Shown here: piece after piece, positions 1-64,000 of the stretch
Numbering within the stretch: the first letter of the stretch is position 1
Layout of the letters: each line of letters begins with the position of its first letter
Assembly (NCBI RefSeq): GCF_000402035.1
Contig: NC_021289.1
Span: forward strand, 1,178,001 to 1,242,000
DNA from: Caballeronia insecticola
Lineage (GTDB): Bacteria > Pseudomonadota > Gammaproteobacteria > Burkholderiales > Burkholderiaceae
Length of the DNA: 64,000 nt
Direction: 5' to 3'
Translations under genes and position numbers: made by a program
The notes under the pieces: generated by a model
Seen by the model: the letters and a program-made list of their open reading frames with translations, nothing else
Databases searched by the model: none
Told to the model about the DNA's origin: nothing

Positions 1-265
1 CAATCGGAATCGTGTTGCGCATCAGCGCGCTGTTGCCGTTCGCATCCGGTGCGGCCGCGACGAACGGCGAATCCCACGCGGTGCTCGTGTGCACGGGCAC
101 CATGATCGTGACGCCATCGACAGTCACCGCCTTGTGATCCGACGGTCCCGCGCCGCCGCGCCGGCTCGCCACGCCCGCGCGCGGATCGGCGAGCCGCAGT
201 CCGGTCGACTGCAATTCAGTCATCAATTGCCGGCTCGATGCCGGCAGGTTCTCGAAGGCGCTCAT
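1..265 (-). CDS. MSMEG_0568-type radical SAM protein (N-terminal part; runs off the window)
   Basis: Only the first 88 residues are present; the rest lies beyond position 1. The visible part has an [12 protein letters not shown] segment that I associate with the radical SAM member of the Nit1C cluster. The CX3CX2C cluster motif would be further downstream and cannot be seen, so the assignment leans on context (nitrilase plus Sll0783-family protein) and on this N-terminal signature. The start is uncertain: ATG at 265 overlaps the nitrilase end by 50 bases, whereas an in-frame ATG at 223 would overlap by only 8 and may be the real start. It is the third gene of the minus-strand operon. Chemistry unknown. 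Confidence 0.7.
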
Positions 266-1223
266 CGTCGCGGGTGTCCTTGAAAGAGGTGACGGGCGAA
301 GCGGGCCGGTCGTTGATCGCGAGACTCAGCAACTCGGGACGCGCGTAGTGACCGACCGAATCCATCATGCGTTTGCGCTTCGTGATCAGCGACATGTCGA
401 GATCGGCGATCACCATGCCCTCGCCTTCGCGCAACGGCTCCGCGAGATGCTGGCCTTCGGGCGAGACGATCGCCGTGTTGCAGCCGCCGCGCAATGCGCG
501 TTGCAGGTTAGGATCGGGCGTGATGGCTTCGATCTGCGCATCGGTGAGCCAGCCCGTCGCATTGACGACGAAGCAGCCCGATTCCAGCGCGTGATGACGG
601 ATCGTCACTTCGATCTGCTCCGCGAAGATCGGACCGACGAGCGAGCCGGGAAACTGGCTGCAATGGATCTCTTCGTGCTGCGTCATCAATGCATAGCGCG
701 CGAGCGGGTTGTAGTGCTCCCAGCACGCGAGCGCGCCCACGCGGCCCACATTCGTATCGACGACCTTCAGGCCCGCGGCATCGCCTTGGCCCCAGATCAT
801 GCGTTCATGAAACGTCGGCGTGATCTTGCGGCGCTTGAGCAGCAGCCGGCCATCGGTATCGAAGACGAGTTGCGTGTTGTACAGGCTGCCGTGATCGCGC
901 TCGTTCACGCCGAGCACGACGACCATGTTCGCAAGCCGCGCGTGTTCGGCGACCGCCTGCGTGACCAGCCCCGGCACGATCACCGCCTGCTCGTAGAGCT
1001 TCATGTGATCCGCGCCCATTGCGACCGGCGTGCGCACGAACGAGAAGTACGGGTAATACGGCACGAAGGTCTCGGGGAACACGATCAGCTGCACGCCTTG
1101 CGCCGCGGCTTCGTCGATGGCCGTGCACACGCGATCGAGCGTGCCGCCCGGACGCTCGAAGTCCGGCGCGATCTGCACCGCGGCGGCGCGCACGATGCGC
1201 TTCGTTGAAGAGGCATCGGCCAT
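216..1223 (-). CDS. Nit1-type nitrilase of the Nit1C cluster
   Basis: A 335-residue carbon-nitrogen hydrolase. The catalytic triad is readable: E51 in the FPETF motif, K133 in RRKITPT, and C167 in ACWEH. Enzymes of this family hydrolyse nitriles to the acid and ammonia; the natural substrate in the Nit1C group is not firmly settled, although such clusters have been linked to cyanide assimilation as a nitrogen source. Length is normal for bacterial nitrilases. The start at 1223 lies 5 bases after the stop of the preceding gene, so the two are co-transcribed and probably translationally linked; the 3' end overlaps the radical SAM gene. Confidence 0.92.
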
Positions 1224-1228
1224 GATCG

Positions 1229-1711
1229 TCACACGGTCCACGTATGAATGACGAGCGCGTTCTCCTTGCGATGAAGCAGCTGGAGATCGAGCACGTCGAG
1301 CGGGTTGATCGGACGAATACCTTCGATCAGCGAGGCTTCGCCGTGTCCGTAGAGCGCCTGCAACGCGAAGCGGCACGCATAGACCTTGCCGCCTTCGGCC
1401 ATGAACTTCTGCAGTTGCTTGTTGAAGTTGAGATGGCCGGGGAAGGCTTCGTCGCCGAGCGTCGGGAAGCCGCGTTGCAGGCCGAGCGTGACGCCGGGGC
1501 CGTACAGCAGCACGGAAGTATCGAAGCCCTTGCGTTGCAGGCGTGTCGCCTGAAGGAGATTGACGAAGCCGATCGAGCCTTCGAACGCGACCGTATGAAA
1601 CGTGACGAGCGCCTTTTCGCCCGGCTCGGCCTTGACGTCTTCGAAGACCTTTTCTTCGTAGTCGACCAGATAATCGCCGTTCTTGTGAAGCGGTTGATTG
1701 ACTGCGGGCAT
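1229..1711 (-). CDS. MSMEG_0572/Sll0783 family nitrogen-starvation response protein
   Basis: A 160-residue protein of the small family that marks the first gene of Nit1C clusters (Sll0783 in Synechocystis, MSMEG_0572 in Mycobacterium). The family is soluble and its biochemical role is unknown; cyanobacterial members respond to nitrogen starvation. The start at 1711 is chosen because a GGAGAA ribosome-binding site sits four bases upstream, although an in-frame ATG exists further upstream. The gene is followed after 5 bases by the nitrilase. It faces the MocR gene across a 381-base regulatory region holding shared repeats, which suggests control by that regulator. Confidence 0.88.
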
Positions 1712-2092
1712 GGCATTCTCCGATGTGTGGTTTCGCGTTGACGCCGTGCTTTTCATCGCGACGGCGAACGCTCAAACGCAACGGATATGCCAATGATTGG
1801 CCCGCAAAATGCAATCACTTTGCAATCAAGCAAAACCTGGTTGCATGCGGAACGCGAAAATTTTTTAGCGCGACTTGAACGCACGGGCTTGCGCCGCGTT
1901 TCGCGCAAGCCATGCCGCACTTGAGCACGCACGATTTCAGCGCAGCCAGGCATGCGCGTGGTGCGCGGCACACCGAAGCCGTGCATCGATGCGATCAATG
2001 CAATCAAGTGATATCGCCTCGTGCGATCACTTTTCTTTCGATTGATTTGTCATGCTAAGGTGAATCGACATCTTGCCCGAGGCATCGCAGTC
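1712..2092. promoter_or_regulatory. Divergent promoter region between the Nit1C operon and mocR
   Basis: No convincing gene lies here. The ten-mer TGCAATCAAG occurs twice (1821-1830 and 1999-2008). The heptamer ATCACTT occurs at 1814-1820 and 2026-2032, and its complement AAGTGAT at 2006-2012. The last two form an inverted repeat with a 13-base spacer just upstream of the MocR start. The same words on both flanks look like binding sites for the divergently encoded MocR protein. Site function is inferred. Confidence 0.5.
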
Positions 2093-3484
2093 ATGAATCA
2101 GATGACGCATCACTGGATCAGAAAGCTCGAAGACAGCCGAAAGCCCGCTTATCTGACGATTCCCGATCTGATCGAAGAAGACCTGGCGAGCGGGCGTCTG
2201 CGGCCACGCGATCGTCTGCCCGGCCTGCGCGATCTCGCCGATCTGCTCAGCCTGAACTACACGACGGTCGCACGCGCTTATGCGGAAGCGCGCAAGCGCG
2301 GCCTGCTCGATGCGCGCGCGGGCAGCGGCACCTTCGTGCGCGGCAGAACGCAGACGTTGCCGCTCGCGGGCGGCAGCAGCGTCGAGATGTCGATGAATAT
2401 GCCGCCGGAACCGGCCGCGCTCGCCGCGCGTTTGCGTGCGTCGGCGGCGAGCCTCATGGAGCGCGCGGACCCGTTCCAGTTGTTGCGCTATCAGGACTTC
2501 GGCGGCACGGCGGCCGATCGCGCGGCGGGACGCGAATGGCTGCGCACGCGCATTCCCGATTGCGATGCCGACACCGTGCTCGTGTGTCCCGGCATTCATG
2601 GCGCACTCGTCGCGCTGGTTTCGCAACTGGCGCGGCCGGGCGAGATGATCTGTCTCGACTCGCTCGCGTATCCCGGCATCAAGGCGATTGCGTCGCAACT
2701 CGGCGTGCGCCTGCAAGCCTTGGCGCGCGATGACGAAGGACCTTTGCCGCACGCGTTCGAAGCGTTGTGCAAGACGGAGCAGCCCGGCGGGTTCTATTGC
2801 AATCCCACGTTGCAGAATCCGAGCACGCTGACGCTCACGCGACAGCGCCGTGAAGCACTCGCCGATGTCGCGCTGCGCTACAACGTGCCGATCATCGAAG
2901 ACGAACCGTATGGCATGTTGCCGCTCGACGCGCCCGCCACGCTGGCGGAACTCGCGCCCGAGCTGACCTATCACGTGACGGGTTTATCGAAGACGCTGGG
3001 CGCGGGCTTGCGGGTCGCGTATCTGAAAGCGCCCACGCCGCGGCAGACGCAACGCGTGGCCGGTGCGCTGCGCGCGACGACCGTCATGCCGAGTCCGTTC
3101 ACCGTGCTGCTCGCGACACAATGGGTCAATGATGGCACCGCGCGCGACGTCCTCGATGCGATTCGCGACGAAGCCTCGGCGCGTCAGACCATCGCCGCGC
3201 AAGTATTCGACGGCCTGCCCTTCGACGCGCATCCTTCAGGGTTTCATCTATGGCTGCCCGTGCCGGCGGCGTGCGACTGGAGCGCGTCGGAACTGGCGTT
3301 GCAGTTGCGCAATCAGGGCATCGGCGCGGTGGCGGGGGCCGCGTTTTCCACGGACGGCAATCCGCCGAATGCATTGCGTCTGTGTCTCGGCGGGCCGCAG
3401 AATCGGGAGGATTGCCGGGAGGCGTTGCGGCGCGTGGCGGATATGCTCGCCGATCCGCATCATCTGCATATGCCGATGTTTTGA
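2093..3484 (+). CDS. MocR-family transcriptional regulator (GntR HTH plus aminotransferase-like domain)
   Basis: A 463-residue PLP-dependent regulator. An N-terminal GntR-type winged helix (about residues 12-85, with LSLNYTTVARAYAEARKRG as the recognition region) is joined to a fold-type I aminotransferase-like domain. The PLP-binding lysine is K300 in the GLSKTLGAGLR motif. Proteins of this type use PLP or a PLP adduct as effector and usually control a divergent operon; here that is the Nit1C-type cluster, so it may sense nitrogen or amino-acid status (inference). ATG at 2093 was taken rather than an ATG at 2021, because starting at 2021 would put the ribosome site and operator repeats inside the gene. 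It converges with the DUF4434 gene, 7 bases away. Confidence 0.88.
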   Translation: MNQMTHHWIRKLEDSRKPAYLTIPDLIEEDLASGRLRPRDRLPGLRDLADLLSLNYTTVARAYAEARKRGLLDARAGSGTFVRGRTQTLPLAGGSSVEMSMNMPPEPAALAARLRASAASLMERADPFQLLRYQDFGGTAADRAAGREWLRTRIPDCDADTVLVCPGIHGALVALVSQLARPGEMICLDSLAYPGIKAIASQLGVRLQALARDDEGPLPHAFEALCKTEQPGGFYCNPTLQNPSTLTLTRQRREALADVALRYNVPIIEDEPYGMLPLDAPATLAELAPELTYHVTGLSKTLGAGLRVAYLKAPTPRQTQRVAGALRATTVMPSPFTVLLATQWVNDGTARDVLDAIRDEASARQTIAAQVFDGLPFDAHPSGFHLWLPVPAACDWSASELALQLRNQGIGAVAGAAFSTDGNPPNALRLCLGGPQNREDCREALRRVADMLADPHHLHMPMF

Positions 3485-3491
3485 ACCGCGT

Positions 3492-4364
3492 CTAACGCAA
3501 TGGCGCACGCTTATATGCATCGAGCAAACCGCGCACGAGTTCGTCCGACACATAGTGCGGCCCGTCGAACAAATACGTGCGATAGCCGCGATACGCATCG
3601 ATCTGCGGCTTCAGTTCATCGACGGTTGCGGCGCGGAACCCGCCGCCCACTTTCGGCCGGAACGACTCCGCGATGATCCTCACACGCGCGCGCCCGAGCT
3701 TCGCCGCGAGCTGATCCGCATATTCACGCGCCACGTGCGGCTCGCGCGCATACACGCCGCAGCCGTCCTGCAGCAACACGCCGACATCGGGCGGCAACCA
3801 TTGATCGAGCCATTGCGCGAGCGCCGCGCCGCCCACGTTCGCGCGGTCGTACACGCTGATCCACAACGGACGCGGCAACGCATCGAGCATCGTGCGCAGC
3901 GCGCTGGCATCGCGCCAGGTCGGATCGATCTCCACGGGAAAGTAATAGCCGGTCACATGCACCGGCGGACGCGCATCCGCGAGCCGCATCGATTCGATGA
4001 ACAACTGCGCCGTATTCGCGCGCGCCGCCGCTTCGTCGAAGCGCCCCGCCAGCCCGATGATCACATCGCGCGCCCACGGCTCCTGCCCGATGCGCTCCCA
4101 GTCCGGCATCCGCGCCGCCGCGCGCAAGCCTGTGCCGGGCACGAACGAAATGCCATCGACGGCCGTCCACTGCACGATCAGCTCGTGCGCGCCGAGCTTG
4201 TCCCAGTCGCCGTGCGGATCGGCGTGCGCATTGTCCGGCTGCCAGACGATGCCATCGATCAGACGCGGCGGCGCGGCATCGGCATTGGTCATGGCCGACA
4301 TCGACAAGCAGCACGCCAGCGCGAGCGTGCCAAGGACCGAGCGGGGAGCGAAAAAGGAAAGCAT
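3492..4364 (-). CDS. DUF4434 (YbcH-like) exported protein of the nfr operon
   Basis: A 290-residue protein with a signal peptide (hydrophobic stretch at residues 8-25, then Ala-rich cleavage region). After that comes a domain with TIM-barrel-like glycoside-hydrolase character, including GIVWQPDNAHA near the start and a tract ending GYRTYLFDGPHYVS. I take it as the counterpart of E. coli YbcH, which follows nfrA in the same order. It is likely periplasmic and may trim or bind the exported glycan; no catalytic residues can be named with confidence. It is the last gene of the minus-strand operon, 20 bases after nfrA. Confidence 0.7.
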   Translation of the reverse strand: MLSFFAPRSVLGTLALACCLSMSAMTNADAAPPRLIDGIVWQPDNAHADPHGDWDKLGAHELIVQWTAVDGISFVPGTGLRAAARMPDWERIGQEPWARDVIIGLAGRFDEAAARANTAQLFIESMRLADARPPVHVTGYYFPVEIDPTWRDASALRTMLDALPRPLWISVYDRANVGGAALAQWLDQWLPPDVGVLLQDGCGVYAREPHVAREYADQLAAKLGRARVRIIAESFRPKVGGGFRAATVDELKPQIDAYRGYRTYLFDGPHYVSDELVRGLLDAYKRAPLR

Positions 4365-4384
4365 CGGGGAAACCGGCGGTGGCG

Positions 4385-6844
4385 TCAGTACGAGAATACC
4401 GCGCCGAAGAACACGCCCTTCGCGCGCTCGTCGCCGGCGACGCGAAACCGGTACTGCACCGTCACATCGACGAACGAGCGCGGCGCATCGTACGGACCGC
4501 CGCGGAACCAGTAGCGCGCCGCCACGCCCGCGCCCACGCCCACCGGCACGCTGTGATCGACCGCCGAGTCGTAGTCCATGCCGACCACGGCGTGCGGGAA
4601 CACGGTGAGCCGCGGACTCAGCGCGTCGACGCGATACGTGCGGCCGAGACGCGCATTCGCGGTCGCGTAGGTCGAATGATTCTCGATGTAGTGTCCCGCC
4701 TCGCCGTACACCGTGCCGGTCCACCAGCTCGGCACGTCGAGCCTGCGCGTGTCGCCGAAACCGTTCGAATACGCGGCGCGCGCGAGCCAGTCGGTGCGCA
4801 CGTCCGAGCCGATCGGCAGAATCTTTTCGACCGCGAAAATCGCATTGACCGATGCAAACGGCTTCACGCGCGCACCGATGGCCGCCTGCAACGTCGATGC
4901 CCCCGACGGCCCGCCGCCCTTCACGCCGAAGTTTTCGTAGCCGCGCGCGTACACCTCGAACATGCGGTCGCCGAGGCTTCCGAACGGACGCCAGTAGGCT
5001 TCCGCGCCCGCCTGCCAGTTGTTCGACAGACCCGGCGTCGGCGCGAACGCGAAGCCTTGCTGCGCGCCGTTGCCGCGATAGTTCACGGTCGCGCTGAAAC
5101 CCCAGTTGCGCGTCGCTTCGGCGTGCGCCGCGCGGGCGTCGTTGAGCGCCTGCGACGACAGCGCATCGTCGGCCGGGCCGCTCGCGCTGTGATCGATCGC
5201 GCGCTCCAGATAGCGCGCGCCCTCGTCGTTGCGATGCATGCCGAGCGCCGCATAACCCGCATCGGCTTCGGCGGAAGCGGGCAGCGTGCCCGCGCGATCG
5301 GCACGCGCGAAGTAATCGAGCGCGAGCGCGTTGTCGCCGGCGCGTTGCGCGATGAACGCGGCCTGCGTGTCGCTCATCGAGTCGAGCAGGTTCGCATTGA
5401 TCAGCGCGCGCGCCTCGCCCGACGCCTCGCGCGTTCGCCCGCTCGCCGTGAGTGCGTCGATCAACGCGATGCGCGGTTGCGGGTCGTCGGGCACCGCGGC
5501 AATCGCCGTGCGCCAGTCATCGATGGCCGCCGCGCGATCGCCGCGCCGTTCAGCGAGGCGCGCTTCGCGGGTCGCGGCGAGCGCGGGATCGTGCGCGTAG
5601 ACATCGCACGAAGCGCCGAATTCGTCGGCGTGGCACTCGAAACTCGGACGCGCGCGCGGATCGATCTTCGCCGCGTCCGGCGCTTGCGGCGCGGCCATGC
5701 GCACGAGCGTCTGCGCGCGATGACGCCGCAGGATGATCGCGGCATCGGCGTCGTCGGGCGTTTTCGTGTCGATGGACGGCAGCGCAGCGAGCGCGGCCTG
5801 CGGGTTGCCCTGCGCGAGCCGCACGTCCGCGACGATCGTCCGCGCGACGCGTGCATCGCGATTGCGGCGCGTATCGCCCGAGGCGGTTGGTGCGGTTGGT
5901 GCGGCAAGCGCCCGCGCGAAATCGGCATCGGCCTCTGCATCGTTGCCGCGCGCCGCGCGGGCATAGCCGCGCAACGCCCACGCGAGCGCATTCGTTTGAT
6001 CGATCGCAATTGCGTCGCCCGCTGCGGCTTCGACGCCCGCGAGGTCGCCGCGCGCGAACAGCGTCTCGATCAACTGCATGCGGAAGTCCATCCGGCCAGG
6101 TGCGTAGGTCACCGCCTGTTGCGCGTGCCTGTGCGCTTCGTCCAGCGCGCCGCGATCGCGCGCCGCATATGCCGCTTTCGATTCCGCGGGCGCAAGCCGG
6201 TCGCCGATAAAACGCCGCCGTTCGCGCAAACCCTCGTTGTCGCCGAAGCGTTGCGCGGCGTCGAGCGCGGCATCGTAGGCGGCGGCATCGTCGCCGGATG
6301 CGGCGAGCGAGTCGATCAGCACATATCGCAAACGCTCGGCCTGTGGCGCGAGCCGCACGGCTTCGCGGCTGTTCGTCACCGCCGACGCGTAATCCTTTTT
6401 CCCGTAAGCGCGATACGCCGCGCGCGCGGCCCTGGGCGCCGGTTCGGGCAAGTCGCTGGGCACGCCGCCTTCGCCGCCCGACGCAATCAGAATGTCGATC
6501 TGCCGGCGCCGCGCCGTGAGCGCGGGCAGCGGTCCGAGTTGCGCGATGGCGTCGCCGAGCGCGCGGCTCGCGTCCTTCAGACGCCCGCGCGCCGCCAGCG
6601 AATTCGCCAGCAGCAGACGCAGTTCGGCGACATCCGGACGCTGCCGGATCGCTTCGCGCGCACCGGCGATGGCATCGGCATAACGATGTTCGTCGTAAGC
6701 CGCGAACGCCTCGCGCGCGACGCGATAGGCCGCGCCGCTCAAGGGCAGCGGCAGATTCGCGTCCGCGCGCGCCGCCGCCGATGCACACAGCGTGGCGGCG
6801 GTCAGCAGCGCGACACGCGCACGTCGTCCGAGTCGCGCCGTCAT
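4385..6844 (-). CDS. nfrA: NfrA-like outer-membrane polysaccharide export protein
   Basis: An 819-residue protein with an N-terminal signal peptide (about 1-27), a long alpha-helical region of TPR-like Ala-rich repeats (about 30-560), and a C-terminal part rich in alternating aromatic and polar residues that ends in FSY, as outer-membrane beta-barrels do. This matches the plan of NfrA, the phage N4 adsorption protein A, which forms the outer-membrane exit for a polymer made by NfrB. The ATG overlaps the nfrB stop (ATGA at 6841-6844), so translation is coupled. Overall identity to the E. coli protein cannot be judged here; architecture and gene order support the call. Confidence 0.82.
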   Translation of the reverse strand: MTARLGRRARVALLTAATLCASAAARADANLPLPLSGAAYRVAREAFAAYDEHRYADAIAGAREAIRQRPDVAELRLLLANSLAARGRLKDASRALGDAIAQLGPLPALTARRRQIDILIASGGEGGVPSDLPEPAPRAARAAYRAYGKKDYASAVTNSREAVRLAPQAERLRYVLIDSLAASGDDAAAYDAALDAAQRFGDNEGLRERRRFIGDRLAPAESKAAYAARDRGALDEAHRHAQQAVTYAPGRMDFRMQLIETLFARGDLAGVEAAAGDAIAIDQTNALAWALRGYARAARGNDAEADADFARALAAPTAPTASGDTRRNRDARVARTIVADVRLAQGNPQAALAALPSIDTKTPDDADAAIILRRHRAQTLVRMAAPQAPDAAKIDPRARPSFECHADEFGASCDVYAHDPALAATREARLAERRGDRAAAIDDWRTAIAAVPDDPQPRIALIDALTASGRTREASGEARALINANLLDSMSDTQAAFIAQRAGDNALALDYFARADRAGTLPASAEADAGYAALGMHRNDEGARYLERAIDHSASGPADDALSSQALNDARAAHAEATRNWGFSATVNYRGNGAQQGFAFAPTPGLSNNWQAGAEAYWRPFGSLGDRMFEVYARGYENFGVKGGGPSGASTLQAAIGARVKPFASVNAIFAVEKILPIGSDVRTDWLARAAYSNGFGDTRRLDVPSWWTGTVYGEAGHYIENHSTYATANARLGRTYRVDALSPRLTVFPHAVVGMDYDSAVDHSVPVGVGAGVAARYWFRGGPYDAPRSFVDVTVQYRFRVAGDERAKGVFFGAVFSY

Positions 6845-9036
6845 CGAATCCCGGCCTGCGCGAGAAAGCGGCGGCGCTGCTCGGCAATCGCCACCGTCAG
6901 CGCATCGCGCGTGATGACCCGCTCCGCGACCATGTAATCGCCGATGCGTCCGTGCCGCTCCGGCCGATAGTTCTGCAACGCGGTCTCGAAGGCGCTGCGC
7001 GTGACGAGTCCCATCTCGATCATGATGTCGCCGAGCAACGGCACGGCGCGCGCGGTGTCGGCATCGGTGTCGGCATCGATTACGGCGAGCGACGGCGGCG
7101 CTTCGAGTTCGGCTTCGTCGCTATAAACCGGCATGCCGACCGCGCGCAGCATCCGCAACCCCGCCGTGATCTCGCTCTCGCGCACGACCTGCAACGCGAC
7201 CGCACGGTCCGTCGCCGCGCGCAGGTCGGCGAGCGCGGCATCGTCGAGCAGGCCCGCGCAGACGAACACGGCGTGCCCGTTCGCATCGATGCCCTGCGGC
7301 AGCGCGCGCAGCCGCACGAGCGTGTCGGGCGTCGCGACCGTCGTCAGATTCATGCGCGCGGGGTCGAAGTGTCCGCGCGGCAAGTCGGCCTGAAACGCGA
7401 TCGCCTCGGCGAGCGTTTCTTCGTCGAGCCAGCCGCGCGTAACCAGCACGCGGCCGATCGGCGCCTCGCGCGCGTGATCGGTGCGGCGCGCTTCTTCGAG
7501 CCGTGCGGGGTCGATCGCCTGCCACGACACGAGCAATTCGCCGAGATCCTGACGCGTGTCGCGCAGGCCGTCGCTGCTGGGGAAATCGTGCATCGTCTTG
7601 TCCCACGCGAGCCGCCGCCCCGTCACCACATGCACGATGAACAGCCGCCACGCGCGCGCCACCGCCATGAAGTTGATGACGTTGCTGATGACCATGCGCG
7701 GCACCGCGAGCACGCCGTGCTCCCATCCATACAGCCGCGACGTGAAGATGATGCGCTGCGTGACGCGCAGCACGAGCGCAACCGAGTTCGCCGCGAGCAG
7801 CGCCTGCAGCCAGCCCGAATCGATGAACGGCGACGGAAAGAAGTCCGTCGCGGCACCGAAGTACGACGCCGCCGCAAACAGCATGAACTGCACGGCGAGC
7901 AAATACGCGAGCATGCCGACGAACGCCGTGACGACGCCCTTGCGGTCGCGCATCAGCAAATAGCGGTTGGCGAGCGACCCGCTCCAGCCCGTCAGCGCCC
8001 AGCCTTGCAGACCGATGCCGAGCGTCCAGCGCGCGCGCTGCCGGTACGCGGTGCGAAACGTGTCGGGGAAAAATTCGCGCACGCACAGCGGCATCGTCAG
8101 CTTGATTTCGCGCTCGGCGCCGAAGCCGAACCAACCGCGGCGGCGCGTCGTGAATTCCACGGGAAAGAGCGGAAAGATCGACTGCATGCCGAGCTTCGTG
8201 ATGCGCGTGCCGATGTCGTAGTCTTCGGTGAGGCTTTCGGTGTTGAACGGCTGATGTTCCGTCTGCTCGACGAGCGCAAGAATCGCGCGGCGCGAAAAAC
8301 ACGTTCCCACGCCCGCCGACGGCACCGCGCCCGCGAGACTCTCGCGCACCACGAGATCCTTCGCGTGCCATTCGGCGAACTCGTCCATATACGTGCCCGC
8401 GACGAGTTCGAACCAGTGACGTTCGAGCGACGCCACCGGCAACTGGATCATGTCCTTGCGCGGCAGAAGATAGTTGAAGAACTTGAGTTCGATCGGATGC
8501 AGCACGTCTTCACTGTCATGCATGACGATGCCCGCGAACTCCATGCCGGCCTCGTACTCGTGATGCAGAATCGCCTGCACGAGCCAGTTCAGGCAGTCGG
8601 CCTTGCACGTGGGACCATCGTGCTGTACTTCCACGCGATGCAGATGCTTGTAGCGATGCCGCATGCGCTCCACTTCGGCGATCGTCGCGGCATCGTTCTG
8701 ATACGTGCCGACGAACACCGTGTACGCGCGATAGTCGAGCACGCGCACGAGATCCTCGATCATCGCGGCGATCACGTCGTGCTCTTGCCACGCGGGCACC
8801 ATGATCGCGATAGGCTGCTCGTCGCGCGCGTAAAGCTGCTCGATCGTGAGCGGCGCGTAGCGGCGCTCGACCGTCACGCGCCGCCAGAGCTTGCGCGTCC
8901 AGAACCACGCGTCGATGAAAAGATCATCGAGACTCGACAGCAGGATGAGCGCCGCGACCGTCGCGGCCACGTATTCGAGTCCCTGGTAGTACTCGGCGAG
9001 AACGATCTCGCCGTACCACCGGAGCGTTTCGAGCAT
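6841..9036 (-). CDS. nfrB: NfrB-like membrane glycosyltransferase with C-terminal MshEN region
   Basis: A 731-residue inner-membrane family 2 glycosyltransferase. Residues 18-36 form a transmembrane helix. The catalytic core carries DSED at 174-177, TED at 270-272 and the QxxRW motif (QRARW) at 333-337, followed by several membrane spans (about 365-470). The C-terminal part (about 495-727) is made of MshEN-like repeats (for example IGRVLVTRGWLDEETL and LGDIMIEMGLVTRS), the c-di-GMP-binding module that activates E. coli NfrB. It is expected to polymerise a ManNAc-type sugar from the WecB product and pass it to NfrA. TGATG overlap with the bcsB-like gene and ATGA overlap with nfrA show tight coupling. 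Confidence 0.88.
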   Translation of the reverse strand: MLETLRWYGEIVLAEYYQGLEYVAATVAALILLSSLDDLFIDAWFWTRKLWRRVTVERRYAPLTIEQLYARDEQPIAIMVPAWQEHDVIAAMIEDLVRVLDYRAYTVFVGTYQNDAATIAEVERMRHRYKHLHRVEVQHDGPTCKADCLNWLVQAILHHEYEAGMEFAGIVMHDSEDVLHPIELKFFNYLLPRKDMIQLPVASLERHWFELVAGTYMDEFAEWHAKDLVVRESLAGAVPSAGVGTCFSRRAILALVEQTEHQPFNTESLTEDYDIGTRITKLGMQSIFPLFPVEFTTRRRGWFGFGAEREIKLTMPLCVREFFPDTFRTAYRQRARWTLGIGLQGWALTGWSGSLANRYLLMRDRKGVVTAFVGMLAYLLAVQFMLFAAASYFGAATDFFPSPFIDSGWLQALLAANSVALVLRVTQRIIFTSRLYGWEHGVLAVPRMVISNVINFMAVARAWRLFIVHVVTGRRLAWDKTMHDFPSSDGLRDTRQDLGELLVSWQAIDPARLEEARRTDHAREAPIGRVLVTRGWLDEETLAEAIAFQADLPRGHFDPARMNLTTVATPDTLVRLRALPQGIDANGHAVFVCAGLLDDAALADLRAATDRAVALQVVRESEITAGLRMLRAVGMPVYSDEAELEAPPSLAVIDADTDADTARAVPLLGDIMIEMGLVTRSAFETALQNYRPERHGRIGDYMVAERVITRDALTVAIAEQRRRFLAQAGIR

Positions 9037-11255
9037 CACGCGCGGTCCCCGTCGTCTCCGTTGTTCCCGCGTTGTGCGTTGCGATGTTTGCGCCGCGCCG
9101 CGCCCGCCAGCGCGATCAGCGCAAGCAGCAGCACGACGAGCACGGCCGGAATGCCCCAGCGCGCCCAGTGCCGCGTGACCCAGTCGGTGCTGGTCGCGGG
9201 CTCGTCGGTGAGTTCGTCCGCGCCGACCGTGTCGAACTGTTTGAGCACGCCGCTGCCGTCCACCACGGCGATATCGCCGCGCGACAGTTGCAGCTTGTCG
9301 GTCAGCACCGGCGCCGTGCCGGCCGAGCGATACACAATGCCGCTCTGTCCGCCCGCACTCGCCACGCTCACCACGCCCACGCGCGACAACCCCGACATGT
9401 CGAGCAGCGTGTCGCCCGAAGGCGATGTCAGCGAAAGACGATCGGCCGAATACACGGCGGGATTCTTTTCGTCGGCGAGTCTGACGTCGGCGGCAAGGAA
9501 CGGGCCGTCCGGTTGCGTGGCGTCCTGCGGCGCGCTCACCGCGAATTTCGCCGAGACGGGCGCGATGCCCGCCGCGCCGGTCAGCACGGCCAGGCGCGGC
9601 ACGCTGTCGAGCGCATCGTCGAGATAGGCGCGCGGCACGTACACCGTCGCCGACGACGCATAACGCGCCGCCATGCCCGCGAAGGTGTTGACGGGCGTCG
9701 CCTTGGCGAGACGCAGGTGACTCGTCGGCAGGATCGCGACCGGATACGTCTGGCGCGCCTGGCAACCGCCGTCGGGCTGGCGGCGCAGGCTCACGCGCAG
9801 ATCGTTGGTGCGGGCGAGCGCGTAGCGCGGAATCGGCGCGATCAGACGCTGGCGCGCGCCATCGACGTTGATGAGACGCGCGCCGATCATCACGTCGTTG
9901 AAATAGACGGTGGCCGTCGCGCCGCCGTTGGAGAGCGTCGGCGATGCGGCGATGTCGAGCACCACTTGCTCCGGCAGCCGCCCGTTGCCCGATGCCGCCG
10001 CGAGATCGAAGCGCGCGTCCCACGATGCGTTGGTCTGCACGTCGATGCTGCGCGGATCGCCGCCGAGATCGGACAGCGCGATGGTGTCGCCGTGCGTCTG
10101 CTGCGCCACGTCGATGCGATGCACGACCACGCGATCCGACACGTCGATCGGCCGCCAGCCGTGCGCGAGCGCGCCGATGCCGCGCGTATCGCCGACGACG
10201 ATCAGCGCGCGTCCGCCCACATGCGCGACGCGCACTTCGCCCGGCGCGAGCGGCGTCGTCAGCTGGGACGCCGTGCGCTTGCGCCAGGCGTCGAACGCCG
10301 CGAGCGCATCGCCGGACGTGTTCGCGACTTGCAGACGCAATGCGTCGAGCGCGGCGCCGATCGTGCGCCGCATCGCTTCATCGGCGACCACGACGTCCGG
10401 CCCGAACGCCGTGCGCGGCGCGAGCGCCACGAGCGCGCCGAGTTGCGCCTGATCGGCGATCGCGTGCTTGCCGCCCGCGGCCAGCGCGGCGAACGCGGGA
10501 ACGCTGCGCAGCGCGACCGGCACGTCGATGTTGCTCAGATCGACCGTCTCGCCCACTGCGGGCAGCGCCTGCATCACGGGACGCTTGCCGTCGCGCTGAA
10601 GCAGCGCATTGGTGCGCCAGGCCGTGTCGTATGCGTTGGTCGAGAGCTTGCGGCCGGCAATCGCCAGCACCGGCGCGTACGGCAGCGCGCTCCATGCGGT
10701 GCGCAGGTCCTGCACGTCGGCGGGATTGAAGCGGAACGTGAGACGCGTGGTCGGATCGACGCGCAGCACATTGCCGATCGCCGTCTGATCCGTACAGTCG
10801 TTCTGATTGATCACCGATGCGAAGCCGAGCCCCAGCCGCACGAAGCCCGCGCTTCGCGGCGCGCCGTCGACGCCGAGATTCACCGCGACGCCGCCCGATT
10901 CCTGCGTGAACGCGCGCGCCAGAACCGGCGAGCCGTCGAGCGACAGAAGCATCGTCACGCGCCCGCCGTCGCCGCGCACATAGCCGCCGTCGACTTGCAG
11001 CGTGGCGTCGCTGATCGGCACGTTCGCGGGCACGGGCAAAAAGAACTCGCGCCGCGTGTCGGGCGCATTGAGCGTCACGCTTTCGAGCAGGCCGAGTTGC
11101 CTGAGCGTCACGGTGCGCGTTTCCTGCACGTCGAGGCCGAGCCGGCCGAACGCACCCGCGATGTCGTTGTCCGCGACGGACGCGGCGAGCGTCGCGCGCG
11201 GCACGGCGGCGAGAAAAACGAAGCACGCGCCGAGTAAAACCAGAACGGCGCGCAT
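9036..11255 (-). CDS. BcsB-like periplasmic subunit of a polysaccharide synthase
   Basis: A 739-residue protein with a signal peptide (about 1-24), a long beta-rich periplasmic region and a single C-terminal transmembrane helix (about 700-720) followed by a short basic tail. This is the layout of BcsB, which guides nascent cellulose across the periplasm with BcsA. No BcsA, BcsC or BcsZ gene is present; the partner synthase encoded next to it is NfrB, whose start overlaps its stop by one base. It therefore probably acts as the periplasmic channel for the NfrB product. ATG at 11255 was chosen; upstream non-ATG starts in the same frame are possible. Confidence 0.8.
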   Translation of the reverse strand: MRAVLVLLGACFVFLAAVPRATLAASVADNDIAGAFGRLGLDVQETRTVTLRQLGLLESVTLNAPDTRREFFLPVPANVPISDATLQVDGGYVRGDGGRVTMLLSLDGSPVLARAFTQESGGVAVNLGVDGAPRSAGFVRLGLGFASVINQNDCTDQTAIGNVLRVDPTTRLTFRFNPADVQDLRTAWSALPYAPVLAIAGRKLSTNAYDTAWRTNALLQRDGKRPVMQALPAVGETVDLSNIDVPVALRSVPAFAALAAGGKHAIADQAQLGALVALAPRTAFGPDVVVADEAMRRTIGAALDALRLQVANTSGDALAAFDAWRKRTASQLTTPLAPGEVRVAHVGGRALIVVGDTRGIGALAHGWRPIDVSDRVVVHRIDVAQQTHGDTIALSDLGGDPRSIDVQTNASWDARFDLAAASGNGRLPEQVVLDIAASPTLSNGGATATVYFNDVMIGARLINVDGARQRLIAPIPRYALARTNDLRVSLRRQPDGGCQARQTYPVAILPTSHLRLAKATPVNTFAGMAARYASSATVYVPRAYLDDALDSVPRLAVLTGAAGIAPVSAKFAVSAPQDATQPDGPFLAADVRLADEKNPAVYSADRLSLTSPSGDTLLDMSGLSRVGVVSVASAGGQSGIVYRSAGTAPVLTDKLQLSRGDIAVVDGSGVLKQFDTVGADELTDEPATSTDWVTRHWARWGIPAVLVVLLLALIALAGAARRKHRNAQRGNNGDDGDRA

Positions 11256-11491
11256 GCGGCGCCGCTTCGAATTGTCGTTGATCAAGTTGTGTGACTCGAA
11301 TTGAGCGCAACGGGGCGGAATGGCCGCGCTGCGGTTCCGCGCGGTCCATGTGATTCGGACCGCCGCGAAACACGCACGACGCGCGAACGCCGCGATTGCG
11401 TGAAGCGTGATTTCCGGCCGGGATAATGCTCGCCGCATTGAGTCGCGAACGGCCGTGGCGCGACGTGCTTGACGCGTTGAATCGATAGAAC

Positions 11492-12694
11492 TTAGACGAG
11501 CGCCTCGCGCGCCCGGTACGCCGCGTATTCCGTGCGGAGCGAAGGCGCGGGCCTGAATTCCTCGAAGGGACGGCCCATGAGCGCCGCGACGATGCGTGCC
11601 GAAGCGCGTCCGTCGCCGTAGGGATTCACGTTGCGGGAGAACGCGGCGCGGGCGTCTTCGTCGTCGAGCAGGAGACTGACCGCGCTCGCGATGGCGTCGC
11701 TGTCGGTGCCGACGAGCATCGCGGTTCCGGCGTCGATCGCCTCGGGCCGCTCGGTGACATCGCGCATGACGAGCACCGGCTTGCCGAGCGACGGCGCTTC
11801 TTCCTGCACGCCGCCCGAGTCGGTGAGCACGAGCGTCGAACGCTGCAGCAATCGCACGAAGCCCATGTAATCCTGCGGCTCGATAAGAAACACGTTCGGC
11901 GCTTCGCCTAATGCGCTGATCACCGTTGCCTGCACGTTCGGATTCAGATGCACGGGATAGACGATCTGCACATCGCGACGTTTTGCGATTCGCGCGAGCG
12001 CGGCGCAGATGTCGCGCAGACCCTGCCCGAAGCTCTCGCGCCGATGCCCGGTGACGAGCACCAGTTGCTTGCGCGAATCGAGAAAGGGAAAGCGTGCATC
12101 GAGCTTGCGGCGCAACGCCTCGCACGAATCGATGCGCGCCGTCACATGGCGCAGCGCGTCGATCACCGTGTTGCCGGTGACATACGCACGGCCGTGCAGC
12201 TTTTCGCCGGCGAGATTGTCGAGCGAACGCGGCGTGGGGACGAACATCAGTTCGCTCATCACATCGACGATGCGGCGGTTCATCTCTTCCGGCCACGGAC
12301 TCTGCATGTCGCCGGTGCGCAGCCCCGCCTCGATATGCACGACCGGCACTTGCCGATGAAACGCCGCGAGCGCGGCGGCCGTCGCCGTGGTCGTGTCGCC
12401 GTGGACGAGCACGCGATCGGGCGTTTCGCGGCTGATCACATCGTCGATGGACGACATGAGACGCGAAGTCAGCCCGTTCAGGCTCTGGTTTTCGGACATG
12501 AGCGCGAGGTCGTAGTGCGGCGTGATGTCGAACAGGTCGAGCACCTGCTGCAGCATCGAACGATGCTGGCCGGTCACACATACGACGGAACGAATATCCT
12601 GTTCCGCTTCCAGCGCCTTCACGAGCGGCGCCATTTTGATAGCCTCGGGCCGCGTTCCAAAAATGGAAAGAATCGTTTTTCGCTTCGTGTTCAT
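11492..12694 (-). CDS. wecB: UDP-N-acetylglucosamine 2-epimerase (non-hydrolysing)
   Basis: A 400-residue cytoplasmic enzyme that interconverts UDP-GlcNAc and UDP-ManNAc. Family marks are the FGTRPEAIKMAPL motif near the N terminus, HGDTTTA, HIEAGLRT, GHRRES and TDSGGVQEEAP. ATG at 12694 follows a GGGGA ribosome-binding site; an ATG 10 codons upstream is less well placed. It stands 236 bases upstream of the bcsB-nfrB-nfrA operon on the same strand. In E. coli WecB supplies the sugar nucleotide for the NfrB-made glycan, so a substrate-supply role is likely here, although it could also serve lipopolysaccharide or capsule synthesis. Confidence 0.93.
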   Translation of the reverse strand: MNTKRKTILSIFGTRPEAIKMAPLVKALEAEQDIRSVVCVTGQHRSMLQQVLDLFDITPHYDLALMSENQSLNGLTSRLMSSIDDVISRETPDRVLVHGDTTTATAAALAAFHRQVPVVHIEAGLRTGDMQSPWPEEMNRRIVDVMSELMFVPTPRSLDNLAGEKLHGRAYVTGNTVIDALRHVTARIDSCEALRRKLDARFPFLDSRKQLVLVTGHRRESFGQGLRDICAALARIAKRRDVQIVYPVHLNPNVQATVISALGEAPNVFLIEPQDYMGFVRLLQRSTLVLTDSGGVQEEAPSLGKPVLVMRDVTERPEAIDAGTAMLVGTDSDAIASAVSLLLDDEDARAAFSRNVNPYGDGRASARIVAALMGRPFEEFRPAPSLRTEYAAYRAREALV

Positions 12695-12860
12695 TGTCCC
12701 CGACGATTGCACAATCTTTAACAATTTCGATTGTATTCAGACGTTTAGGAGCACCCTCCAACTAAAATGTAAAAAAGTCTAACGAGAGTTTTATGCAACG
12801 ATTTGGCGATGTTTTGTCTATCGTCAGACAGAGGTTTTTACCTGTTTTTTAACTGGATGG
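12695..12860. other. AT-rich junction between the nfr locus and the arsenic region
   Basis: A stretch much richer in A and T than its surroundings. It holds the upstream region of wecB (read on the minus strand) and ends where the truncated MFS gene stops. No gene, insertion sequence end or clear terminator could be recognised. It marks the left border of the accessory patch. Confidence 0.5.
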
Positions 12861-13301
12861 TTAGGTTGTCCCAGGATGTGGGGCGGGGCTGAACAGCGGA
12901 TCGTAGAACGTCGCGGCCATCGCCAGCCCGAGTCCGATCCAGGCAACGAACACTATCGTCAGCGATGACGTGGCGGACCAGAGCAGCAGCATTGCGGTCG
13001 CGACGACCGAACCGATGGTCATCACACGACGGCCAAGTCCGCGATCAATCCAACTGCCGACCGGATAGGCAGCAAACCCCGACACAAGCAAGCCGAGCGA
13101 CAGCGCTGCGTTCGTTGCCGTACGGCTCCAGCCCATCGTCTGTTCCATCGGGACGACCAGCAGCGAGAAAGAGTAGTAGACGGAGCCCCATGACACCAGT
13201 TGCGCAAGCGCGAGCGCCCACGTCGCCAGCGACTCGGCCCGATCAAGTCCGCTACTCGAGTTCGCTGTCGTCGGTGTCGGCGTTCTGCGTGCTGCGCTCA
13301 T
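12861..13301 (-). pseudogene. Truncated MFS transporter at the end of the ars operon
   Basis: The 146 codons give only the first four or so transmembrane segments of an MFS permease (WALALAQLVSWGSVYYSFSLLV at the start, SWIDRGLGRR as the loop 2-3 motif). The homologous reading ends near YDPLF, after which an unrelated nine-residue tail meets a stop. Normal members have about 400 residues and 12 spans. MFS genes next to arsH are common in ars operons. The start overlaps arsH by 50 bases. The 3' part has been removed at the junction with the nfr locus, so it is very unlikely to work as a transporter. Confidence 0.8.
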
Positions 13302-14016
13302 GACTCATCGCTGCGCCCGCGAGCGCTGTAACGGTTGCCGGGGCCTTGTCCTTGCGTTCGCTGTACCGGTCGGTGAGATAGTCGGAGCGATCGCGCACAA
13401 GCAGCGTGAACTTGTATAGCTCTTCCATCACATCGACGACGCGATCGTAGTACGACGACGGTTTCATCCGGCCGTCGTCATCGAACTCCAGGAATGCCTT
13501 CGCGACCGAACTCTGGTTCGGGATGGTCACCATCCGCATCCAGCGTCCGAGCAGGCGCAAGGCGTTGACGGCGTTGAACGATTGCGAACCACCGGAAACC
13601 TGCATGACGGCGAGCGTACGACCTTGGGTGGGCCGGATGCTGCCCGAGTCGAGCGGCAGCCAGTCGATCTGGTTCTTGAACACGCCGGTCATTGCACCGT
13701 GCCGCTCCGGGCTGCACCATACCTGCCCTTCGGACCAGATCGACGCTTCGCGCAATTCAACGACCTTCGGGTGATCGGCGGGAACGCTGTCGGCGAGCGG
13801 CAGGCCTTGCGGATCGAATACTTTCGTCTCGGCGCCGAACTGGCGAAGAATGCGTTCTGCTTCGAGCGTCAGTAACCGGCTGTAGGACGTCGGGCGTAGC
13901 GAGCCGTAAAGCAGCAGGATGCGGGGCGCGTGGGGCGACACCGTGCGCGGTTCCAGCTTCGCAGCATTCGGCGTGTCCAGATGCGGGAGGCTGATGTTCG
14001 GAATATCGGAGTGCAT
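13252..14016 (-). CDS. arsH: ArsH, NADPH-dependent FMN reductase / organoarsenical oxidase
   Basis: A 254-residue flavodoxin-like protein. The FMN phosphate-binding loop [10 protein letters not shown] lies near residue 40, and the [18 protein letters not shown] and [13 protein letters not shown] segments are typical of ArsH. Members of this family oxidise trivalent methylarsenicals and some aromatic arsenicals to less toxic pentavalent forms. Together with the ArsI-like lyase in the same operon this points to resistance to organic as well as inorganic arsenic. Length is normal. It lies 31 bases after the arsC-arsN fusion gene. Confidence 0.93.
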
Positions 14017-14047
14017 CGGCGTGGTGTGAACTGCGGATTGAAATGGA

Positions 14048-14875
14048 CTACAGCGTGATTGCGCGCGTCAGCAAGAGCGCCGTCGCTGGACAAAGATCGC
14101 TGGCCTGTCGCGTGGCAAGAATCGAAGCGGGGGCGGTCTCCCGTTCGACCCGTTTGAATCCGGTCTTGCCGAAGAACGTGGAAGCGTCGGTGGTCAGCAC
14201 CCACGCGGTGCGCGCGCCCAAATCAAAGGCTTCGCGCAGCAGAATAGCTACCACGTTGCGGCCAATACCCTTGCCGCGACGCTGCGGTTCGATAACGACC
14301 GAGCGGACCAGCACGTCACTGCCGTACTGCTCGAATCCCCCAAAGCCGACGGAGTTGCCAGCGAGCGTAGCGAACGAAAAGAAGCTGCGTCCTGGTTCGC
14401 TGAGATCGTCGGTTGGTAGTCTGGCTCCGGCCAGTGCCTGTGCAAGTCGAGCATCGCCGCCAGCGACCCCGCTGGCAATGATGAAGGGCACGCCATCTTC
14501 CTTGAGATATTCGCTCTGCGGCCGTTTCGCGAGCAGATCGACGACAGCATCCGACGGCCGGCACAGGCGCGTACCGCGGGCCGTAACGACGATCGGCCGG
14601 TTCATCAGAATCGGATGAGCCAGGATCGCGTCGATCAGTCGGGCGTCGCTCAGGGCGGGATCGTCCAGTCCGAGTTCCTTGTACGGCGTGCCTTTGATGC
14701 GCAGGATGTCCCGTACAGCCATGCCATCTTCGGCGATCAGACGTTCCAGCGTCGCTCGATCGGGCGGCGTCTTCAGATACTCAACGACCTGCGGATTCTC
14801 ACCGGCTTCGCGCAACAGCGCGAGCACGTTGCGCGATGTGCTGCAGTCCGGGTTGTGATAGATCGTGACGCTCAT
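14048..14875 (-). CDS. Fusion of glutaredoxin-type arsenate reductase (ArsC) and ArsN-like GNAT acetyltransferase
   Basis: A 275-residue two-domain protein. Residues 1-about 135 are a glutaredoxin-dependent ArsC, with the catalytic cysteine in [10 protein letters not shown] (C11), the GTPYKELGL and [10 protein letters not shown] motifs and the substrate-binding arginines. Residues about 140-275 form a GNAT domain with the acetyl-CoA loop [16 protein letters not shown], as in ArsN. ArsC reduces arsenate to arsenite for export; ArsN relatives acetylate toxic compounds such as arsinothricin, though which subtype this is cannot be told. Because the separate arsC gene is frameshifted, this may be the operon's only working arsenate reductase. 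Confidence 0.85.
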
Positions 14876-14884
14876 GAACGTTCC

Positions 14885-15946
14885 TTAATGGGCTTCGTAC
14901 CAATGCCGCGAGCGGTTGACGACGCCGACCACCAGCAGCATCACCGGCACCTCGATCAGCACGCCGACGACCGTCGCGAGTGCCGCGCCCGACTGGAAAC
15001 CGAACAGGCTGATCGCCGTCGCCACGGCGAGTTCGAAGAAGTTGCTGGCACCGATCAGGCTCGACGGACCCGCCACGCAATGCGCGACGCCAAGCTTGCG
15101 GTTAAGCAGATAGGCGAGACCCGAGTTCAGGAACACCTGGATGAGGATCGGCACGGCGAGCATTGCGATGACCAGCGGCTCGCGAACGATCGCCTGTCCC
15201 TGAAACGCAAACAGCAGCACGAGCGTCGCGAGCAATGCGCAGATCGAATACGGGCCGAGCCGCAAGACGGCCCGCTGGAAATGCGCATCGCTCTCCGCGA
15301 GCAGTACGCGACGCAACGCCTGCGCGATGACAACCGGAATGACGATGTAGAGGCCAACCGATGCGATCAGTGTGTCCCATGGAATCGTGATGGCCGAGAG
15401 GCCGAGCAGCAACGCGACAATCGGTGCAAACGCGACGATCATGATCGCGTCGTTCATCGCCACTTGTGAGAGCGTGAAATACGGATCGCCTTTGCACAGT
15501 TGCGACCAGACGAACACCATCGCCGTGCACGGCGCGGTCGCGAGCAGGATGAGCCCGGCGACGTAGCTGTCCAGTTGTGCGGCGGGCAGCCACGCAGCGA
15601 ACACATGACGCACGAAGATCCAGCCGAGCAGTGCCATCGAGAACGGTTTGACCAGCCAGTTCACGAAGAGCGTCACACCGATCCCGCGCCAATGCCCCTT
15701 CACCTGCGCCATCGCGGCGAAGTCGATCTTGACGAGCATCGGAATGATCATCACCCAGATCAGCACGCCGACGGGCAGATTGACCCGTGCGACTTCCATG
15801 CGGCCGATGGCCTGAAACACGGACGGGAGCACCTGGCCAAGGGCGATGCCCGCGACGATGCACAGTGCGACCCACACGGTCAGGTAGCGCTCGAAAAAGC
15901 CGATCGCAGGGCGACTCGCGCGTGAAATCGAATCAGTGCTGCTCAT
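14885..15946 (-). CDS. acr3: Arsenite efflux transporter Acr3
   Basis: A 353-residue inner-membrane protein with about ten transmembrane helices. The conserved Acr3 cysteine is in the ATAPCTAMVFVWS motif, and the NWLVKPFSMALLGW and GPSSLIGASNFFELAVATAI segments are characteristic. It expels arsenite using the proton gradient. The ATG at 15946 overlaps the end of the upstream arsC pseudogene by 14 bases, so its translation was probably coupled to that gene; the frameshift could therefore affect expression. The arsC-arsN fusion follows 9 bases downstream. Confidence 0.95.
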   Translation of the reverse strand: MSSTDSISRASRPAIGFFERYLTVWVALCIVAGIALGQVLPSVFQAIGRMEVARVNLPVGVLIWVMIIPMLVKIDFAAMAQVKGHWRGIGVTLFVNWLVKPFSMALLGWIFVRHVFAAWLPAAQLDSYVAGLILLATAPCTAMVFVWSQLCKGDPYFTLSQVAMNDAIMIVAFAPIVALLLGLSAITIPWDTLIASVGLYIVIPVVIAQALRRVLLAESDAHFQRAVLRLGPYSICALLATLVLLFAFQGQAIVREPLVIAMLAVPILIQVFLNSGLAYLLNRKLGVAHCVAGPSSLIGASNFFELAVATAISLFGFQSGAALATVVGVLIEVPVMLLVVGVVNRSRHWYEAH

Positions 15947-16306
15947 CGTCGGTTCCGATGAATGCTGCCGGATCCTCGAAGCCCCAGTGTGCAGTGATCG
16001 GCTTGCCCGGCCAGATCGTGCAGACCTCACCGGCAGCCTGATCGCACCCGGTGATAACGAAGTCCATCTGCGGGGCATCCGGCTTGCCAAATTCGTCCCA
16101 ACTCTTGCTGCGAAGGCCGGCGGTGTCGTAGTCGGGGGCTTCGCATCGCTCGACGGCGAACGGGTTGATCGTTCCGGACGGATGACTCCCCGCGCTAAAG
16201 GCTTGAAAACGGCCCTTGCCGAGCGCGCTAAAAAGCGCCTCGGCCATGTGCTTCGGGCACTGTTGCCCGTGCATGGAACGAGGATGTTGCAGGTCCGGTC
16301 ACGCAT
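15933..16306 (-). pseudogene. arsC: Thioredoxin-type arsenate reductase arsC, frameshifted
   Basis: From ATG at 16306 the reading begins MRDRTCNILVPCTGNSARS, which holds the CX5R phosphatase-like loop. The expected continuation MAEALFSALGKGRFQAFSAGSHP is in another frame starting at 16247. One base is missing in the codon between RS and MAEA (near 16248-16249); adding it back would restore an uninterrupted protein of about 124 residues. Low-molecular-weight phosphatase-type ArsC proteins reduce arsenate with thioredoxin. An ATG at 16274 opens the downstream frame but would leave out the catalytic loop. A sequencing error is possible. It overlaps arsI by 8 bases and acr3 by 14. Confidence 0.8.
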
Positions 16307-16760
16307 GTACTGCTCCGGTCGGAATTGCGCCTGCGCAGCAGGCGACGGGGGAAACACCGGGAGCGCGCGAGCGGTCGCGTGACTCGCCATAAATCGACGC
16401 ATGGTCTAGCGTGCGAAACGTCTCCCAGGCTACGCCCTGCGGGTCGACGGTCCAGGTCTTGTCTGACTTCGCGTAGCAGCACGTCGTTGCGGTCTGGTCC
16501 GTCACCGGCACTTCAGCATTGGCAAACCGTGATCGCATCTCGGTCAGTTCCTCGTCCGATTCCACCTGAATGCCCAGATGGTCGATGCCGGGGCGAACGC
16601 CTCGTTGCGAGATCGCGAAGTTGACCTTCGGGTCGCTCAATTCCCACTTGCAATAGTCGGACTTCGAAACTGTCGGCTCGGCGCCGCCGAACATGGCGAC
16701 GTAGAAGCGCGTACTCGCTTCGAGATCCTCGACTGCAACGTGAATGTGCATACGTTTCAT
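16299..16760 (-). CDS. arsI: ArsI/CadI-family VOC protein (probable C-As bond lyase)
   Basis: A 153-residue vicinal-oxygen-chelate protein. The N-terminal metal His is in MHIHVAVEDLEAS, the second in GIDHLGIQ, and the vicinal cysteine pair is in the TTCCYAKSDKTW motif, as in ArsI, the Fe(II)-dependent dioxygenase that cleaves the carbon-arsenic bond of trivalent organoarsenicals; the WET motif gives the third metal ligand (E). The start at 16760 has a GGGAG site seven bases away and overlaps the arsR stop (ATGA). Similar proteins are often labelled cadmium-induced CadI, but the arsenic context supports ArsI. Confidence 0.85.
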   Translation of the reverse strand: MKRMHIHVAVEDLEASTRFYVAMFGGAEPTVSKSDYCKWELSDPKVNFAISQRGVRPGIDHLGIQVESDEELTEMRSRFANAEVPVTDQTATTCCYAKSDKTWTVDPQGVAWETFRTLDHASIYGESRDRSRAPGVSPVACCAGAIPTGAVHA

Positions 16761-17086
16761 GACTTCGCTCCCTTGCATTTAGGGGCGTCGACGCCGCAAG
16801 CGGCTCCCGCGCAACAGTTTTCGGTCAGGAACCCGATAAGCCCGTTCATCGCATCGAAGTTCGCCGAGTAGTAGATGAAGCGGCCTTCCTGCTGACCGTT
16901 CACGAGTCCGGCGTGCGACAGGTCCTTCATGTGAAATGAAAGGCTTGATGGCGACAGACCCACTTGCTGTGCTATCTCACCTGCTGCCATGCCCTCGGGG
17001 CCTGCAACAACGAGAGCACGGAAGATGGCCAGCCGCGATTCATGAGCGAGAGCGCCTAACGCGCGTACGACGAGGTTCGTGTCCAT
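16757..17086 (-). CDS. arsR: ArsR/SmtB-family arsenite-responsive repressor
   Basis: A 109-residue winged-helix repressor, first gene of the ars operon. The recognition helix region is VGLSPSSLSFHMKDLSHAGLV (about 42-62). The arsenite site is probably the C-terminal cysteine group C91, C92 and C97, a layout like that of Acidithiobacillus ArsR, with C104 as an extra; the classical CVC motif in the DNA-binding helix is missing. It should bind the inverted repeat at 17116-17133 and release it when arsenite is bound. ATG at 17086 was chosen because upstream codons run into the operator region. Confidence 0.92.
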   Translation of the reverse strand: MDTNLVVRALGALAHESRLAIFRALVVAGPEGMAAGEIAQQVGLSPSSLSFHMKDLSHAGLVNGQQEGRFIYYSANFDAMNGLIGFLTENCCAGAACGVDAPKCKGAKS

Positions 17087-17115
17087 GACTGCATCGTAGG
17101 TGCTTTGATTCAACA

Positions 17116-17133
17116 ATTCAAGTATTATTGAAT
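17116..17133. promoter_or_regulatory. Likely ArsR operator
   Basis: An inverted repeat ATTCAA-GTATTA-TTGAAT lies 30 bases upstream of the arsR start in an AT-rich promoter stretch. The half-sites resemble those bound by ArsR/SmtB proteins. Function is inferred from sequence and position. Confidence 0.6.
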
Positions 17134-17149
17134 CGACGGGCGAATGTGA

Positions 17150-17674
17150 GAAAGAACGAGCCGATCGAAGGAAGACTTCATGAAGCATTTTCGGAGCAAG
17201 TATGAACCACCGGTACCGCTCTGGATCTCCATTGAAGTCTGGGATTTCGGTTTGCTCTCTTACTATTATTCCGGGCTCCGACAGGCTGATCGACAAGCTC
17301 TTGCCTCCGAGCTCGGCATTCCAAGAAACGTTCTGCTCGGGAGCTGGCTTCGCACGATAAGCCATCTACGGAACATCGCTGCCCACCATAGCCGCCTTTG
17401 GAATCGTTCGCTCACTGACAACCCAAAACCTCCCGGTCGTAACGAGGTGGATCTGCTGTGGCACCTTGCCGGACCCCAAAACGCACATTCCCGAGATCGT
17501 GTATACGGCGCGCTTTCGGTCACCCAATACTTGCTCCAGGCACTACGCTTCGACGACCATTGGAAGAACGCATTGAAGGCGCTAATCAACTCCTTTCCGA
17601 CCTGTCCAGGTGTCGCTACGGTCGAAGCGATGGGGTTCCCTCCAGGCTGGCAGTCGCTAGATCTTTGGAAGTAA
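17150..17674 (+). pseudogene. C-terminal fragment of an Abi_2 (AbiD/AbiF-like) abortive-infection protein
   Basis: The readable frame gives the C-terminal half of an Abi_2 family protein: PPVPLWISIEVWDFGLLS, then SWLRTISHLRNIAAHHSRLWNR with the HEPN-type RX4H motif (R64 to H69 counted from the ATG at 17180). Family members have about 300 residues; here 164 remain. Homologous residues continue upstream of the ATG to a stop at 17147-17149, beside the ars promoter, so the N-terminal half has been lost. AbiF-type HEPN proteins act in phage defence, some with a small RNA. Whether the fragment is still expressed is unknown; I count it as a remnant. Confidence 0.75.
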
Positions 17675-17751
17675 CTGGCTATCGACCGCACCGCGTGCCC
17701 AGCAGCGCATAGCCGCTCTGCATCCGGCATTGTGGGCAGGAACGTCTGGCG

Positions 17752-19065
17752 TCATGCACGCATATGTTCTGACTGCCTTTCGGCCGCGTCGGGGTGGCTG
17801 ACGGTATGGGGCGGAAGCTTATTTGCCGTTTCATGAAGATCGGTCCCGCTGGTCTCGGGCAAAAAGAGCGCAGCAGCGAAGGCAACACCGTAAGCGCACA
17901 GTGCGCAGGTGCCCATCGCGGTACCGAGTGGTAGAGACGCCGCGAGCAGGCCTACCGTGGCGGGAACGATCGAGCCAAAGCCGCGTCCCCCACCCAGGCA
18001 AAAACCCTGGCCACTGGCACGAATGTTCGTCGGAAAGAGTTCAGCGAAGGTGGGCAGCATGCCGGATGCGAGAGCGCCTTGAAATGCTCCCAGAAAAAAG
18101 CTGAGCAGGACCGTAACGCCGGCTCCGATGGGTGCAAGCAAATACACGGCAACGTTGGCAGCCTGCAGAACGAGAAACGTCATGAAAGCGGGTCGTCGGC
18201 CAACGCGGTCCGACAACCAGCCGTACAGGAGCGGCCCGACTAACGAACCAAGGATGTTGCAGGCGAGATAGCCCGCACTCGATCCGACCGAAAGATGCAG
18301 CGTCGTACGCAGATAGGTGGGCAGCCAGGTGATCATGACGTAGGCTCCGCCGAAAATACCTGTCGCCATGGTCACTGCAGCGACGGTGCGGCGCATGTGA
18401 GCCTGCGCGAAAATCTCCCAGAAGGGAGTCTGCGCCGCGCCCTTCTCGCGAGCGGCTTTCGCTTCAGAGTACACGCCTGATTCGGGAACGAGCCGGCGAA
18501 TAAAAAAGACCAGGCCAGCGGGCACGACGCCCAGAGCAAAGAACACGCGCCAACCGAACTGCTCGGGAAACATTGAAGCGATGATCGGCAATAAGGCAAC
18601 AGAGACGGCATATCCGAGCGCATAGCCGCTCTGAACCGACGCAGCGACCCGGCCGCGCAGGGCAGGCCGAATGACTTCACTTATCAGCACACCGCCTACT
18701 GCCGCCTCACCGCCGTAGCCCAGGCCCTGCAGAAACCGAATACCAAATAGCACTGGAAACGAGGTCGCGAATGCTGCAGCGATGGTGGAGACGGCGACCC
18801 ATAAGATGGTGAACTGCAATATGCGGACGCGCCCGATCTTGTCGGCGAGGATTCCGGCGCCCCAGCCGCCGATCGCAGTTCCTAGCAGGGCAGCCGTGGC
18901 CAGATAGCCCACTTCTGGATGGGTCAACCCTAGCGTCGTGATGAGCGCCGGGATGACTAATGAAAAGATGGTGGCATCCATCGAATCGAGGCCGAAGCCG
19001 GCGAAGCATGCCCAGAATGTGCGACGTTCGACAGACGTAAGGCTCGAGTACCAACCCAGACGCAT
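17752..19065 (-). CDS. MFS transporter, aromatic-acid/metabolite symporter type
   Basis: A 437-residue, 12-span permease. The loop 2-3 motif is GILADKIGRVRI, the span 4 region reads RFLQGLGYGGEAAVGG, and the loop 8-9 motif is GWLSDRVGRRPAF, as in the sugar- and aromatic-acid-proton symporters. ATG at 19065 is supported by a GAGGAA site five bases upstream. No catabolic genes adjoin it, so the substrate cannot be guessed. It stands alone on the minus strand in the accessory patch and seems complete. Confidence 0.85.
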   Translation of the reverse strand: MRLGWYSSLTSVERRTFWACFAGFGLDSMDATIFSLVIPALITTLGLTHPEVGYLATAALLGTAIGGWGAGILADKIGRVRILQFTILWVAVSTIAAAFATSFPVLFGIRFLQGLGYGGEAAVGGVLISEVIRPALRGRVAASVQSGYALGYAVSVALLPIIASMFPEQFGWRVFFALGVVPAGLVFFIRRLVPESGVYSEAKAAREKGAAQTPFWEIFAQAHMRRTVAAVTMATGIFGGAYVMITWLPTYLRTTLHLSVGSSAGYLACNILGSLVGPLLYGWLSDRVGRRPAFMTFLVLQAANVAVYLLAPIGAGVTVLLSFFLGAFQGALASGMLPTFAELFPTNIRASGQGFCLGGGRGFGSIVPATVGLLAASLPLGTAMGTCALCAYGVAFAAALFLPETSGTDLHETANKLPPHTVSHPDAAERQSEHMRA

Positions 19066-19828
19066 CTTATTTCCTCTCACTCAATCCAGTTCAAATGATT
19101 CGGGCGTCGACCATTGTTTCGAATGGCTGGAGACGCGCCGGGCGCTCGCTGTTGAAGCCGGGAGACCGATGGCGCGGTACCGTGTTCCGATACCCATTTA
19201 GCGGCAATGAAACGGCCTCTGGGACGCACCTTATCGAAATAGTGAAATGGCGAAGTAGTCCGGGTTAACGATAGTCACTGTCACTGCCCGCGGCGTCCCC
19301 GCTTGACGTCGCAATTCGCCACGGAGTCCGGCAGGCGCAGGAACAGTTGGATGTGCCAGCAGCGCGCGCTGGCTCTTTTTTGCCATTCGACACGCAAGAC
19401 GCTGATAAATAAATTAGATGGCAACAGGACCAAGATCGCAAAGAAAGTTCAGCGAAATCGTCTGGCAGCATCAAAGGAATAGCGGGCCACCTTCGCATGA
19501 TCCCCGGCTGTCAGACATGCAACGCGCACCTTCCCTCAGGGTACGCTGGGTTTTCGTACGCTCGATCGTTTCGAATCGTTGTCTTCGCCATCTGTTTTAT
19601 TTATCGACGTTTCTGAGCGGGTTCGCGGCCATTAGCGTTCCGCGTGCTCGGAAGACGGCTTCGGAGCCTTGTCGGGACTCGGTCTTCAGCGATACGGGCA
19701 GCCTGGTTCACGACAGAAAACTCCGCTTCGAGTTCCAATATCTGGTTAACCCCGTCTACGGCCTGAGTAGAACCCTTTCTAGCATGACGAGAGTTCTGGA
19801 TTAATCTGCGCAGCCAAGGAGATGGAAC
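19066..19828. other. Long stretch without a recognisable gene
   Basis: About 760 bases with lower GC and mixed codon character. A 128-codon open frame (19418-19804, plus strand) has no recognisable features and no good ribosome site; I do not call it. The last 100 bases should hold the promoter of the membrane-protein gene at 19829. Confidence 0.4.
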
Positions 19829-20383
19829 ATGAGCAGTAACATTAATGTAAGAAGCGAGGAACTGGACCGACGTTCGGAAAATAACGCGGCGGCCAGGCCA
19901 ACGTTCTCTCGCATCATCCACGCCGGTGCGGCGGGTGGATTGGCGGGCGCGATTGTTATCTGGATCTACGAAGCGCTGATCTGGGTAGGCGTGCAGCACC
20001 TCATGCCGCTCGCCGGCATTCCCCGGAACGCGACAGGGCTAGTCTTTGGTAAGGCTTTTCAAGAATCGATCGGTATCTGGGCCTACGTCATCGGCACCGC
20101 GATTCATTTTGTCTTTGCCATCGGTTGGGGCGTGTTGTTCGCCGCGATATGGCCGTACTTCCGTCGACGTGGCTATGAGGCTACGTTCGTCGCGCTCTTT
20201 TACGCAATCTTCGCCTGGATCGTGATGCACGTTGCCATCGCGATAGCGTCGGACAATCACCCTAACTATCTGGATCCGATCGTCATTATTGGCGGCTTCA
20301 TGTCTCATTTCTGTTTCACTGTTCCGCTTGCGCTTGTCGTCAAGCGAATGCTCGCGTCGGGTGCAGTTGAGAGCAACAGCTAA
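19829..20383 (+). CDS. Integral membrane protein of unknown function
   Basis: A 184-residue protein. A polar N-terminal tail of about 25 residues is followed by four hydrophobic segments (roughly 29-52, 84-108, 118-140 and 149-170). The first is Gly/Ala-rich (AGAAGGLAGAIVIWIYEAL), as in small membrane proteins of Burkholderiaceae annotated as hypothetical. A GGAG ribosome site precedes the ATG. It is followed 26 bases later by the frameshifted gene on the same strand, perhaps once an operon. I do not recognise the family, and no catalytic or metal-binding motif is evident. Confidence 0.65.
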   Translation: MSSNINVRSEELDRRSENNAAARPTFSRIIHAGAAGGLAGAIVIWIYEALIWVGVQHLMPLAGIPRNATGLVFGKAFQESIGIWAYVIGTAIHFVFAIGWGVLFAAIWPYFRRRGYEATFVALFYAIFAWIVMHVAIAIASDNHPNYLDPIVIIGGFMSHFCFTVPLALVVKRMLASGAVESNS

Positions 20384-20409
20384 AGACTGCATTTTGCTTT
20401 GGAGACGCT

Positions 20410-20867
20410 ATGGGTGAATTGACACAGCGTTCGCTCGCGCAGGAACTCGTTGTCGACGCCGGCCGTTATGCGCTTGCCATGACGCTTCCAATGTCGCCTG
20501 CGGTCGCTGTTGAATTGGCGCTGCCTATCACCTTATCTTGGAAGCGCTGCATAAGGACGCCGGCAATGAAAGTCACCTGGCCAGCATGATGAAATTGACC
20601 TTGACGACCATGATCGTCAGTAATTCCACCGGGCTCAAGGTCAGAGCGCAGGTCTTTCGCGAGGCCCGAGAAGGAATCGTTCGATGCCGTCGATCCGGAC
20701 GAAATACTGGCAAATGGAATCTGGATCAAACCACGTACAAGAGCTTATGCGAAGTGGTCGCGGCGTTTGATCGACAGCTGAATCAGGCTCCCTTTTATGA
20801 ATTCATGCTCGCAGACGAGGAAATGACGGCGCTGCTCGCTCGCCGAGACGAAAGCCGCGCGAAATAG
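20410..20867 (+). pseudogene. Frameshifted conserved hypothetical protein
   Basis: Starting at ATG 20410, which has a GGAG site, the frame reads MGELTQRSLAQELVVDAGRY and then VAVELALP before shifting near 20525. The natural continuation YHLILEALHKDAGNESHL is in the frame that runs on to 20867. Adding one base in the proline codon restores a protein of about 150 residues that looks like a small helical Burkholderiaceae hypothetical family. As written, the first frame ends after 59 codons. Function unknown. A sequencing error would explain it equally well. Confidence 0.5.
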
Positions 20868-20965
20868 CGGCAAATACTGTGTGAGCTTTGCGCAGTCGGG
20901 AAGATAGAGACGACGATCGCCCGAGATGAATCGCCTCAGAAGCTTCTTCCAACGCCCGGGACGGG

Positions 20966-22720
20966 TCAGGAGGAGTATCGCTTCGTATCGTTGTCTAGCC
21001 ATGCTTCGATAGACTCAGCCGCACGCGCTAGCTTAATACTGACCGACTCATCGAGCGTGGCAGGTGGGTCAGTGAGAATCGCGGCCAGAATGGTGTCGGT
21101 GCGTTGCAGGTCCGTACATTGAGCGCGTTCCGGGTCGATTTCGCGCATTTGCACGAGCCACGCCGCACCGGAGATCAGATAGGCGAGTCTTTGTGCGCGC
21201 ATGACAACGGATTCGATCTCCGGATGCACGTCCAGCGCGATCATTACCGAGAATGCTTCGTCTTGCAAACTTTGGCGCGAACGCAAGGCTTCGTCGCTTG
21301 TAACTGCTGCTGTCTGAAGGTAGCCCAGCACGGGACGCATGCACGCAATCAGCGAAAGCATCGCAGTGAGTGATGATCGCGTACGCCATCCGATGTTTGA
21401 CGCAGCACACACGAGTAGACCCACTGCACAACCGACCAGAGTATCGACGCCGCGCGCGATCAACAGTGCTTCAGGGTCTTTGATCGCATGACCGCCCGAC
21501 GCGATCGTGAGCGCTATCGCGGTCACGAAGATGACGGCAAAAGCGTACTTGCGCACGACTAGCAGTTCGACGAGAAACTGCAGCGCCATGAGCGTCGCAA
21601 TGAGCGACAGGCCAGTGGGATGCAGTACGAGCACGAGTGCCGCGAGGCCGATACCGACGAGCGTGCCTAAGGTTCGATCGATGCTTCTTCGCAAAGACGC
21701 CTGAAGATTCAGCCCCTGATGCAGTACTAGCGTGGCGGCGGCCATTGCCCAATAAGCGCGCGTGAGGCCGAGCATTTCGCCAAGCGAGCCTGCAATCGCC
21801 ACTGCAATGCCGACCCGCAACGCAATGTTCCATGCGCTCGTTCCAAAGCGCGCGTCCCTTGCGATTCGCTCCACCGCGCGAAACTGTCCAAGCGGCAGGC
21901 GCGACATGGTGGTATCGACGGTTGTTTGCGTGCAGGCCAGGGAAGCAATCTGTCGAACACGGTCTTGTTCAGCCGTTCCGTCACGCGAGCAGTTGCAACG
22001 GGCAAAGATCAGATGCAACTCGAGCCCAAGAGCGCGGAGCATGGTTATCGTCCCGTCGCCTCGAACATCCTTCGGTTGACGGTTCACCAGTGCGACCCAA
22101 ATTTCATGCAAGGCAAGTGCAGCCGAATGGCGTGCGATCTCCCGCGCGCGTTCGTCCACCATCTCGAGCAGGTGCGCAACTGCATTCGCCGCATTGACGA
22201 GCGCGGCGCGTTCCGGACGTCTCGGCGCGACCAACGCGCCAGCCATGTGTGTTAGCCACGAAATCGCGCCTCCCGCGAGAATGAGAAGAAAAACATGGCT
22301 CAGGGGAAGACTGGTCACGAGCATCGCGGTCCCGGCGGCGCAGGCGAGAACGATCATATAGGCGCCTGGCGGACCAATCTTCAACGAGGCCGAGAAAAAG
22401 CTCGCAAGCGTTGCGATGCCGACAACCAACGGAACCGCGGCATGCGGCAAACTTTGCACCGCGACGCCGGCCGTCACCGCTGCAGCGAAGCTTATAGCGA
22501 TACCGGCAAGCACAAACGCACGATTACGATAGGGTCGATCCGATGCATAGAGCGATGTGAATGAACCCAGCGTCGCAACAAGTCCGTAGGAAAGATCGCC
22601 ATCGATTAGCCATGAAAGCAATAGCGGGATGCCGAGGCTCAAAGCTGCGCGGCATGCGATCGGCCATCTCGGATTGGCGAGGCTCAGCAGCGCAGCGGTT
22701 TTGGACTCGGCAGCGCGCAT
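20966..22720 (-). CDS. FUSC-family membrane protein (fusaric-acid-resistance/aromatic-acid-exporter-like)
   Basis: A 584-residue inner-membrane protein with the duplicated FUSC plan: about five hydrophobic segments in residues 20-165, a soluble region (about 170-300), a second membrane block (about 310-460, including RAYWAMAAATLVLHQGLNLQASLRRSIDRTLGT, the FUSC signature) and a soluble C-terminal tail. Related proteins export fusaric acid or aromatic carboxylates, or are of unknown role (YccS). No HlyD-type membrane-fusion or outer-membrane partner lies nearby, which argues against a complete tripartite pump encoded here. No clear ribosome site is seen before the ATG. Confidence 0.82.
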   Translation of the reverse strand: MRAAESKTAALLSLANPRWPIACRAALSLGIPLLLSWLIDGDLSYGLVATLGSFTSLYASDRPYRNRAFVLAGIAISFAAAVTAGVAVQSLPHAAVPLVVGIATLASFFSASLKIGPPGAYMIVLACAAGTAMLVTSLPLSHVFLLILAGGAISWLTHMAGALVAPRRPERAALVNAANAVAHLLEMVDERAREIARHSAALALHEIWVALVNRQPKDVRGDGTITMLRALGLELHLIFARCNCSRDGTAEQDRVRQIASLACTQTTVDTTMSRLPLGQFRAVERIARDARFGTSAWNIALRVGIAVAIAGSLGEMLGLTRAYWAMAAATLVLHQGLNLQASLRRSIDRTLGTLVGIGLAALVLVLHPTGLSLIATLMALQFLVELLVVRKYAFAVIFVTAIALTIASGGHAIKDPEALLIARGVDTLVGCAVGLLVCAASNIGWRTRSSLTAMLSLIACMRPVLGYLQTAAVTSDEALRSRQSLQDEAFSVMIALDVHPEIESVVMRAQRLAYLISGAAWLVQMREIDPERAQCTDLQRTDTILAAILTDPPATLDESVSIKLARAAESIEAWLDNDTKRYSS

Positions 22721-23385
22721 ATCAGTCAGTTGAGAACCCGATCATCGGTTTGTGCGTTGCCTGCAAGCGAAAAGCACGTTCGTGCAAGCCGGCGTTGGTA
22801 CGGCCCGCGGCCTTTTGAAAGGCAATTCCAGCCCTCCCGATTCAAACTAACATTGCTGCGATGAAGATTACCGAGCGACGTATACGTACGGCGCCTAGTG
22901 GCGCTTGCACTTGAGCGAAGGCTGGCGCTAGCTTCGGGTAGCGTGATGCAAAGTTCACCACAAGAATTTTCATATTACCGTAAAGGCGTGTGAGACTGTC
23001 GAGGTCCTAACAGTGGTTGTTTTCGCATCCATAAAAGCGAGTTCATGCAAGATTGTTGTGCGAACGCCAGTTCTTGAAGCTTTGCTCGCGCAACAACCAT
23101 ACACGTGCGCACGCCGTCTTTTCGGACGTCCGCCACGGAGAAAAATCGAAGCGTCGCGCTTGCGCGACTTCGACCGGATCATCGTGTTGAGTTCGATGAT
23201 GCACGCGTTGACAGGTCGGCAATCTGGTTTCGGCGGAATGTTATTTGGCGAGATTTAATCAGATTGAGCGCTTCGCAGCGGTGACGCTAGTGGACTTGGC
23301 CCTGGCAAGCAACCACGAACTGAATTCGCCGACTGGGGGCTCGATAGTTATGGATGGATGTTTTGATGACCGAGCCTGCTCTGAC
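22721..23385. other. Gene-poor scar region
   Basis: About 660 bases between the FUSC gene and the aminotransferase scrap. No gene with a family signature was found on either strand. A perfect ten-base palindrome, ACGTATACGT, lies near 22880. The region looks like a mosaic of remnants. Confidence 0.4.
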
Positions 23386-23541
23386 GATCTGCGCGCTGCC
23401 ATCGGACCGAAGACACGCTGGGTCATCCTCAACTCGTCGAACAATCCGGCCGGCCTGGTCTATACGCCCGAAGAACTGCGCGCGCTCGTCGATGTCCTGC
23501 TCGAACACGAACATAAGCTCGTTATGGCCGGCGACACCTAC
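23386..23541 (+). pseudogene. Fragment of a class I/II (aspartate-type) aminotransferase gene
   Basis: About 52 codons match the middle of aspartate aminotransferases: LRAAIGPKTRWVILNSSNNPAG (the NxPxNPxG region, with S for P) followed by VYTPEELRALVDVLLEHEHKLVMAGDTY (normally ADDIY). The flanking in-frame codons (open frame from 23245 to 23670) are unrelated, and the PLP-lysine part is missing. It is a relic, consistent with rearrangement at the right edge of the accessory patch. Confidence 0.75.
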
Positions 23542-23761
23542 ATCGATAGAGATACTAGCTGGAAGGCCGTTCCACACCTCAGAGCTGCCGTCGAGGCAGC
23601 ATTGGTCCCCTTGAGCCGGTCGCTCGCGGCCACTCGCTGGCACATTCACGCAACGCGCATGAGTCAATAGTCGGCCAAAAGCCGACACTCATCGGTCAGT
23701 CGATCGAAGGTGCTGCAGACGCACCGCGCCCAACCAATCGAAGACATGAGCACGATCGCAT

Positions 23762-24073
23762 TCACACAGGCCCATCGATCTCCATATCCAGCAACGCCGA
23801 ACTCACCGTCTTTCCATGCGCATCCAGCGCGAGCGAACGCGTGACACCACCGCCAAGCGCGTGCCCAAGCACAAAGTTGAACGCATTCAAAAGCGGCAGT
23901 TCATACCGCACGACATCGCCTTTGACGACATCGGCGAGATGCGCCTTCACGCGCTCCGGCGTCAGTTGCGCGCGCAGATGCGCGTAGTGCCGCGCGTCGA
24001 AGCAGATCACCGATACATTGAGCGTGTTGCCCTTGTCGCCGGTGCGGCCATGTGCCAGTTCACGCAGCTTCAT
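23762..24073 (-). CDS. Small AtuA-related protein
   Basis: A 103-residue protein with the conserved start MKLRELAHGRTGDKGNT and a later NFVLGHALGGGVTRSL segment. This is the small partner that regularly follows DUF1446/AtuA proteins, sometimes fused to them. Its reading frame begins 14 bases before the AtuA-like gene ends, so the two are translationally coupled and the proteins probably form a complex. AtuA proteins were first noted in acyclic terpene use by Pseudomonas; the reaction is unknown. Here the operon also contains a CitMHS transporter. Confidence 0.8.
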   Translation of the reverse strand: MKLRELAHGRTGDKGNTLNVSVICFDARHYAHLRAQLTPERVKAHLADVVKGDVVRYELPLLNAFNFVLGHALGGGVTRSLALDAHGKTVSSALLDMEIDGPV

Positions 24074-25418
24074 CGTCGGCCTCCACGAATTCGAAAACGG
24101 GTTTGACATGCTCGCGCGCAAGCAGCACGGACTGCACCGCGATGACTTCGCGCGTCGCCTTCGTCACGCCGCCGCCGCCCGCCGGTCCGTTGGTGTACAG
24201 CGTCTCGACCTCGTTGCCGATACGCCCCGCCTCTTTCGCGCTCGCCGTGCGGCCCGTCACGCGCACGCGCACTTCGGCAGGTTCGTCGTGATGCGCGGCG
24301 AGCGCATCGCCGTATAGCGCGTTCACGCCGATCAGATCGAAGCGCAGTTCGCTCGTGTCGACGCCCATGATCGCAAGACGTTCGCGCACGATGTCGAGCG
24401 CAAGCCGCGCGCGTGCCAGCGCGCCCGGTCCGCCGTAGGAGATTTGTCCTTCGCCGATGTAGCCATCGACGTAAGCGACCGACACCTTCAGCGTGCCGGT
24501 ACGCGCGCCGCCGCGTCCGCCCGTAACGCGCACGCGGTCTTTCGCTTCCTGCGCAACGCGAACCTGCGTGAAATCCGCGACGACGTCCGGCTGAAAGTAG
24601 CGCGCCGGATCGTGAATCTCGTACAGCAGTTGTTCCTTGCAGGTCGCCTCGGTCACGCCGCCGCCCGCGTGCGCCACCTTCGTCACGACGACCGCGCCAT
24701 CCGCGCTCACTTCGCCGATAGGAAAGCCGAGGCGCGCAAGACCCGGCACGTCCTTGTAGCCCGGGTCGGCGAAGTAGCCGCCCGTCACCTGTCCCGCGCA
24801 TTCGAGCAGATGACCGACGACCGTCGCCTGCCCGAGCGTGTTCCAGTCGTCCATGCGCCAGCCGAATTCGTGGATGAGCGGCGCGGTGAACAGCGACGGA
24901 TCCGCCACGCGCCCCGTCAGCACGATATCCGCGCCCGCCGCGAGCGCACCGACGATCGGCGTCGCGCCGAGATACGCATTCGCCGACACGATACGCGACG
25001 CGTAGGCGCTCACATCGTCGCCGCTTTCCTCGAAGCGCAACGGCGAACGAAGGACGATGTCGAGCACGTCGTCGCCGCTGACGGCCGCGATCTTCAGTTT
25101 GCCGAGGCCGAGTTCGCGCGCGATCTGCGCCGTCTTGCGTGCCGCCGCGCGCGGATTGGCCGCGCCCATGTTGGAGACGATGCGCACGCCGTTCTTCGCC
25201 GCGACCGGCAAAACGGCGCGCATGCGTGCTTCAAGAAGCGGGTCGTAGCCGAGTTCGGGATCGTTGCGGCGGGTTTGCTGCGCAATCGCGATGGTGCGCT
25301 CGGCCAGGCACTCGAACACGAGATAGTCGAGCGCGCCGTGCTCCGCGAGTTCGACGGCCGGCTCGATGCGGTCGCCCGAATAGCCCGCGCCCGCGCCAAT
25401 TCTGATGGTGTCTTTCAT
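24060..25418 (-). CDS. DUF1446 / AtuA-family protein
   Basis: A 452-residue protein. It begins with the family signature IRIGAGAGYSGDRIEPAVELAEHG and includes LVFECLAERTIA, SNMGAANP, GRVADPSLF and GHLLECAGQVTGGYF. The family name comes from acyclic terpene utilisation, but most members sit in unrelated catabolic operons and no reaction has been proved. Here it lies between a CitMHS-type transporter upstream (29 bases) and its small partner downstream, so it more likely handles an organic acid brought in by that transporter (inference). Cytoplasmic; length normal. Confidence 0.88.
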   Translation of the reverse strand: MKDTIRIGAGAGYSGDRIEPAVELAEHGALDYLVFECLAERTIAIAQQTRRNDPELGYDPLLEARMRAVLPVAAKNGVRIVSNMGAANPRAAARKTAQIARELGLGKLKIAAVSGDDVLDIVLRSPLRFEESGDDVSAYASRIVSANAYLGATPIVGALAAGADIVLTGRVADPSLFTAPLIHEFGWRMDDWNTLGQATVVGHLLECAGQVTGGYFADPGYKDVPGLARLGFPIGEVSADGAVVVTKVAHAGGGVTEATCKEQLLYEIHDPARYFQPDVVADFTQVRVAQEAKDRVRVTGGRGGARTGTLKVSVAYVDGYIGEGQISYGGPGALARARLALDIVRERLAIMGVDTSELRFDLIGVNALYGDALAAHHDEPAEVRVRVTGRTASAKEAGRIGNEVETLYTNGPAGGGGVTKATREVIAVQSVLLAREHVKPVFEFVEADDEAA

Positions 25419-25447
25419 GACGTCGTCCGGTCTGAATTAAGTCTGGA

Positions 25448-26752
25448 TTAAAGCGGGAACACGCCCAGCACGACGCACGCAATCGTCATGACGATCGAGG
25501 CACCGAACAGAAGCGGGAATGTGAATCTCTGATGATCCGCGAGATCAATGCCGCACAAGCCGACGACAAGAAACGTCGCGGGCGTAAGCGGACTCACGGG
25601 AAAGCCGGTCGTCATCTGGCCGAGCAGCGCCGCCTGACCGACATGCACCGGCTGCACGCCGAGTTGCGCCGCCACTTCGGCAATCACGGGGAGCACGCCG
25701 AAATAGAACGAATCGGGATCGAAGAGCATCGAGAGCGGCATCGACACGAGGCCGAGCACGACGGGAATATGTCCGGCCATCGCGGGCGGCACGAAGCCCA
25801 CGGCCGACTGCGCCATCGCCTTCAGCATGCCGCTGCCCTGCATCACGCCAGTGAATACGCCCGCCGCGAGCAGGATGCCCGCCATCATCAGCGCGGCGCG
25901 CGCGTGGGCGTCGATACGCTTGCGCTGCATGTCGACGTTCGGGTAATTCACCATCAACGCGATGCACAGCCCGACCATGAACATGATCGCGGGCGGAATC
26001 TTTTCGCCCATCACGACCATCGTGCCGAGCACGACAATCGTCAATACGATGTTGAACCAGAAGTTTTTCGGGCGGCGCAGCGCCTGTTCTTCAGGCGTGA
26101 GTTCGCGCTTGGGCACCGGCACGGAGCCTTTCGCGCCCGACAGCCCGAGGCGCTTTTCCTCGCGGCGGCCGAGCCACCACGCCATGCCGAACACGAACGC
26201 GAGGCCGATTGCCTGTACCGGAATCAGCGGATTGAAAAGCGCCGAAATCGGCAGATGCAGCGACGCGGATGCGCGGATCATCGGCCCGGTCCACGGCAGG
26301 AAGTTGATGCCCGCCGCCATCGAAACGGCCGCGGCCAGTACGCGCTTGTCCATGCCGAGGCGGTCGTAGAGCGGCAGCATCGCGGGAATCGTCACGAGAA
26401 AGCACACCGCGCCCGAGCCGTCGAGATGGATCAGCAGCGCGAGCAGCGTCGTGCCCATCACGATGCGCGTCGGCTTCGTGCCGACCGCGCGCAGGATGCG
26501 GTCGATGATCGGATCGAGCGTGCCCGCATCCGTGATCGTGCCGAAATAGAGAATCGCGAACACGAACATGCCGACGACGGGCGCGAGGCTCTTCAATCCG
26601 TCGATGACGAATTTGCTCGTCTGCAAGCCGAAGCCGCCGATCAACGACGCCGCAATCGGCACGATGATGAGCGCAACGAGCGGCGACATGCGTTTGGACA
26701 GAATCGCCCCGAGCAGGACGACGATAGTGGCGAGCCCCAATAAAGGCAGCAT
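25448..26752 (-). CDS. CitMHS-family citrate/dicarboxylate:H+ symporter
   Basis: A 434-residue membrane protein with about 12 hydrophobic segments. It has a CitMHS-type core (FFGTITDAG-like region, LIHLDGSGAVCFLVTIPAMLP, GINFLPWTGPMIRAS and MLFDPDSFYFGVLPV). Characterised CitM/CitH proteins import citrate complexed with Mg or Ca; members linked to AtuA genes may carry other tricarboxylates. ATG at 26752 is preceded by GGAG. It is first in the operon citMHS - atuA-like - small partner, and is divergent from a LysR regulator 100 bases away. Confidence 0.88.
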   Translation of the reverse strand: MLPLLGLATIVVLLGAILSKRMSPLVALIIVPIAASLIGGFGLQTSKFVIDGLKSLAPVVGMFVFAILYFGTITDAGTLDPIIDRILRAVGTKPTRIVMGTTLLALLIHLDGSGAVCFLVTIPAMLPLYDRLGMDKRVLAAAVSMAAGINFLPWTGPMIRASASLHLPISALFNPLIPVQAIGLAFVFGMAWWLGRREEKRLGLSGAKGSVPVPKRELTPEEQALRRPKNFWFNIVLTIVVLGTMVVMGEKIPPAIMFMVGLCIALMVNYPNVDMQRKRIDAHARAALMMAGILLAAGVFTGVMQGSGMLKAMAQSAVGFVPPAMAGHIPVVLGLVSMPLSMLFDPDSFYFGVLPVIAEVAAQLGVQPVHVGQAALLGQMTTGFPVSPLTPATFLVVGLCGIDLADHQRFTFPLLFGASIVMTIACVVLGVFPL

Positions 26753-26852
26753 GGCTTTGTCTCCGAATATTGTCTTTTGATGAGGTCGAGCGTATGGTCG
26801 AAGCGGCGATAACACAATTGAAATGATTTGATCGCAGCCATCACGAACCATA
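26753..26852. promoter_or_regulatory. Divergent LysR/CitMHS promoter region
   Basis: One hundred bases between the two starts. AT-rich words such as ATTGAAATGATTTGATC close to the LysR gene could form an LTTR site, but no perfect T-N11-A palindrome was found. Regulation is inferred from the divergent layout. Confidence 0.35.
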
Positions 26853-27767
26853 ATGGATCTGAATCTTCGCGATATCCGGGCGCTCGTCGCCGTGGCCGAG
26901 GCGGGCAGCTTCACGCGTGCGGCGCAGCGGCTGCATCTGTCGCAACCCGCGCTCACGGTGCAAATACGCAGGCTTGAGGAAGTGGTCGGCGCGCGGCTTT
27001 TCGATCGCAATAGCCGCAATGTCGCGCTGACGCCGACGGGCCGCGAACTGCTGCCGCTCTTGCGCAAGTCGCTGCGCGACATGGAGAGCGTGTTGCGCGA
27101 CGCGCGCGCGATGGGCGTCGGCGAAAGCGGCACGATCCGCATCGCCTGCCTGCCGACGTTCGCGGCGAGCGTGTTGCCCGAGTTGATCATCGGCATGAAG
27201 CGCGAGGTGCCGCGCGTCGCGTTCGAGATTCGCGACGTGGTGGCGAGCACGGTGAATGCGCTCGTGCGCGGCGAGGAAGCGGATATCGGCCTGACGGGTG
27301 GCGCAGGTGGCGCAGGTGGCGATTGGGCCGATCCGCTGCTGGAGGTGCTGCACGCAGGCGTGGACCGGCTCGTTGCCGTGTGTCCGCGCGGACATCCGCT
27401 AGCGAAGAAACGCCGTGTCGTGCCGGACGATCTCGCGCGTCTGCCGCTCGTGCTCACCGCGCCGGGCACGAGCGTGCGCGCGGTCGTCGATGCGGCGCTC
27501 GGCGAAACGGGAAAAACGCTGGAGATTGCGTGCGAGCCGACTTACATGATGACCGCCGTCGCGATGGTGCGCGGCGGTCTCGGCGTGACGATCCTGCCGG
27601 AAACCGCGCGCGAGGTGCGCGCGGAGCCGGGACTTGTCGTGAGGCCGATCGATCATCCGGCGTTCGTGCGGCCGATCGCGCTCGTGAAGAAGCGTGGCCG
27701 CACGTTGCCGGCGGTGACGGAGCGCTTCGTCGAGCGCATGCGCGCGACGATGAACGCGCCCCGCTGA
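26853..27767 (+). CDS. LysR-family transcriptional regulator
   Basis: A 304-residue regulator. It has an N-terminal helix-turn-helix (residues about 4-62, GSFTRAAQRLHLSQPALTVQIRRLEE) and a periplasmic-binding-protein-like effector domain (about 90-295). It is divergent from the CitMHS-AtuA operon and is its most likely regulator, responding to the transported acid or a product. A short Gly/Ala-rich run near residue 150 (GGAGGAGGD) is coded by an imperfect repeat of a nine-base unit and may vary between strains. Confidence 0.92.
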   Translation: MDLNLRDIRALVAVAEAGSFTRAAQRLHLSQPALTVQIRRLEEVVGARLFDRNSRNVALTPTGRELLPLLRKSLRDMESVLRDARAMGVGESGTIRIACLPTFAASVLPELIIGMKREVPRVAFEIRDVVASTVNALVRGEEADIGLTGGAGGAGGDWADPLLEVLHAGVDRLVAVCPRGHPLAKKRRVVPDDLARLPLVLTAPGTSVRAVVDAALGETGKTLEIACEPTYMMTAVAMVRGGLGVTILPETAREVRAEPGLVVRPIDHPAFVRPIALVKKRGRTLPAVTERFVERMRATMNAPR

Positions 27768-27776
27768 ACCGCGAGC

Positions 27777-28835
27777 TTACTTCGACATCGTCGACATATC
27801 GATCACGAAGCGGTACTTCACGTCGCTCTTCAGCATGCGTTCGTAAGCGGTGTTGATCTCGTCCATGCGAATCATTTCGATGTCGGACGTGATGCCGTGT
27901 TCGGCGCAGAAGTCGAGCATTTCCTGCGTCTCCGCGATGCCGCCAATCAGCGACCCGGCCAGCGAGCGACGCTTGAAGATCATGTTCATCACGGAAGGCG
28001 ACGGATGCGGATGCTCCGGCACGCCGACCAGCGTCATCGTGCCGTCGCGCTTGAGCAGCGTCATGAACTGATCGAGATCGTGCGGCGCGGCCACCGTGTT
28101 CAGAATGAAGTCGAAGCTGTTGGCATGCGCGGCCATCTGATCCGGATCTTTCGAGATCACCACTTCATGCGCGCCCAGACGCTTCGCGTCTTCGATCTTT
28201 CCCGGCGATGTCGTGAAGAGCACGACATGCGCGCCCATCGCGGCGGCGATCTTCACGCCCATGTGCCCGAGGCCGCCGAGACCCACGACGCCCACCTTGT
28301 GCCCCTTCTGCACCTTCCAGTGACGCAGCGGCGAGTAAGTCGTGATGCCCGCGCACAGCAACGGTGCGACCGCCGCGAGTTCGAGATTGCCGGGCACGCG
28401 CAGGACGAATGCTTCATCGACGACCATCGCCGTCGAATAGCCGCCATAAGTCACGCCGCCCGATTTGCGGTCCGGCGAGTTGTAGGTCTGGATAAAGCTG
28501 TCCGGACCGTCGCAGAATTGTTCAAGCCCTTCCTGACAGGCATCGCACACGCGGCAGGAGTCGACCATGCAGCCGACGCCCGCGAGATCGCCCGCCTTGA
28601 ACTTCGTCACATCCGAGCCGACCTCGACGACGCGCCCGACAATCTCATGTCCCGGCACCACCGGATAGTTCGTGCCGCCCCATTCGTTGCGCGCCATATG
28701 CAGGTCGGAGTGACACACGCCGCAAAAAAGAACGTCGATGCGCACATCGTTCGGGCCGACATCGCGACGATTTATTTCGAACGGGCCGAGCGGTTTGTCG
28801 GTTGCGGACGCGGCATAGGAATAGGCTTTCAGCAT
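27777..28835 (-). CDS. Zinc-dependent NAD(P)(H) alcohol dehydrogenase (YahK/cinnamyl-alcohol type)
   Basis: A 352-residue medium-chain dehydrogenase. The catalytic zinc ligands are in CGVCHSD and GHE, the structural zinc cysteines in DSCRVCDACQEGLEQFC, and the nucleotide-binding loop is VGLGGLGHMG. It belongs to the cinnamyl-alcohol/YahK group that reduces a wide range of aldehydes with NADPH; the physiological substrate is unknown. ATG at 28835 follows a GAGGGA site. It converges with the LysR gene and stands alone, so it is probably a general aldehyde-detoxification enzyme. Confidence 0.92.
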   Translation of the reverse strand: MLKAYSYAASATDKPLGPFEINRRDVGPNDVRIDVLFCGVCHSDLHMARNEWGGTNYPVVPGHEIVGRVVEVGSDVTKFKAGDLAGVGCMVDSCRVCDACQEGLEQFCDGPDSFIQTYNSPDRKSGGVTYGGYSTAMVVDEAFVLRVPGNLELAAVAPLLCAGITTYSPLRHWKVQKGHKVGVVGLGGLGHMGVKIAAAMGAHVVLFTTSPGKIEDAKRLGAHEVVISKDPDQMAAHANSFDFILNTVAAPHDLDQFMTLLKRDGTMTLVGVPEHPHPSPSVMNMIFKRRSLAGSLIGGIAETQEMLDFCAEHGITSDIEMIRMDEINTAYERMLKSDVKYRFVIDMSTMSK

Positions 28836-29305
28836 GTTTGCTTCCCTCTTTGATTTGACTCTTGTGTGAACGAACGCGGCGCCTTTTCGCGATGGAAAAG
28901 CGCAGCCGATGAGACGTGCCGGGTGATGGCTTATGTGCGGCAGCGAACGGTCGCCGTCATTCACCGCCCATGTTGCGGATGACTTGCCGATCGCGCCGAT
29001 ATTTCGGCGGCGACATGCAACGCCAGTACTGTATGCCTATAGGTCATTCCGTGCAGAAACGGCGCGGAGCATACAGCATCGCTGGAGAAATTGACAATCG
29101 TGAGCCCTACCGTCCACTCCCTGCTTAATCGGGATTGTTCGATGACGGCGCGCGACTTAAGGTAGTCATGCGCGCGGAGACGACGAATCTTTTCGCGCGG
29201 CGCCGGGCGGCTCGCGCGCCCGGCGCCTGCTTACGAACCATTCGATCGGCGGGCGGCCGAACGGCACGCGACATTGCGGCACCGACACACTGAGAGAGCG
29301 AGACC
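28836..29305. other. Intergenic region upstream of adh and of a small gene
   Basis: About 470 bases without a supportable gene. It should contain the adh promoter (minus strand) and the promoter of the small gene at 29306, plus the strong hairpin described separately. Confidence 0.4.
29199..29227. repeat. GC-rich inverted repeat (hairpin)
   Basis: An 11-base perfect stem (29199-29209 with 29217-29227, core GGCGCCGGGC) around a seven-base loop. It is not followed by a T-run on either strand, so an intrinsic terminator is doubtful. It lies 79 bases upstream of the small gene at 29306 and could act in its leader RNA. Confidence 0.45.
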
Positions 29306-29602
29306 ATGAAGGCGAAGGCAATCACGGCGAGCATCGACATGCCGGGAGGCGCGGTCAGCGCCGAGTTTCACATCGATACGGGGCGTCTCAGGATTTTCGA
29401 GCGCGGCATGTTGCGCGTCGAAATGTTTCCGCCGCATTCGTGGTTCGCGGTGGCGTCGGTGGCGGGCAACAGCCGCTGGGGCACGCGGCCGCGTGAAGCG
29501 GACCTGTTTCTCGTCGTCGAGAATTTCATCTTGCAGCGCTTCGGCATGACGGCTTATCGCGAGGAGACATCGTGTGCGCGGGAGCAGGCAGCGTCAGCGT
29601 GA
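29306..29602 (+). CDS. Small hypothetical protein
   Basis: A 98-residue protein with no recognised family, though the codon use is typical of real genes here. The sequence contains GRLRIFERGMLRVEMFPPHSWFAVASV and a predicted soluble fold without a signal peptide or membrane span. A GAGAGCGAGA stretch before the ATG can serve as ribosome site. Its 3' end overlaps that of the convergent HNH gene by 9 bases. Function unknown. Confidence 0.6.
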   Translation: MKAKAITASIDMPGGAVSAEFHIDTGRLRIFERGMLRVEMFPPHSWFAVASVAGNSRWGTRPREADLFLVVENFILQRFGMTAYREETSCAREQAASA

Positions 29603-29911
29603 ACGCGCACGCCGCGTGCGCTCATGGAACCCGTTCGGCTTGGTCCGCACCCATTCGACGAAACTGCGCACCGCCTCGTGCGCGAGCAACGCATCCACGG
29701 TGGCATAGTGTTGCGCCAGTTCTTTCTCCGTGAAGAGCGCATGCAATTGCCGATGACATATGCGATGCAGCACCGCCGTGTGCCTGCCGCCGTGCGACTT
29801 CGGCACCAGATGATGCAAGTCACGTTCCGCCGACGGCACCGGACGCCCGCATAGCGCGCAGACTTCTTCCTGCGGCGGGTGATACCACGGTTCCGGGGTG
29901 CGCTTCGCCAT
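29594..29911 (-). CDS. Small HNH-type nuclease-like protein
   Basis: A 105-residue protein with a zinc-ribbon HNH layout: CALCGRP near residue 18, then DLHHLVPKSHGGRH (the HH pair of the nuclease motif) and LHRICHRQLHALF. Similar small proteins are widespread in Proteobacteria and annotated as HNH endonucleases; some act in phage packaging or defence, most are uncharacterised. It stands alone and overlaps the end of the opposite gene. Nuclease activity is inferred from the motif only. Confidence 0.72.
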   Translation of the reverse strand: MAKRTPEPWYHPPQEEVCALCGRPVPSAERDLHHLVPKSHGGRHTAVLHRICHRQLHALFTEKELAQHYATVDALLAHEAVRSFVEWVRTKPNGFHERTRRARSR

Positions 29912-30067
29912 CGCGTTTCTCGCTCTGCAAACTCTCGGGTCCTGGCGAGTTTACGCCGCGATGCGCCGCGACGCACAGCGATGCATCGAGTCGTTTTATT
30001 TTGCGCACAGGCATGGCAACATGAAGACGCTGTTCACCGTCCACGCAGTCCTCTAGCCGGAGAAGCC

Positions 30068-30370
30068 ATGGAAGTGACCATCAGCGAATTGACGGGCATG
30101 CTTGCGGAACTGGAACGGGAAGATCCCGTCGATTACGGCGATCTTCCGTTCGGTGAACCCGAATTGCGCAGCCTCGTCATGACCGCGCTCGTCGACAAGC
30201 ATCGAAAGCTGCAGGCGAGCGGCCTCAATCCCGGCGACGTCAATCTCACCTACATGCTGACCACCGCGCTGCTGCTGCTGGAAAATCTCGTGCTGCATGC
30301 GCGTCTTTTGTTGTTGCAAGGGCAACATATCGATGTGAACGCGCTGCTGCGGAAATATTCGGGCGGTTGA
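30068..30370 (+). CDS. Small hypothetical protein
   Basis: A 100-residue, probably all-helical protein. The acidic first half (LAELEREDPVDYGDLPFGEPELRSLV) is followed by a Leu-rich segment (LTTALLLLENLVLHARLLLLQG) that may be an amphipathic or coiled helix rather than a membrane span. ATG at 30068 has a GGAGAA site five to six bases upstream. No family recognised. It converges with the coiled-coil gene at 30404. Confidence 0.6.
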   Translation: MEVTISELTGMLAELEREDPVDYGDLPFGEPELRSLVMTALVDKHRKLQASGLNPGDVNLTYMLTTALLLLENLVLHARLLLLQGQHIDVNALLRKYSGG

Positions 30371-30403
30371 GCGACCAGCGCGCGTTCAACGCGCGTTCCG
30401 TTT

Positions 30404-30835
30404 TCAACGCACCCGGCGCATGGGCGGCCGATAACCCGGAATCTGCCGCAACGCGTGGTCGCATGCAGCGGACAACGCGGCCAAACGGTCGACGCTCTCG
30501 CGCATTTCAACGTGCGTGCGCGTAATGACTTGGCGCAGATGTTCGAGGCGCGGCGAGATCGAATCCGCAATCACGGTGCACTCTTCCTTGCGCGCGACCA
30601 ACGCTTCCGCGTCCTCGCGCGCCTCGCGAAGCTCCATGATCGACACCGCGTTCTGTGCGAGTTGTCGTGCGTAGTGTTCGGCAAGATCGCCGAAGCCGAT
30701 CAGGCGCATGCGCTCGACGAACGCGCGCATCGACTCCATCGCGAGTTCGCCTGCGTCGTAGGCCATGAATTGCACGTCATTGATCGGTAGGGATGTGCGT
30801 CCTTCGGGGGTATCGAATTCGAGCCGGGTCGGCAT
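30404..30835 (-). CDS. Hypothetical coiled-coil protein
   Basis: A 143-residue soluble protein. After a short beta-like start (TRLEFDTPEGRTSLPINDVQ) most of the chain is charged and helical (about 30-130) with coiled-coil character (ELREAREDAEALVARKEECTVIAD). No family is recognised and no enzyme motif seen. Codon use fits its neighbours. It is divergent from the region leading to the nap operon. Confidence 0.55.
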   Translation of the reverse strand: MPTRLEFDTPEGRTSLPINDVQFMAYDAGELAMESMRAFVERMRLIGFGDLAEHYARQLAQNAVSIMELREAREDAEALVARKEECTVIADSISPRLEHLRQVITRTHVEMRESVDRLAALSAACDHALRQIPGYRPPMRRVR

Positions 30836-31232
30836 GATGTTGAGTGCGTGGTATTGAAGATGCGCAAATTCTAGGACGTCGATGCATGCGCGCTGCTCGG
30901 AACTTGACGAAACGCGATGCGCCGAAAAGGCAATTCAACGTTACGTACCGAATGCACGATGCCTCGAACGATTTCGATCCCGCGCGAGGGAAGGATCAGA
31001 CCCTCATCGCATTGCTTGTTTGCTCATGCATTTCGGGCGCATCCGCGGCAATCGCCAACACGTCGCTCAATCATTTTGCGAACTGCAACAGATCGCACAC
31101 GATTCAATTCGACCGCGCCTTGAATTAATAAACCGTTGCGCAAATCGCTTCATACGTCCCGCCAATTTAAGCTTGAAAAGACGCATTGCATCTACCAACA
31201 ATGAAGTCATCCTTCGTGCTGGCCATCCCACA
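30836..31232. promoter_or_regulatory. Upstream region of the nap-ccm operon
   Basis: About 400 bases, AT-rich in the last 200, with no supportable gene. An imperfect inverted repeat, ATTCAA and TTGAAT with a 12-base gap, lies near 31100-31125. A consensus FNR/ANR box (TTGAT-N4-ATCAA) was not found. The promoter of the nap operon should be here. Confidence 0.45.
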
Positions 31233-31418
31233 ATGCCGAGCGAATCCGATACGCGTCCCCTGGACGAGAAAAACGAAATTCGCAAATCAGAGGAACTGCG
31301 CAGCTTTCTGTTTCTGACCGTCGTGATGGTTCCCGTGCTCACGGTCATGTTCATTGCCGCGTATGGATTCGCCGTCTGGTTCTATCAGATGCTGGTAGGC
31401 GGACCGCCGCATCATTGA
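31233..31418 (+). CDS. napE: NapE, small membrane protein of the periplasmic nitrate reductase operon
   Basis: A 61-residue protein: a charged N-terminal part (about 1-22) and one transmembrane helix (about 24-52, LFLTVVMVPVLTVMFIAAYGFAVWFYQ) with the GYGFAVW motif common in NapE. Its role is not established. It opens the nap operon; napD begins 36 bases after its stop. Position and motif give the identification. Confidence 0.85.
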   Translation: MPSESDTRPLDEKNEIRKSEELRSFLFLTVVMVPVLTVMFIAAYGFAVWFYQMLVGGPPHH

Positions 31419-31453
31419 AAAATCACCGCGACTATTTCAATAAAGGGACGCGC

Positions 31454-31792
31454 ATGCCCGTCGATACCCACGATCGTTTCGACGATCAGACGGACAACTC
31501 TGATGAGTTTCACGTCGCGGGCGTCGTTGTATACGCCCGGATAGAAAGCCTGAAACGCGTCGCGGAGCATCTTGCGGAATTGCCCGGCGCCGAAGTGCAC
31601 GGGTTCAATGCCGACGGAAGAATCGTTCTCACACTCGAAGGAAATCGCTCGTTCTATGTCGCCGAATTGCTGCACGCGGTTCAGGCCCTACCGGACGTCG
31701 TGAGCACCGCGCTCGTCTATCAGCATCACGAGCATGTGGATCCGCTGAGCGAGGAAATCGCCGATGAAACTGACTCGTCGCGCGTTCATTAA
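31454..31792 (+). CDS. napD: NapD, chaperone for the NapA Tat signal peptide
   Basis: A 112-residue cytoplasmic protein with the NapD core [32 protein letters not shown] and a ferredoxin-like fold. NapD binds the twin-arginine signal of NapA and holds back export until the molybdenum cofactor is inserted. ATG at 31454 is chosen because of the AAAGGGA ribosome site; an ATG at 31415 is less likely. Its 3' end overlaps the napA start by 29 bases. Confidence 0.92.
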
Positions 31793-34253
31793 GCAAACGG
31801 CGGCCGCCACGGCCGCCGCATCCGCGGGCATCACGCTGCCCGGCACGCAAGCCGTCGCCGCAGGCGATGACATCGCCTGGTCGAAAGCGCCCTGTCGCTT
31901 CTGCGGCACCGGTTGCGGCGTGCTCGTCGGGGTCAAGGGCAATCAGGTGGTCGCGACGCAGGCGGACCCGCAAGCCGAAGTCAATCGCGGACTGAACTGC
32001 GTCAAGGGCTATTTCCTCTCGAAGATCATGTACGGGCAGGACCGCCTGACCACGCCGCTCATGCGCATGAAGAACGGTCAGTTCGACAAGAACGGCGAAT
32101 TCGCGCCCGTTTCGTGGGACACGGCCTTCGACGTGATGGCCCAACACTTCAAGCGCGTGCTGAAGGACAAGGGGCCGACTGCGGTCGGCATGTTCGGCTC
32201 GGGGCAATGGACCGTGTGGGAAGGCTATGCCGGCGTCAAGCTGATGAAGGCCGGCTTTCGCAGCAACAACATCGACCCGAACGCGCGGCATTGCATGGCT
32301 TCGGCGGTGACGGGCTTCATGCGCACCTTCGGCATGGATGAGCCGATGGGCTGCTACGACGACATCGAAGAAACCGATGCCTTCGTGCTGTGGGGCTCGA
32401 ACATGGCCGAGATGCATCCGGTGCTGTGGACGCGCGTGACCGCACGCCGTCTGTCGGACCCGAACGTGCGCGTTGTCACGCTGTCGACGTTCGAGCATCG
32501 TTCGTTCGATCTCGCCGATCAGACGATCGTCTTCACGCCGCAGTCCGATCTCGCGATCATGAATTACATCGCGAATTACATCATCAAGAACGGCAAGGTG
32601 AATCGCGAGTTCATCGAAAAGCATACGGTGTTCAAGAAGGGCAATGCCGATATCGGCTATGGCTTGCGACCCGATCATCCGCCGCAGAAAGCCGCGAAGA
32701 ACGCGGGCGACCCGAACGGTTCGCAGCCGATCACCTTCGACGAGTTCGCGCAGTTCGTCTCGCGTTACGACGCCTCTTATGTGACGAAGCTGTCGGGCGT
32801 GCCGAAGACCAAGCTGGATCAGCTCGCGCAGTTGTACGCGGATCCGAAGACGCGCGTCGTGTCGTTCTGGACGATGGGCTTCAATCAACACACGCGCGGC
32901 ACGTGGGCCAACAACATGGTCTACAACCTGCATCTGCTGACGGGCAAGATCGCAACGCCCGGCAACAGTCCGTTCTCGCTGACGGGCCAGCCGTCCGCAT
33001 GCGGCACGGCGCGCGAAGTCGGCACGTTCTCGCATCGTTTGCCGGCTGACATGGTGGTCACCAACCCGAAGCATCGCGAGGAAGCGGAGCACATCTGGAA
33101 GCTGCCGGAGGGAACCATTCCCGACAAGCCCGGTTTTCACGCGGTGCTGCAAAACCGCATGCTGCGCGACGGCAAGATCAACGCCTACTGGGTGATGGTC
33201 AACAACAACATGCAGGCCGCCGCGAACATGAACAACGAGGGGCTGCCGGGTTATCGCAATGCGTCGAACTTCGTGGTGGTGTCGGATGTTTATCCGACCG
33301 TCACGGCCGTTGCCGCCGATATGATCCTGCCATCCGCGATGTGGGTCGAAAAGGAAGGCGCCTATGGCAACGCGGAGCGCCGCACGCAGTTCTGGCATCA
33401 ACTGGTCGAAGCGCCGGGGCAGGCGCGCTCGGATCTGTGGCAGATCGTCGAGTTTTCCAAACGCTTCAAGGTGGAGGAAGTCTGGCCTGCCGAGTTGATC
33501 GCGAAGAAGCCGGAATACAAGGGCAAAACGCTCTACGACGTGCTTTACCGCAACGGTCAGGTCGACAAATTTCCGTCGTCGCAGGAAGACGCGAAGTATC
33601 GCAACGACGAAGCCAAGGCCTTCGGCTTCTATATCCAGAAGGGCTTGTTCGAGGAATACGCGAGCTTCGGGCGCGGCCACGGCCATGATCTCGCGCCGTT
33701 CGACAACTATCACCAGGCGCGCGGACTGCGCTGGCCGGTCGTAAACGGCAAGGAAACGTTGCGGCGTTACAAGGAAGGCTCCGATCCGTATGTGAAGGCC
33801 GGAACGGGCTGGCAGTTCTATGGCAATACCGACGGCCGCGCCGTGATCTATGCCTTGCCGTACGAACCGCCGGCCGAGTCGCCGGACAAGGAGTATCCGT
33901 TCTGGCTCGCGACCGGACGCGTGCTCGAACACTGGCATTCCGGCTCGATGACACGTCGCGTGCCCGAGCTGTATCGTGCGTTCCCGAACGCGGTGTGCTT
34001 CATGCATCCCGACGATGCGAAAGCGCTCGGTCTGCGGCGCGGCGTCGAAGTGCGCGTGATCTCGCGACGTGGCGAGATGCGCACGCGCATCGAGACACGC
34101 GGCCGCGACAAGCCGCCGCGCGGGCTCGTCTTCGTGCCGTGGTTCGATTCGAGTCAACTCATCAACAAGGTCACGCTCGACGCCACCGACCCGATCTCCT
34201 TCCAGACCGACTTCAAGAAGTGCGCGGTCCGGATCGTCCGGGTTCAGGCCTAG
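31764..34253 (+). CDS. napA: NapA, catalytic subunit of periplasmic nitrate reductase
   Basis: An 829-residue molybdoprotein of normal length. It has a Tat signal with RR at 5-6, the [4Fe-4S] cysteines C44, C47, C51 and C79, and the molybdenum-ligating C177 in NARHCMAS. The C-terminal molybdopterin-binding domain includes [18 protein letters not shown]. It reduces nitrate to nitrite in the periplasm, receiving electrons from NapB. The gene overlaps napD and is followed 8 bases later by napB. NapF, NapG and NapH are absent, so electrons must come through NapC from the quinol pool. Confidence 0.97.
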
Positions 34254-34261
34254 GAGCACCT

Positions 34262-34741
34262 ATGCGCACGCTGCTCGCCGTCGTCATCGTTCCGCTGGTC
34301 GCGCTTGCCGCGCTCGCGATCGCGCAGCCGACCGTACCGGACCTGCCGTTCCACGATTCGCTGCGCGGCACGGCGCCGCTCAACGAAGAGCCGAAGCCGC
34401 CGCTCATCGTGCCCACGGAGAACAAGGACGTGATACGCGGCCTCAACTACGCGCAGCAGCCGCCGACCATCCCGCACAAGATCGACAACTATCAGCTCGA
34501 CAAGAACGCCAACCGCTGTCTCGCGTGTCACGCGCGCAGCCGTGCCGAAGAAAGCGGCGCGGTGCCCGTCGCGGTATCGCATTACATGGACCGCGATGGC
34601 ACGGTGTCGGGACATCTTTCGCCGCGCCGCTACTTCTGCACGCAGTGCCACGTTCCGCAGGCGGATACGAAGCCGCTGGTCGGCAATTCGTTCGTCGCCG
34701 TCGAGGACATCAAGCAGGCGCCCAAGAACCAGAAACGATAA
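34262..34741 (+). CDS. napB: NapB, dihaem cytochrome c subunit
   Basis: A 159-residue exported protein. It has a signal peptide (about 1-22), two haem-binding motifs CLACH and CTQCH, and the conserved [19 protein letters not shown] and [12 protein letters not shown] contexts of NapB. It passes electrons from NapC to NapA in the periplasm. A GGAG site precedes the ATG. Its haem attachment depends on cytochrome c maturation, encoded directly downstream. Confidence 0.96.
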
Positions 34742-34757
34742 GCGACCCATCACCATC

Positions 34758-35360
34758 ATGCGCGAACTGATCAAGCGCTACTGGATCACCATTCGACGGC
34801 CGAGCCTGTATTACAGCCTCGGCTTTCTGACGCTGGGCGGCTTCATTGCAGGCGTGGTCTTCTGGGGCGCGTTCAATACGGCAATGGAACTGACCAACAC
34901 CGAAGCGTTCTGCACCGGCTGTCACGAGATGCGCGACAACACGTATGCGGAGCTTAAGAACACGATTCACTTCAGCAATCGCACGGGCGTGCACGCGAAG
35001 TGTTCGGACTGCCATGTGCCGCACGAATGGACCGACAAGATCGCGCGCAAGATGCAGGCGTCGAAGGAAGTGTGGGCGAAGATCTTCGGCGTGGTGAACA
35101 CGCGCGAAAAGTTTCTCGACAAGCGGCTCGAACTCGCCGAACACGAATGGGCGCGCTTCAAGGCGAACGATTCGCTCGAATGCCGCAACTGCCATTCGTT
35201 CCAGTACATGGACTTCACGCGACAAAGCCCGCGCGCACAGGCGGCGCATCAACGCTTTCTGGAGACGGGCGAGAAGACGTGCATCGATTGCCACAAGGGT
35301 ATCGCGCATGAGTTGCCGAACATGGTGAAAGCTCAGGAACAGGAAAACAGCAAGAAGTAA
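34758..35360 (+). CDS. napC: NapC, membrane-anchored tetrahaem quinol dehydrogenase
   Basis: A 200-residue NapC/NirT protein: one N-terminal membrane anchor (about 17-40) and a periplasmic domain with four haem motifs CTGCH, CSDCH, CRNCH and CIDCH. It oxidises quinol and feeds NapB. It is the last nap gene; ccmA begins 45 bases later with its own AAGGAGA ribosome site, so nap and ccm are probably one transcript. Confidence 0.96.
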
Positions 35361-35405
35361 CGAACGCCGCGACCTGCACTGCATTTCGACGTAAAGGAGA
35401 CATCG

Positions 35406-36035
35406 ATGCTGAGCGCCCGGCAACTCGACATCATGCGCGGCCAACGCACGATCGTGGCGGGCGTGGATTTGCATGTCGATGGCGGCGCGGCGCTCGTGAT
35501 TCACGGCGCGAACGGCAGCGGCAAGAGTTCGCTGATCGCCGCGCTCGCGGGCTTGCTGCCGCCCGTTGCGGGTCATGTGATGTGGCGTGGCGCGGACGTG
35601 CGCGATGACCCGGCGCGCTTTCGCCGCGATCTCGCGTATCTCGGTCACGCCGACGGCTTCAACGGCGATCTGAGCGTAGCGGAGAATCTGCGCTTCGCGG
35701 CGCTCATCGGCGCGCACGTCGCAAAAGCTGTGCAGCATGACGGCGACGTGCTCGATCAGGCCGGCATATTGCCGCTGTTGCACGTGAGCCTGAATCGCTT
35801 GTCGCAAGGACAAAGACGCCGCGTCGCGCTCGCACGGCTCGTGCTCGCAAACAAGCCGCTCTGGCTGCTCGACGAACCCACCGACGCCCTCGACGATACC
35901 GGCGCGACATGGTTCGCCTCATGTATCGACGATCATCTGCGCGCAGGCGGCACGCTCGTCGCGACGACGCATCGTCCTTTGCTTGGCGGTTCCGGTCACG
36001 CGCGGCATCTGCATCTTGCACGGAGCGCGGCATGA
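35406..36035 (+). CDS. ccmA: CcmA, ABC ATPase of haem/cytochrome c maturation
   Basis: A 209-residue ATPase. The Walker A loop is GANGSGKSS (about 34-42), the signature LSQGQRRRVALARL and Walker B LWLLDEP. With CcmB and CcmC it releases haem-loaded CcmE in System I maturation. It follows napC and overlaps ccmB by the ATGA at 36032-36035. Confidence 0.95.
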   Translation: MLSARQLDIMRGQRTIVAGVDLHVDGGAALVIHGANGSGKSSLIAALAGLLPPVAGHVMWRGADVRDDPARFRRDLAYLGHADGFNGDLSVAENLRFAALIGAHVAKAVQHDGDVLDQAGILPLLHVSLNRLSQGQRRRVALARLVLANKPLWLLDEPTDALDDTGATWFASCIDDHLRAGGTLVATTHRPLLGGSGHARHLHLARSAA

Positions 36036-36700
36036 TCGCGCTGACGCTTCAGGTCATTCGCCGCGAACTGATGCTGCACTGGCGCGCGCGCACGCTTACG
36101 TTGTCGGTGCTGCTGTTCTTCGTGCTCGCGTCGAGTCTGTTCGCTATCGGCATCGGTCCCGAACCGAAGCTGCTGCGCGCGGTCGCGCCGGGCGTGCTGT
36201 GGGTCACCGCGTTGTTCGCGGCGTTGTTGTCGGCGGGACAGCTATTCAACAACGACTTCGCGAGCGGCGCGCTCGAACAGATGCTGCTCTCGCCGCAGCC
36301 GCTCGCGTGCATCGTGCTCGGCAAAATCGCCGCGCACTGGCTCACGACCGGCCTCGCGCTCGTTGTGCTGGCGCCGCTCGTCGCGCTCGAATACGGACTC
36401 GATGCCCGCACCGTTATCACGCTGATGGGCTCGCTTCTGATCGGCACACCACTGCTGTCGCTGCTCGGCTCGATGGGCGCCGCGCTCACGCTCGGCGTGC
36501 GCGGCGGCAGTGTCGTGCTCGCGCTTCTGGTGCTGCCGCTGTATGTGCCGGTGCTCGTGTTCGGCGTCGGCGCGGTTGATCCGGCGGGCGGCGCTGCGTG
36601 GTCGCACGCGAATTTCTCGCTGCTCGCGGCGGCGCTGTGCGTCGCATCGTGGCTGTGTCCGTGGGCGAGCGCGGCGGCGCTGCGCATCTCGATGGAGTAG
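36032..36700 (+). CDS. ccmB: CcmB, permease subunit of the Ccm ABC complex
   Basis: A 222-residue inner-membrane protein with six predicted helices. The typical N terminus is QVIRRELMLHWRAR, followed by LFNNDFASGALEQMLLSPQPL. It pairs with CcmA and CcmC. The start overlaps the ccmA stop. Length matches the family. Confidence 0.95.
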   Translation: MIALTLQVIRRELMLHWRARTLTLSVLLFFVLASSLFAIGIGPEPKLLRAVAPGVLWVTALFAALLSAGQLFNNDFASGALEQMLLSPQPLACIVLGKIAAHWLTTGLALVVLAPLVALEYGLDARTVITLMGSLLIGTPLLSLLGSMGAALTLGVRGGSVVLALLVLPLYVPVLVFGVGAVDPAGGAAWSHANFSLLAAALCVASWLCPWASAAALRISME

Positions 36701-36705
36701 TGCCG

Positions 36706-37446
36706 ATGAACACGTTCCGCTATGCATCCCCGCGTCACTTCGAACGCTTCGCCGCGCGCGCCGCGCCGTGCTTCGGCATCGCATCGGTCGTGTTGATGGC
36801 CGCGGGACTCGCGATCGGCCTCGTCATCGCGCCTGCGGATGCGTTGCAACGCGACATCTATCGCATCATGTTCGTACACGTGCCCGCCGCGTGGATGTCC
36901 ATGTTCATCTACGTCGTCATGGCCGCATATAGCGCGCTGCATCTCGCGCTGCGCACGCGTCTCAGCGCGATGATGGCGCGTGCCCTCGCCCCCACCGGCG
37001 CACTTTTCACGGCGATTGCGCTCATTTCCGGCGCGCTGTGGGGCAAGCCGACATGGGGCACATGGTGGGTCTGGGATGCGCGGCTGACGTCCGAGCTGAT
37101 CCTCTTCTTTCTCTATGTCGGCTTCATTGCGCTGCACGCAGCCATCGACGGCTCGCGCCGCGCCGATCGCGCCTGTTCCGTGCTCGCGCTGATCGGCGTC
37201 GTGAATATCCCGATCATCTATTTCTCCGTGCAATGGTGGTACACGCTGCATCAGGGACCGTCGCTCGGCTTCGGCAGCGGCGTGGCGATGACCGCGTCGA
37301 TGGCAAGCGGCATCGGCATCATGACCGCCGGATTCTGGGCCTACGCGATCGCCGTATCGCTTGCGCGCGTGCGCGTCATCATGCGCGCCCGCGAACGCAT
37401 GCCTGCGGGCGAGCGGCCCTCACGCATCGAGGAGCGCGCCGCATGA
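36706..37446 (+). CDS. ccmC: CcmC, haem-handling membrane protein
   Basis: A 246-residue, six-span protein with the tryptophan-rich WWD motif (WGTWWVWDARLTSELI) and flanking His residues that hold haem while it is loaded onto CcmE. It starts 5 bases after ccmB; its end overlaps ccmD. Confidence 0.96.
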   Translation: MNTFRYASPRHFERFAARAAPCFGIASVVLMAAGLAIGLVIAPADALQRDIYRIMFVHVPAAWMSMFIYVVMAAYSALHLALRTRLSAMMARALAPTGALFTAIALISGALWGKPTWGTWWVWDARLTSELILFFLYVGFIALHAAIDGSRRADRACSVLALIGVVNIPIIYFSVQWWYTLHQGPSLGFGSGVAMTASMASGIGIMTAGFWAYAIAVSLARVRVIMRARERMPAGERPSRIEERAA

Positions 37447-37583
37447 TCACGCTCGAATCCGTATTGACGATGCTCGCCGCCAACCCGCTCCTGTCCGCCG
37501 CGCTCGCGATCACCTTTCTGCTGATGGGCGCGGAAGCGTGGCTCGTGCGTCGTGCGCTGCGTGAATCGGAGTTGCATCGATGA
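37443..37583 (+). CDS. ccmD: CcmD, small membrane subunit
   Basis: A 46-residue protein with one transmembrane helix (about 15-33) and a basic C-terminal end. CcmD helps release holo-CcmE from CcmC. The identification rests mainly on size, topology and position between ccmC and ccmE, with ATGA-type overlaps on both sides. Confidence 0.85.
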   Translation: MITLESVLTMLAANPLLSAALAITFLLMGAEAWLVRRALRESELHR

Positions 37584-38035
37584 AGGCGCGGCATCGCAGA
37601 TTCGGTCTCATCGCACTCGGCGTCGCGAGCGCGGCGCTGGCATGCGCGTTCGTGCTGAATGCGTTTCGCGCCAACGTGATGTTCTTCGTCAGTCCAAGCC
37701 AGATTGCCGCACACGAGGAAACGCAGACGCGGCGCTTCAGGCTCGGCGGTCTGGTCGAACGCGGCTCGCTCGTGCGCGATGCGGACGGGCGCACCGTGCG
37801 CTTCATCGTGACGGATGAGCGCGCATCGATACCCGTGACTTACGAAGGCGCGCTGCCCGATCTCTTCCGCGAAGGCAGCGGCGTCGTGGCACACGGCACG
37901 CTTGGCGCGGACGGTCGCTTCCACGCCGACGAAGTCCTCGCAAAGCACGACGAAAAATACACGCCGCCGCAAGTCGAACGGGCTTTGCGCGATGTGCGGG
38001 CTTCCGCAAATACCGACGCGGGAACCCGGCGATGA
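37580..38035 (+). CDS. ccmE: CcmE, periplasmic haem chaperone
   Basis: A 151-residue protein with an N-terminal membrane anchor (about 8-28) and an OB-fold domain. The haem-binding histidine is H123 in the AKHDEKY motif, with Y127 beside it. It carries haem from CcmC to the CcmF/CcmH ligase. It overlaps ccmD and ccmF by four bases each. Confidence 0.96.
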   Translation: MKARHRRFGLIALGVASAALACAFVLNAFRANVMFFVSPSQIAAHEETQTRRFRLGGLVERGSLVRDADGRTVRFIVTDERASIPVTYEGALPDLFREGSGVVAHGTLGADGRFHADEVLAKHDEKYTPPQVERALRDVRASANTDAGTRR

Positions 38036-40023
38036 TCCCCGAACTCGGCCACTTCGCGCTGATTCTCGCGATGCTGCTCGCGCTCGTCGCGGGCGCGCTG
38101 CCGATGCTCGGCGCGCACTTCGACATCGAACGATGGATGCGCGTCGCCGCGCCCGCCGCGTGCGGGCAATTCGTCTTCGTCGCGATTGCGTTCGGCTGTC
38201 TCACGGCGTCGTTTCTCGGCGACGATTTCTCCGTCATCTATGTCGTCGGCAACTCGAACTCGGCGCTGCCGGCGATCTATCGCGCAACGGCGGTCTGGGG
38301 CGGCCACGAAGGATCGCTGTTGCTGTGGGTGCTGTTCCTCACGCTCTGGATGAGCGCCGTCGCTCTAACCGGCCGCTTGCTGCCGCCACGCTTCGCGGCG
38401 CGCGTGCTCGGCGTGATGAGCTGGATCGATGCGGGCTTTCTGCTGTTCATGTTGCTGACGTCGAATCCGTTCGCGCGCATCATGCCGCCCGCGATGAACG
38501 GGCGCGATCTCAACCCGCTGCTGCAAGACCCCGGCATGGTGATCCACCCGCCGTTGTTGTACATGGGCTATGTCGGCTTTTCGGTGGCGTTCGCGTTCGC
38601 CATCGCCGCGCTGCTCGACGGAAAGCTCGACGCGGCCTGGGCGCGCGCGTCGCGGCCGTGGACCATTGCGGCATGGACGTTCCTCACGCTCGGCATCATG
38701 CTCGGCAGCGCGTGGGCCTACTACGAACTCGGCTGGGGCGGCTGGTGGTTCTGGGACCCGGTCGAGAATGCATCGTTCATGCCGTGGCTCGTCGGCACCG
38801 CGCTCATTCATTCGCTCGCCGCCACCGCGAAGCGCGGCGCGTTTCGTGCGTGGAGCGCGCTGCTCGCGATCTGCGCCTTCTCGCTTTCGCTGCTCGGCAC
38901 CTTCCTCGTGCGCTCGGGCGTCGTGACATCGGTGCACGGTTTCGCTTCCGATCCGGCGCGCGGCGTCTTCATTCTCGCGCTGCTGGCGATCTTCGCGGGC
39001 GGCGGCTTTGCGCTCTTTGCATGGCGTGCGCCGCGCGCGGCATCGACGGTGGGCTTCGAAACCGTCTCGCGCGAATCGCTGTTGTTGTCGAACAATCTGC
39101 TGATGCTGGTCGCGGCCGCCTCGGTCATGCTCGGCACGCTCTATCCGATGGTCCTCGACGCGCTCGGCCTCGACAAGATTTCCGTCGGCGCGCCGTACTT
39201 CGACAGCGTGTTCGTGCCGCTCATGACGCCCGCCGTCTTCCTGATGGGCGTCGGGCCGCTCGCGCGATGGAAGGCCGCGCGTCTGCCCGCACTTGCCGTG
39301 CGGCTGCGCTGGGCCGCGCTCGTCAGCGTCGCGACGGCGCTTGTTGCGCTCGTGATGGTCGGGTCGCGCCCGCTCGTCGGCCTGGGCTTCGTGCTCGCCG
39401 CCTGGACATTCGCCACAATCGCAACAGGTATGGCGGAGCGCTTCGGCCAAGGCGCGCGGCGCGTGCGGCTCGCGACAGTCGGCATGTGGCTGGCGCACGC
39501 GGGCGTCGGTGTGTTCATCGTCGGCGTGACGATGGTGAAGGGCTTTCCCGTCGAGCACGATGCGCGGCTCATGGCGGGCGGCGCCGTCGATGCGGGCGGC
39601 TATCGCTTTCGTCTCGACCGCGTCGAGGCAATCGACGGCCCGAACTATCGCGCGACGCGCGCCACCATCACCGTGACGCGCGACGGACGCCTGATCGCAA
39701 CGCTGCATCCCGAGAAGCGCGAATTCCTCGTCTCGAACATGCCGACGACCGAAGCCGCCATCGATCAAGGCGTGCTGCGCGATCTTTACGTCGCGCTCGA
39801 TCAACCGGCGGGCGGCGGCGCGTGGGGCGTGCGCATCCAGATCAAACCGTTCGTGCGCTGGATCTGGGGCGGCTGCATTTTGATGGCGCTCGGCGGTCTG
39901 CTCGCGGCATTGGACCGGCGTTACGCGCGACGGCGTGCGGCGCAACCGGCGCAAGCGGCGCATGCAGAGGCGGCTGAGTCGGCTGACTCGGCGCTGCAAC
40001 CGATCGGCGAGACCGGACGATGA
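38032..40023 (+). CDS. ccmF: CcmF, cytochrome c haem lyase subunit
   Basis: A 663-residue multispanning protein. It carries WGGHEGSLLLW near residue 88, the WWD domain LGWGGWWFWDPVENASFMPW, and the conserved periplasmic His residues. With CcmH and CcmI it attaches haem to apocytochrome c. Length is normal. It overlaps ccmE and ccmG. Confidence 0.97.
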   Translation: MIPELGHFALILAMLLALVAGALPMLGAHFDIERWMRVAAPAACGQFVFVAIAFGCLTASFLGDDFSVIYVVGNSNSALPAIYRATAVWGGHEGSLLLWVLFLTLWMSAVALTGRLLPPRFAARVLGVMSWIDAGFLLFMLLTSNPFARIMPPAMNGRDLNPLLQDPGMVIHPPLLYMGYVGFSVAFAFAIAALLDGKLDAAWARASRPWTIAAWTFLTLGIMLGSAWAYYELGWGGWWFWDPVENASFMPWLVGTALIHSLAATAKRGAFRAWSALLAICAFSLSLLGTFLVRSGVVTSVHGFASDPARGVFILALLAIFAGGGFALFAWRAPRAASTVGFETVSRESLLLSNNLLMLVAAASVMLGTLYPMVLDALGLDKISVGAPYFDSVFVPLMTPAVFLMGVGPLARWKAARLPALAVRLRWAALVSVATALVALVMVGSRPLVGLGFVLAAWTFATIATGMAERFGQGARRVRLATVGMWLAHAGVGVFIVGVTMVKGFPVEHDARLMAGGAVDAGGYRFRLDRVEAIDGPNYRATRATITVTRDGRLIATLHPEKREFLVSNMPTTEAAIDQGVLRDLYVALDQPAGGGAWGVRIQIKPFVRWIWGGCILMALGGLLAALDRRYARRRAAQPAQAAHAEAAESADSALQPIGETGR

Positions 40024-40559
40024 AACGCTTCCTGATCCCGCTCGCGGTGCTCGCGCTGCTCGTCGCGCTGCTGGGCGCCGGTTTGCGGCACGACCCGCGC
40101 CGGCTGCCTTCGGCGCTCATCGGCAAGCCTGCGCCCGCGTTCGATCTGCCGCGTCTCGATGGATCGAACCGCACGATGTCATCCGACGCCATGCGCGGTC
40201 AGGTCTGGATCTTGAACGTGTGGGCGTCGTGGTGCGAATCGTGCCGCGACGAGCATCCAATGCTGATGAATCTCGCGGCGCGCGGCGTGGCGCCCGTCTA
40301 CGGGCTGAACTATCAGGACGAGCGCGAGCCCGCGCTGCACTGGCTCGCCACGGTGGGCGATCCGTACGTGATGTCGCTCGTCGATCGCGACGGGCATACC
40401 GGCATCGACTATGGCGTGTATGGCGTGCCGGAGACGTTCGTCATCGATCGTGCGGGCGTGGTGCGCTATCGGCAGGCGGGGCCGCTCACGCCCGCATCGC
40501 TCGATGGCGTGATCCTGCCGCTCATCGGCCAACTGCAAACGGAGAAGGTGCGTGATTAG
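40020..40559 (+). CDS. ccmG: CcmG/DsbE, thiol:disulfide oxidoreductase
   Basis: A 179-residue periplasmic thioredoxin-like protein with an N-terminal anchor (about 4-22) and the active site WCESC (C72 and C75); most CcmG proteins have WCxxC with Pro or Val in the middle, so ES is less usual. It keeps the haem-binding cysteines of apocytochromes reduced. The 3' end overlaps ccmH by eight bases. Confidence 0.94.
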   Translation: MKRFLIPLAVLALLVALLGAGLRHDPRRLPSALIGKPAPAFDLPRLDGSNRTMSSDAMRGQVWILNVWASWCESCRDEHPMLMNLAARGVAPVYGLNYQDEREPALHWLATVGDPYVMSLVDRDGHTGIDYGVYGVPETFVIDRAGVVRYRQAGPLTPASLDGVILPLIGQLQTEKVRD

Positions 40560-40950
40560 CCGCTTCCTCGCGATACTTTTCGTGCTGCTCAGTCAGACGC
40601 AGGCGCACGCGCAGGAGTCGCCCGGCGACGAACGCGCGCGCCGGCTCGCCGAGCACTTCCGCTGTGTCGTTTGCCAGAATCAGAGTCTCGCGGATTCGAA
40701 CGCGAGTCTCGCCGCCGATCTGCGCGCGCGCATTCGCGAGCAAGTCGCGCAAGGTGCCAGCGACGAGCAGATTCAGGCGTTCATGGTGCAGCGCTACGGC
40801 GATTTCGTGCTGTATCGTCCGCCGGTCAAACCGGTGACGTGGCCGCTGTGGTTCGGTCCGCTCGCCGTGCTGGCGGCGGGCGCGCTCGCGATGGCGCGGC
40901 ACATCCGGCGTGCCCGCAAAACGCGGCAACTTGCGAGCGCGAAGCCATGA
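40552..40950 (+). CDS. ccmH: CcmH, cytochrome c maturation thiol protein (short form)
   Basis: A 132-residue protein with a signal peptide (about 1-20), the redox motif RCVVCQNQS (C38 and C41) and one C-terminal transmembrane helix (about 98-118). It starts with GTG at 40552, which has a GGAGAAGG site just upstream inside ccmG. It works with CcmF and CcmI. The TPR part found in longer CcmH proteins is encoded separately as ccmI. Confidence 0.95.
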   Translation: MISRFLAILFVLLSQTQAHAQESPGDERARRLAEHFRCVVCQNQSLADSNASLAADLRARIREQVAQGASDEQIQAFMVQRYGDFVLYRPPVKPVTWPLWFGPLAVLAAGALAMARHIRRARKTRQLASAKP

Positions 40951-42017
40951 CAGCGTTCTGGCTGAGCGCCGCCGCCATGATGCTCGCCGCGCTCGCGTGC
41001 ATCGTGACGCCGCTGTTGCGCACTCGCGCACAGCAACACGGGCCTGCGTTCGCGCCGCGCCATGCTGCCGTGGCGGGCTTACTGATCGCGCTCGTTCCGG
41101 GCGCGGCGCTTACGTTGTATATGCGCATCGGCGATCCGGCGGCGCTCGCGATTCAGACCGCGGCGGAGCCGTCACCCTCAGAAAATCACGCAGACTCACC
41201 GGGCTCGATGCAAGCCGTCGTCAGCCGTCTCGCCGCGCGACTGCAACGCACGCCCGACGATGCTCAAGGCTGGGCGATGCTCGCGCGCTCCTACATGGCG
41301 CTCGACCGTCCCGGCGATGCGACGCAAGCGTATCGGCGTGCCGTCGCACTGAATCCGCGCGACGCCGAACTGCTCGCCGATTACGCCGACGCCATGGCCA
41401 GCGCCAACGCTGGCGATCTGAACGGCGCGGCGCTCGGCGTGGTCGAATCGGCGCTCGCGCTCGATGCGAAGCAACCGAAAGCACTGGCGCTGGCGGCATC
41501 GGCGGCAATCGACCGGCGCGACTATGACGGCGCGATTCGCTTCTGGGAGCGCCTGAAAAATGCGCCGGATCTCACGCCGCAAATCGCGCAGCAGGCGCAG
41601 CGCAATATTGATGAAGCGCGCACGCTCGCCACGCAAGACAAGCGCGTGCGAGCGGCTTTGGCTTCGGCTTCGGCTTCGGTGGAAGTACGGGTGCGGCTGA
41701 GTCCGGAGCTTGAAGGGCGCGTTCATCCCGGCGACACGGTTTTCGTCTACGCGCTCGCCGACGACGGATCACGCATGCCGCTCGCCGTGCGACGGCTGCA
41801 AGCGGATCAACTTCCCACGACCGTGCGTCTGGACGATTCCATGTCGATGGCGCCGAACCGCCGCCTCTCCGATTTCGCGCGCATCAGCGTGGCTGCGCGT
41901 GTGTCCGCGTCGGGCAAAGCGCAGCCCGAACCGGGCGATCTGAGCGGATCGAGCGGACTCGTTTCATCGCGAGAGGAAGGTGTCATCGACGTGAGAATCG
42001 CCGATGTCGTGCGTTGA
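40947..42017 (+). CDS. ccmI: CcmI, TPR protein that presents apocytochrome c
   Basis: A 356-residue protein: two N-terminal membrane helices (about 3-22 and 36-54), TPR repeats (about 85-215, with DAQGWAMLARSYMALDRPGDATQAYRRAVAL) and a C-terminal periplasmic beta-rich domain. It captures the C-terminal part of apocytochrome c and hands it to CcmF/CcmH. A serine-alanine run at about 236-243 comes from a short tandem repeat of GCTTCG units. Last gene of the nap-ccm run. Confidence 0.92.
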   Translation: MTAFWLSAAAMMLAALACIVTPLLRTRAQQHGPAFAPRHAAVAGLLIALVPGAALTLYMRIGDPAALAIQTAAEPSPSENHADSPGSMQAVVSRLAARLQRTPDDAQGWAMLARSYMALDRPGDATQAYRRAVALNPRDAELLADYADAMASANAGDLNGAALGVVESALALDAKQPKALALAASAAIDRRDYDGAIRFWERLKNAPDLTPQIAQQAQRNIDEARTLATQDKRVRAALASASASVEVRVRLSPELEGRVHPGDTVFVYALADDGSRMPLAVRRLQADQLPTTVRLDDSMSMAPNRRLSDFARISVAARVSASGKAQPEPGDLSGSSGLVSSREEGVIDVRIADVVR

Positions 42018-42026
42018 ATGCGGCGC

Positions 42027-42248
42027 TTATTTTGCCTTGAGGGCGTTGGGTTGAACCGACTTGGCGCCTCCCATGATTTCGAGCCCCCAGTCGCCTTGTT
42101 CGAACCAGTCATCGCCCAGCAATTCGGCCGGATGCTGCGTGCGGCTCGAACCGTTACCGCAGCGCATGCCATCCGTTCCGCAATAGTGATCGCAGCCCCA
42201 GCAATTGCGTTCCGGATGCTTCGGATTAAGGGGAAAAGGTTTCGACAT
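42027..42248 (-). CDS. DUF3079 protein
   Basis: A 73-residue protein. The family signature is PLNPKHPERNCWGCDHYCGTDGMRCGNGS with four cysteines that probably bind zinc, followed by RTQHPAELLGDDW. Function is unknown. ATG at 42248 was chosen because the family begins there; an upstream ATG at 42290 would add 14 unrelated residues. It converges with ccmI, 9 bases away. Confidence 0.85.
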   Translation of the reverse strand: MSKPFPLNPKHPERNCWGCDHYCGTDGMRCGNGSSRTQHPAELLGDDWFEQGDWGLEIMGGAKSVQPNALKAK

Positions 42249-42366
42249 GGTTTCGATACTCCTCGATTGCGGCGCGCGGGACGTCAACACCGAGACTAAA
42301 GCGGCGGGCGCGGGCCACCAATCGGAATTCGACTAGTCCGTCACGCGCTCCGCGAAACGATGCGTT

Positions 42367-43575
42367 TCAGCACGCCGCAGGCGCGCGTGTCGCGCCGCCG
42401 GTCAGCAGTAAATCGAGCAGATCGCGGACGCTGCGGATCGCGTGATCGAAAGGCAGCCGCTCGCGTCCGCGAAAGAACAGGCCGTTGCCGACGTCGCCCC
42501 GCAGCGCCGCCGCCAGCCGCGTGTCGATACAAAAGTGCCCGAACTTCTCGATGCCGTCGCGCAGCCCGCACGCGCTCAGACATTCGAGCGCCGACGGACA
42601 CGTCTGCTTGCGCGCGCCGATCTTCGTGCGGATGCGTTCTTCGTTGCGCAGATAGCGCATGAGCCACGGCGTCTTTACGGCACGCGCGGGCAGCCCCGTC
42701 ACGCTGACGAATTCGACGATGTCGTCCGGCTGGGCCTCGGCCAGCACGCGCTTGAACTCGGGATGCGCATCGCCCTCTTCGGTGACCGCGAACGGCGTGC
42801 CGATCTGCACGCCATTCGCGCCGGCCGCGAGCCATGTGCGCACGGCATCGTGACTATTGATGCCGCCCGCGACGATCACGGGCACATCGGCGCGCGCCAA
42901 GCCCAGCGCGGCGAACGATGCATCAAGCTCGGCCAGCACGCGCTCGAAGCCGAAGCGCTCGTGGTCCATATCGGCGATGTCCGCCACGCCGAGATGGCCG
43001 CCCGCATGCGCCGGATGCTCGATCACGACGGCATCGGGCAAGCGGCCTTTCTTCATCCACTTCTTGAGCACGAGCGTGACGCCACGGCTGTCGGAGAGAA
43101 TCGGGATCAGCGCGATATCGCAGCCTTGCGTGAGATCGGGCAAGTCGAGCGGCAAGCCCGCACCCATGACGATGGCATCGGCGCCCTGCTCGCACGCAAC
43201 GCGCACATAGTCGGCATGCGCGCTCACGGCCTTCATCACGTTGACGGCGATCATGCCGCGGCCTTGCGACAACGCTTTCGCAGCTTCGATCTCACGCGCG
43301 AGCGCCGTGAGGTTGGCGCGTTCGAGCGTGGCGCGCGAATGATCCGCGCGGCACATTGCGAGCAAGTCTTCGTGATGATGACGCAAGTCGATGCTGGCGA
43401 TCGTGCCCATCGCGCCCTCACGCGCCACGCTTCCCGCAAGCCGATGCGCCGACACGCCCACGCCCATGCCGCCCTGCACGACCGGCAAGAGGCTGCGGCC
43501 GCGTATCGTGAGCGGGGCGAAAGAGTGAGTCAGTGATGTCGGGAAAAATTCGGTTCGAGCTTGATGAGCGTTCAT
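42367..43575 (-). CDS. Nitronate monooxygenase (2-nitropropane dioxygenase family)
   Basis: A 402-residue FMN enzyme. Marks are QGGMGVGVSAHRLA at the N-terminal side of the barrel, the active-site region VIEHPAHAGGHLG and the phosphate-binding VPVIVAGGI. Family members oxidise nitronates such as propionate-3-nitronate. Its ATG overlaps the stop of the narL fragment (ATGA at 43572-43575), showing it was the last gene of the old narX-narL transcript. A C-terminal extension with several cysteines (TCPSALECLSACG) is present; its role is not known to me. Confidence 0.88.
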   Translation of the reverse strand: MNAHQARTEFFPTSLTHSFAPLTIRGRSLLPVVQGGMGVGVSAHRLAGSVAREGAMGTIASIDLRHHHEDLLAMCRADHSRATLERANLTALAREIEAAKALSQGRGMIAVNVMKAVSAHADYVRVACEQGADAIVMGAGLPLDLPDLTQGCDIALIPILSDSRGVTLVLKKWMKKGRLPDAVVIEHPAHAGGHLGVADIADMDHERFGFERVLAELDASFAALGLARADVPVIVAGGINSHDAVRTWLAAGANGVQIGTPFAVTEEGDAHPEFKRVLAEAQPDDIVEFVSVTGLPARAVKTPWLMRYLRNEERIRTKIGARKQTCPSALECLSACGLRDGIEKFGHFCIDTRLAAALRGDVGNGLFFRGRERLPFDHAIRSVRDLLDLLLTGGATRAPAAC

Positions 43576-43889
43576 TGAGTTGACTCTTGAGATAGTGCGT
43601 GCGCGCCGTTGCGCTGAATATCGTGACCGGCCGCATACACGGCGACCTGCACGCGGCTCGTGAGATCGAGTTTGCGCAGAATGTTGCGCACGTGGATCTT
43701 CACCGTGCTCTCCGCGAGCATCGGCGCACGAGCGATTGCCTTGTTGCTCGCGCCGCGCGCGAGTTCGCGCATGATGTCGCGCTCGCATGTGGTGAGCGGA
43801 TCGGCCGCCGGAGTTGGAGCATGCGCAAGCGCGGCCCTGAGAGCGCGCATGCTGGCGATGAGCTTCGCCGTCATATCGTCCGCGATCAC
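43572..43889 (-). pseudogene. NarL-type response regulator remnant, DNA-binding domain only
   Basis: About 105 codons give a complete LuxR/NarL-type helix-turn-helix (LTTCERDIMRELARGASNKAIARAPMLAESTVKIHVRNILRKLDL). Before it is a piece of linker (ADDMTAKLIASM), but the receiver domain with its phospho-acceptor Asp is missing. The open frame would have to start with GTG at 43889. It follows the narX remnant. A free-standing DNA-binding protein could still be made, so loss of function is likely but not proved. Confidence 0.75.
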
Positions 43890-44308
43890 GGGCAGACCCG
43901 CCGCGACCTTGCGGATCGTAGCCCTTGGCCATCGTCTTCGACAAGGAGGCTGAAATCGCGGCCATTGACGATCGTCACGGAAACGCGCTGCGCCTCTGCA
44001 TGTTTGCGGATGTTTGATAAAGCGTCCTGCAAGATGAACATCACTTGCGGTTGCTGATCCGGTGCCAGAAGCAGCCTGCCCTCATGACGATGATCAAGTT
44101 CGAGCATGATACGTGTCTGCATGCCGAAGCGCTGGATCGATTCGTCAACAGCGTGTTTCAGTTCGGCGCGACCGAGCAAGGGCACGATCTCGCCGATCTC
44201 GTTTATGCGTGCTTCGCGCGTCGCGGCTTCGAGAAGATGCACCTGCATCTTCAGGAAGTTCAGGCTCTGCGCAACGAGATTGCGCTTTTCGGACACCGCG
44301 AGTTGCCG
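43886..44308 (-). pseudogene. NarX-type nitrate/nitrite sensor kinase remnant
   Basis: The readable parts match the C-terminal half of NarX-like kinases. RQLAVSEKRNLVAQ joins straight to SLNFLKMQVHLLEAATRE, where the family has a segment GLHDSIAQ carrying the phospho-acceptor His; that segment is deleted. A second gap joins EIVPLL to GRAELKHAVDESIQRFGMQ. The ATP-binding region (ALSNIRKHAEAQ, LLVEDDGQG) is followed by one extra G near 43921-43926 that shifts the frame out of YDPQ. The membrane and HAMP parts are missing. It cannot signal. Confidence 0.82.
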
Positions 44309-44371
44309 CGCGAGCGAAGTGCAGCGACAACGAGCCGAGCTTCCGTGCGAGAAATTCTCACAACGCGTCGA

Positions 44372-45484
44372 TCACGCCTTCTGCGAAGCCAACGCAATGC
44401 AGCTTGCCGGATCGATTGAAAAATGGATGGTTTCCCCGACCGGCGTCTTGTGCGACGGATGCACGCGCGCCAGCACGATCTGCTCGCCGACCCTGATCTG
44501 AAAGTCGAGCGTTTCCCCGAGAAACACTTTTGCCGCGACGGTACCGGTAAAGACGTTGCGCCCGCTCACACCGTCGAGCGTCTCGTGGACCATCACGTTT
44601 TCCGGCCGCGCGGAGATCACCACTTCGTCGCCGGGGCGGCACGACACCGCATTCGCCACCGCGATCGGGCCAATCGACGATTCGATCAGCACGAGTCCCG
44701 CGTCGTCCTCACATTCGCGCACGCGGCCATCGATGAAATTGGTCGAGCCCACGAAGTCCGCGACAAACTTGCAGTTCGGCAGATCGTAGATGGCGCGCGG
44801 CGCCGCTTTCTGCACGATCTGGCCGTCTTTCATCACCGCAATTTCATGCGACAGCGCCAGCGCTTCTTCCTGATCGTGCGTCACGTAGATCGTCGTAATA
44901 CGCAACTCGCGCTGCATGCGCTTCAGTTCGAAGCGCATCTTGTCGCGCAGCTTTGCATCGAGATTCGAGAGCGGTTCGTCGAGCAGCAGCAGCTTCGGTT
45001 CCATCACGAGCGCACGCGCCAGCGCGAGACGTTGTTGCTGACCGCCCGACATGCGCGTTGCCTCGCGGTCCGCGACATGATCGAGGCCCACCGCCGTCAG
45101 CACGCGCATGACCTTCTCTTCGATCTCGCGCTTCGAATACTTCTTCTCGCCCACTTCCAGCGGAAAGCTCGCGTTGCGAAAGACCGTCATGTGCGGCCAG
45201 ATCGCATACGACTGAAACACCATGCCGAACTTGCGCCGATTCGGCGGCACGAAGGTCTCGTCGCGTGCGGAGAACACGGTCATGCCGTTCACCGAAATCG
45301 AGCCGCCGACCGGACGTTCGAGCCCTGCGATGGAGCGCAGCGTCGTGGTCTTGCCGCAACCGCTCGGACCGAGCAGCGTGAAGAGCTTGCCCTCGGGTAC
45401 ATCGAACGAAACGTCGCGGGCCGCGCGCACGCGCACGTTGTTGCCATCGACATATTCGGTGTTCAGACCTTGTACGTTCAGCAC
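44372..45484 (-). CDS. ABC transporter ATPase (FbpC/PotA type)
   Basis: A 370-residue ATPase. Walker A is GPSGCGKTT, the signature MSGGQQQRLALARA, Walker B LLLLDEP, and a TOBE-type C-terminal region follows (about 245-370). It belongs to the group that serves ferric iron, spermidine/putrescine or phosphonate importers. Its permease gene lies 33 bases upstream on the same strand. No periplasmic binding protein gene is next to either, so the substrate cannot be read from context. Confidence 0.9.
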   Translation of the reverse strand: MLNVQGLNTEYVDGNNVRVRAARDVSFDVPEGKLFTLLGPSGCGKTTTLRSIAGLERPVGGSISVNGMTVFSARDETFVPPNRRKFGMVFQSYAIWPHMTVFRNASFPLEVGEKKYSKREIEEKVMRVLTAVGLDHVADREATRMSGGQQQRLALARALVMEPKLLLLDEPLSNLDAKLRDKMRFELKRMQRELRITTIYVTHDQEEALALSHEIAVMKDGQIVQKAAPRAIYDLPNCKFVADFVGSTNFIDGRVRECEDDAGLVLIESSIGPIAVANAVSCRPGDEVVISARPENVMVHETLDGVSGRNVFTGTVAAKVFLGETLDFQIRVGEQIVLARVHPSHKTPVGETIHFSIDPASCIALASQKA

Positions 45485-45517
45485 CTTCGTCTCCGATTAT
45501 CTTTGTCGTCGCGCGTG

Positions 45518-47260
45518 TCAGGCGTGATTCGCCTTCACGCCGAACTTGCCGCCGATCCATTGCAGAAGCATGACGAGCGCGAGCAACGCGAGCACGAGCA
45601 TCACCGACAGCGCGCTGAGTTCCACGTATTGCCCGTTCTGCCAAAGCTCCCAGATCACAATGGAGACCGTCTCCGCACCGGGGCTATACAGAAGAATGGA
45701 ACTCGACAACTCGCGGATCGACACGATCATCACGTAGATCCATCCTGCGAGCAGGCCCGGCTTCAGCAGCGGCAGCACGATACGAAAGAACGTCGCGCTC
45801 CAGCTTGCGCAACTCATCGCGGCGGACTCTTCGAGTTCCTTGTGGATCTGCACCATCGACGTCGTCGTGTAACGCATGCCGTACGGCATGAAGCGCGTGA
45901 TATAGGCGATCAGCAGAATCCACAACGTGCCGTAAATGCCGATATCGACCTTGAGCGAAACGATCATGAACGATAAACCCAGCACCAGCCCCGGAAACAC
46001 GAGCGGCAGCGATGCGAGGTTGTCGAGGAACCAGCGGCCCGGCAGCTTCGTCTTGATGACGATCCAGCAGATCACCGCCGACAGCAACATGACCGCGGTC
46101 GCGCAGCCGAACGACAGCAGCAGGCTGTTGAGCACGGCGTGCCTGAGCGTCGAGAGATGCAGGATGTAGCGGTAGGCATCGAACGAGAGATGATGCAGCG
46201 CCGCGAGCGACGGCGTGCGGTAATACTTCTGCAGCGAGGACCACAGCAGCACCGCGAACGGCAACGCAACGATCAGCAGAAAGTAGACGACGAACACGCC
46301 GACCGTCAGATAACGCCACTTGCCGATCTCGACGACGCGCGGGCGAAAGCCCTTGCCGCTCATCGTCGAATACTTGCCGCCGCCGGACGATACGCGCGAT
46401 TGCAAATACAGCCCGACAGACGTGATCGCGAGCAGCAGCATCGAATACGACGACGCGAGACCGATCTGACTCGGATACTGTTCGATCGCTTCATAGATCG
46501 ACGACGTGAACACTTGCAGCTTCACCGGCAAGCCGATCAACGCAGGCACTTCGAACGATTCGAGCGCGCGCACGAAGAGAATCAAGAGCGTCGAGACGAT
46601 GGCCGGAAACGCGAGACGCAGCGTGATGCGCCACATCGTTCGCGCGATGCCCGCGCCGCTCATCAGCGACGATTCCTCCAGCGACGGGTCCATGCCGCGA
46701 AAAGCGGCGGACATCAGGAGGAAGGCCATCGTCGAATAATGCAGGCCGTCCACCCAGATCATGCCGCCCATGCTGTAGATGTTGAAGACCGGCTTCGTCA
46801 CGCCGAACAGCGAACCGAGCGCGACATTGAGCACGCCGATCTTCGGGCTTGCGAGAAAGATCCACGCGATGGTGAAGAGAATGCTCGGCACGATCAGCGG
46901 AACGATCGTGATCGCATAAAAGAACTTGCGGAACGGCGTATTCGTGCGCTCGATGATCCACGCGAGCACAGTGCCGATCGAGAACGACACACACGCCGCG
47001 CCGAATGCGAACTTGAGCGAGTTGAACAGCGTGCGCAGCGTCTCCGGGGTGCCGTACGCGAGCGTGTAGTTGCCGAAGGTAAAGACCGCGGGACTATCCG
47101 CGACTTGCGGCGTGAAGAAGCTCTGCCAGAACAGGAACACGAGCGGAATCAGCGCCAGCACGCCCGTGATGGCGACCGCGCCGCCGATCACGAGCCACTT
47201 CGCATCGAGCCGCGTGGAACGCGATATGGCTGCTTTCATCGCATCGAATGTCAGTTCCAA
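45518..47260 (-). CDS. ABC transporter permease, two fused domains (FbpB-like)
   Basis: A 580-residue protein with about 12 membrane spans and two binding-protein-dependent transport permease domains (about 85-290 and 365-570). The second EAA-like loop is EESAAMSCASWSATFFRIVLPLLKPGL; the first is EESSLMSGAGIARTMWRITLRLAFP. Fusion of two permeases is typical of ferric-iron (FbpB/SfuB) importers and some others. The start is probably TTG at 47260, since GAGGAGGGG lies just upstream; ATG at 47239 has no such site. It pairs with the ATPase downstream. Confidence 0.88.
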   Translation of the reverse strand: MELTFDAMKAAISRSTRLDAKWLVIGGAVAITGVLALIPLVFLFWQSFFTPQVADSPAVFTFGNYTLAYGTPETLRTLFNSLKFAFGAACVSFSIGTVLAWIIERTNTPFRKFFYAITIVPLIVPSILFTIAWIFLASPKIGVLNVALGSLFGVTKPVFNIYSMGGMIWVDGLHYSTMAFLLMSAAFRGMDPSLEESSLMSGAGIARTMWRITLRLAFPAIVSTLLILFVRALESFEVPALIGLPVKLQVFTSSIYEAIEQYPSQIGLASSYSMLLLAITSVGLYLQSRVSSGGGKYSTMSGKGFRPRVVEIGKWRYLTVGVFVVYFLLIVALPFAVLLWSSLQKYYRTPSLAALHHLSFDAYRYILHLSTLRHAVLNSLLLSFGCATAVMLLSAVICWIVIKTKLPGRWFLDNLASLPLVFPGLVLGLSFMIVSLKVDIGIYGTLWILLIAYITRFMPYGMRYTTTSMVQIHKELEESAAMSCASWSATFFRIVLPLLKPGLLAGWIYVMIVSIRELSSSILLYSPGAETVSIVIWELWQNGQYVELSALSVMLVLALLALVMLLQWIGGKFGVKANHA

Positions 47261-47317
47261 GCGCGGCCCCTCCTCGAAGTGATCGACTGAATGTCATCGG
47301 ATGAGGGTCATCATAAA

Positions 47318-47331
47318 CTTAGGTATCTAAG
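47318..47331. promoter_or_regulatory. Palindrome upstream of the ABC permease gene
   Basis: CTTAG-GTAT-CTAAG forms a perfect arm pair in an AT-rich intergenic stretch between the MFS gene and the permease gene. A second ATACCT word follows 10 bases after AGGTAT. It resembles GntR/FadR-type operators. It may control the ABC genes separately from the upstream aromatic operon. Confidence 0.5.
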
Positions 47332-47402
47332 CAAATATACCTGCGGAAAATACCGATGAGACGCTGGCACGGCAAGCGTTCTATCGAGCGAAATGAAAAG
47401 GC

Positions 47403-48755
47403 TCAGCCGGGCACGCGAGTGGCCGCGACGCGTTCATGCGGTCCCGACAATCGTCCCATCAGGAACACGCCGAAGCCCGCGAGCAGCACCGGCAACGCCG
47501 CGACGCGGAACACTTCGGCGGGCGTCCAGTGCGCGGAATACATCACGCCGACGATCAGCGGCCCCGCGATCCCGCCCAGGCGGCCGATGCCCAGCGCCCA
47601 GCCCACGCCGGTCGATCGCAGGTTCGACGGATAGTAGATCGCCGCGAGCGCGATCACGCTCTTCTGTCCGCCGCTGATGCAGAAGCCCGCGCAGAACACG
47701 GCGATCATCAGCAGCCACACGGGCGCGGCAAACGTCGAGGCCACCATGAACATGAACAGGCAACCGGCGGCATACATTACGGTGAGCGTGACGTAAGGAC
47801 CGACGCGGTCCATCGCGAGGCCGAGCGGCACGGCGGAGATGACGCCCGCAATGGTCGGCAGCGCGGTCACCCAGACGACTGTCGCAACGGGATAGTTGAG
47901 GCCGGTGAGCATCGTCGGCAGCCAGCTTTGCAGGAAGTAGAACTCCGCGAGATTCAGGAAGAACACGCCCCACAGCAGCAGCGTTCCCGCCGACGTGCGG
48001 CCGCGAAACAACGCGGCCACGCTCGCACGCGCTTCGCCTTCGTCTTCGAGCGTGAAGTGGCTGCCCGGCGGAATCTGCGCGCCGGGAAACACCTTCAGCA
48101 CGAGGCTGCGGATGCGCTCATCGGCGTGCGGACGCTTCTTCAAAAACGCGAGCGACTCGGGCAGCATGAAAGCGAGCAGCACCGCGAGCGCAAGCGGCGC
48201 GACGGCGCCCGCGAGCATCAGCGATTGCCAGCCGAACGCGGGCAACAACACGCCCGACATGAAGCCCGCCACCACGAAGCCCAGCGAAAAGCCGCAATAC
48301 ACGAGCAGCACGAAGGTCGAACGCACGCGCTTCGGAGCGAACTCGCACGTCAACGCCACCGCGCTGGGCGCCGCCGCGCCGAGACCGATGCCCGTCAGAA
48401 AGCGCAGGCCGATCAGTTCCGTCACGTTGGTCGCGAACACCGTGAGCAGCGTGAAGATCGCGAAAAACACGGTGCTGAAGACCATCATGCGCTTGTGGCC
48501 GAAGCGGCCGGAAAGCGGCGCAATCGCGAGATAGCCGACCATCAGCCCGACGAGTGCCGCCGAGAAGATCGAGCCGAGAATCTCGCGCGGCAAGTGCCAG
48601 CTTTTGGCGAGCACCGGCACGATGTAGCTCACGGCCTGCGTGTCGAAGCCGTCGAGAAACATCAGCAGCGCGCACAGCAGCACGATCAGATATTGCCGCC
48701 CGTTGATGCGCTGCCGTTCGATGATGTCCGAAACGTCGATTCCTGGGGATCCCAC
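47403..48755 (-). CDS. MFS transporter, aromatic acid:H+ symporter family
   Basis: A 450-residue, 12-span permease of the PcaK/BenK/MucK group. The DGFDTQAVSY motif lies in the first span, APLSGRFGHKRM in loop 2-3 and LAMDRVGPY in loop 8-9. It is the fifth gene of the terephthalate-dioxygenase-like operon, 47 bases after the reductase gene, and is the probable uptake system for the aromatic acid. The classical tph operon uses a tripartite TphC-type importer instead. Confidence 0.88.
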   Translation of the reverse strand: MGSPGIDVSDIIERQRINGRQYLIVLLCALLMFLDGFDTQAVSYIVPVLAKSWHLPREILGSIFSAALVGLMVGYLAIAPLSGRFGHKRMMVFSTVFFAIFTLLTVFATNVTELIGLRFLTGIGLGAAAPSAVALTCEFAPKRVRSTFVLLVYCGFSLGFVVAGFMSGVLLPAFGWQSLMLAGAVAPLALAVLLAFMLPESLAFLKKRPHADERIRSLVLKVFPGAQIPPGSHFTLEDEGEARASVAALFRGRTSAGTLLLWGVFFLNLAEFYFLQSWLPTMLTGLNYPVATVVWVTALPTIAGVISAVPLGLAMDRVGPYVTLTVMYAAGCLFMFMVASTFAAPVWLLMIAVFCAGFCISGGQKSVIALAAIYYPSNLRSTGVGWALGIGRLGGIAGPLIVGVMYSAHWTPAEVFRVAALPVLLAGFGVFLMGRLSGPHERVAATRVPG

Positions 48756-48802
48756 TTTATTGTCTCCGTGTGTTTGTTATTCGAATGCCGGTGATGCGCT
48801 CG

Positions 48803-49777
48803 CTAGGCCACCGGTTCGAGCGCGTCGGTCTGCACGAACGCATCGCAGAAGAATTCGTCGTCGGGCAGGCCCGCGCGCGTGAATTCATCGCGGGCGGCGC
48901 TTGTCATCGCCGGGTTGCCGCATGCGTAGACCTGATGCGCGTCGAGCGCGGCATGATCCGCCAGCACCGCGCGATGAACGAGTCCCGTGCGGCCGGTCCA
49001 GTCGCCATCCGGATCGGATAGCACGGGAATGAATTCGACGTGACCGTCGTCGTGCCATTTCTGCGCGAGATCGGCGAGGTAGAGGTCCTGCTTGCGGCGC
49101 GCGCCCCAGTACAGCTTCAGCGGACGCGCGAGCTTGCGCTTGATCGCATCTTCGACGATCGACTTCACCGGCGCGAACCCCGTTCCCGTCGCGACGAGAA
49201 TCACCGGTTTCGTCGAGTTGTCGCGAAAGAAGAATTCGCCGTATGGGAGTTCGATCCGCAACTTATTGCCGACCGAGAGTTCCTTCAGCACGCCATCCGA
49301 AAAGCGCCCGCCCGCAACGTGGCGCACGTGAAGATGCACGCTGTCGCTTTGATGCGGCGCATTGGCCATCGAATAGTTGCGGACCGCGTGTTCGTCGAGA
49401 TGGATCTGCAAGTATTGACCCGCACGGAACTTCGCGCGCACGCCGGTCGGGAGCCGCAGTTGCAGCACGGTCACATCGGGCGCGGCCTGCGTGATGCGGA
49501 ACACGGACGCATCGAGTTTCTTGCGCACGATGCGCTCGCGCTTCTCGATCTTGCGCGGCGCGATGCTGATGTCCGCATCCGGCCGCACGCAGCACAGCAG
49601 CGCTTTTTCGATGACGCCATTGGCATTCACCACGCCGCCCTCGCACTCCGCGCACACGCCCTTGCGGCACGAATACGGCAGCGCGAAGCCCGCGCGTTCG
49701 GCGGCATCGAGCACGCTTTCGCCGTCGTTGCAGTCGAAGGTGATGTCGCTCGCGGCGACCTTGATCTGGTAAGACAC
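48803..49777 (-). CDS. tphA1: Ring-hydroxylating dioxygenase reductase (TphA1-like)
   Basis: A 324-residue flavoprotein. The N-terminal plant-type ferredoxin domain has its [2Fe-2S] ligands at C37, C42, C45 and C62, followed by an FAD domain (RNYSMANAP, motif RxYS) and an NAD(P)H domain (GTGFAPVKSIVEDA). It moves electrons from NAD(P)H to the Rieske centre of the oxygenase alpha subunit. Domain order and sequence are close to TphA1 of Comamonas as I recall it. It starts 11 bases after the tphB-like gene. Confidence 0.88.
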   Translation of the reverse strand: MSYQIKVAASDITFDCNDGESVLDAAERAGFALPYSCRKGVCAECEGGVVNANGVIEKALLCCVRPDADISIAPRKIEKRERIVRKKLDASVFRITQAAPDVTVLQLRLPTGVRAKFRAGQYLQIHLDEHAVRNYSMANAPHQSDSVHLHVRHVAGGRFSDGVLKELSVGNKLRIELPYGEFFFRDNSTKPVILVATGTGFAPVKSIVEDAIKRKLARPLKLYWGARRKQDLYLADLAQKWHDDGHVEFIPVLSDPDGDWTGRTGLVHRAVLADHAALDAHQVYACGNPAMTSAARDEFTRAGLPDDEFFCDAFVQTDALEPVA

Positions 49778-49788
49778 GCATACTCCTT

Positions 49789-50799
49789 TCAGGCTTTGGC
49801 GGCTGCGACGGGCGATTCCCCGCGCGTCACGAGCGCAATCGCGCCGAGCAACGGCGACGGGTCCGCGACGAACTGCCCGGCGATATCGAAACCGCTGCCA
49901 TGTCCGACGCTCGAAAACACGACATCGCCGCCAATCGACATCGCCGCCGAATGACGTCCCGCGCGCAGCTTGACCGGAATGTGGCCCTGGTCGTGATACA
50001 TCGCGACGAACACGTCGATGTCCTCACGCATGAGCAGCAAGTCCGCGCCCTGCGGGCCGATCACGTCGATGCCATCGTCACGCAGGGCCGCGACGGCGGG
50101 CTCGGTCACGTCGATATCCTCGCGCCCGAACAGGCCGCCTTCGCCCGCATGCGGATTGATGCCCATCACGCCGATGCGCGGCCGCTCGACGCCCATCGCG
50201 TGCATGGCGCGGACCGCCGCACGCGCCGCGCCTTCGACCTGCCGCGGCGTGAGACGCGCGAGCGCGCCCGCGAGGCCTTCGTGCAGCGTCGCGTGAACGA
50301 TGCGCAAGCCGCCGCCGACGAGCAGCAGATAGACGTCGTCGGAGGCTAAGCCCAGATGCTTCGCGACGTAGCCGGGATAGCCCGCGAACGCCGTGCCGGA
50401 CGCGTTGATCGCCGTCTCCGAATGCGGACACGCAATGACGGCGCTCGCATGGCCCGCGCGCGCGGCGTCGAGCGCGGCGCGCACGTAGGCGAGCGTGGCC
50501 GCGCCGGCCGCCGCGCTCACTTCGCCGGGCTTGAACGCATCGACGGGCAGCGCCGGGACGTCGAGCACATCGAGCGCGGCGGGCGAGAACGCGGGCAACG
50601 CATCGGCGCGGACTGCGCGTATATCGAACGAGGGCGCGCAACGCTGCGCCGCCCAGCGGATCACATGCGCATCGCCGACAAGCAACGCGCGCGGACCGTC
50701 GTGCACGGCGAGCCACGCCGCCGCTTTCACGGCGATCTCCGGCCCGATGCCGTTCGGGTCGCCGATAGCGAGCGCGATCGGATAAGCGGCGCGCGTCAT
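49789..50799 (-). CDS. tphB: PdxA-family dihydrodiol dehydrogenase (TphB-like)
   Basis: A 336-residue NAD-dependent dehydrogenase of the PdxA family. Features are IALAIGDPNGIGPEI at the start, the metal-binding VIACPHSETAIN and YHDQGHIPVK motifs, and SIGGDVVFSSVGHGSGFDIAG. In a ring-hydroxylation operon it most likely oxidises and decarboxylates the cis-dihydrodiol made by the dioxygenase, as TphB does to give protocatechuate, rather than acting in pyridoxal synthesis. It overlaps the beta-subunit stop (ATGA). Confidence 0.87.
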   Translation of the reverse strand: MTRAAYPIALAIGDPNGIGPEIAVKAAAWLAVHDGPRALLVGDAHVIRWAAQRCAPSFDIRAVRADALPAFSPAALDVLDVPALPVDAFKPGEVSAAAGAATLAYVRAALDAARAGHASAVIACPHSETAINASGTAFAGYPGYVAKHLGLASDDVYLLLVGGGLRIVHATLHEGLAGALARLTPRQVEGAARAAVRAMHAMGVERPRIGVMGINPHAGEGGLFGREDIDVTEPAVAALRDDGIDVIGPQGADLLLMREDIDVFVAMYHDQGHIPVKLRAGRHSAAMSIGGDVVFSSVGHGSGFDIAGQFVADPSPLLGAIALVTRGESPVAAAKA

Positions 50800-51263
50800 A
50801 GCGGCAGCGCGAGCAGCGTATCGATACGCGAGCTGTCGCACACCGCGATGCGCTCGCGCAGCTTCACGCTCGCCTCGTGGCGCACGTAGACGTCGAGATA
50901 GCGGCCGGTGACGAAGAGACTCGTCGTGCCGTCGCGCATGATGCGCGCGACCATGAACGACGTCTCGCTGCGCACCTCGTCGCCGCTCTCCGACACGATA
51001 TACGGCTGCCCGAGCAAATGCCGGTACGCATGGCGCTCGTAGATGTTCGCATCGCGCAGCGACGCAATGCGGTCCACCAGCATGCCGCGCGATGCAGCGT
51101 AGATCAGTCCCGCTTCGAGACCGCGCTTGTGATTGTCCGCGGTCGTCACCTTGTACACGCATTCGCCGACGAAGAAGTCCGGCCATTGCGCGAGGTCGCC
51201 ATCGTCGATGCAGCGTGCGTACTCCGCCTGCGCCCGCGCGATCAACTGGAAAGTGTCTTGCAT
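50796..51263 (-). CDS. tphA3: Aromatic-ring dioxygenase beta subunit (TphA3-like)
   Basis: A 155-residue small subunit of the ring-hydroxylating dioxygenase family with a cystatin-like fold. The region RDANIYERHAYRHLLGQPYIV and the ETSFMVARIM strand fit the family. It has a structural role with the alpha subunit. ATG at 51263 lies 20 bases after the alpha gene; upstream in-frame ATG codons fall inside the alpha gene. Its length equals that of known TphA3. Confidence 0.88.
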   Translation of the reverse strand: MQDTFQLIARAQAEYARCIDDGDLAQWPDFFVGECVYKVTTADNHKRGLEAGLIYAASRGMLVDRIASLRDANIYERHAYRHLLGQPYIVSESGDEVRSETSFMVARIMRDGTTSLFVTGRYLDVYVRHEASVKLRERIAVCDSSRIDTLLALPL

Positions 51264-51283
51264 GATGCTCGTCCCCGTCGTGC

Positions 51284-52543
51284 TCAATAGTTCATTGCGT
51301 GGCGATAGGCCTTCCAGAAGCCGCGAATCGATGCTTCCGTCACGCGGCTCTCGCTGCTCTCGGCGGTGTCGCCGCCCATCTCGATCACCGAGCACGCGCT
51401 TTGCGCGCCTTCGATGCCGCGCTGCACGAAGCCGCCGACGCAGCCGTCTTCCATCGACACATAACCCGCCGGGCCGACGAGATTCGCCTGCCGTAGACGC
51501 ATTTCGCGCAACGCGGGCGTGTCGTCTTCGAAGCCGAGATAGGTCCAGTTGAGTTCGGTTTCTTCGGTGCCGCGCGGCAGGATCTGACGCACGGCGATCG
51601 CGTTCTGAATCTGTTGCAGCACGAAGCCGGGGAACACGGAAAGAATTTGCAGCGTGACGCCGTCGCCGAATTCGTCGGTGCCCTTGAGCACGGACGTATC
51701 CTCCAGCCGATGGCCGCTTTCCGAGCGGATGTTCTGCTGCGAATAATCTTTCGACGACGTTTCCTGCGCGTGATCGACCGCCGAGTAGCTGACGTGATGC
51801 GCGCCGCTCGGATCGACGATGATCCCGCCGCGCTGCGACAGCCGGTTCAACTGAAACGTCGTGAAAAACAGATGCAGGATGCTCGCGTGATACGAGTCCT
51901 TCACGTTCTCGACATAGAGCTTCCAGTTGTTCGGCAGCATCTGCGTGAAGCGGCCGAGCACGACAGGTTTGCGCCCTTCCAGCACGCGCGCGATGCGCTC
52001 GACGATCTCTTGGCCGAGATATTCGTCGAGCGGTGCGACGTCATCGGAATAGCTGCCGAACACGAGGCCGTGCAGCGTCTCGACGCGCAGCTTGCGCAGG
52101 CCGTGATCTTGCATGCAGAAGTCGGGCTTCATGCCGCCCCGGCCGTTGATGCCGTCCTTGAACGCGACGCCTTGCAGATCGCCCTGAAGGTTGTACGTCC
52201 ATGCGTGATAGACGCAACTGAAGTCCTTCGTGTTGCCCTGGTCTTCGAGGCATACGAGCGCGCCGCGATGCGCACAGCGGTTCTCGAACGCGTACAGCTC
52301 GCCGTCCGTATCGCGGGTGACGACGACCGGCGTGTCGCCGACGAACGTCGCGCGGAAATCGCCCGGATTCGGCAGCTCGACTTCCAGACACAGGAAATTC
52401 CAGTGGGCGCCGCGAAAGATGTTGTTCTGTTCGTCGGCGTAGACGTCCTTGCTCTGGAAGACCGGATACGGCACGCGCGTCAGACCTTCTTCGGGCCAGG
52501 TCAGATTCGCGCGCGGCGCCGGTTTGATGGGGATGATGGTCAA
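51284..52543 (-). CDS. tphA2: Rieske dioxygenase alpha subunit (TphA2-like)
   Basis: A 419-residue oxygenase component. Rieske ligands are C90 and H92 (CAHRGAL) with C110 and H113 (CVYHAW); the mononuclear iron site is DSYHASILH (H219 and H224), with D216 as electron bridge. The whole chain resembles terephthalate 1,2-dioxygenase TphA2, including [12 protein letters not shown] and [17 protein letters not shown]. Terephthalate or a near relative is the likely substrate; this is inferred. The start is TTG at 52543, seven bases after AAGGAG; no ATG fits. First gene of a five-gene operon. Confidence 0.88.
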
Positions 52544-52593
52544 GTCGTTCTCCTTTTTGGTATCGCGCGGCGCTTGACACTGTGTCGCCGACA

Positions 52594-52627
52594 TGTTCGA
52601 ATACCGTACATTGTTCGAATATAGAAC
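52594..52627. promoter_or_regulatory. Tandem IclR-type operator between tphA2 and the regulator gene
   Basis: TGTTCGAATA occurs at 52594-52603 and again at 52612-52621, exactly 18 bases apart. The second copy extends to the palindrome GTTC-GAATATA-GAAC (52613-52627); the first has GTTC-GAATACC-GTAC, an imperfect partner. This is the repeat layout expected for IclR proteins of aromatic catabolism. It sits in the 88-base gap between the two divergent starts. Confidence 0.65.
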
Positions 52628-52631
52628 TATC

Positions 52632-53486
52632 ATGACATCCGTCAAATTCCGTGTCAACGGCGAGGAAGGCGCGCCCGCGTCTGTCGTCGAGTCCGAAGTC
52701 GAGGCCGAATCCGTTGCGGAAGAAGCGTCGGAACCGCGTGCGCGTGAAGGCATGGGCGGCCTGGCGAAAGGGCTCGCGATCATCGAGGCGTTTAGCGCAA
52801 CCACCGTGCGCATGACCGTGGCGGAGGCCGCGCGTCTTGCAGATGTCACGCGCCCCGCCGCGCGCCGTTGCCTGCTCACGCTCGTCGATCTGGGCTACCT
52901 CTCGCACGACGGCAAGTTCTTCACGCCGCTGCCGCGCATGCTGCGGCTGGGCGGCGCTTACCTGAGCACGTCATCGCTTGCGCAGATCGCGCAACCGCTG
53001 CTCGCCGCCGCGCGCGACGAGTTGCAGGAGTCCGTCTCGCTCGCCGTGCTGGATGAAGGCCACTCGGTGTTCGTCGGGCGCGCGGAGGCGATCCGCATCG
53101 TGTCGACGGGCGCGAAACTCGGCGGGCGTTTTCCCGCGTATTGTTCGGCGACCGGGCGCGTGCTGCTGTCGCACAAGTCGGACGGCGAAATCGTCCGGCA
53201 CATTTCGGCGCTGCCGCTGCGCAAGCTCACGTCACGCACGATCAGCGACCCGGAGGATGTGGTCGCCGCCATCCATCGCGCGCGGACGGACGGCTACGCC
53301 ATCAGCGACGAAGAACTCGAACTCGGCATGCGCGCGATGGCCGTGCCGGTGAGGAACCGGCTGGGCGGCGTCGAGGCGGCGGTGAGCGTGAGCGTGTCGT
53401 CGGCGCGCGTGAGCGTCGAGGCCATGACGCGCGACTTCCTCCCGGTCCTGCAACGCCTCGCGGCACGGCTCGAACGCGCGCTCTGA
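52632..53486 (+). CDS. IclR-family regulator of the aromatic operon (TphR/PcaU-like)
   Basis: A 284-residue regulator. After a polar N-terminal tail (about 40 residues) comes a winged helix ([39 protein letters not shown]) and an IclR effector domain (about 120-280, [14 protein letters not shown]). This is the arrangement of PobR, PcaU and TphR, which activate or repress divergent aromatic genes when bound to the substrate. ATG at 52632 was chosen; ATG at 52593 would place the operator within the coding region. Confidence 0.9.
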
Positions 53487-53723
53487 GCGACGCTTTTTGA
53501 CAGCCGCGACGTCAACGCTTCGTTGTAGACTTCTGCCTTTCTTCGGATCGGGTCGCGAAGGCGGCGCATCGCGCGACACCCTGTCGCATAGGCTTGATCT
53601 GAAACAAAATTCCAAACATTCGCACCATCGCGAAAAATCGCGCATGGCATGATCCTGACGCGGCGCAACGCCGTGAAACGGCGTTCTTCCGGGACGCTTC
53701 GATCATAGAAACCAGCGAATGCA
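53487..53723. promoter_or_regulatory. Upstream region of cyoABCD
   Basis: About 240 bases with no gene. It should hold the cyo promoter. No FNR-type or other known site could be named. Confidence 0.4.
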
Positions 53724-54611
53724 ATGAATGAAAATACCCAACGTTTAGCAGTGCCATTGTTATCGGGGTTAATAGCCAGCGTGTCCCTCTCGGGATGCAA
53801 AATGGCGGTCCTGGACTCGAAAGGTGTGATTGGCGTGGCGGAATCGTCGCTGATCGCTACTGCGACTTACACCATGCTGCTCGTGGTGGTCCCGGTCATC
53901 CTGCTGACCCTGTTCATCGCGTGGCGCTATCGCGCGTCCAACACGAAGGCCACCTACGCGCCGAACTGGACGCATTCCACGGCCATCGAGGTCGTGATCT
54001 GGACCATTCCGGCGGTCATCATCCTGTATCTCGGCATCCTCACGTGGAAGAGCACGCACGAGCTCGACCCGTACAAGCCGCTCGAATCGCAGGTCAAACC
54101 GATCAACGTCGAAGTCGTCGCGCTCGACTGGAAGTGGCTGTTCATCTATCCGGATCTCGGCGTCGCGTCGGTGAACCAGCTGGCCATTCCGGTCGGCACG
54201 CCGGTGAACTTCCGCATCACGTCGGATTCGGTGATGAACTCGTTCTTCATCCCGCAACTCGGCGGCCAGATCTACGCGATGGCCGGCATGCAGACCAAGC
54301 TGCATCTGCAAGCCGATCACGTCGGCGACTACGCAGGCATCTCGGCCAACTACAGCGGCGCCGGTTTCTCGGACATGAAGTTCCGCGCGCTCGCGCTGTC
54401 TCAGTCCGACTTCGACGCGTGGGTGAGCAAAGTGAAGCACGCACCCGAAGACCTCAACATGAACGTCTATGCGGGCGTTGCCCGTCCGAGCGAGAAGGTC
54501 GCCGTGCGCTACTTCTCGACCGTCGATCCAAAGCTTTTCAACAACATCGTCGGCAAGTACAACAACGGCCGTTTCGATGTGAATGGCGCAAATTGTGTAA
54601 CCAAGGGGTAA
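53724..54611 (+). CDS. cyoA: CyoA, subunit II of cytochrome bo3-type quinol oxidase
   Basis: A 295-residue lipoprotein. The lipobox LSGC (C25) follows the first hydrophobic stretch; two membrane helices (about 42-65 and 88-106) and a periplasmic cupredoxin-like domain without the CuA ligands follow, as in quinol oxidases. It forms the outer face of the oxidase. cyoB begins 3 bases after its stop. Confidence 0.95.
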   Translation: MNENTQRLAVPLLSGLIASVSLSGCKMAVLDSKGVIGVAESSLIATATYTMLLVVVPVILLTLFIAWRYRASNTKATYAPNWTHSTAIEVVIWTIPAVIILYLGILTWKSTHELDPYKPLESQVKPINVEVVALDWKWLFIYPDLGVASVNQLAIPVGTPVNFRITSDSVMNSFFIPQLGGQIYAMAGMQTKLHLQADHVGDYAGISANYSGAGFSDMKFRALALSQSDFDAWVSKVKHAPEDLNMNVYAGVARPSEKVAVRYFSTVDPKLFNNIVGKYNNGRFDVNGANCVTKG

Positions 54612-54614
54612 GCC

Positions 54615-56621
54615 ATGTTCGGCAAACTAACGCTTGAGGCGATCCCGTACCACGAACCCATCATCATGGGGGCGACGGTCTTCATGGCGATCCTCGCGCT
54701 CGGTACGGTCGCCCTTATCACCAAACTCGGCAAGTGGGGCTGGCTCTGGAGCGAGTATCTGACTTCGGTCGATCACAAGCGCATCGGCGTCATGTATCTC
54801 GTCGTGGCCGGGCTGATGCTCGTGCGCGGCTTCGCCGACGCCGTCATGATGCGTTTGCAGCAGGCGCTCGCATTCGATTCGCCGGGCTATCTGCCGCCGC
54901 ATCACTTCGACCAGGTTTTCTCGGCGCACGGCACCATCATGATTTTCTTCATGGCCATGGCGCTGCTGGTCGCGTTCTTCAACCTCATCGTGCCTTTGCA
55001 GATCGGCGCGCGTGACGTGGCGTTCCCGTTCATCAACTCGCTCTCGTTCTGGATGACGGCCGTGGCCGCCATTCTGATCAACGTGTCGCTGTTCGTCGGC
55101 GAGTTCTCGACGGCGGGCTGGCTCGCGTATCCGCCGCTCTCCGAACTGCAGTTCAGTCCGGGCGTCGGGGTCGATTACTACATCTGGGCATTGCAGTTGT
55201 CGGGCGTCGGCACGTTGCTCACGGGCGTGAATTTCTTCGTGACCATCGTCAAGATGCGCGCGCCCGGCATGACGTGGATGAAGTTGCCCGTCTTCACGTG
55301 GACCGCGTTCTGCTCGAACGTGCTGATCATGGCGACGTTCCCGATCCTGACCGTGGCGCTCGCGCTGCTCGGCCTCGACCGCTACGTCGGCATGCACTTC
55401 TTCACGAACGACGGCGGCGGCAACCCGATGATCTACCTGAACCTGATCTGGGCCTGGGGTCACCCCGAGGTCTACATTCTGGTTCTGCCTGCGTTCGGCA
55501 TTTATTCGGAAGTCGTCTCGACCTTCTCGAAGAAACCGCTGTTCGGCTACAAGACCATGATCTGGGCAACGTGCTGCATCATGGTGCTGGCGTTCCTCGT
55601 GTGGCTGCACCACTTCTTCACGATGGGCTCGGGCGCGAACGTCAATGCCTTCTTCGGCATTATGACGATGATCATCTCGATCCCGACCGGCGTGAAGATT
55701 TTCAACTGGCTCTTCACGATGTACCGCGGCCGCGTGCAACTCACGACGCCGGTGCTGTGGACCATCGGCTTCATCATCACGTTCACGCTCGGCGGCATGA
55801 CCGGCGTGATGCTCGCCATTCCCGGCGCGGACTTCGTGCTGCATAACTCGCTGTTCCTGATCGCCCACTTCCACAACGCAATCATCGGCGGCGTGGTGTT
55901 CGGCTACTTCGCAGGCGTGCAGTACTGGTGGCCGAAGGTGTTCGGCTTCAAGCTCGACGAAAAACTCGGCCGCAGCGCGTTCGCCTGCTGGTTCGTGGGC
56001 TTCTTCGTCGCGTTCGTGCCGATCTACATCCTGGGCTTCATGGGCGCGACGCGCCGCCTGAATCACTACGACGACCCGACCTGGCAGCCGTACTTCATCG
56101 TTGCCGCAATCGGCGTGGGCATCATCGCGCTGGGCGTGTTGTTCCAGGTCTTGCAGATCGTGGTGAGCACGATCCGCCGCGATCAGCCGGCTTATCGCGA
56201 CGTCACCGGCGATCCGTGGGACGGCCGCACGCTCGAATGGGCGATTAGCTCGCCGCCGCCCGTCTACAACTTCGCACGCATTCCCGCGGTTCGCGCGCTC
56301 GACGATTTCGCCGACGCGAAGGCAACGCGCCGCGTCGATAACCGCCCGTATCGCGACATTCATATGCCGTCGAACACGAGCGCGGGTCTGTTGATCGGCA
56401 TGCTCTCGCTGGCGCTCGGTTTCGCCGGAATCTGGCATATCTGGTGGCTGGCTATCGCGAGCTTCGTGGGCATCGCGGCGACGGTCATCGGATACAGCTT
56501 CCGCGAAAACGCCGGCTTCATCATTCCGGCCGCGAAGGTGAGATCGATCGAAGAACCGAATGCGCCGAGAACGCCCGTCAAGGCTGGCGTGGAACGCGAT
56601 CTGGAACTGGAGGTTCTGTAA
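54615..56621 (+). CDS. cyoB: CyoB, catalytic subunit I of cytochrome bo3 oxidase
   Basis: A 668-residue haem-copper oxidase subunit with about 15 spans. The CuB/cross-link site is [15 protein letters not shown], the HHFFT pair gives two more CuB ligands, and HFHNAIIGG holds the haem ligands. It reduces oxygen to water with quinol electrons and pumps protons. Length is normal. The operon order cyoABCD is standard. Confidence 0.97.
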
Positions 56622-57230
56622 ATGTCGCAAACGACACTTTCCGCGCAGCATGCGCACGACCATGAGCACGAGCACCACTCGCATTCGGTGTTCGGCTTCT
56701 GGGCCTACCTGATGACCGACTGCGTGCTGTTCGCGTCGCTGTTCGCGGCTTTCGCGATGTTCGCGATGCAGACCGCAGGCGGCCCCACCGGCAAAGATCT
56801 GTTTGAACTGAGAGACGTCGGGTACGAAACCGCACTTCTGCTCACGAGCAGCCTGACTTTCGGTCTCGCGATGATCTCGGCCGGCCGCAGGAAGTCGGGC
56901 GCAGTGCTGGCGTGGCTCTTCGTCACGTTCATGCTGGGCGCGGGCTTTCTCTGGCTCGAAATGCACGAGTTCGCGCATCTGATCGCCTCGGACGCCGGTC
57001 CGCAGCGCAGCGCGTTCTGGTCGGCGTTCTTCACGCTCGTCGGCACGCACGGCTTGCACGTGACGATCGGCCTCGTCTGGCTCGTGGTGCTGGCCATTCA
57101 AATCGTGAGCAATCCGGAGATGAACGAGCGCGAACTGCGCCGCCTCGCGTGCCTGAGCCTCTTCTGGCACTTTCTGGACATCGTCTGGATTTGCGTGTTT
57201 TCCTTCGTCTATCTCGGGAGCATGGTCTGA
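56622..57230 (+). CDS. cyoC: CyoC, subunit III of cytochrome bo3 oxidase
   Basis: A 202-residue membrane protein with five spans and a histidine-rich N-terminal tail (HAHDHEHEHHSHS) that could bind metal. Subunit III marks are GFWAYLMTDCVLFASLFA and FWHFLDIVWI. It starts directly after cyoB with no gap, and its stop shares a base with the cyoD start. Confidence 0.96.
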   Translation: MSQTTLSAQHAHDHEHEHHSHSVFGFWAYLMTDCVLFASLFAAFAMFAMQTAGGPTGKDLFELRDVGYETALLLTSSLTFGLAMISAGRRKSGAVLAWLFVTFMLGAGFLWLEMHEFAHLIASDAGPQRSAFWSAFFTLVGTHGLHVTIGLVWLVVLAIQIVSNPEMNERELRRLACLSLFWHFLDIVWICVFSFVYLGSMV

Positions 57231-57562
57231 TGGCTCATTCGCATAGCAACTCAAGCGATTTTCCGCACGTGACGGTGGGCGGCTATCTCATCGGTTTCGT
57301 GCTGGCTGTCGTGCTGACGCTCGGATCGTTCTGGGCCGCGACTTCGGGCGCGTTCAAGGGCGAAACCGGCCTCGTCGCGCTGGCGGTGCTGGCCGCCGTG
57401 CAGATGGTCGTGCATGTGGTGTTTTTCCTGCACGTGAACGCGTCGAAGGGACAGCGCTGGCACCTCATGTCGTTCGCCTACACCATTCTGATGTCGCTCG
57501 TTATCATCGTCGGCACGGTGTGGGTCATGCATAACGTCCACATGTTGATGATGGCGCGATAA
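57230..57562 (+). CDS. cyoD: CyoD, subunit IV of cytochrome bo3 oxidase
   Basis: A 110-residue protein with three transmembrane helices (about 17-37, 45-66 and 80-103) and the VHVVFFLHVNAS motif of CyoD. It is needed for assembly of the copper site. The TGATG overlap with cyoC indicates coupled translation. A strong terminator follows. No cyoE (haem O synthase) gene is present here. Confidence 0.95.
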   Translation: MAHSHSNSSDFPHVTVGGYLIGFVLAVVLTLGSFWAATSGAFKGETGLVALAVLAAVQMVVHVVFFLHVNASKGQRWHLMSFAYTILMSLVIIVGTVWVMHNVHMLMMAR

Positions 57563-57588
57563 CCCTTCTCGGGTAACCGTTGTCTGCC

Positions 57589-57620
57589 AAGGCGAACTCG
57601 CATGCGAGTTCGCCTTTTTC
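57589..57620 (+). terminator. Intrinsic terminator of cyoABCD
   Basis: A perfect 28-base palindrome with 14-base arms (57589-57602 and 57603-57616, arm AAGGCGAACTCGCA), followed by a T-run. The centre must open as a small loop. It begins 26 bases after the cyoD stop. Confidence 0.9.
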
Positions 57621-57777
57621 TTTGGTGCGGGTTGCAAACAGTCTGTAAGCGGTTTGCTCGCAATATTCGAACAATTCCGAATTCGCCGCACAACAAGTTT
57701 GCAGATAATCCGGGACACCTAATTTTTGTCCCTGCCGACAAGTCACAACGGCAAAGCCCGCTATGGAAGGAACCGCA

Positions 57778-58500
57778 ATGCGAGAATCGCGCAATTTTCC
57801 GAGGTCAGTCTGTATCGCAACGCCGGCGTACGAAGGCACCTGCAAGATGAGCTACGTCGAGAGCCTTCTTCCGCTGGTGATCCAGATGATGCGGCAGAAC
57901 ATCGGTATCCACTTCACGACGAGCAAAGGCGCGCTCGTCGTGCCGGGCCGCAATCTTTGTGTCGATTATTTTTTGAACCGCACGGACGCGTCGCACCTGC
58001 TTTTCATCGACAACGACATGAGCTGGCGCGCCACCGACCTGATGCGCATGCTCGGACACAGCGATCGTGACGTCATCGCCGCCATGTGCCCGAAGAAGGA
58101 GTACGACTGGGAACGCATCGCGAAGATCGCGCGCGAGCGGCCCGATCTGCCGGCATCCGCGTTGCCGCTTTACGGCGTCAAGCAGGTCAACAATATTCCG
58201 GTGTACGACGACATCATCGAAGTCGATGGAATCGGCACCGGCATGATGCTGATTCGCCGCGAAGTGTTCGACGCGCTGCGGCTCGCGCATCCGGACTGGA
58301 TTCAGGGCGGCACGGGCGTGCATAAGAATACGGTCGCCTACTTCGGCGGCGTGCGAAACACCGACGGCATCAGCGAAGACCTCGCTTTCTGCGCGGACGT
58401 GCGCGCCCTGGGCAAGCGCGTCTATGCGTGCCCCTGGCTGCGAATCGGTCATACGGGCAATCACGAGTTCGTCGGACACCCGCTATCGACGAATATGTGA
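57778..58500 (+). CDS. GT-A-fold glycosyltransferase-like protein of unknown role
   Basis: A 240-residue cytoplasmic protein. It has a GT2-like N-terminal pattern (SVCIATPAYEGTCKMSYVESLLPL), the DXD-like motif FIDNDMSW, and an acidic motif late in the chain (NTDGISEDLAFCADVRALGKRVY) followed by LRIGHTG. This suggests a family 2-type transferase without membrane spans. Donor and acceptor are unknown. ATG at 57778 follows a GGAAGGAA site; an ATG five codons upstream is less likely. It stands alone between two terminators. Confidence 0.68.
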   Translation: MRESRNFPRSVCIATPAYEGTCKMSYVESLLPLVIQMMRQNIGIHFTTSKGALVVPGRNLCVDYFLNRTDASHLLFIDNDMSWRATDLMRMLGHSDRDVIAAMCPKKEYDWERIAKIARERPDLPASALPLYGVKQVNNIPVYDDIIEVDGIGTGMMLIRREVFDALRLAHPDWIQGGTGVHKNTVAYFGGVRNTDGISEDLAFCADVRALGKRVYACPWLRIGHTGNHEFVGHPLSTNM

Positions 58501-58521
58501 TCCGGCCTCTCGCCCACTCCG

Positions 58522-58549
58522 AAACGCGCTGCCCATGCAGCGCGTTTTT
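58522..58549 (+). terminator. Intrinsic terminator after the glycosyltransferase-like gene
   Basis: An 11-base stem AAACGCGCTGC / GCAGCGCGTTT with a four-base CCAT loop, followed by a T-run, 21 bases after the stop codon. Confidence 0.88.
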
Positions 58550-58596
58550 CATTTGTGCGTTCCCATGCGCGCTTCCAAAAGCAAGCGTAAAAATGC

Positions 58597-58664
58597 TTGA
58601 CAACTTTTAGGGACACGCAGAATATTTGTCCATAATTTGATTTGTATATCCACAATATGGACAA
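58597..58664 (+). promoter_or_regulatory. Promoter and operator of the cupin-MFS-SDR-IclR operon
   Basis: TTGACA at 58597-58602 and AATATT at 58621-58626 form a sigma-70-like promoter with an 18-base spacer. Directly after it TTGTCCATA (58626-58634) and TATGGACAA (58656-58664) form a perfect nine-base inverted repeat. The position over the transcription start suggests a repressor site, most likely for the IclR protein at the end of the operon. Confidence 0.65.
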
Positions 58665-58673
58665 GGAGACGCA

Positions 58674-59201
58674 ATGAGCGCGCCAAAGCCCGCGGCGGAC
58701 GCCATGACGCCGTATCAACTTCCTTTCCCCAAGGAAGCACAAAAGGAAATCGTCGTTCCCAGCGCCATTCCCTCTGATGAGCGCGAATGGGTTCCGCAAG
58801 CCGAAAACGTCTGGTTTCGTCCGCTGTGTCTGAACGTGTCGACCGGTTACTGGATGAACCTGCTGCGCGTGCGCAAATCCGGCGTGTTGTCGAGGCATCG
58901 TCATCCGCAAGCGGTGCACGGCATGGTGCTCAAAGGCCGCTGGCGCTATCTCGAGCATGACTGGGAAGCGACCGAAGGCAGCTATGTCTTCGAGCCGCCC
59001 GGCGAAACGCACACGCTTTACGTGCCGGAAGACGTCGAGGAGATGATCACGTATTTTCAGGTCAACGGCGTCATGTTCTATTGCGACCCGTACGGCAACT
59101 ACACCGGCTACGAAGACGTCTTTACCAAGGTCGATATGTGCCGCAAGCATTACGAATCCGTCGGACTCGGCGCGAACTTCGTCGATCAGTTCATCCGCTG
59201 A
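58674..59201 (+). CDS. Cupin dioxygenase, 2,4'-dihydroxyacetophenone dioxygenase family
   Basis: A 175-residue single-domain cupin. The metal-binding motif is SRHRHPQAVHGMVLKGRWRYLEHDW and the second is PPGETHTLYVP. Characterised relatives cleave 2,4'-dihydroxyacetophenone with ferrous iron, but most are uncharacterised. It is the first gene of a catabolic operon with a transporter, an SDR enzyme and an IclR regulator, so it probably acts on the imported compound. An AAGGAG site precedes the ATG. Confidence 0.82.
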   Translation: MSAPKPAADAMTPYQLPFPKEAQKEIVVPSAIPSDEREWVPQAENVWFRPLCLNVSTGYWMNLLRVRKSGVLSRHRHPQAVHGMVLKGRWRYLEHDWEATEGSYVFEPPGETHTLYVPEDVEEMITYFQVNGVMFYCDPYGNYTGYEDVFTKVDMCRKHYESVGLGANFVDQFIR

Positions 59202-59262
59202 TTTATCGGGTCATATTCCCAAACCACCTCTAAGACTCAAAAGAGCATCCGGAGGAGACACC

Positions 59263-60564
59263 ATGCTGGAAAAATCACCGCGCCTCAAGCGCGTTCAGGT
59301 CGTCGCGATCGCGTTTCTGATGCTCGCGGGCATCGTCAATTATCTCGATCGCAGCACGCTTTCGATCGCCAATCATTCGGTCACGCAAGAACTCGGGCTG
59401 TCGGCCTCGCAAATGGGCCTGCTGCTCTCCGCATTCTCGTTCGCGTATGCGTTCTCGCAGTTGCCCATCGGCGCGATGCTCGATCGCTTCGGCGCGCGCG
59501 TCATGCTCGGGCTCGGCATGTTCGTGTGGTCGGTCGCGCAGTTGTTCGGCGGCCTCGTCACGAACCTTCAGCAATTCCTTGCGGCGCGCATCGCGCTCGG
59601 CATCGGCGAGGCGCCGCAGTTTCCGGCGGGCGCGAAAGTCGTCTCCGAATGGTTCGCGCAGCGTGAGCGCGGCAAGCCGACAGGCATTTTCGTCACGTCA
59701 TCGACGATCGGGCCCGCGCTCGCCCCGCCGATTCTCACCGTGCTGCTGCTCAACTTCGGCTGGCGCAACATGTTCGTGATCATGGGCGTGCTGGGCATTG
59801 CGGTGTCGATCGGCTGGTATATCGTTTATCGCAATCGCCGCGACGTGCAGCTCGAACCGCAGGAACTCGCGCATCTGACCGAAGGCGAACCGGCGCAACG
59901 CGCGGAACGCAACATGAGCTTCGCGGAATGGCGCGGCCTGTTCGGTCGCGCAACCACGTGGGGCATGATCTTCGGCTTCATGGGCGTGATCTATATGGTG
60001 TGGCTCTATCTCACCTGGCTGCCCGCGTATCTCGAACATGAACGCCATCTGACGATCGCGAAGACCGGCTGGATCGTGACGATTCCGTATCTCGCGGGCA
60101 CGCTCGGCATGCTGTCGTCGGGCTTTATCGCCGATGGTCTGATGGCGCGCGGCGTCGCTCCGATCCGCAGCCGCAAGTGGCCGATCTGCTCAGGCCTCAT
60201 CGGCGGCGCGCTCTTCACCGTGCCGGCGGCGTTCACGCCGAATCTCACGCTCGCGATCGTGTATCTGTCGGCGGCGATGTTCTTCGTCAACATGGCGAGC
60301 GGCGCGGCCTGGGCGCTCGTCTCTGTCGCGGCGCCGCGCCATATGGTCGCGTCGCTCGGCAGCATCCAGAACTTCGGCGGCTATTTCGGCGGCTCGTTCG
60401 CGCCGTTCATCACCGGTCTCGTCGTCGACAAGACACATTCGTTCGTCAACGCGTTCCTGATCAGCGCGGGCGTCGCGTTCGCCGCCGCGCTCGTCTACAT
60501 GTTCGTCGTGCGTGCGCCGATCGAGGACACCCAAGAGCAGGCCGCGCCCGTTCCCGTCGTATAA
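59263..60564 (+). CDS. MFS transporter, anion:cation symporter (ACS) type
   Basis: A 433-residue, 12-span permease. NYLDRSTLSIANHSV in the first span and GAMLDRFGARVMLG in loop 2-3 are typical of the ACS group (glucarate, galactonate, phthalate, hydroxyphenylacetate carriers). GGAGGAGA precedes the ATG. It should import the substrate of the operon. It is followed 11 bases later by the SDR gene. Confidence 0.9.
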   Translation: MLEKSPRLKRVQVVAIAFLMLAGIVNYLDRSTLSIANHSVTQELGLSASQMGLLLSAFSFAYAFSQLPIGAMLDRFGARVMLGLGMFVWSVAQLFGGLVTNLQQFLAARIALGIGEAPQFPAGAKVVSEWFAQRERGKPTGIFVTSSTIGPALAPPILTVLLLNFGWRNMFVIMGVLGIAVSIGWYIVYRNRRDVQLEPQELAHLTEGEPAQRAERNMSFAEWRGLFGRATTWGMIFGFMGVIYMVWLYLTWLPAYLEHERHLTIAKTGWIVTIPYLAGTLGMLSSGFIADGLMARGVAPIRSRKWPICSGLIGGALFTVPAAFTPNLTLAIVYLSAAMFFVNMASGAAWALVSVAAPRHMVASLGSIQNFGGYFGGSFAPFITGLVVDKTHSFVNAFLISAGVAFAAALVYMFVVRAPIEDTQEQAAPVPVV

Positions 60565-60575
60565 CTCACACCGTC

Positions 60576-61304
60576 ATGACTTTTCAAGCTGATCTCTTCA
60601 AGGGCAAAACCGTCGTTGTGACGGGCGGCACGCAGGGCATCGGCGCGGGCATCGCGCAGCAGTTCGCGGCGCTCGGCGCGCGCGTGATCGCGGCCGGCCT
60701 CGCGCCGAACGATGCCCAACGCGCCGCGCTGGGCACGGACATCGAACTCGCCGCACTCGATGTCGCCGATGCCGCCAGCGTCGCCGCGCTGTTCGCGAAG
60801 CTCGATACGCTCGACGTGCTCGTCAACTGCGCGGGCATGATCCGCCGCGGCGACGAGCACGACATCGACACGTTCGAGCGCGTGATCGCCGTGAACCTGA
60901 ACGGCACGATGCGCATGTGCGCGGCCGCCCGCCCGCTTCTCGCGAAGACGAAAGGCGCGATCGTCAATACGGCGTCGATGCTGACGTTCTTCGGCGGCGG
61001 CCTCGTGCCCGCGTACAGCGCGAGCAAGGGCGGCGTCGCGCAACTGACGAAGTCGCTCGCAATCGCGTATGCGGCCGAGGGCATCCGCGTGAACGCAGTC
61101 GCGCCCGGCTGGATCGCGACGCCGCTCACGCAAGCCCTTCAGGACGACGACGGCCGCTCGCAAGCCATCCTCGAACGCACGCCGATGAAGCGCTGGGGCT
61201 TGCCGGAAGACGTCGCGCGCGTGACGGCGTTTCTCGCGTCGCCGGGGGCGTCGTTCATGACGGGCGCAATCGTGCCGGTCGATGGCGGCTATCTGGTCGC
61301 ATAA
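60576..61304 (+). CDS. Short-chain dehydrogenase/reductase
   Basis: A 242-residue classical SDR enzyme. The cofactor loop is TGGTQGIG, the NAG-type motif NCAG, and the catalytic residues are Ser in NTASM and the YxxxK in YSASK. The C terminus ends in GAIVPVDGGY. It oxidises or reduces a hydroxyl/keto group in the pathway that also uses the cupin enzyme; the substrate cannot be told. Third gene of the operon. Confidence 0.9.
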   Translation: MTFQADLFKGKTVVVTGGTQGIGAGIAQQFAALGARVIAAGLAPNDAQRAALGTDIELAALDVADAASVAALFAKLDTLDVLVNCAGMIRRGDEHDIDTFERVIAVNLNGTMRMCAAARPLLAKTKGAIVNTASMLTFFGGGLVPAYSASKGGVAQLTKSLAIAYAAEGIRVNAVAPGWIATPLTQALQDDDGRSQAILERTPMKRWGLPEDVARVTAFLASPGASFMTGAIVPVDGGYLVA

Positions 61305-61312
61305 GTCATGGC

Positions 61313-62125
61313 ATGATTCGCAGCATCATGCTCTCCGACTCTCTTGCTCTCGACGCCGCCAAAGCCAGCGGCACCGCTGCGTTCTCCAAGTTCATGGCGG
61401 TTCTCCAACTCATCGCCGATGCCGCCGAACCGCCGACTATCGCGCGTCTCACGGCGGCAAGCGGCTATCCGCGTCCGACGGTGTATCGCATCGTCGGCGC
61501 GTTGATCGCGGAGGGGCTCGTCGTCGAAAGCGCGCGCGGCGGATGCTATGCGCTTGGGCCGCGTCTGATGTCGCTTGCGAGCCGCAGTTGGGAACGCTCG
61601 GACTTGCGCGTCGCCGCCGCCGATGCATTGCAGACGCTGCGCGACGCCACGCAGGAGACCGTGCATCTCGCGGTGCGAAGCGGCTCGGAAATGGTCTATG
61701 TCGAAAAGCTGGAGAGCCCGCATGCCGTGCGCATGGCGTCGCGCATTGGCACGCGCGTGACGCTTTATTCGAGTTCTGTCGGCAAGGCGTATTTGTCGAC
61801 GCTGACGCCCGACGCGCGCAATGCGCTCCTGCAAGGCATCGCGTTCGAGCGCTTCACGCCGAATACGATTGTCGATCGCACGGCGCTCGACGCCGAACTC
61901 GACGCAACGCGCACACGCGGCTATGCGGAAGACCGCGAGGAAAACGAGGCGCAGATTTTTTGCTACGGCAGCGCGATTGTCGGCGCGAACGGCGCGACGC
62001 TCGGCTGCGTGAGCGTCAGCATTCCGCTGTTCAGAAAGAGCGCGACGCCGCTCGACACCTACGTCGCGCCGCTCAGAGAAGCGTGCCGGGCGATCGCCGC
62101 CGGTATGAGTCCGGGCACGCGGTAG
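61313..62125 (+). CDS. IclR-family regulator
   Basis: A 270-residue regulator with a winged helix (TIARLTAASGYPRPTVYRIVGALIAEGLV) and an IclR effector domain (about 100-265, LYSSSVGKAYLSTL). It is the last gene of the cupin-MFS-SDR operon and probably represses it from the inverted repeat at 58626-58664, giving self-control. The start could be 61313 or the ATG at 61328; neither has a strong ribosome site. Confidence 0.88.
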   Translation: MIRSIMLSDSLALDAAKASGTAAFSKFMAVLQLIADAAEPPTIARLTAASGYPRPTVYRIVGALIAEGLVVESARGGCYALGPRLMSLASRSWERSDLRVAAADALQTLRDATQETVHLAVRSGSEMVYVEKLESPHAVRMASRIGTRVTLYSSSVGKAYLSTLTPDARNALLQGIAFERFTPNTIVDRTALDAELDATRTRGYAEDREENEAQIFCYGSAIVGANGATLGCVSVSIPLFRKSATPLDTYVAPLREACRAIAAGMSPGTR

Positions 62126-62147
62126 GAATAGACCTTAGCAACAGACC

Positions 62148-63668
62148 CTAACGAAACACCGTCCCGCGCGTGCGTTGCGACGCCGCCGCGCGCTTCGCGA
62201 TGAGCGCCGGCCAGCGCGGAAGCGTGTGCGGCCATTGCGTCGCCTCGTGCGCGAAGTGCGCCGCCAGGCTCCGCAAGCTGAACTGATCCGCAGCCAGCCG
62301 CAAAATGACTTTGCGCGCGATTTTCCACACATCGATATCGGGCGCGATCTCCTGCGCCATGCACTCGATGCGTTCCGCCGAACGCGACAGCAACATCGCC
62401 CGCGATGCAATGCGCCCGTGCGCCGCGCTGAACATGTGCTCGGCGGGCGCCTTGCCGATGGCGCCGAACAACTGCGCGACACCGACGCTGCGCCGCGCGT
62501 GCGCCGACGCGAAACGCTCCGCCTCGCGCCGATACGTCGACTCGACGCGCACTTCGTGATGCGTCGCATGCGTCTGCGGCCGCCCGTGTTCGAGATGCAT
62601 GCGCGCCGCGGCTTTGTGATCGCCTTGCAGCAGCGCATGCGACACGCCGACCATGAATTCGCGCTCGTGCGCGGCGAAGATCATCAACGGATTGTCGGCT
62701 TCGAGCACGATTTGTCCGCGCGTCGCGGGCTCGATGCTGATGCGCGCGCCGGCCGCATCGAGCCCCGCGTGATACACGCCGACGCCCAGCGCCATCTCGA
62801 AGAACGCCTCGATCAAGGTCGCGATGACGCCGGCCTGTTCGATCCCGCACGACGCGAGCGCGTCAGCATCCGACAGCGCGACAGTGCGGATCGCGCGCGT
62901 CGTCAGCACGGCGTCGTTGCAATAGTCCCAGAGCACTTCGGGCACGGCGAGCCGTGCATCGTCGCGCAGGCGAAAGCGCAGATAGCTCTGGTCGGCGGCG
63001 CGCTGGCGCAGGTCGATCATCGCGTCGACGCTTTCCCGCGCGCGCCGCACCCATTGCGACGGATGCATGTCGCGCGCTTTCGCCGAACGCCGTTCCGCGA
63101 AACTCGCCGCCGCGAACGCGAGGTCGAGATCGTCTTCCAGTTCGGCACGCGCGTCGGCGCGCAGCAACGTGACCCGCACCGGCATTTCGCCGATGCGCGC
63201 CGTATGCGTCTGCTCCGCGACGCCCGAGCGCAGCGGCACGTCGCTCAGATGCGTGAGTTCGAAAGCGGGCGTAGCGGGCAGCGCGGCGGCGCACGCGGCG
63301 CGAAAGCGCGGTGCATCGTAAGGCGTGAAGAGGCCGTCCATTTCGTCGAGCGCCACGCGCACGGCGGTTTCCGCCAGCACCGGATGACGCGCGAGCGCAC
63401 CCGACGCGTTTTCCAGCACACGCGAAAGTTGCGAAAGCGCAGGCACGCCCGCCGCGAGCGGCGCGGCGCGTGCGCCATGCGTGGCGAAGAAGCGCGCGAC
63501 GCGCGTCATCGCGGCGCCGTCATCGACATGATGGCTTTCGTGGACGAACGCTTGGCCAAGACGCCAGAGCGTCGCGAGTCGTCGGACAAACACGTGCAGG
63601 CTCGCTGAAAGTGAGTTGAAACCGCTGAAAGCTGCTATGCCGTCGTGCGTGGCACCCGAATCGTTCAA
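62148..63668 (-). CDS. Divergent UbiB/ABC1-like protein, probably without kinase activity
   Basis: A 506-residue protein that can be laid over AarF/UbiB kinases. The region DVPLRSGVAEQTHTARIGEMPVRVTLLR stands where these have the Ala/Gly-rich loop and the VAVKV strand; ARLAVPEVLWDYCNDAVLTTR fits the strand before the hinge; FFEMALGVGVYHAGLDAAG replaces the HADxHPGN catalytic loop, and LEADNPL replaces DFG. The key Lys, Asp, Asn and DFG Asp are thus changed. It may be a pseudokinase with a structural or lipid-binding role. The start is uncertain: TTG at 63668 is the longest; ATG at 63509 is the first in-frame ATG. Confidence 0.6.
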   Translation of the reverse strand: MNDSGATHDGIAAFSGFNSLSASLHVFVRRLATLWRLGQAFVHESHHVDDGAAMTRVARFFATHGARAAPLAAGVPALSQLSRVLENASGALARHPVLAETAVRVALDEMDGLFTPYDAPRFRAACAAALPATPAFELTHLSDVPLRSGVAEQTHTARIGEMPVRVTLLRADARAELEDDLDLAFAAASFAERRSAKARDMHPSQWVRRARESVDAMIDLRQRAADQSYLRFRLRDDARLAVPEVLWDYCNDAVLTTRAIRTVALSDADALASCGIEQAGVIATLIEAFFEMALGVGVYHAGLDAAGARISIEPATRGQIVLEADNPLMIFAAHEREFMVGVSHALLQGDHKAAARMHLEHGRPQTHATHHEVRVESTYRREAERFASAHARRSVGVAQLFGAIGKAPAEHMFSAAHGRIASRAMLLSRSAERIECMAQEIAPDIDVWKIARKVILRLAADQFSLRSLAAHFAHEATQWPHTLPRWPALIAKRAAASQRTRGTVFR

Positions 63669-63818
63669 TGTGTATCACGATTCCGACAGCCGCGCACGCG
63701 TTCATTGTGCGCCGTTCTTCGTCTAACTTCGTCTTTTAGTTCGGTATCCTCTTCGTATCGAACATTTTTGGGAAGCACGGACTTCGCTCGTCAACTGTAT
63801 ATTTTTGTCGACGTTGAA

Positions 63819-63834
63819 CTCAGATTAATCTGAG
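63819..63834. promoter_or_regulatory. Perfect 16-base palindrome in a promoter region
   Basis: CTCAGATTAATCTGAG lies in the AT-rich 280-base gap between two divergent genes. Such an even palindrome suggests a dimeric regulator site. It lies about 115 bases upstream of the gene beginning at 63948. Confidence 0.55.
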
Positions 63835-63947
63835 TGCGATATCTTAATAAAACGCTGCGATGCGACGTTTCCAGATCGACATCGACAGTCATGCAGCTTC
63901 GAGCGTCCCTGCACGAAGAAGAACAAACGACACACCCGAGAGACGCA

Positions 63948-64000
63948 ATGCAACTCCATTCCGAACCGTCGATGGCGCGAGCCATGTATATCCTCGGCCA
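63948..64000 (+). CDS. Start of an unidentified gene (runs off the window)
   Basis: ATG at 63948 with a GAGAGA stretch just upstream opens a frame to the end of the window (17 codons). Too short to identify. Its start context and the upstream palindrome support a real gene. Confidence 0.5.
   Translation, partial: MQLHSEPSMARAMYILG

Follow-up and report, generated by a model that had tools for sequence, protein, structure and literature searches.

A BcsB-like periplasmic subunit paired with NfrB in a probable c-di-GMP-responsive exopolysaccharide operon of Caballeronia insecticola

The window that we analyzed (64,000 nucleotides of contig NC_021289.1, positions 1,178,001 to 1,242,000, from the 6.96-Mb genome of Caballeronia insecticola) carries an operon on its minus strand in which wecB, a BcsB-like gene, nfrB, nfrA, and a DUF4434-like gene follow one another in the order of transcription (Table 1). 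These genes are present as claimed in an earlier note made from the sequence, including a full-length BcsB-like gene whose stop overlaps the nfrB start; the DUF4434 match is weak. Family models identified WecB, NfrB, and NfrA unambiguously, with WecB assigned to TIGR00236 and NfrA to the TPR and NfrA_C families. The DUF4434-like protein scored 17.3 bits against Pfam PF14488 (gathering score, 30) and 46 bits in a second library (cutoff, 344), and its YbcH/DUF4434 label is weakly suggested by likeness and position. Judged from its family, WecB would supply UDP-ManNAc, and a second wecB copy is present in the genome (C5:180427). A gap of 236 nt separates wecB from the BcsB-like gene, and nfrB and nfrA overlap at 6841 to 6844. 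We read nfrB from the ATG at 9036, with a GTG at 9039 also possible; the BcsB-like protein has 739 aa counted from the ATG at 11255 and 749 aa in the database copy (P0001). A sigma-70 scan of positions 3000 to 13400 returned a single promoter-like site, on the plus strand, which equals the chance expectation. The region directly upstream of wecB (12861 to 14016) contains arsH together with a short ArsK-like MFS gene, of which 129 aa were scanned against a model of 388 positions; it looks as though an arsenic cluster had been cut at the operon edge. Past the other end (216 to 3484) are a Nit6803-type nitrilase and MSMEG_0572-family genes, and the plus strand there carries a MocR-like regulator.

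Table 1. Features of the BcsB-containing nfr operon, in window coordinates.
Feature	Position	Strand	Basis
wecB, non-hydrolysing UDP-GlcNAc 2-epimerase	11492..12694	-	400 aa; TIGR00236 460 bits (cutoff, 210)
BcsB-like periplasmic subunit	9036..11255	-	Pfam BcsB (PF03170) 37.6 bits (gathering score, 21); AF2 model; Foldseek and VIA matches to BcsB
Segment inside BcsB-like gene	9096..9152	-	hydropathy 2.8; model helix 689-731
TGATG, BcsB-like stop overlapping nfrB ATG	9034..9038	-	sequence
nfrB, inner-membrane GT2 synthase	6841..9036	-	731 aa; NF012033 1024 bits; BcsA and MshE structure matches
GT2 domain of NfrB	8020..8814	-	Pfam PF13641 E = 2.9e-35; motifs HDSED, TED, QRARW
First MshEN module of NfrB	7390..7545	-	residues 499-550 (from GTG 9039); NF053729 69.9 bits (cutoff, 38)
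Second, MshEN-like module of NfrB	6874..7035	-	residues ~669-722; LG motifs at 669 and 699; boundaries drawn by eye
nfrA	4385..6844	-	819 aa; TPR region and NfrA_C domain; NfrA_C E = 1.3e-51, TPR matches
YbcH/DUF4434-like gene	3492..4388	-	298 aa as translated; subthreshold in both libraries

The locus resembles the nfr operon of Escherichia coli in its nfrB-nfrA-ybcH order and its MshEN-bearing synthase, and the E. coli system depends on WecB (PMC8669469, PMC8669472). The earlier note proposed the match to this phage N4 receptor locus; the E. coli operon differs in having no BcsB gene, and E. coli wecB sits in the ECA operon (PMC8669472). The note knew of no description of a combined NfrB-BcsB locus; such loci have in fact been described in Achromobacter xylosoxidans and Acinetobacter baumannii. 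The A. xylosoxidans cluster resembles the window locus in joining nfrA, nfrB, and wecB to a BcsB homolog, but it also has O-acetyltransferase homologs (Sellner 2021, PMC8669472), none of which was seen in the window. A plasmid locus of P. dioscoreae (L080, 14783 to 16863) has AlgF and an MBOAT O-acyltransferase annotated after nfrA, recalling that cluster. According to its published description (2025, PMC12507263), the A. baumannii PGR locus (pgrA-G) encodes PgrC (a homolog of NfrB, BcsA, and PgaC), PgrD (BcsB), PgrF (WecB), and a predicted outer-membrane porin, PgrG, and its polymer is proposed to contain ManNAc; it differs in also having a degenerate GGDEF protein, PgrA, and PgrE, which resembles the PgaB C terminus. 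Insertion in or deletion of pgrD confers resistance to phage StAb3; adsorption of this phage is lost in the deletion strain, and complementation restores susceptibility. Mutants in pgrF (wecB) also resist StAb3 (PMC12507263). In the publications covered, genetic support for the need of a BcsB homolog for a surface glycan comes from A. baumannii pgrD only. BcsB never occurs in the main text of a survey of 1,841 NfrB homologs (PMC8669469), and a search by titles, abstract starts, and term counts, with few subscription journals covered, found no further publication on an NfrB-BcsB pair. Three points made below, a single clade of BcsB-linked NfrBs, a probable non-cellulose origin of the BcsB-like subunit, and a missing docking groove, were not found in the earlier descriptions consulted.

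The closest named relative at the locus is a Burkholderia peredens record (94% for the BcsB-like protein), other near matches being mostly from Caballeronia. The AF2 model of the BcsB-like protein (pLDDT, 83.3) has the multidomain BcsB fold despite slight sequence similarity. The periplasmic part is kept in full, with an alignment to BcsB that covers residues 41 to 678, and hydropathy and the model both indicate that the C-terminal tail anchor is kept as well. Together with a GT2 synthase that carries a c-di-GMP module, this fold likens the locus to the Bcs cellulose synthase, which differs in having PilZ instead of MshEN and in having BcsC and BcsZ, neither of which was found in this locus.

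The [HQ]DxED, TED, and QxxRW motifs are present in all 44 NfrB rows, and in the window protein QRARW sits at the end of the GT2 domain. As previously noted from the sequence, MshEN lies at the C terminus of NfrB, where the AF2 model (pLDDT, 81.0) has a fold match to MshE (5htl); profile and model thus point to a c-di-GMP-type MshEN module. Four BcsB-linked loci (L031, L033, L035, and L079) encode short NfrBs of 562 to 573 aa that stop shortly past the first MshEN module; this subgroup seems able to do without the second one. Against the E. coli-type model NF008411, the window NfrB reached 660.6 bits, under the curated cutoff of 1170, and it scored best with NF012033, as did all six other BcsB-linked NfrBs. 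The E. coli-type NfrBs (3/3) scored best with NF008411, yet they also exceeded the NF012033 cutoff, so the two types can be separated by best score alone. The NfrB of a Burkholderia pyrrocinia plasmid, whose locus has no BcsB, was also best with NF012033. The membrane part of NfrB differs from that of BcsA, which has eight helices including TM1-3 (PMC4330554): the NfrB model lacks counterparts of TM1-3, which in BcsA form the docking groove for the tail anchor of BcsB, and the BcsA-BcsB contact is therefore not transferable as is.

The pairing of the BcsB-like gene with nfrB is conserved. The search with the BcsB-like protein yielded 22 loci, and in all of them nfrB lies directly downstream; nfrA is near in 21 of these, the DUF4434-like gene in 17, and wecB in 13 plus one partial copy. 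Thirty-five of the 38 loci measured (L002, L003, and L070 left out as duplicates) have the aligned NfrB start at -10 to 39 nt from the BcsB stop, with exceptions at L025 (fragmented), L041 (split BcsB gene), and L030. In genome surveys of the kind that the earlier note suggested as a check, 24 of 101 close relatives had NfrB and 23 the BcsB-like gene, adjacent in all 23, and among 300 genomes of the order, NfrB was found in 14 and the BcsB-like gene in 9, adjacent in 7. In 398 genomes of the phylum (NfrB in 33), 29 had a BcsB-like match, of which the 6 strong ones all adjoin nfrB and the other 23 score below 180 bits per stretch; the 369 genomes of the class were surveyed for NfrB only (found in 8). 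Six plasmid records had a BcsB-like gene among the matches listed, with nfrB adjoining in five. No Acinetobacter or Achromobacter sequences were among the matches listed in the protein and plasmid searches. One exception in the order, G221, pairs the BcsB-like gene with a different synthase. In the other, G268, a lone BcsB-like gene (L089, 9003 to 11207) lies between secA (recognized by eye) and a pyruvate kinase gene, with pelA- and pelB-like genes beyond, and nfrB lies elsewhere and groups with E. coli nfrB in the NfrB tree; this lone gene is possibly a remnant or a trans-acting subunit. On a Nitratireductor plasmid (L076, 6749 to 8988) and in genome G391 (L041, 6168 to 8904), two open frames make up the BcsB-like gene, which may reflect a real split, decay, or a sequencing error.

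A 30-row BcsB tree placed the partners of NfrB in one clade of 18 rows (98/99), in which P0059, P0094, and P0112 were counted as partners without a context check. This clade was joined (100/99) with seven outside BcsB-like proteins; cellulose BcsB, represented by two rows only, and the L062 type discussed below lay apart from this joint group. The outside proteins come from Hyphomicrobiales, an alphaproteobacterial group, in the case of L077 and otherwise from another class of the same phylum. In the plasmid locus L077, in L090 (from the same order as the window), and in five of six fetched loci of this nearest group (L084 to L088, L085 and L086 being one genome), the BcsB-like gene immediately precedes a GT2 gene, as in the window. 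The sixth, L083, has no visible GT2 partner and adjoins a helicase gene, although the tree still labels it with that group. The GT2s of L084 to L088 and L090 are 55 to 58% identical to that of L077, which scored 24.6 bits against the NfrB profile. These operons, a third partner system for BcsB, differ from the nfr type in their GT2, in an N-terminal MshEN (L077 and L090, the two scanned with Pfam) and a GH113 gene in the same two loci, and in nfrA, which was found in none of the seven loci. In L090 (8629 to 15679), the pair is followed by a 537-aa protein without a Pfam match and the GH113 protein; in L077 (7754 to 14312), it is followed by a 527-aa protein without a match, the GH113 gene being divergent next to the pair. 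Since the nearest kin partner another MshEN-bearing GT2, the BcsB-like subunit is probably one of a lineage that works with MshEN-bearing synthases rather than one from cellulose systems. A second, separate BcsB-NfrB association is seen in L062 (9064 to 16067), where a BcsB of separate lineage (Pfam, 140 bits) lies with wecB, a TPR protein, and a distant NfrB whose kin include Legionella. Five of seven BcsB matches of the L062-type group (P0121 to P0127 and P0129 to P0147) appear, from the length of the longest contig, to share a genome with an NfrB match, so this type of pair seems to recur.

It is possible that BcsB-like proteins form a general, exchangeable co-polymerase family outside cellulose, a single lineage working with two or more kinds of MshEN-bearing GT2 (NfrB and the enzyme with N-terminal MshEN). 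We advance this tentatively, together with the idea that docking in the NfrB machine would differ from that of BcsA and BcsB because the TM1-3 groove is missing, the anchor perhaps replacing TM1-3. A narrower role would make the BcsB-like protein mainly a membrane or assembly subunit whose anchor stabilizes NfrB, with structural or ring-forming jelly-rolls and no guiding of the polymer. Published in vitro cellulose synthesis requires, next to BcsA, no part of BcsB beyond its tail anchor (PMC11470070, PMC6740014), and the anchor is kept here; retention of the full periplasmic part, however, exceeds the needs of an anchor, and we regard this narrower role as rather doubtful.

Whether BcsB was recruited or lost can be judged from the NfrB trees, which were built from subsets of rows without near-duplicates and fragments and, in the second tree, also without some long branches. 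The first tree (48 NfrB rows plus PgaC) put all 17 BcsB-linked NfrBs in one clade (100/100), as did the second (44 rows) with all 19 (100/100). The sister of this clade, on a long branch, is the nfrB-nfrA-wecB locus of the B. pyrrocinia plasmid (100/98), in whose record no BcsB is annotated and none was found by search. Twenty-four BcsB-less rows fall outside the clade and none inside the clade of 19, absence being judged within ~10 kb; L038 was left out because a contig end is close by. One clade with a BcsB-less sister makes a single gain the simplest, although not proven, history: BcsB would have entered a single time, on the stem of one NfrB clade, and been retained since, in line with the recruitment named in the earlier note. 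The reverse history, in which the NfrB family had BcsB from the start and the E. coli type lost it, draws on the far, separate BcsB-like gene of L062, on the poor resolution of the deep NfrB branches, several of them long, and on contigs that end near some BcsB-less loci (L059 and L063). We consider it unlikely, given the number of BcsB-less rows outside the clade, the BcsB-less sister, and the fact that the L062 BcsB is of another lineage. Two further lines were dropped. The correlation between the nfrB and bcsB distance matrices is high (r = 0.854, reached by 0 of 2,000 permutations; 16 loci), but the other operon gene pairs tested are correlated as well (0.77 to 0.89), so the value shows shared descent only and not contact. 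The window NfrA profile gave far higher scores for NfrA of BcsB-positive loci; as a rule, NfrA type fails at two BcsB-less loci, L064 (323 bits) and B. pyrrocinia (285 bits).

Operon parts can come and go, as seen in L034 and L016, which keep bcsB-nfrB with no local nfrA detected, and in the B. pyrrocinia locus without BcsB. That the BcsB-like gene is for this reason a dispensable passenger is nevertheless very improbable, because no member of the clade of 19 lacks BcsB and pgrD is needed for the A. baumannii phage receptor (PMC12507263). Service to a cellulose synthase in trans, for which the genome does hold a bcs operon, is scarcely credible, since that operon has its own BcsB and the BcsB-like lineage, tied to nfrB, lies far from the two cellulose BcsBs in the tree. 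A check raised in the earlier note, whether the BcsB-like protein belongs to a separate bcs system, thus did not refute the hybrid: in the same six-frame search with the Pfam BcsB model, the BcsB of that operon (bcsA, bcsB, bcsZ, and bcsC together on contig 4, another contig than the window) scored 760 bits versus 21 bits for the window protein. The BcsB-like gene, which adjoins nfrB, is not encoded with bcsA. With a separate cellulose BcsB in the genome, the protein is placed in the BcsB fold family and rejected as a cellulose subunit in disguise.

We therefore consider the locus a likely c-di-GMP-responsive exopolysaccharide operon, synthase-dependent and of a BcsB-containing Nfr type, with a tail-anchored BcsB-like co-polymerase that was gained once. 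Adjacency in the surveys, the BcsB fold, the invariant synthase motifs, the 19-member clade, and the pgrD/pgrF precedent argue for this reading. Against it stand the missing TM1-3 groove, the E. coli operon without BcsB, the lone BcsB-like gene of G268 far from its E. coli-type nfrB, and the adjacency of wecB in little more than half of the loci. The hybrid export route proposed in the earlier note is supported in part: its gene content (NfrB, a BcsB-type subunit as putative guide, an NfrA exit, and WecB) is borne out, whereas a BcsA-type groove is missing from the NfrB model. In the proposed mechanism, WecB would make UDP-ManNAc, and NfrB, by analogy with E. coli NfrB, would polymerize an amino-sugar chain and move it through the inner membrane upon c-di-GMP binding to MshEN. 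The tail-anchored BcsB-like protein would act as co-polymerase on the periplasmic face. Its anchor probably completes the membrane portion of NfrB, which is small, and the jelly-roll domains would pass the emerging chain towards NfrA, which would carry the chain out; the DUF4434-like protein may be an accessory.

In E. coli, the Nfr glycan serves as a phage receptor; phage adsorption to Acinetobacter requires the BcsB-containing PGR locus, and the same has been suggested for Achromobacter in the published accounts. Our results suggest that the BcsB-NfrB pairing is an old, stable partnership not derived from cellulose. If it is indeed one stable clade, an NfrB that scores best with NF012033 would be a usable marker of it, with B. 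pyrrocinia as the known exception. The question of mechanism also becomes testable, namely how the tail anchor of BcsB joins a synthase without the known docking groove.
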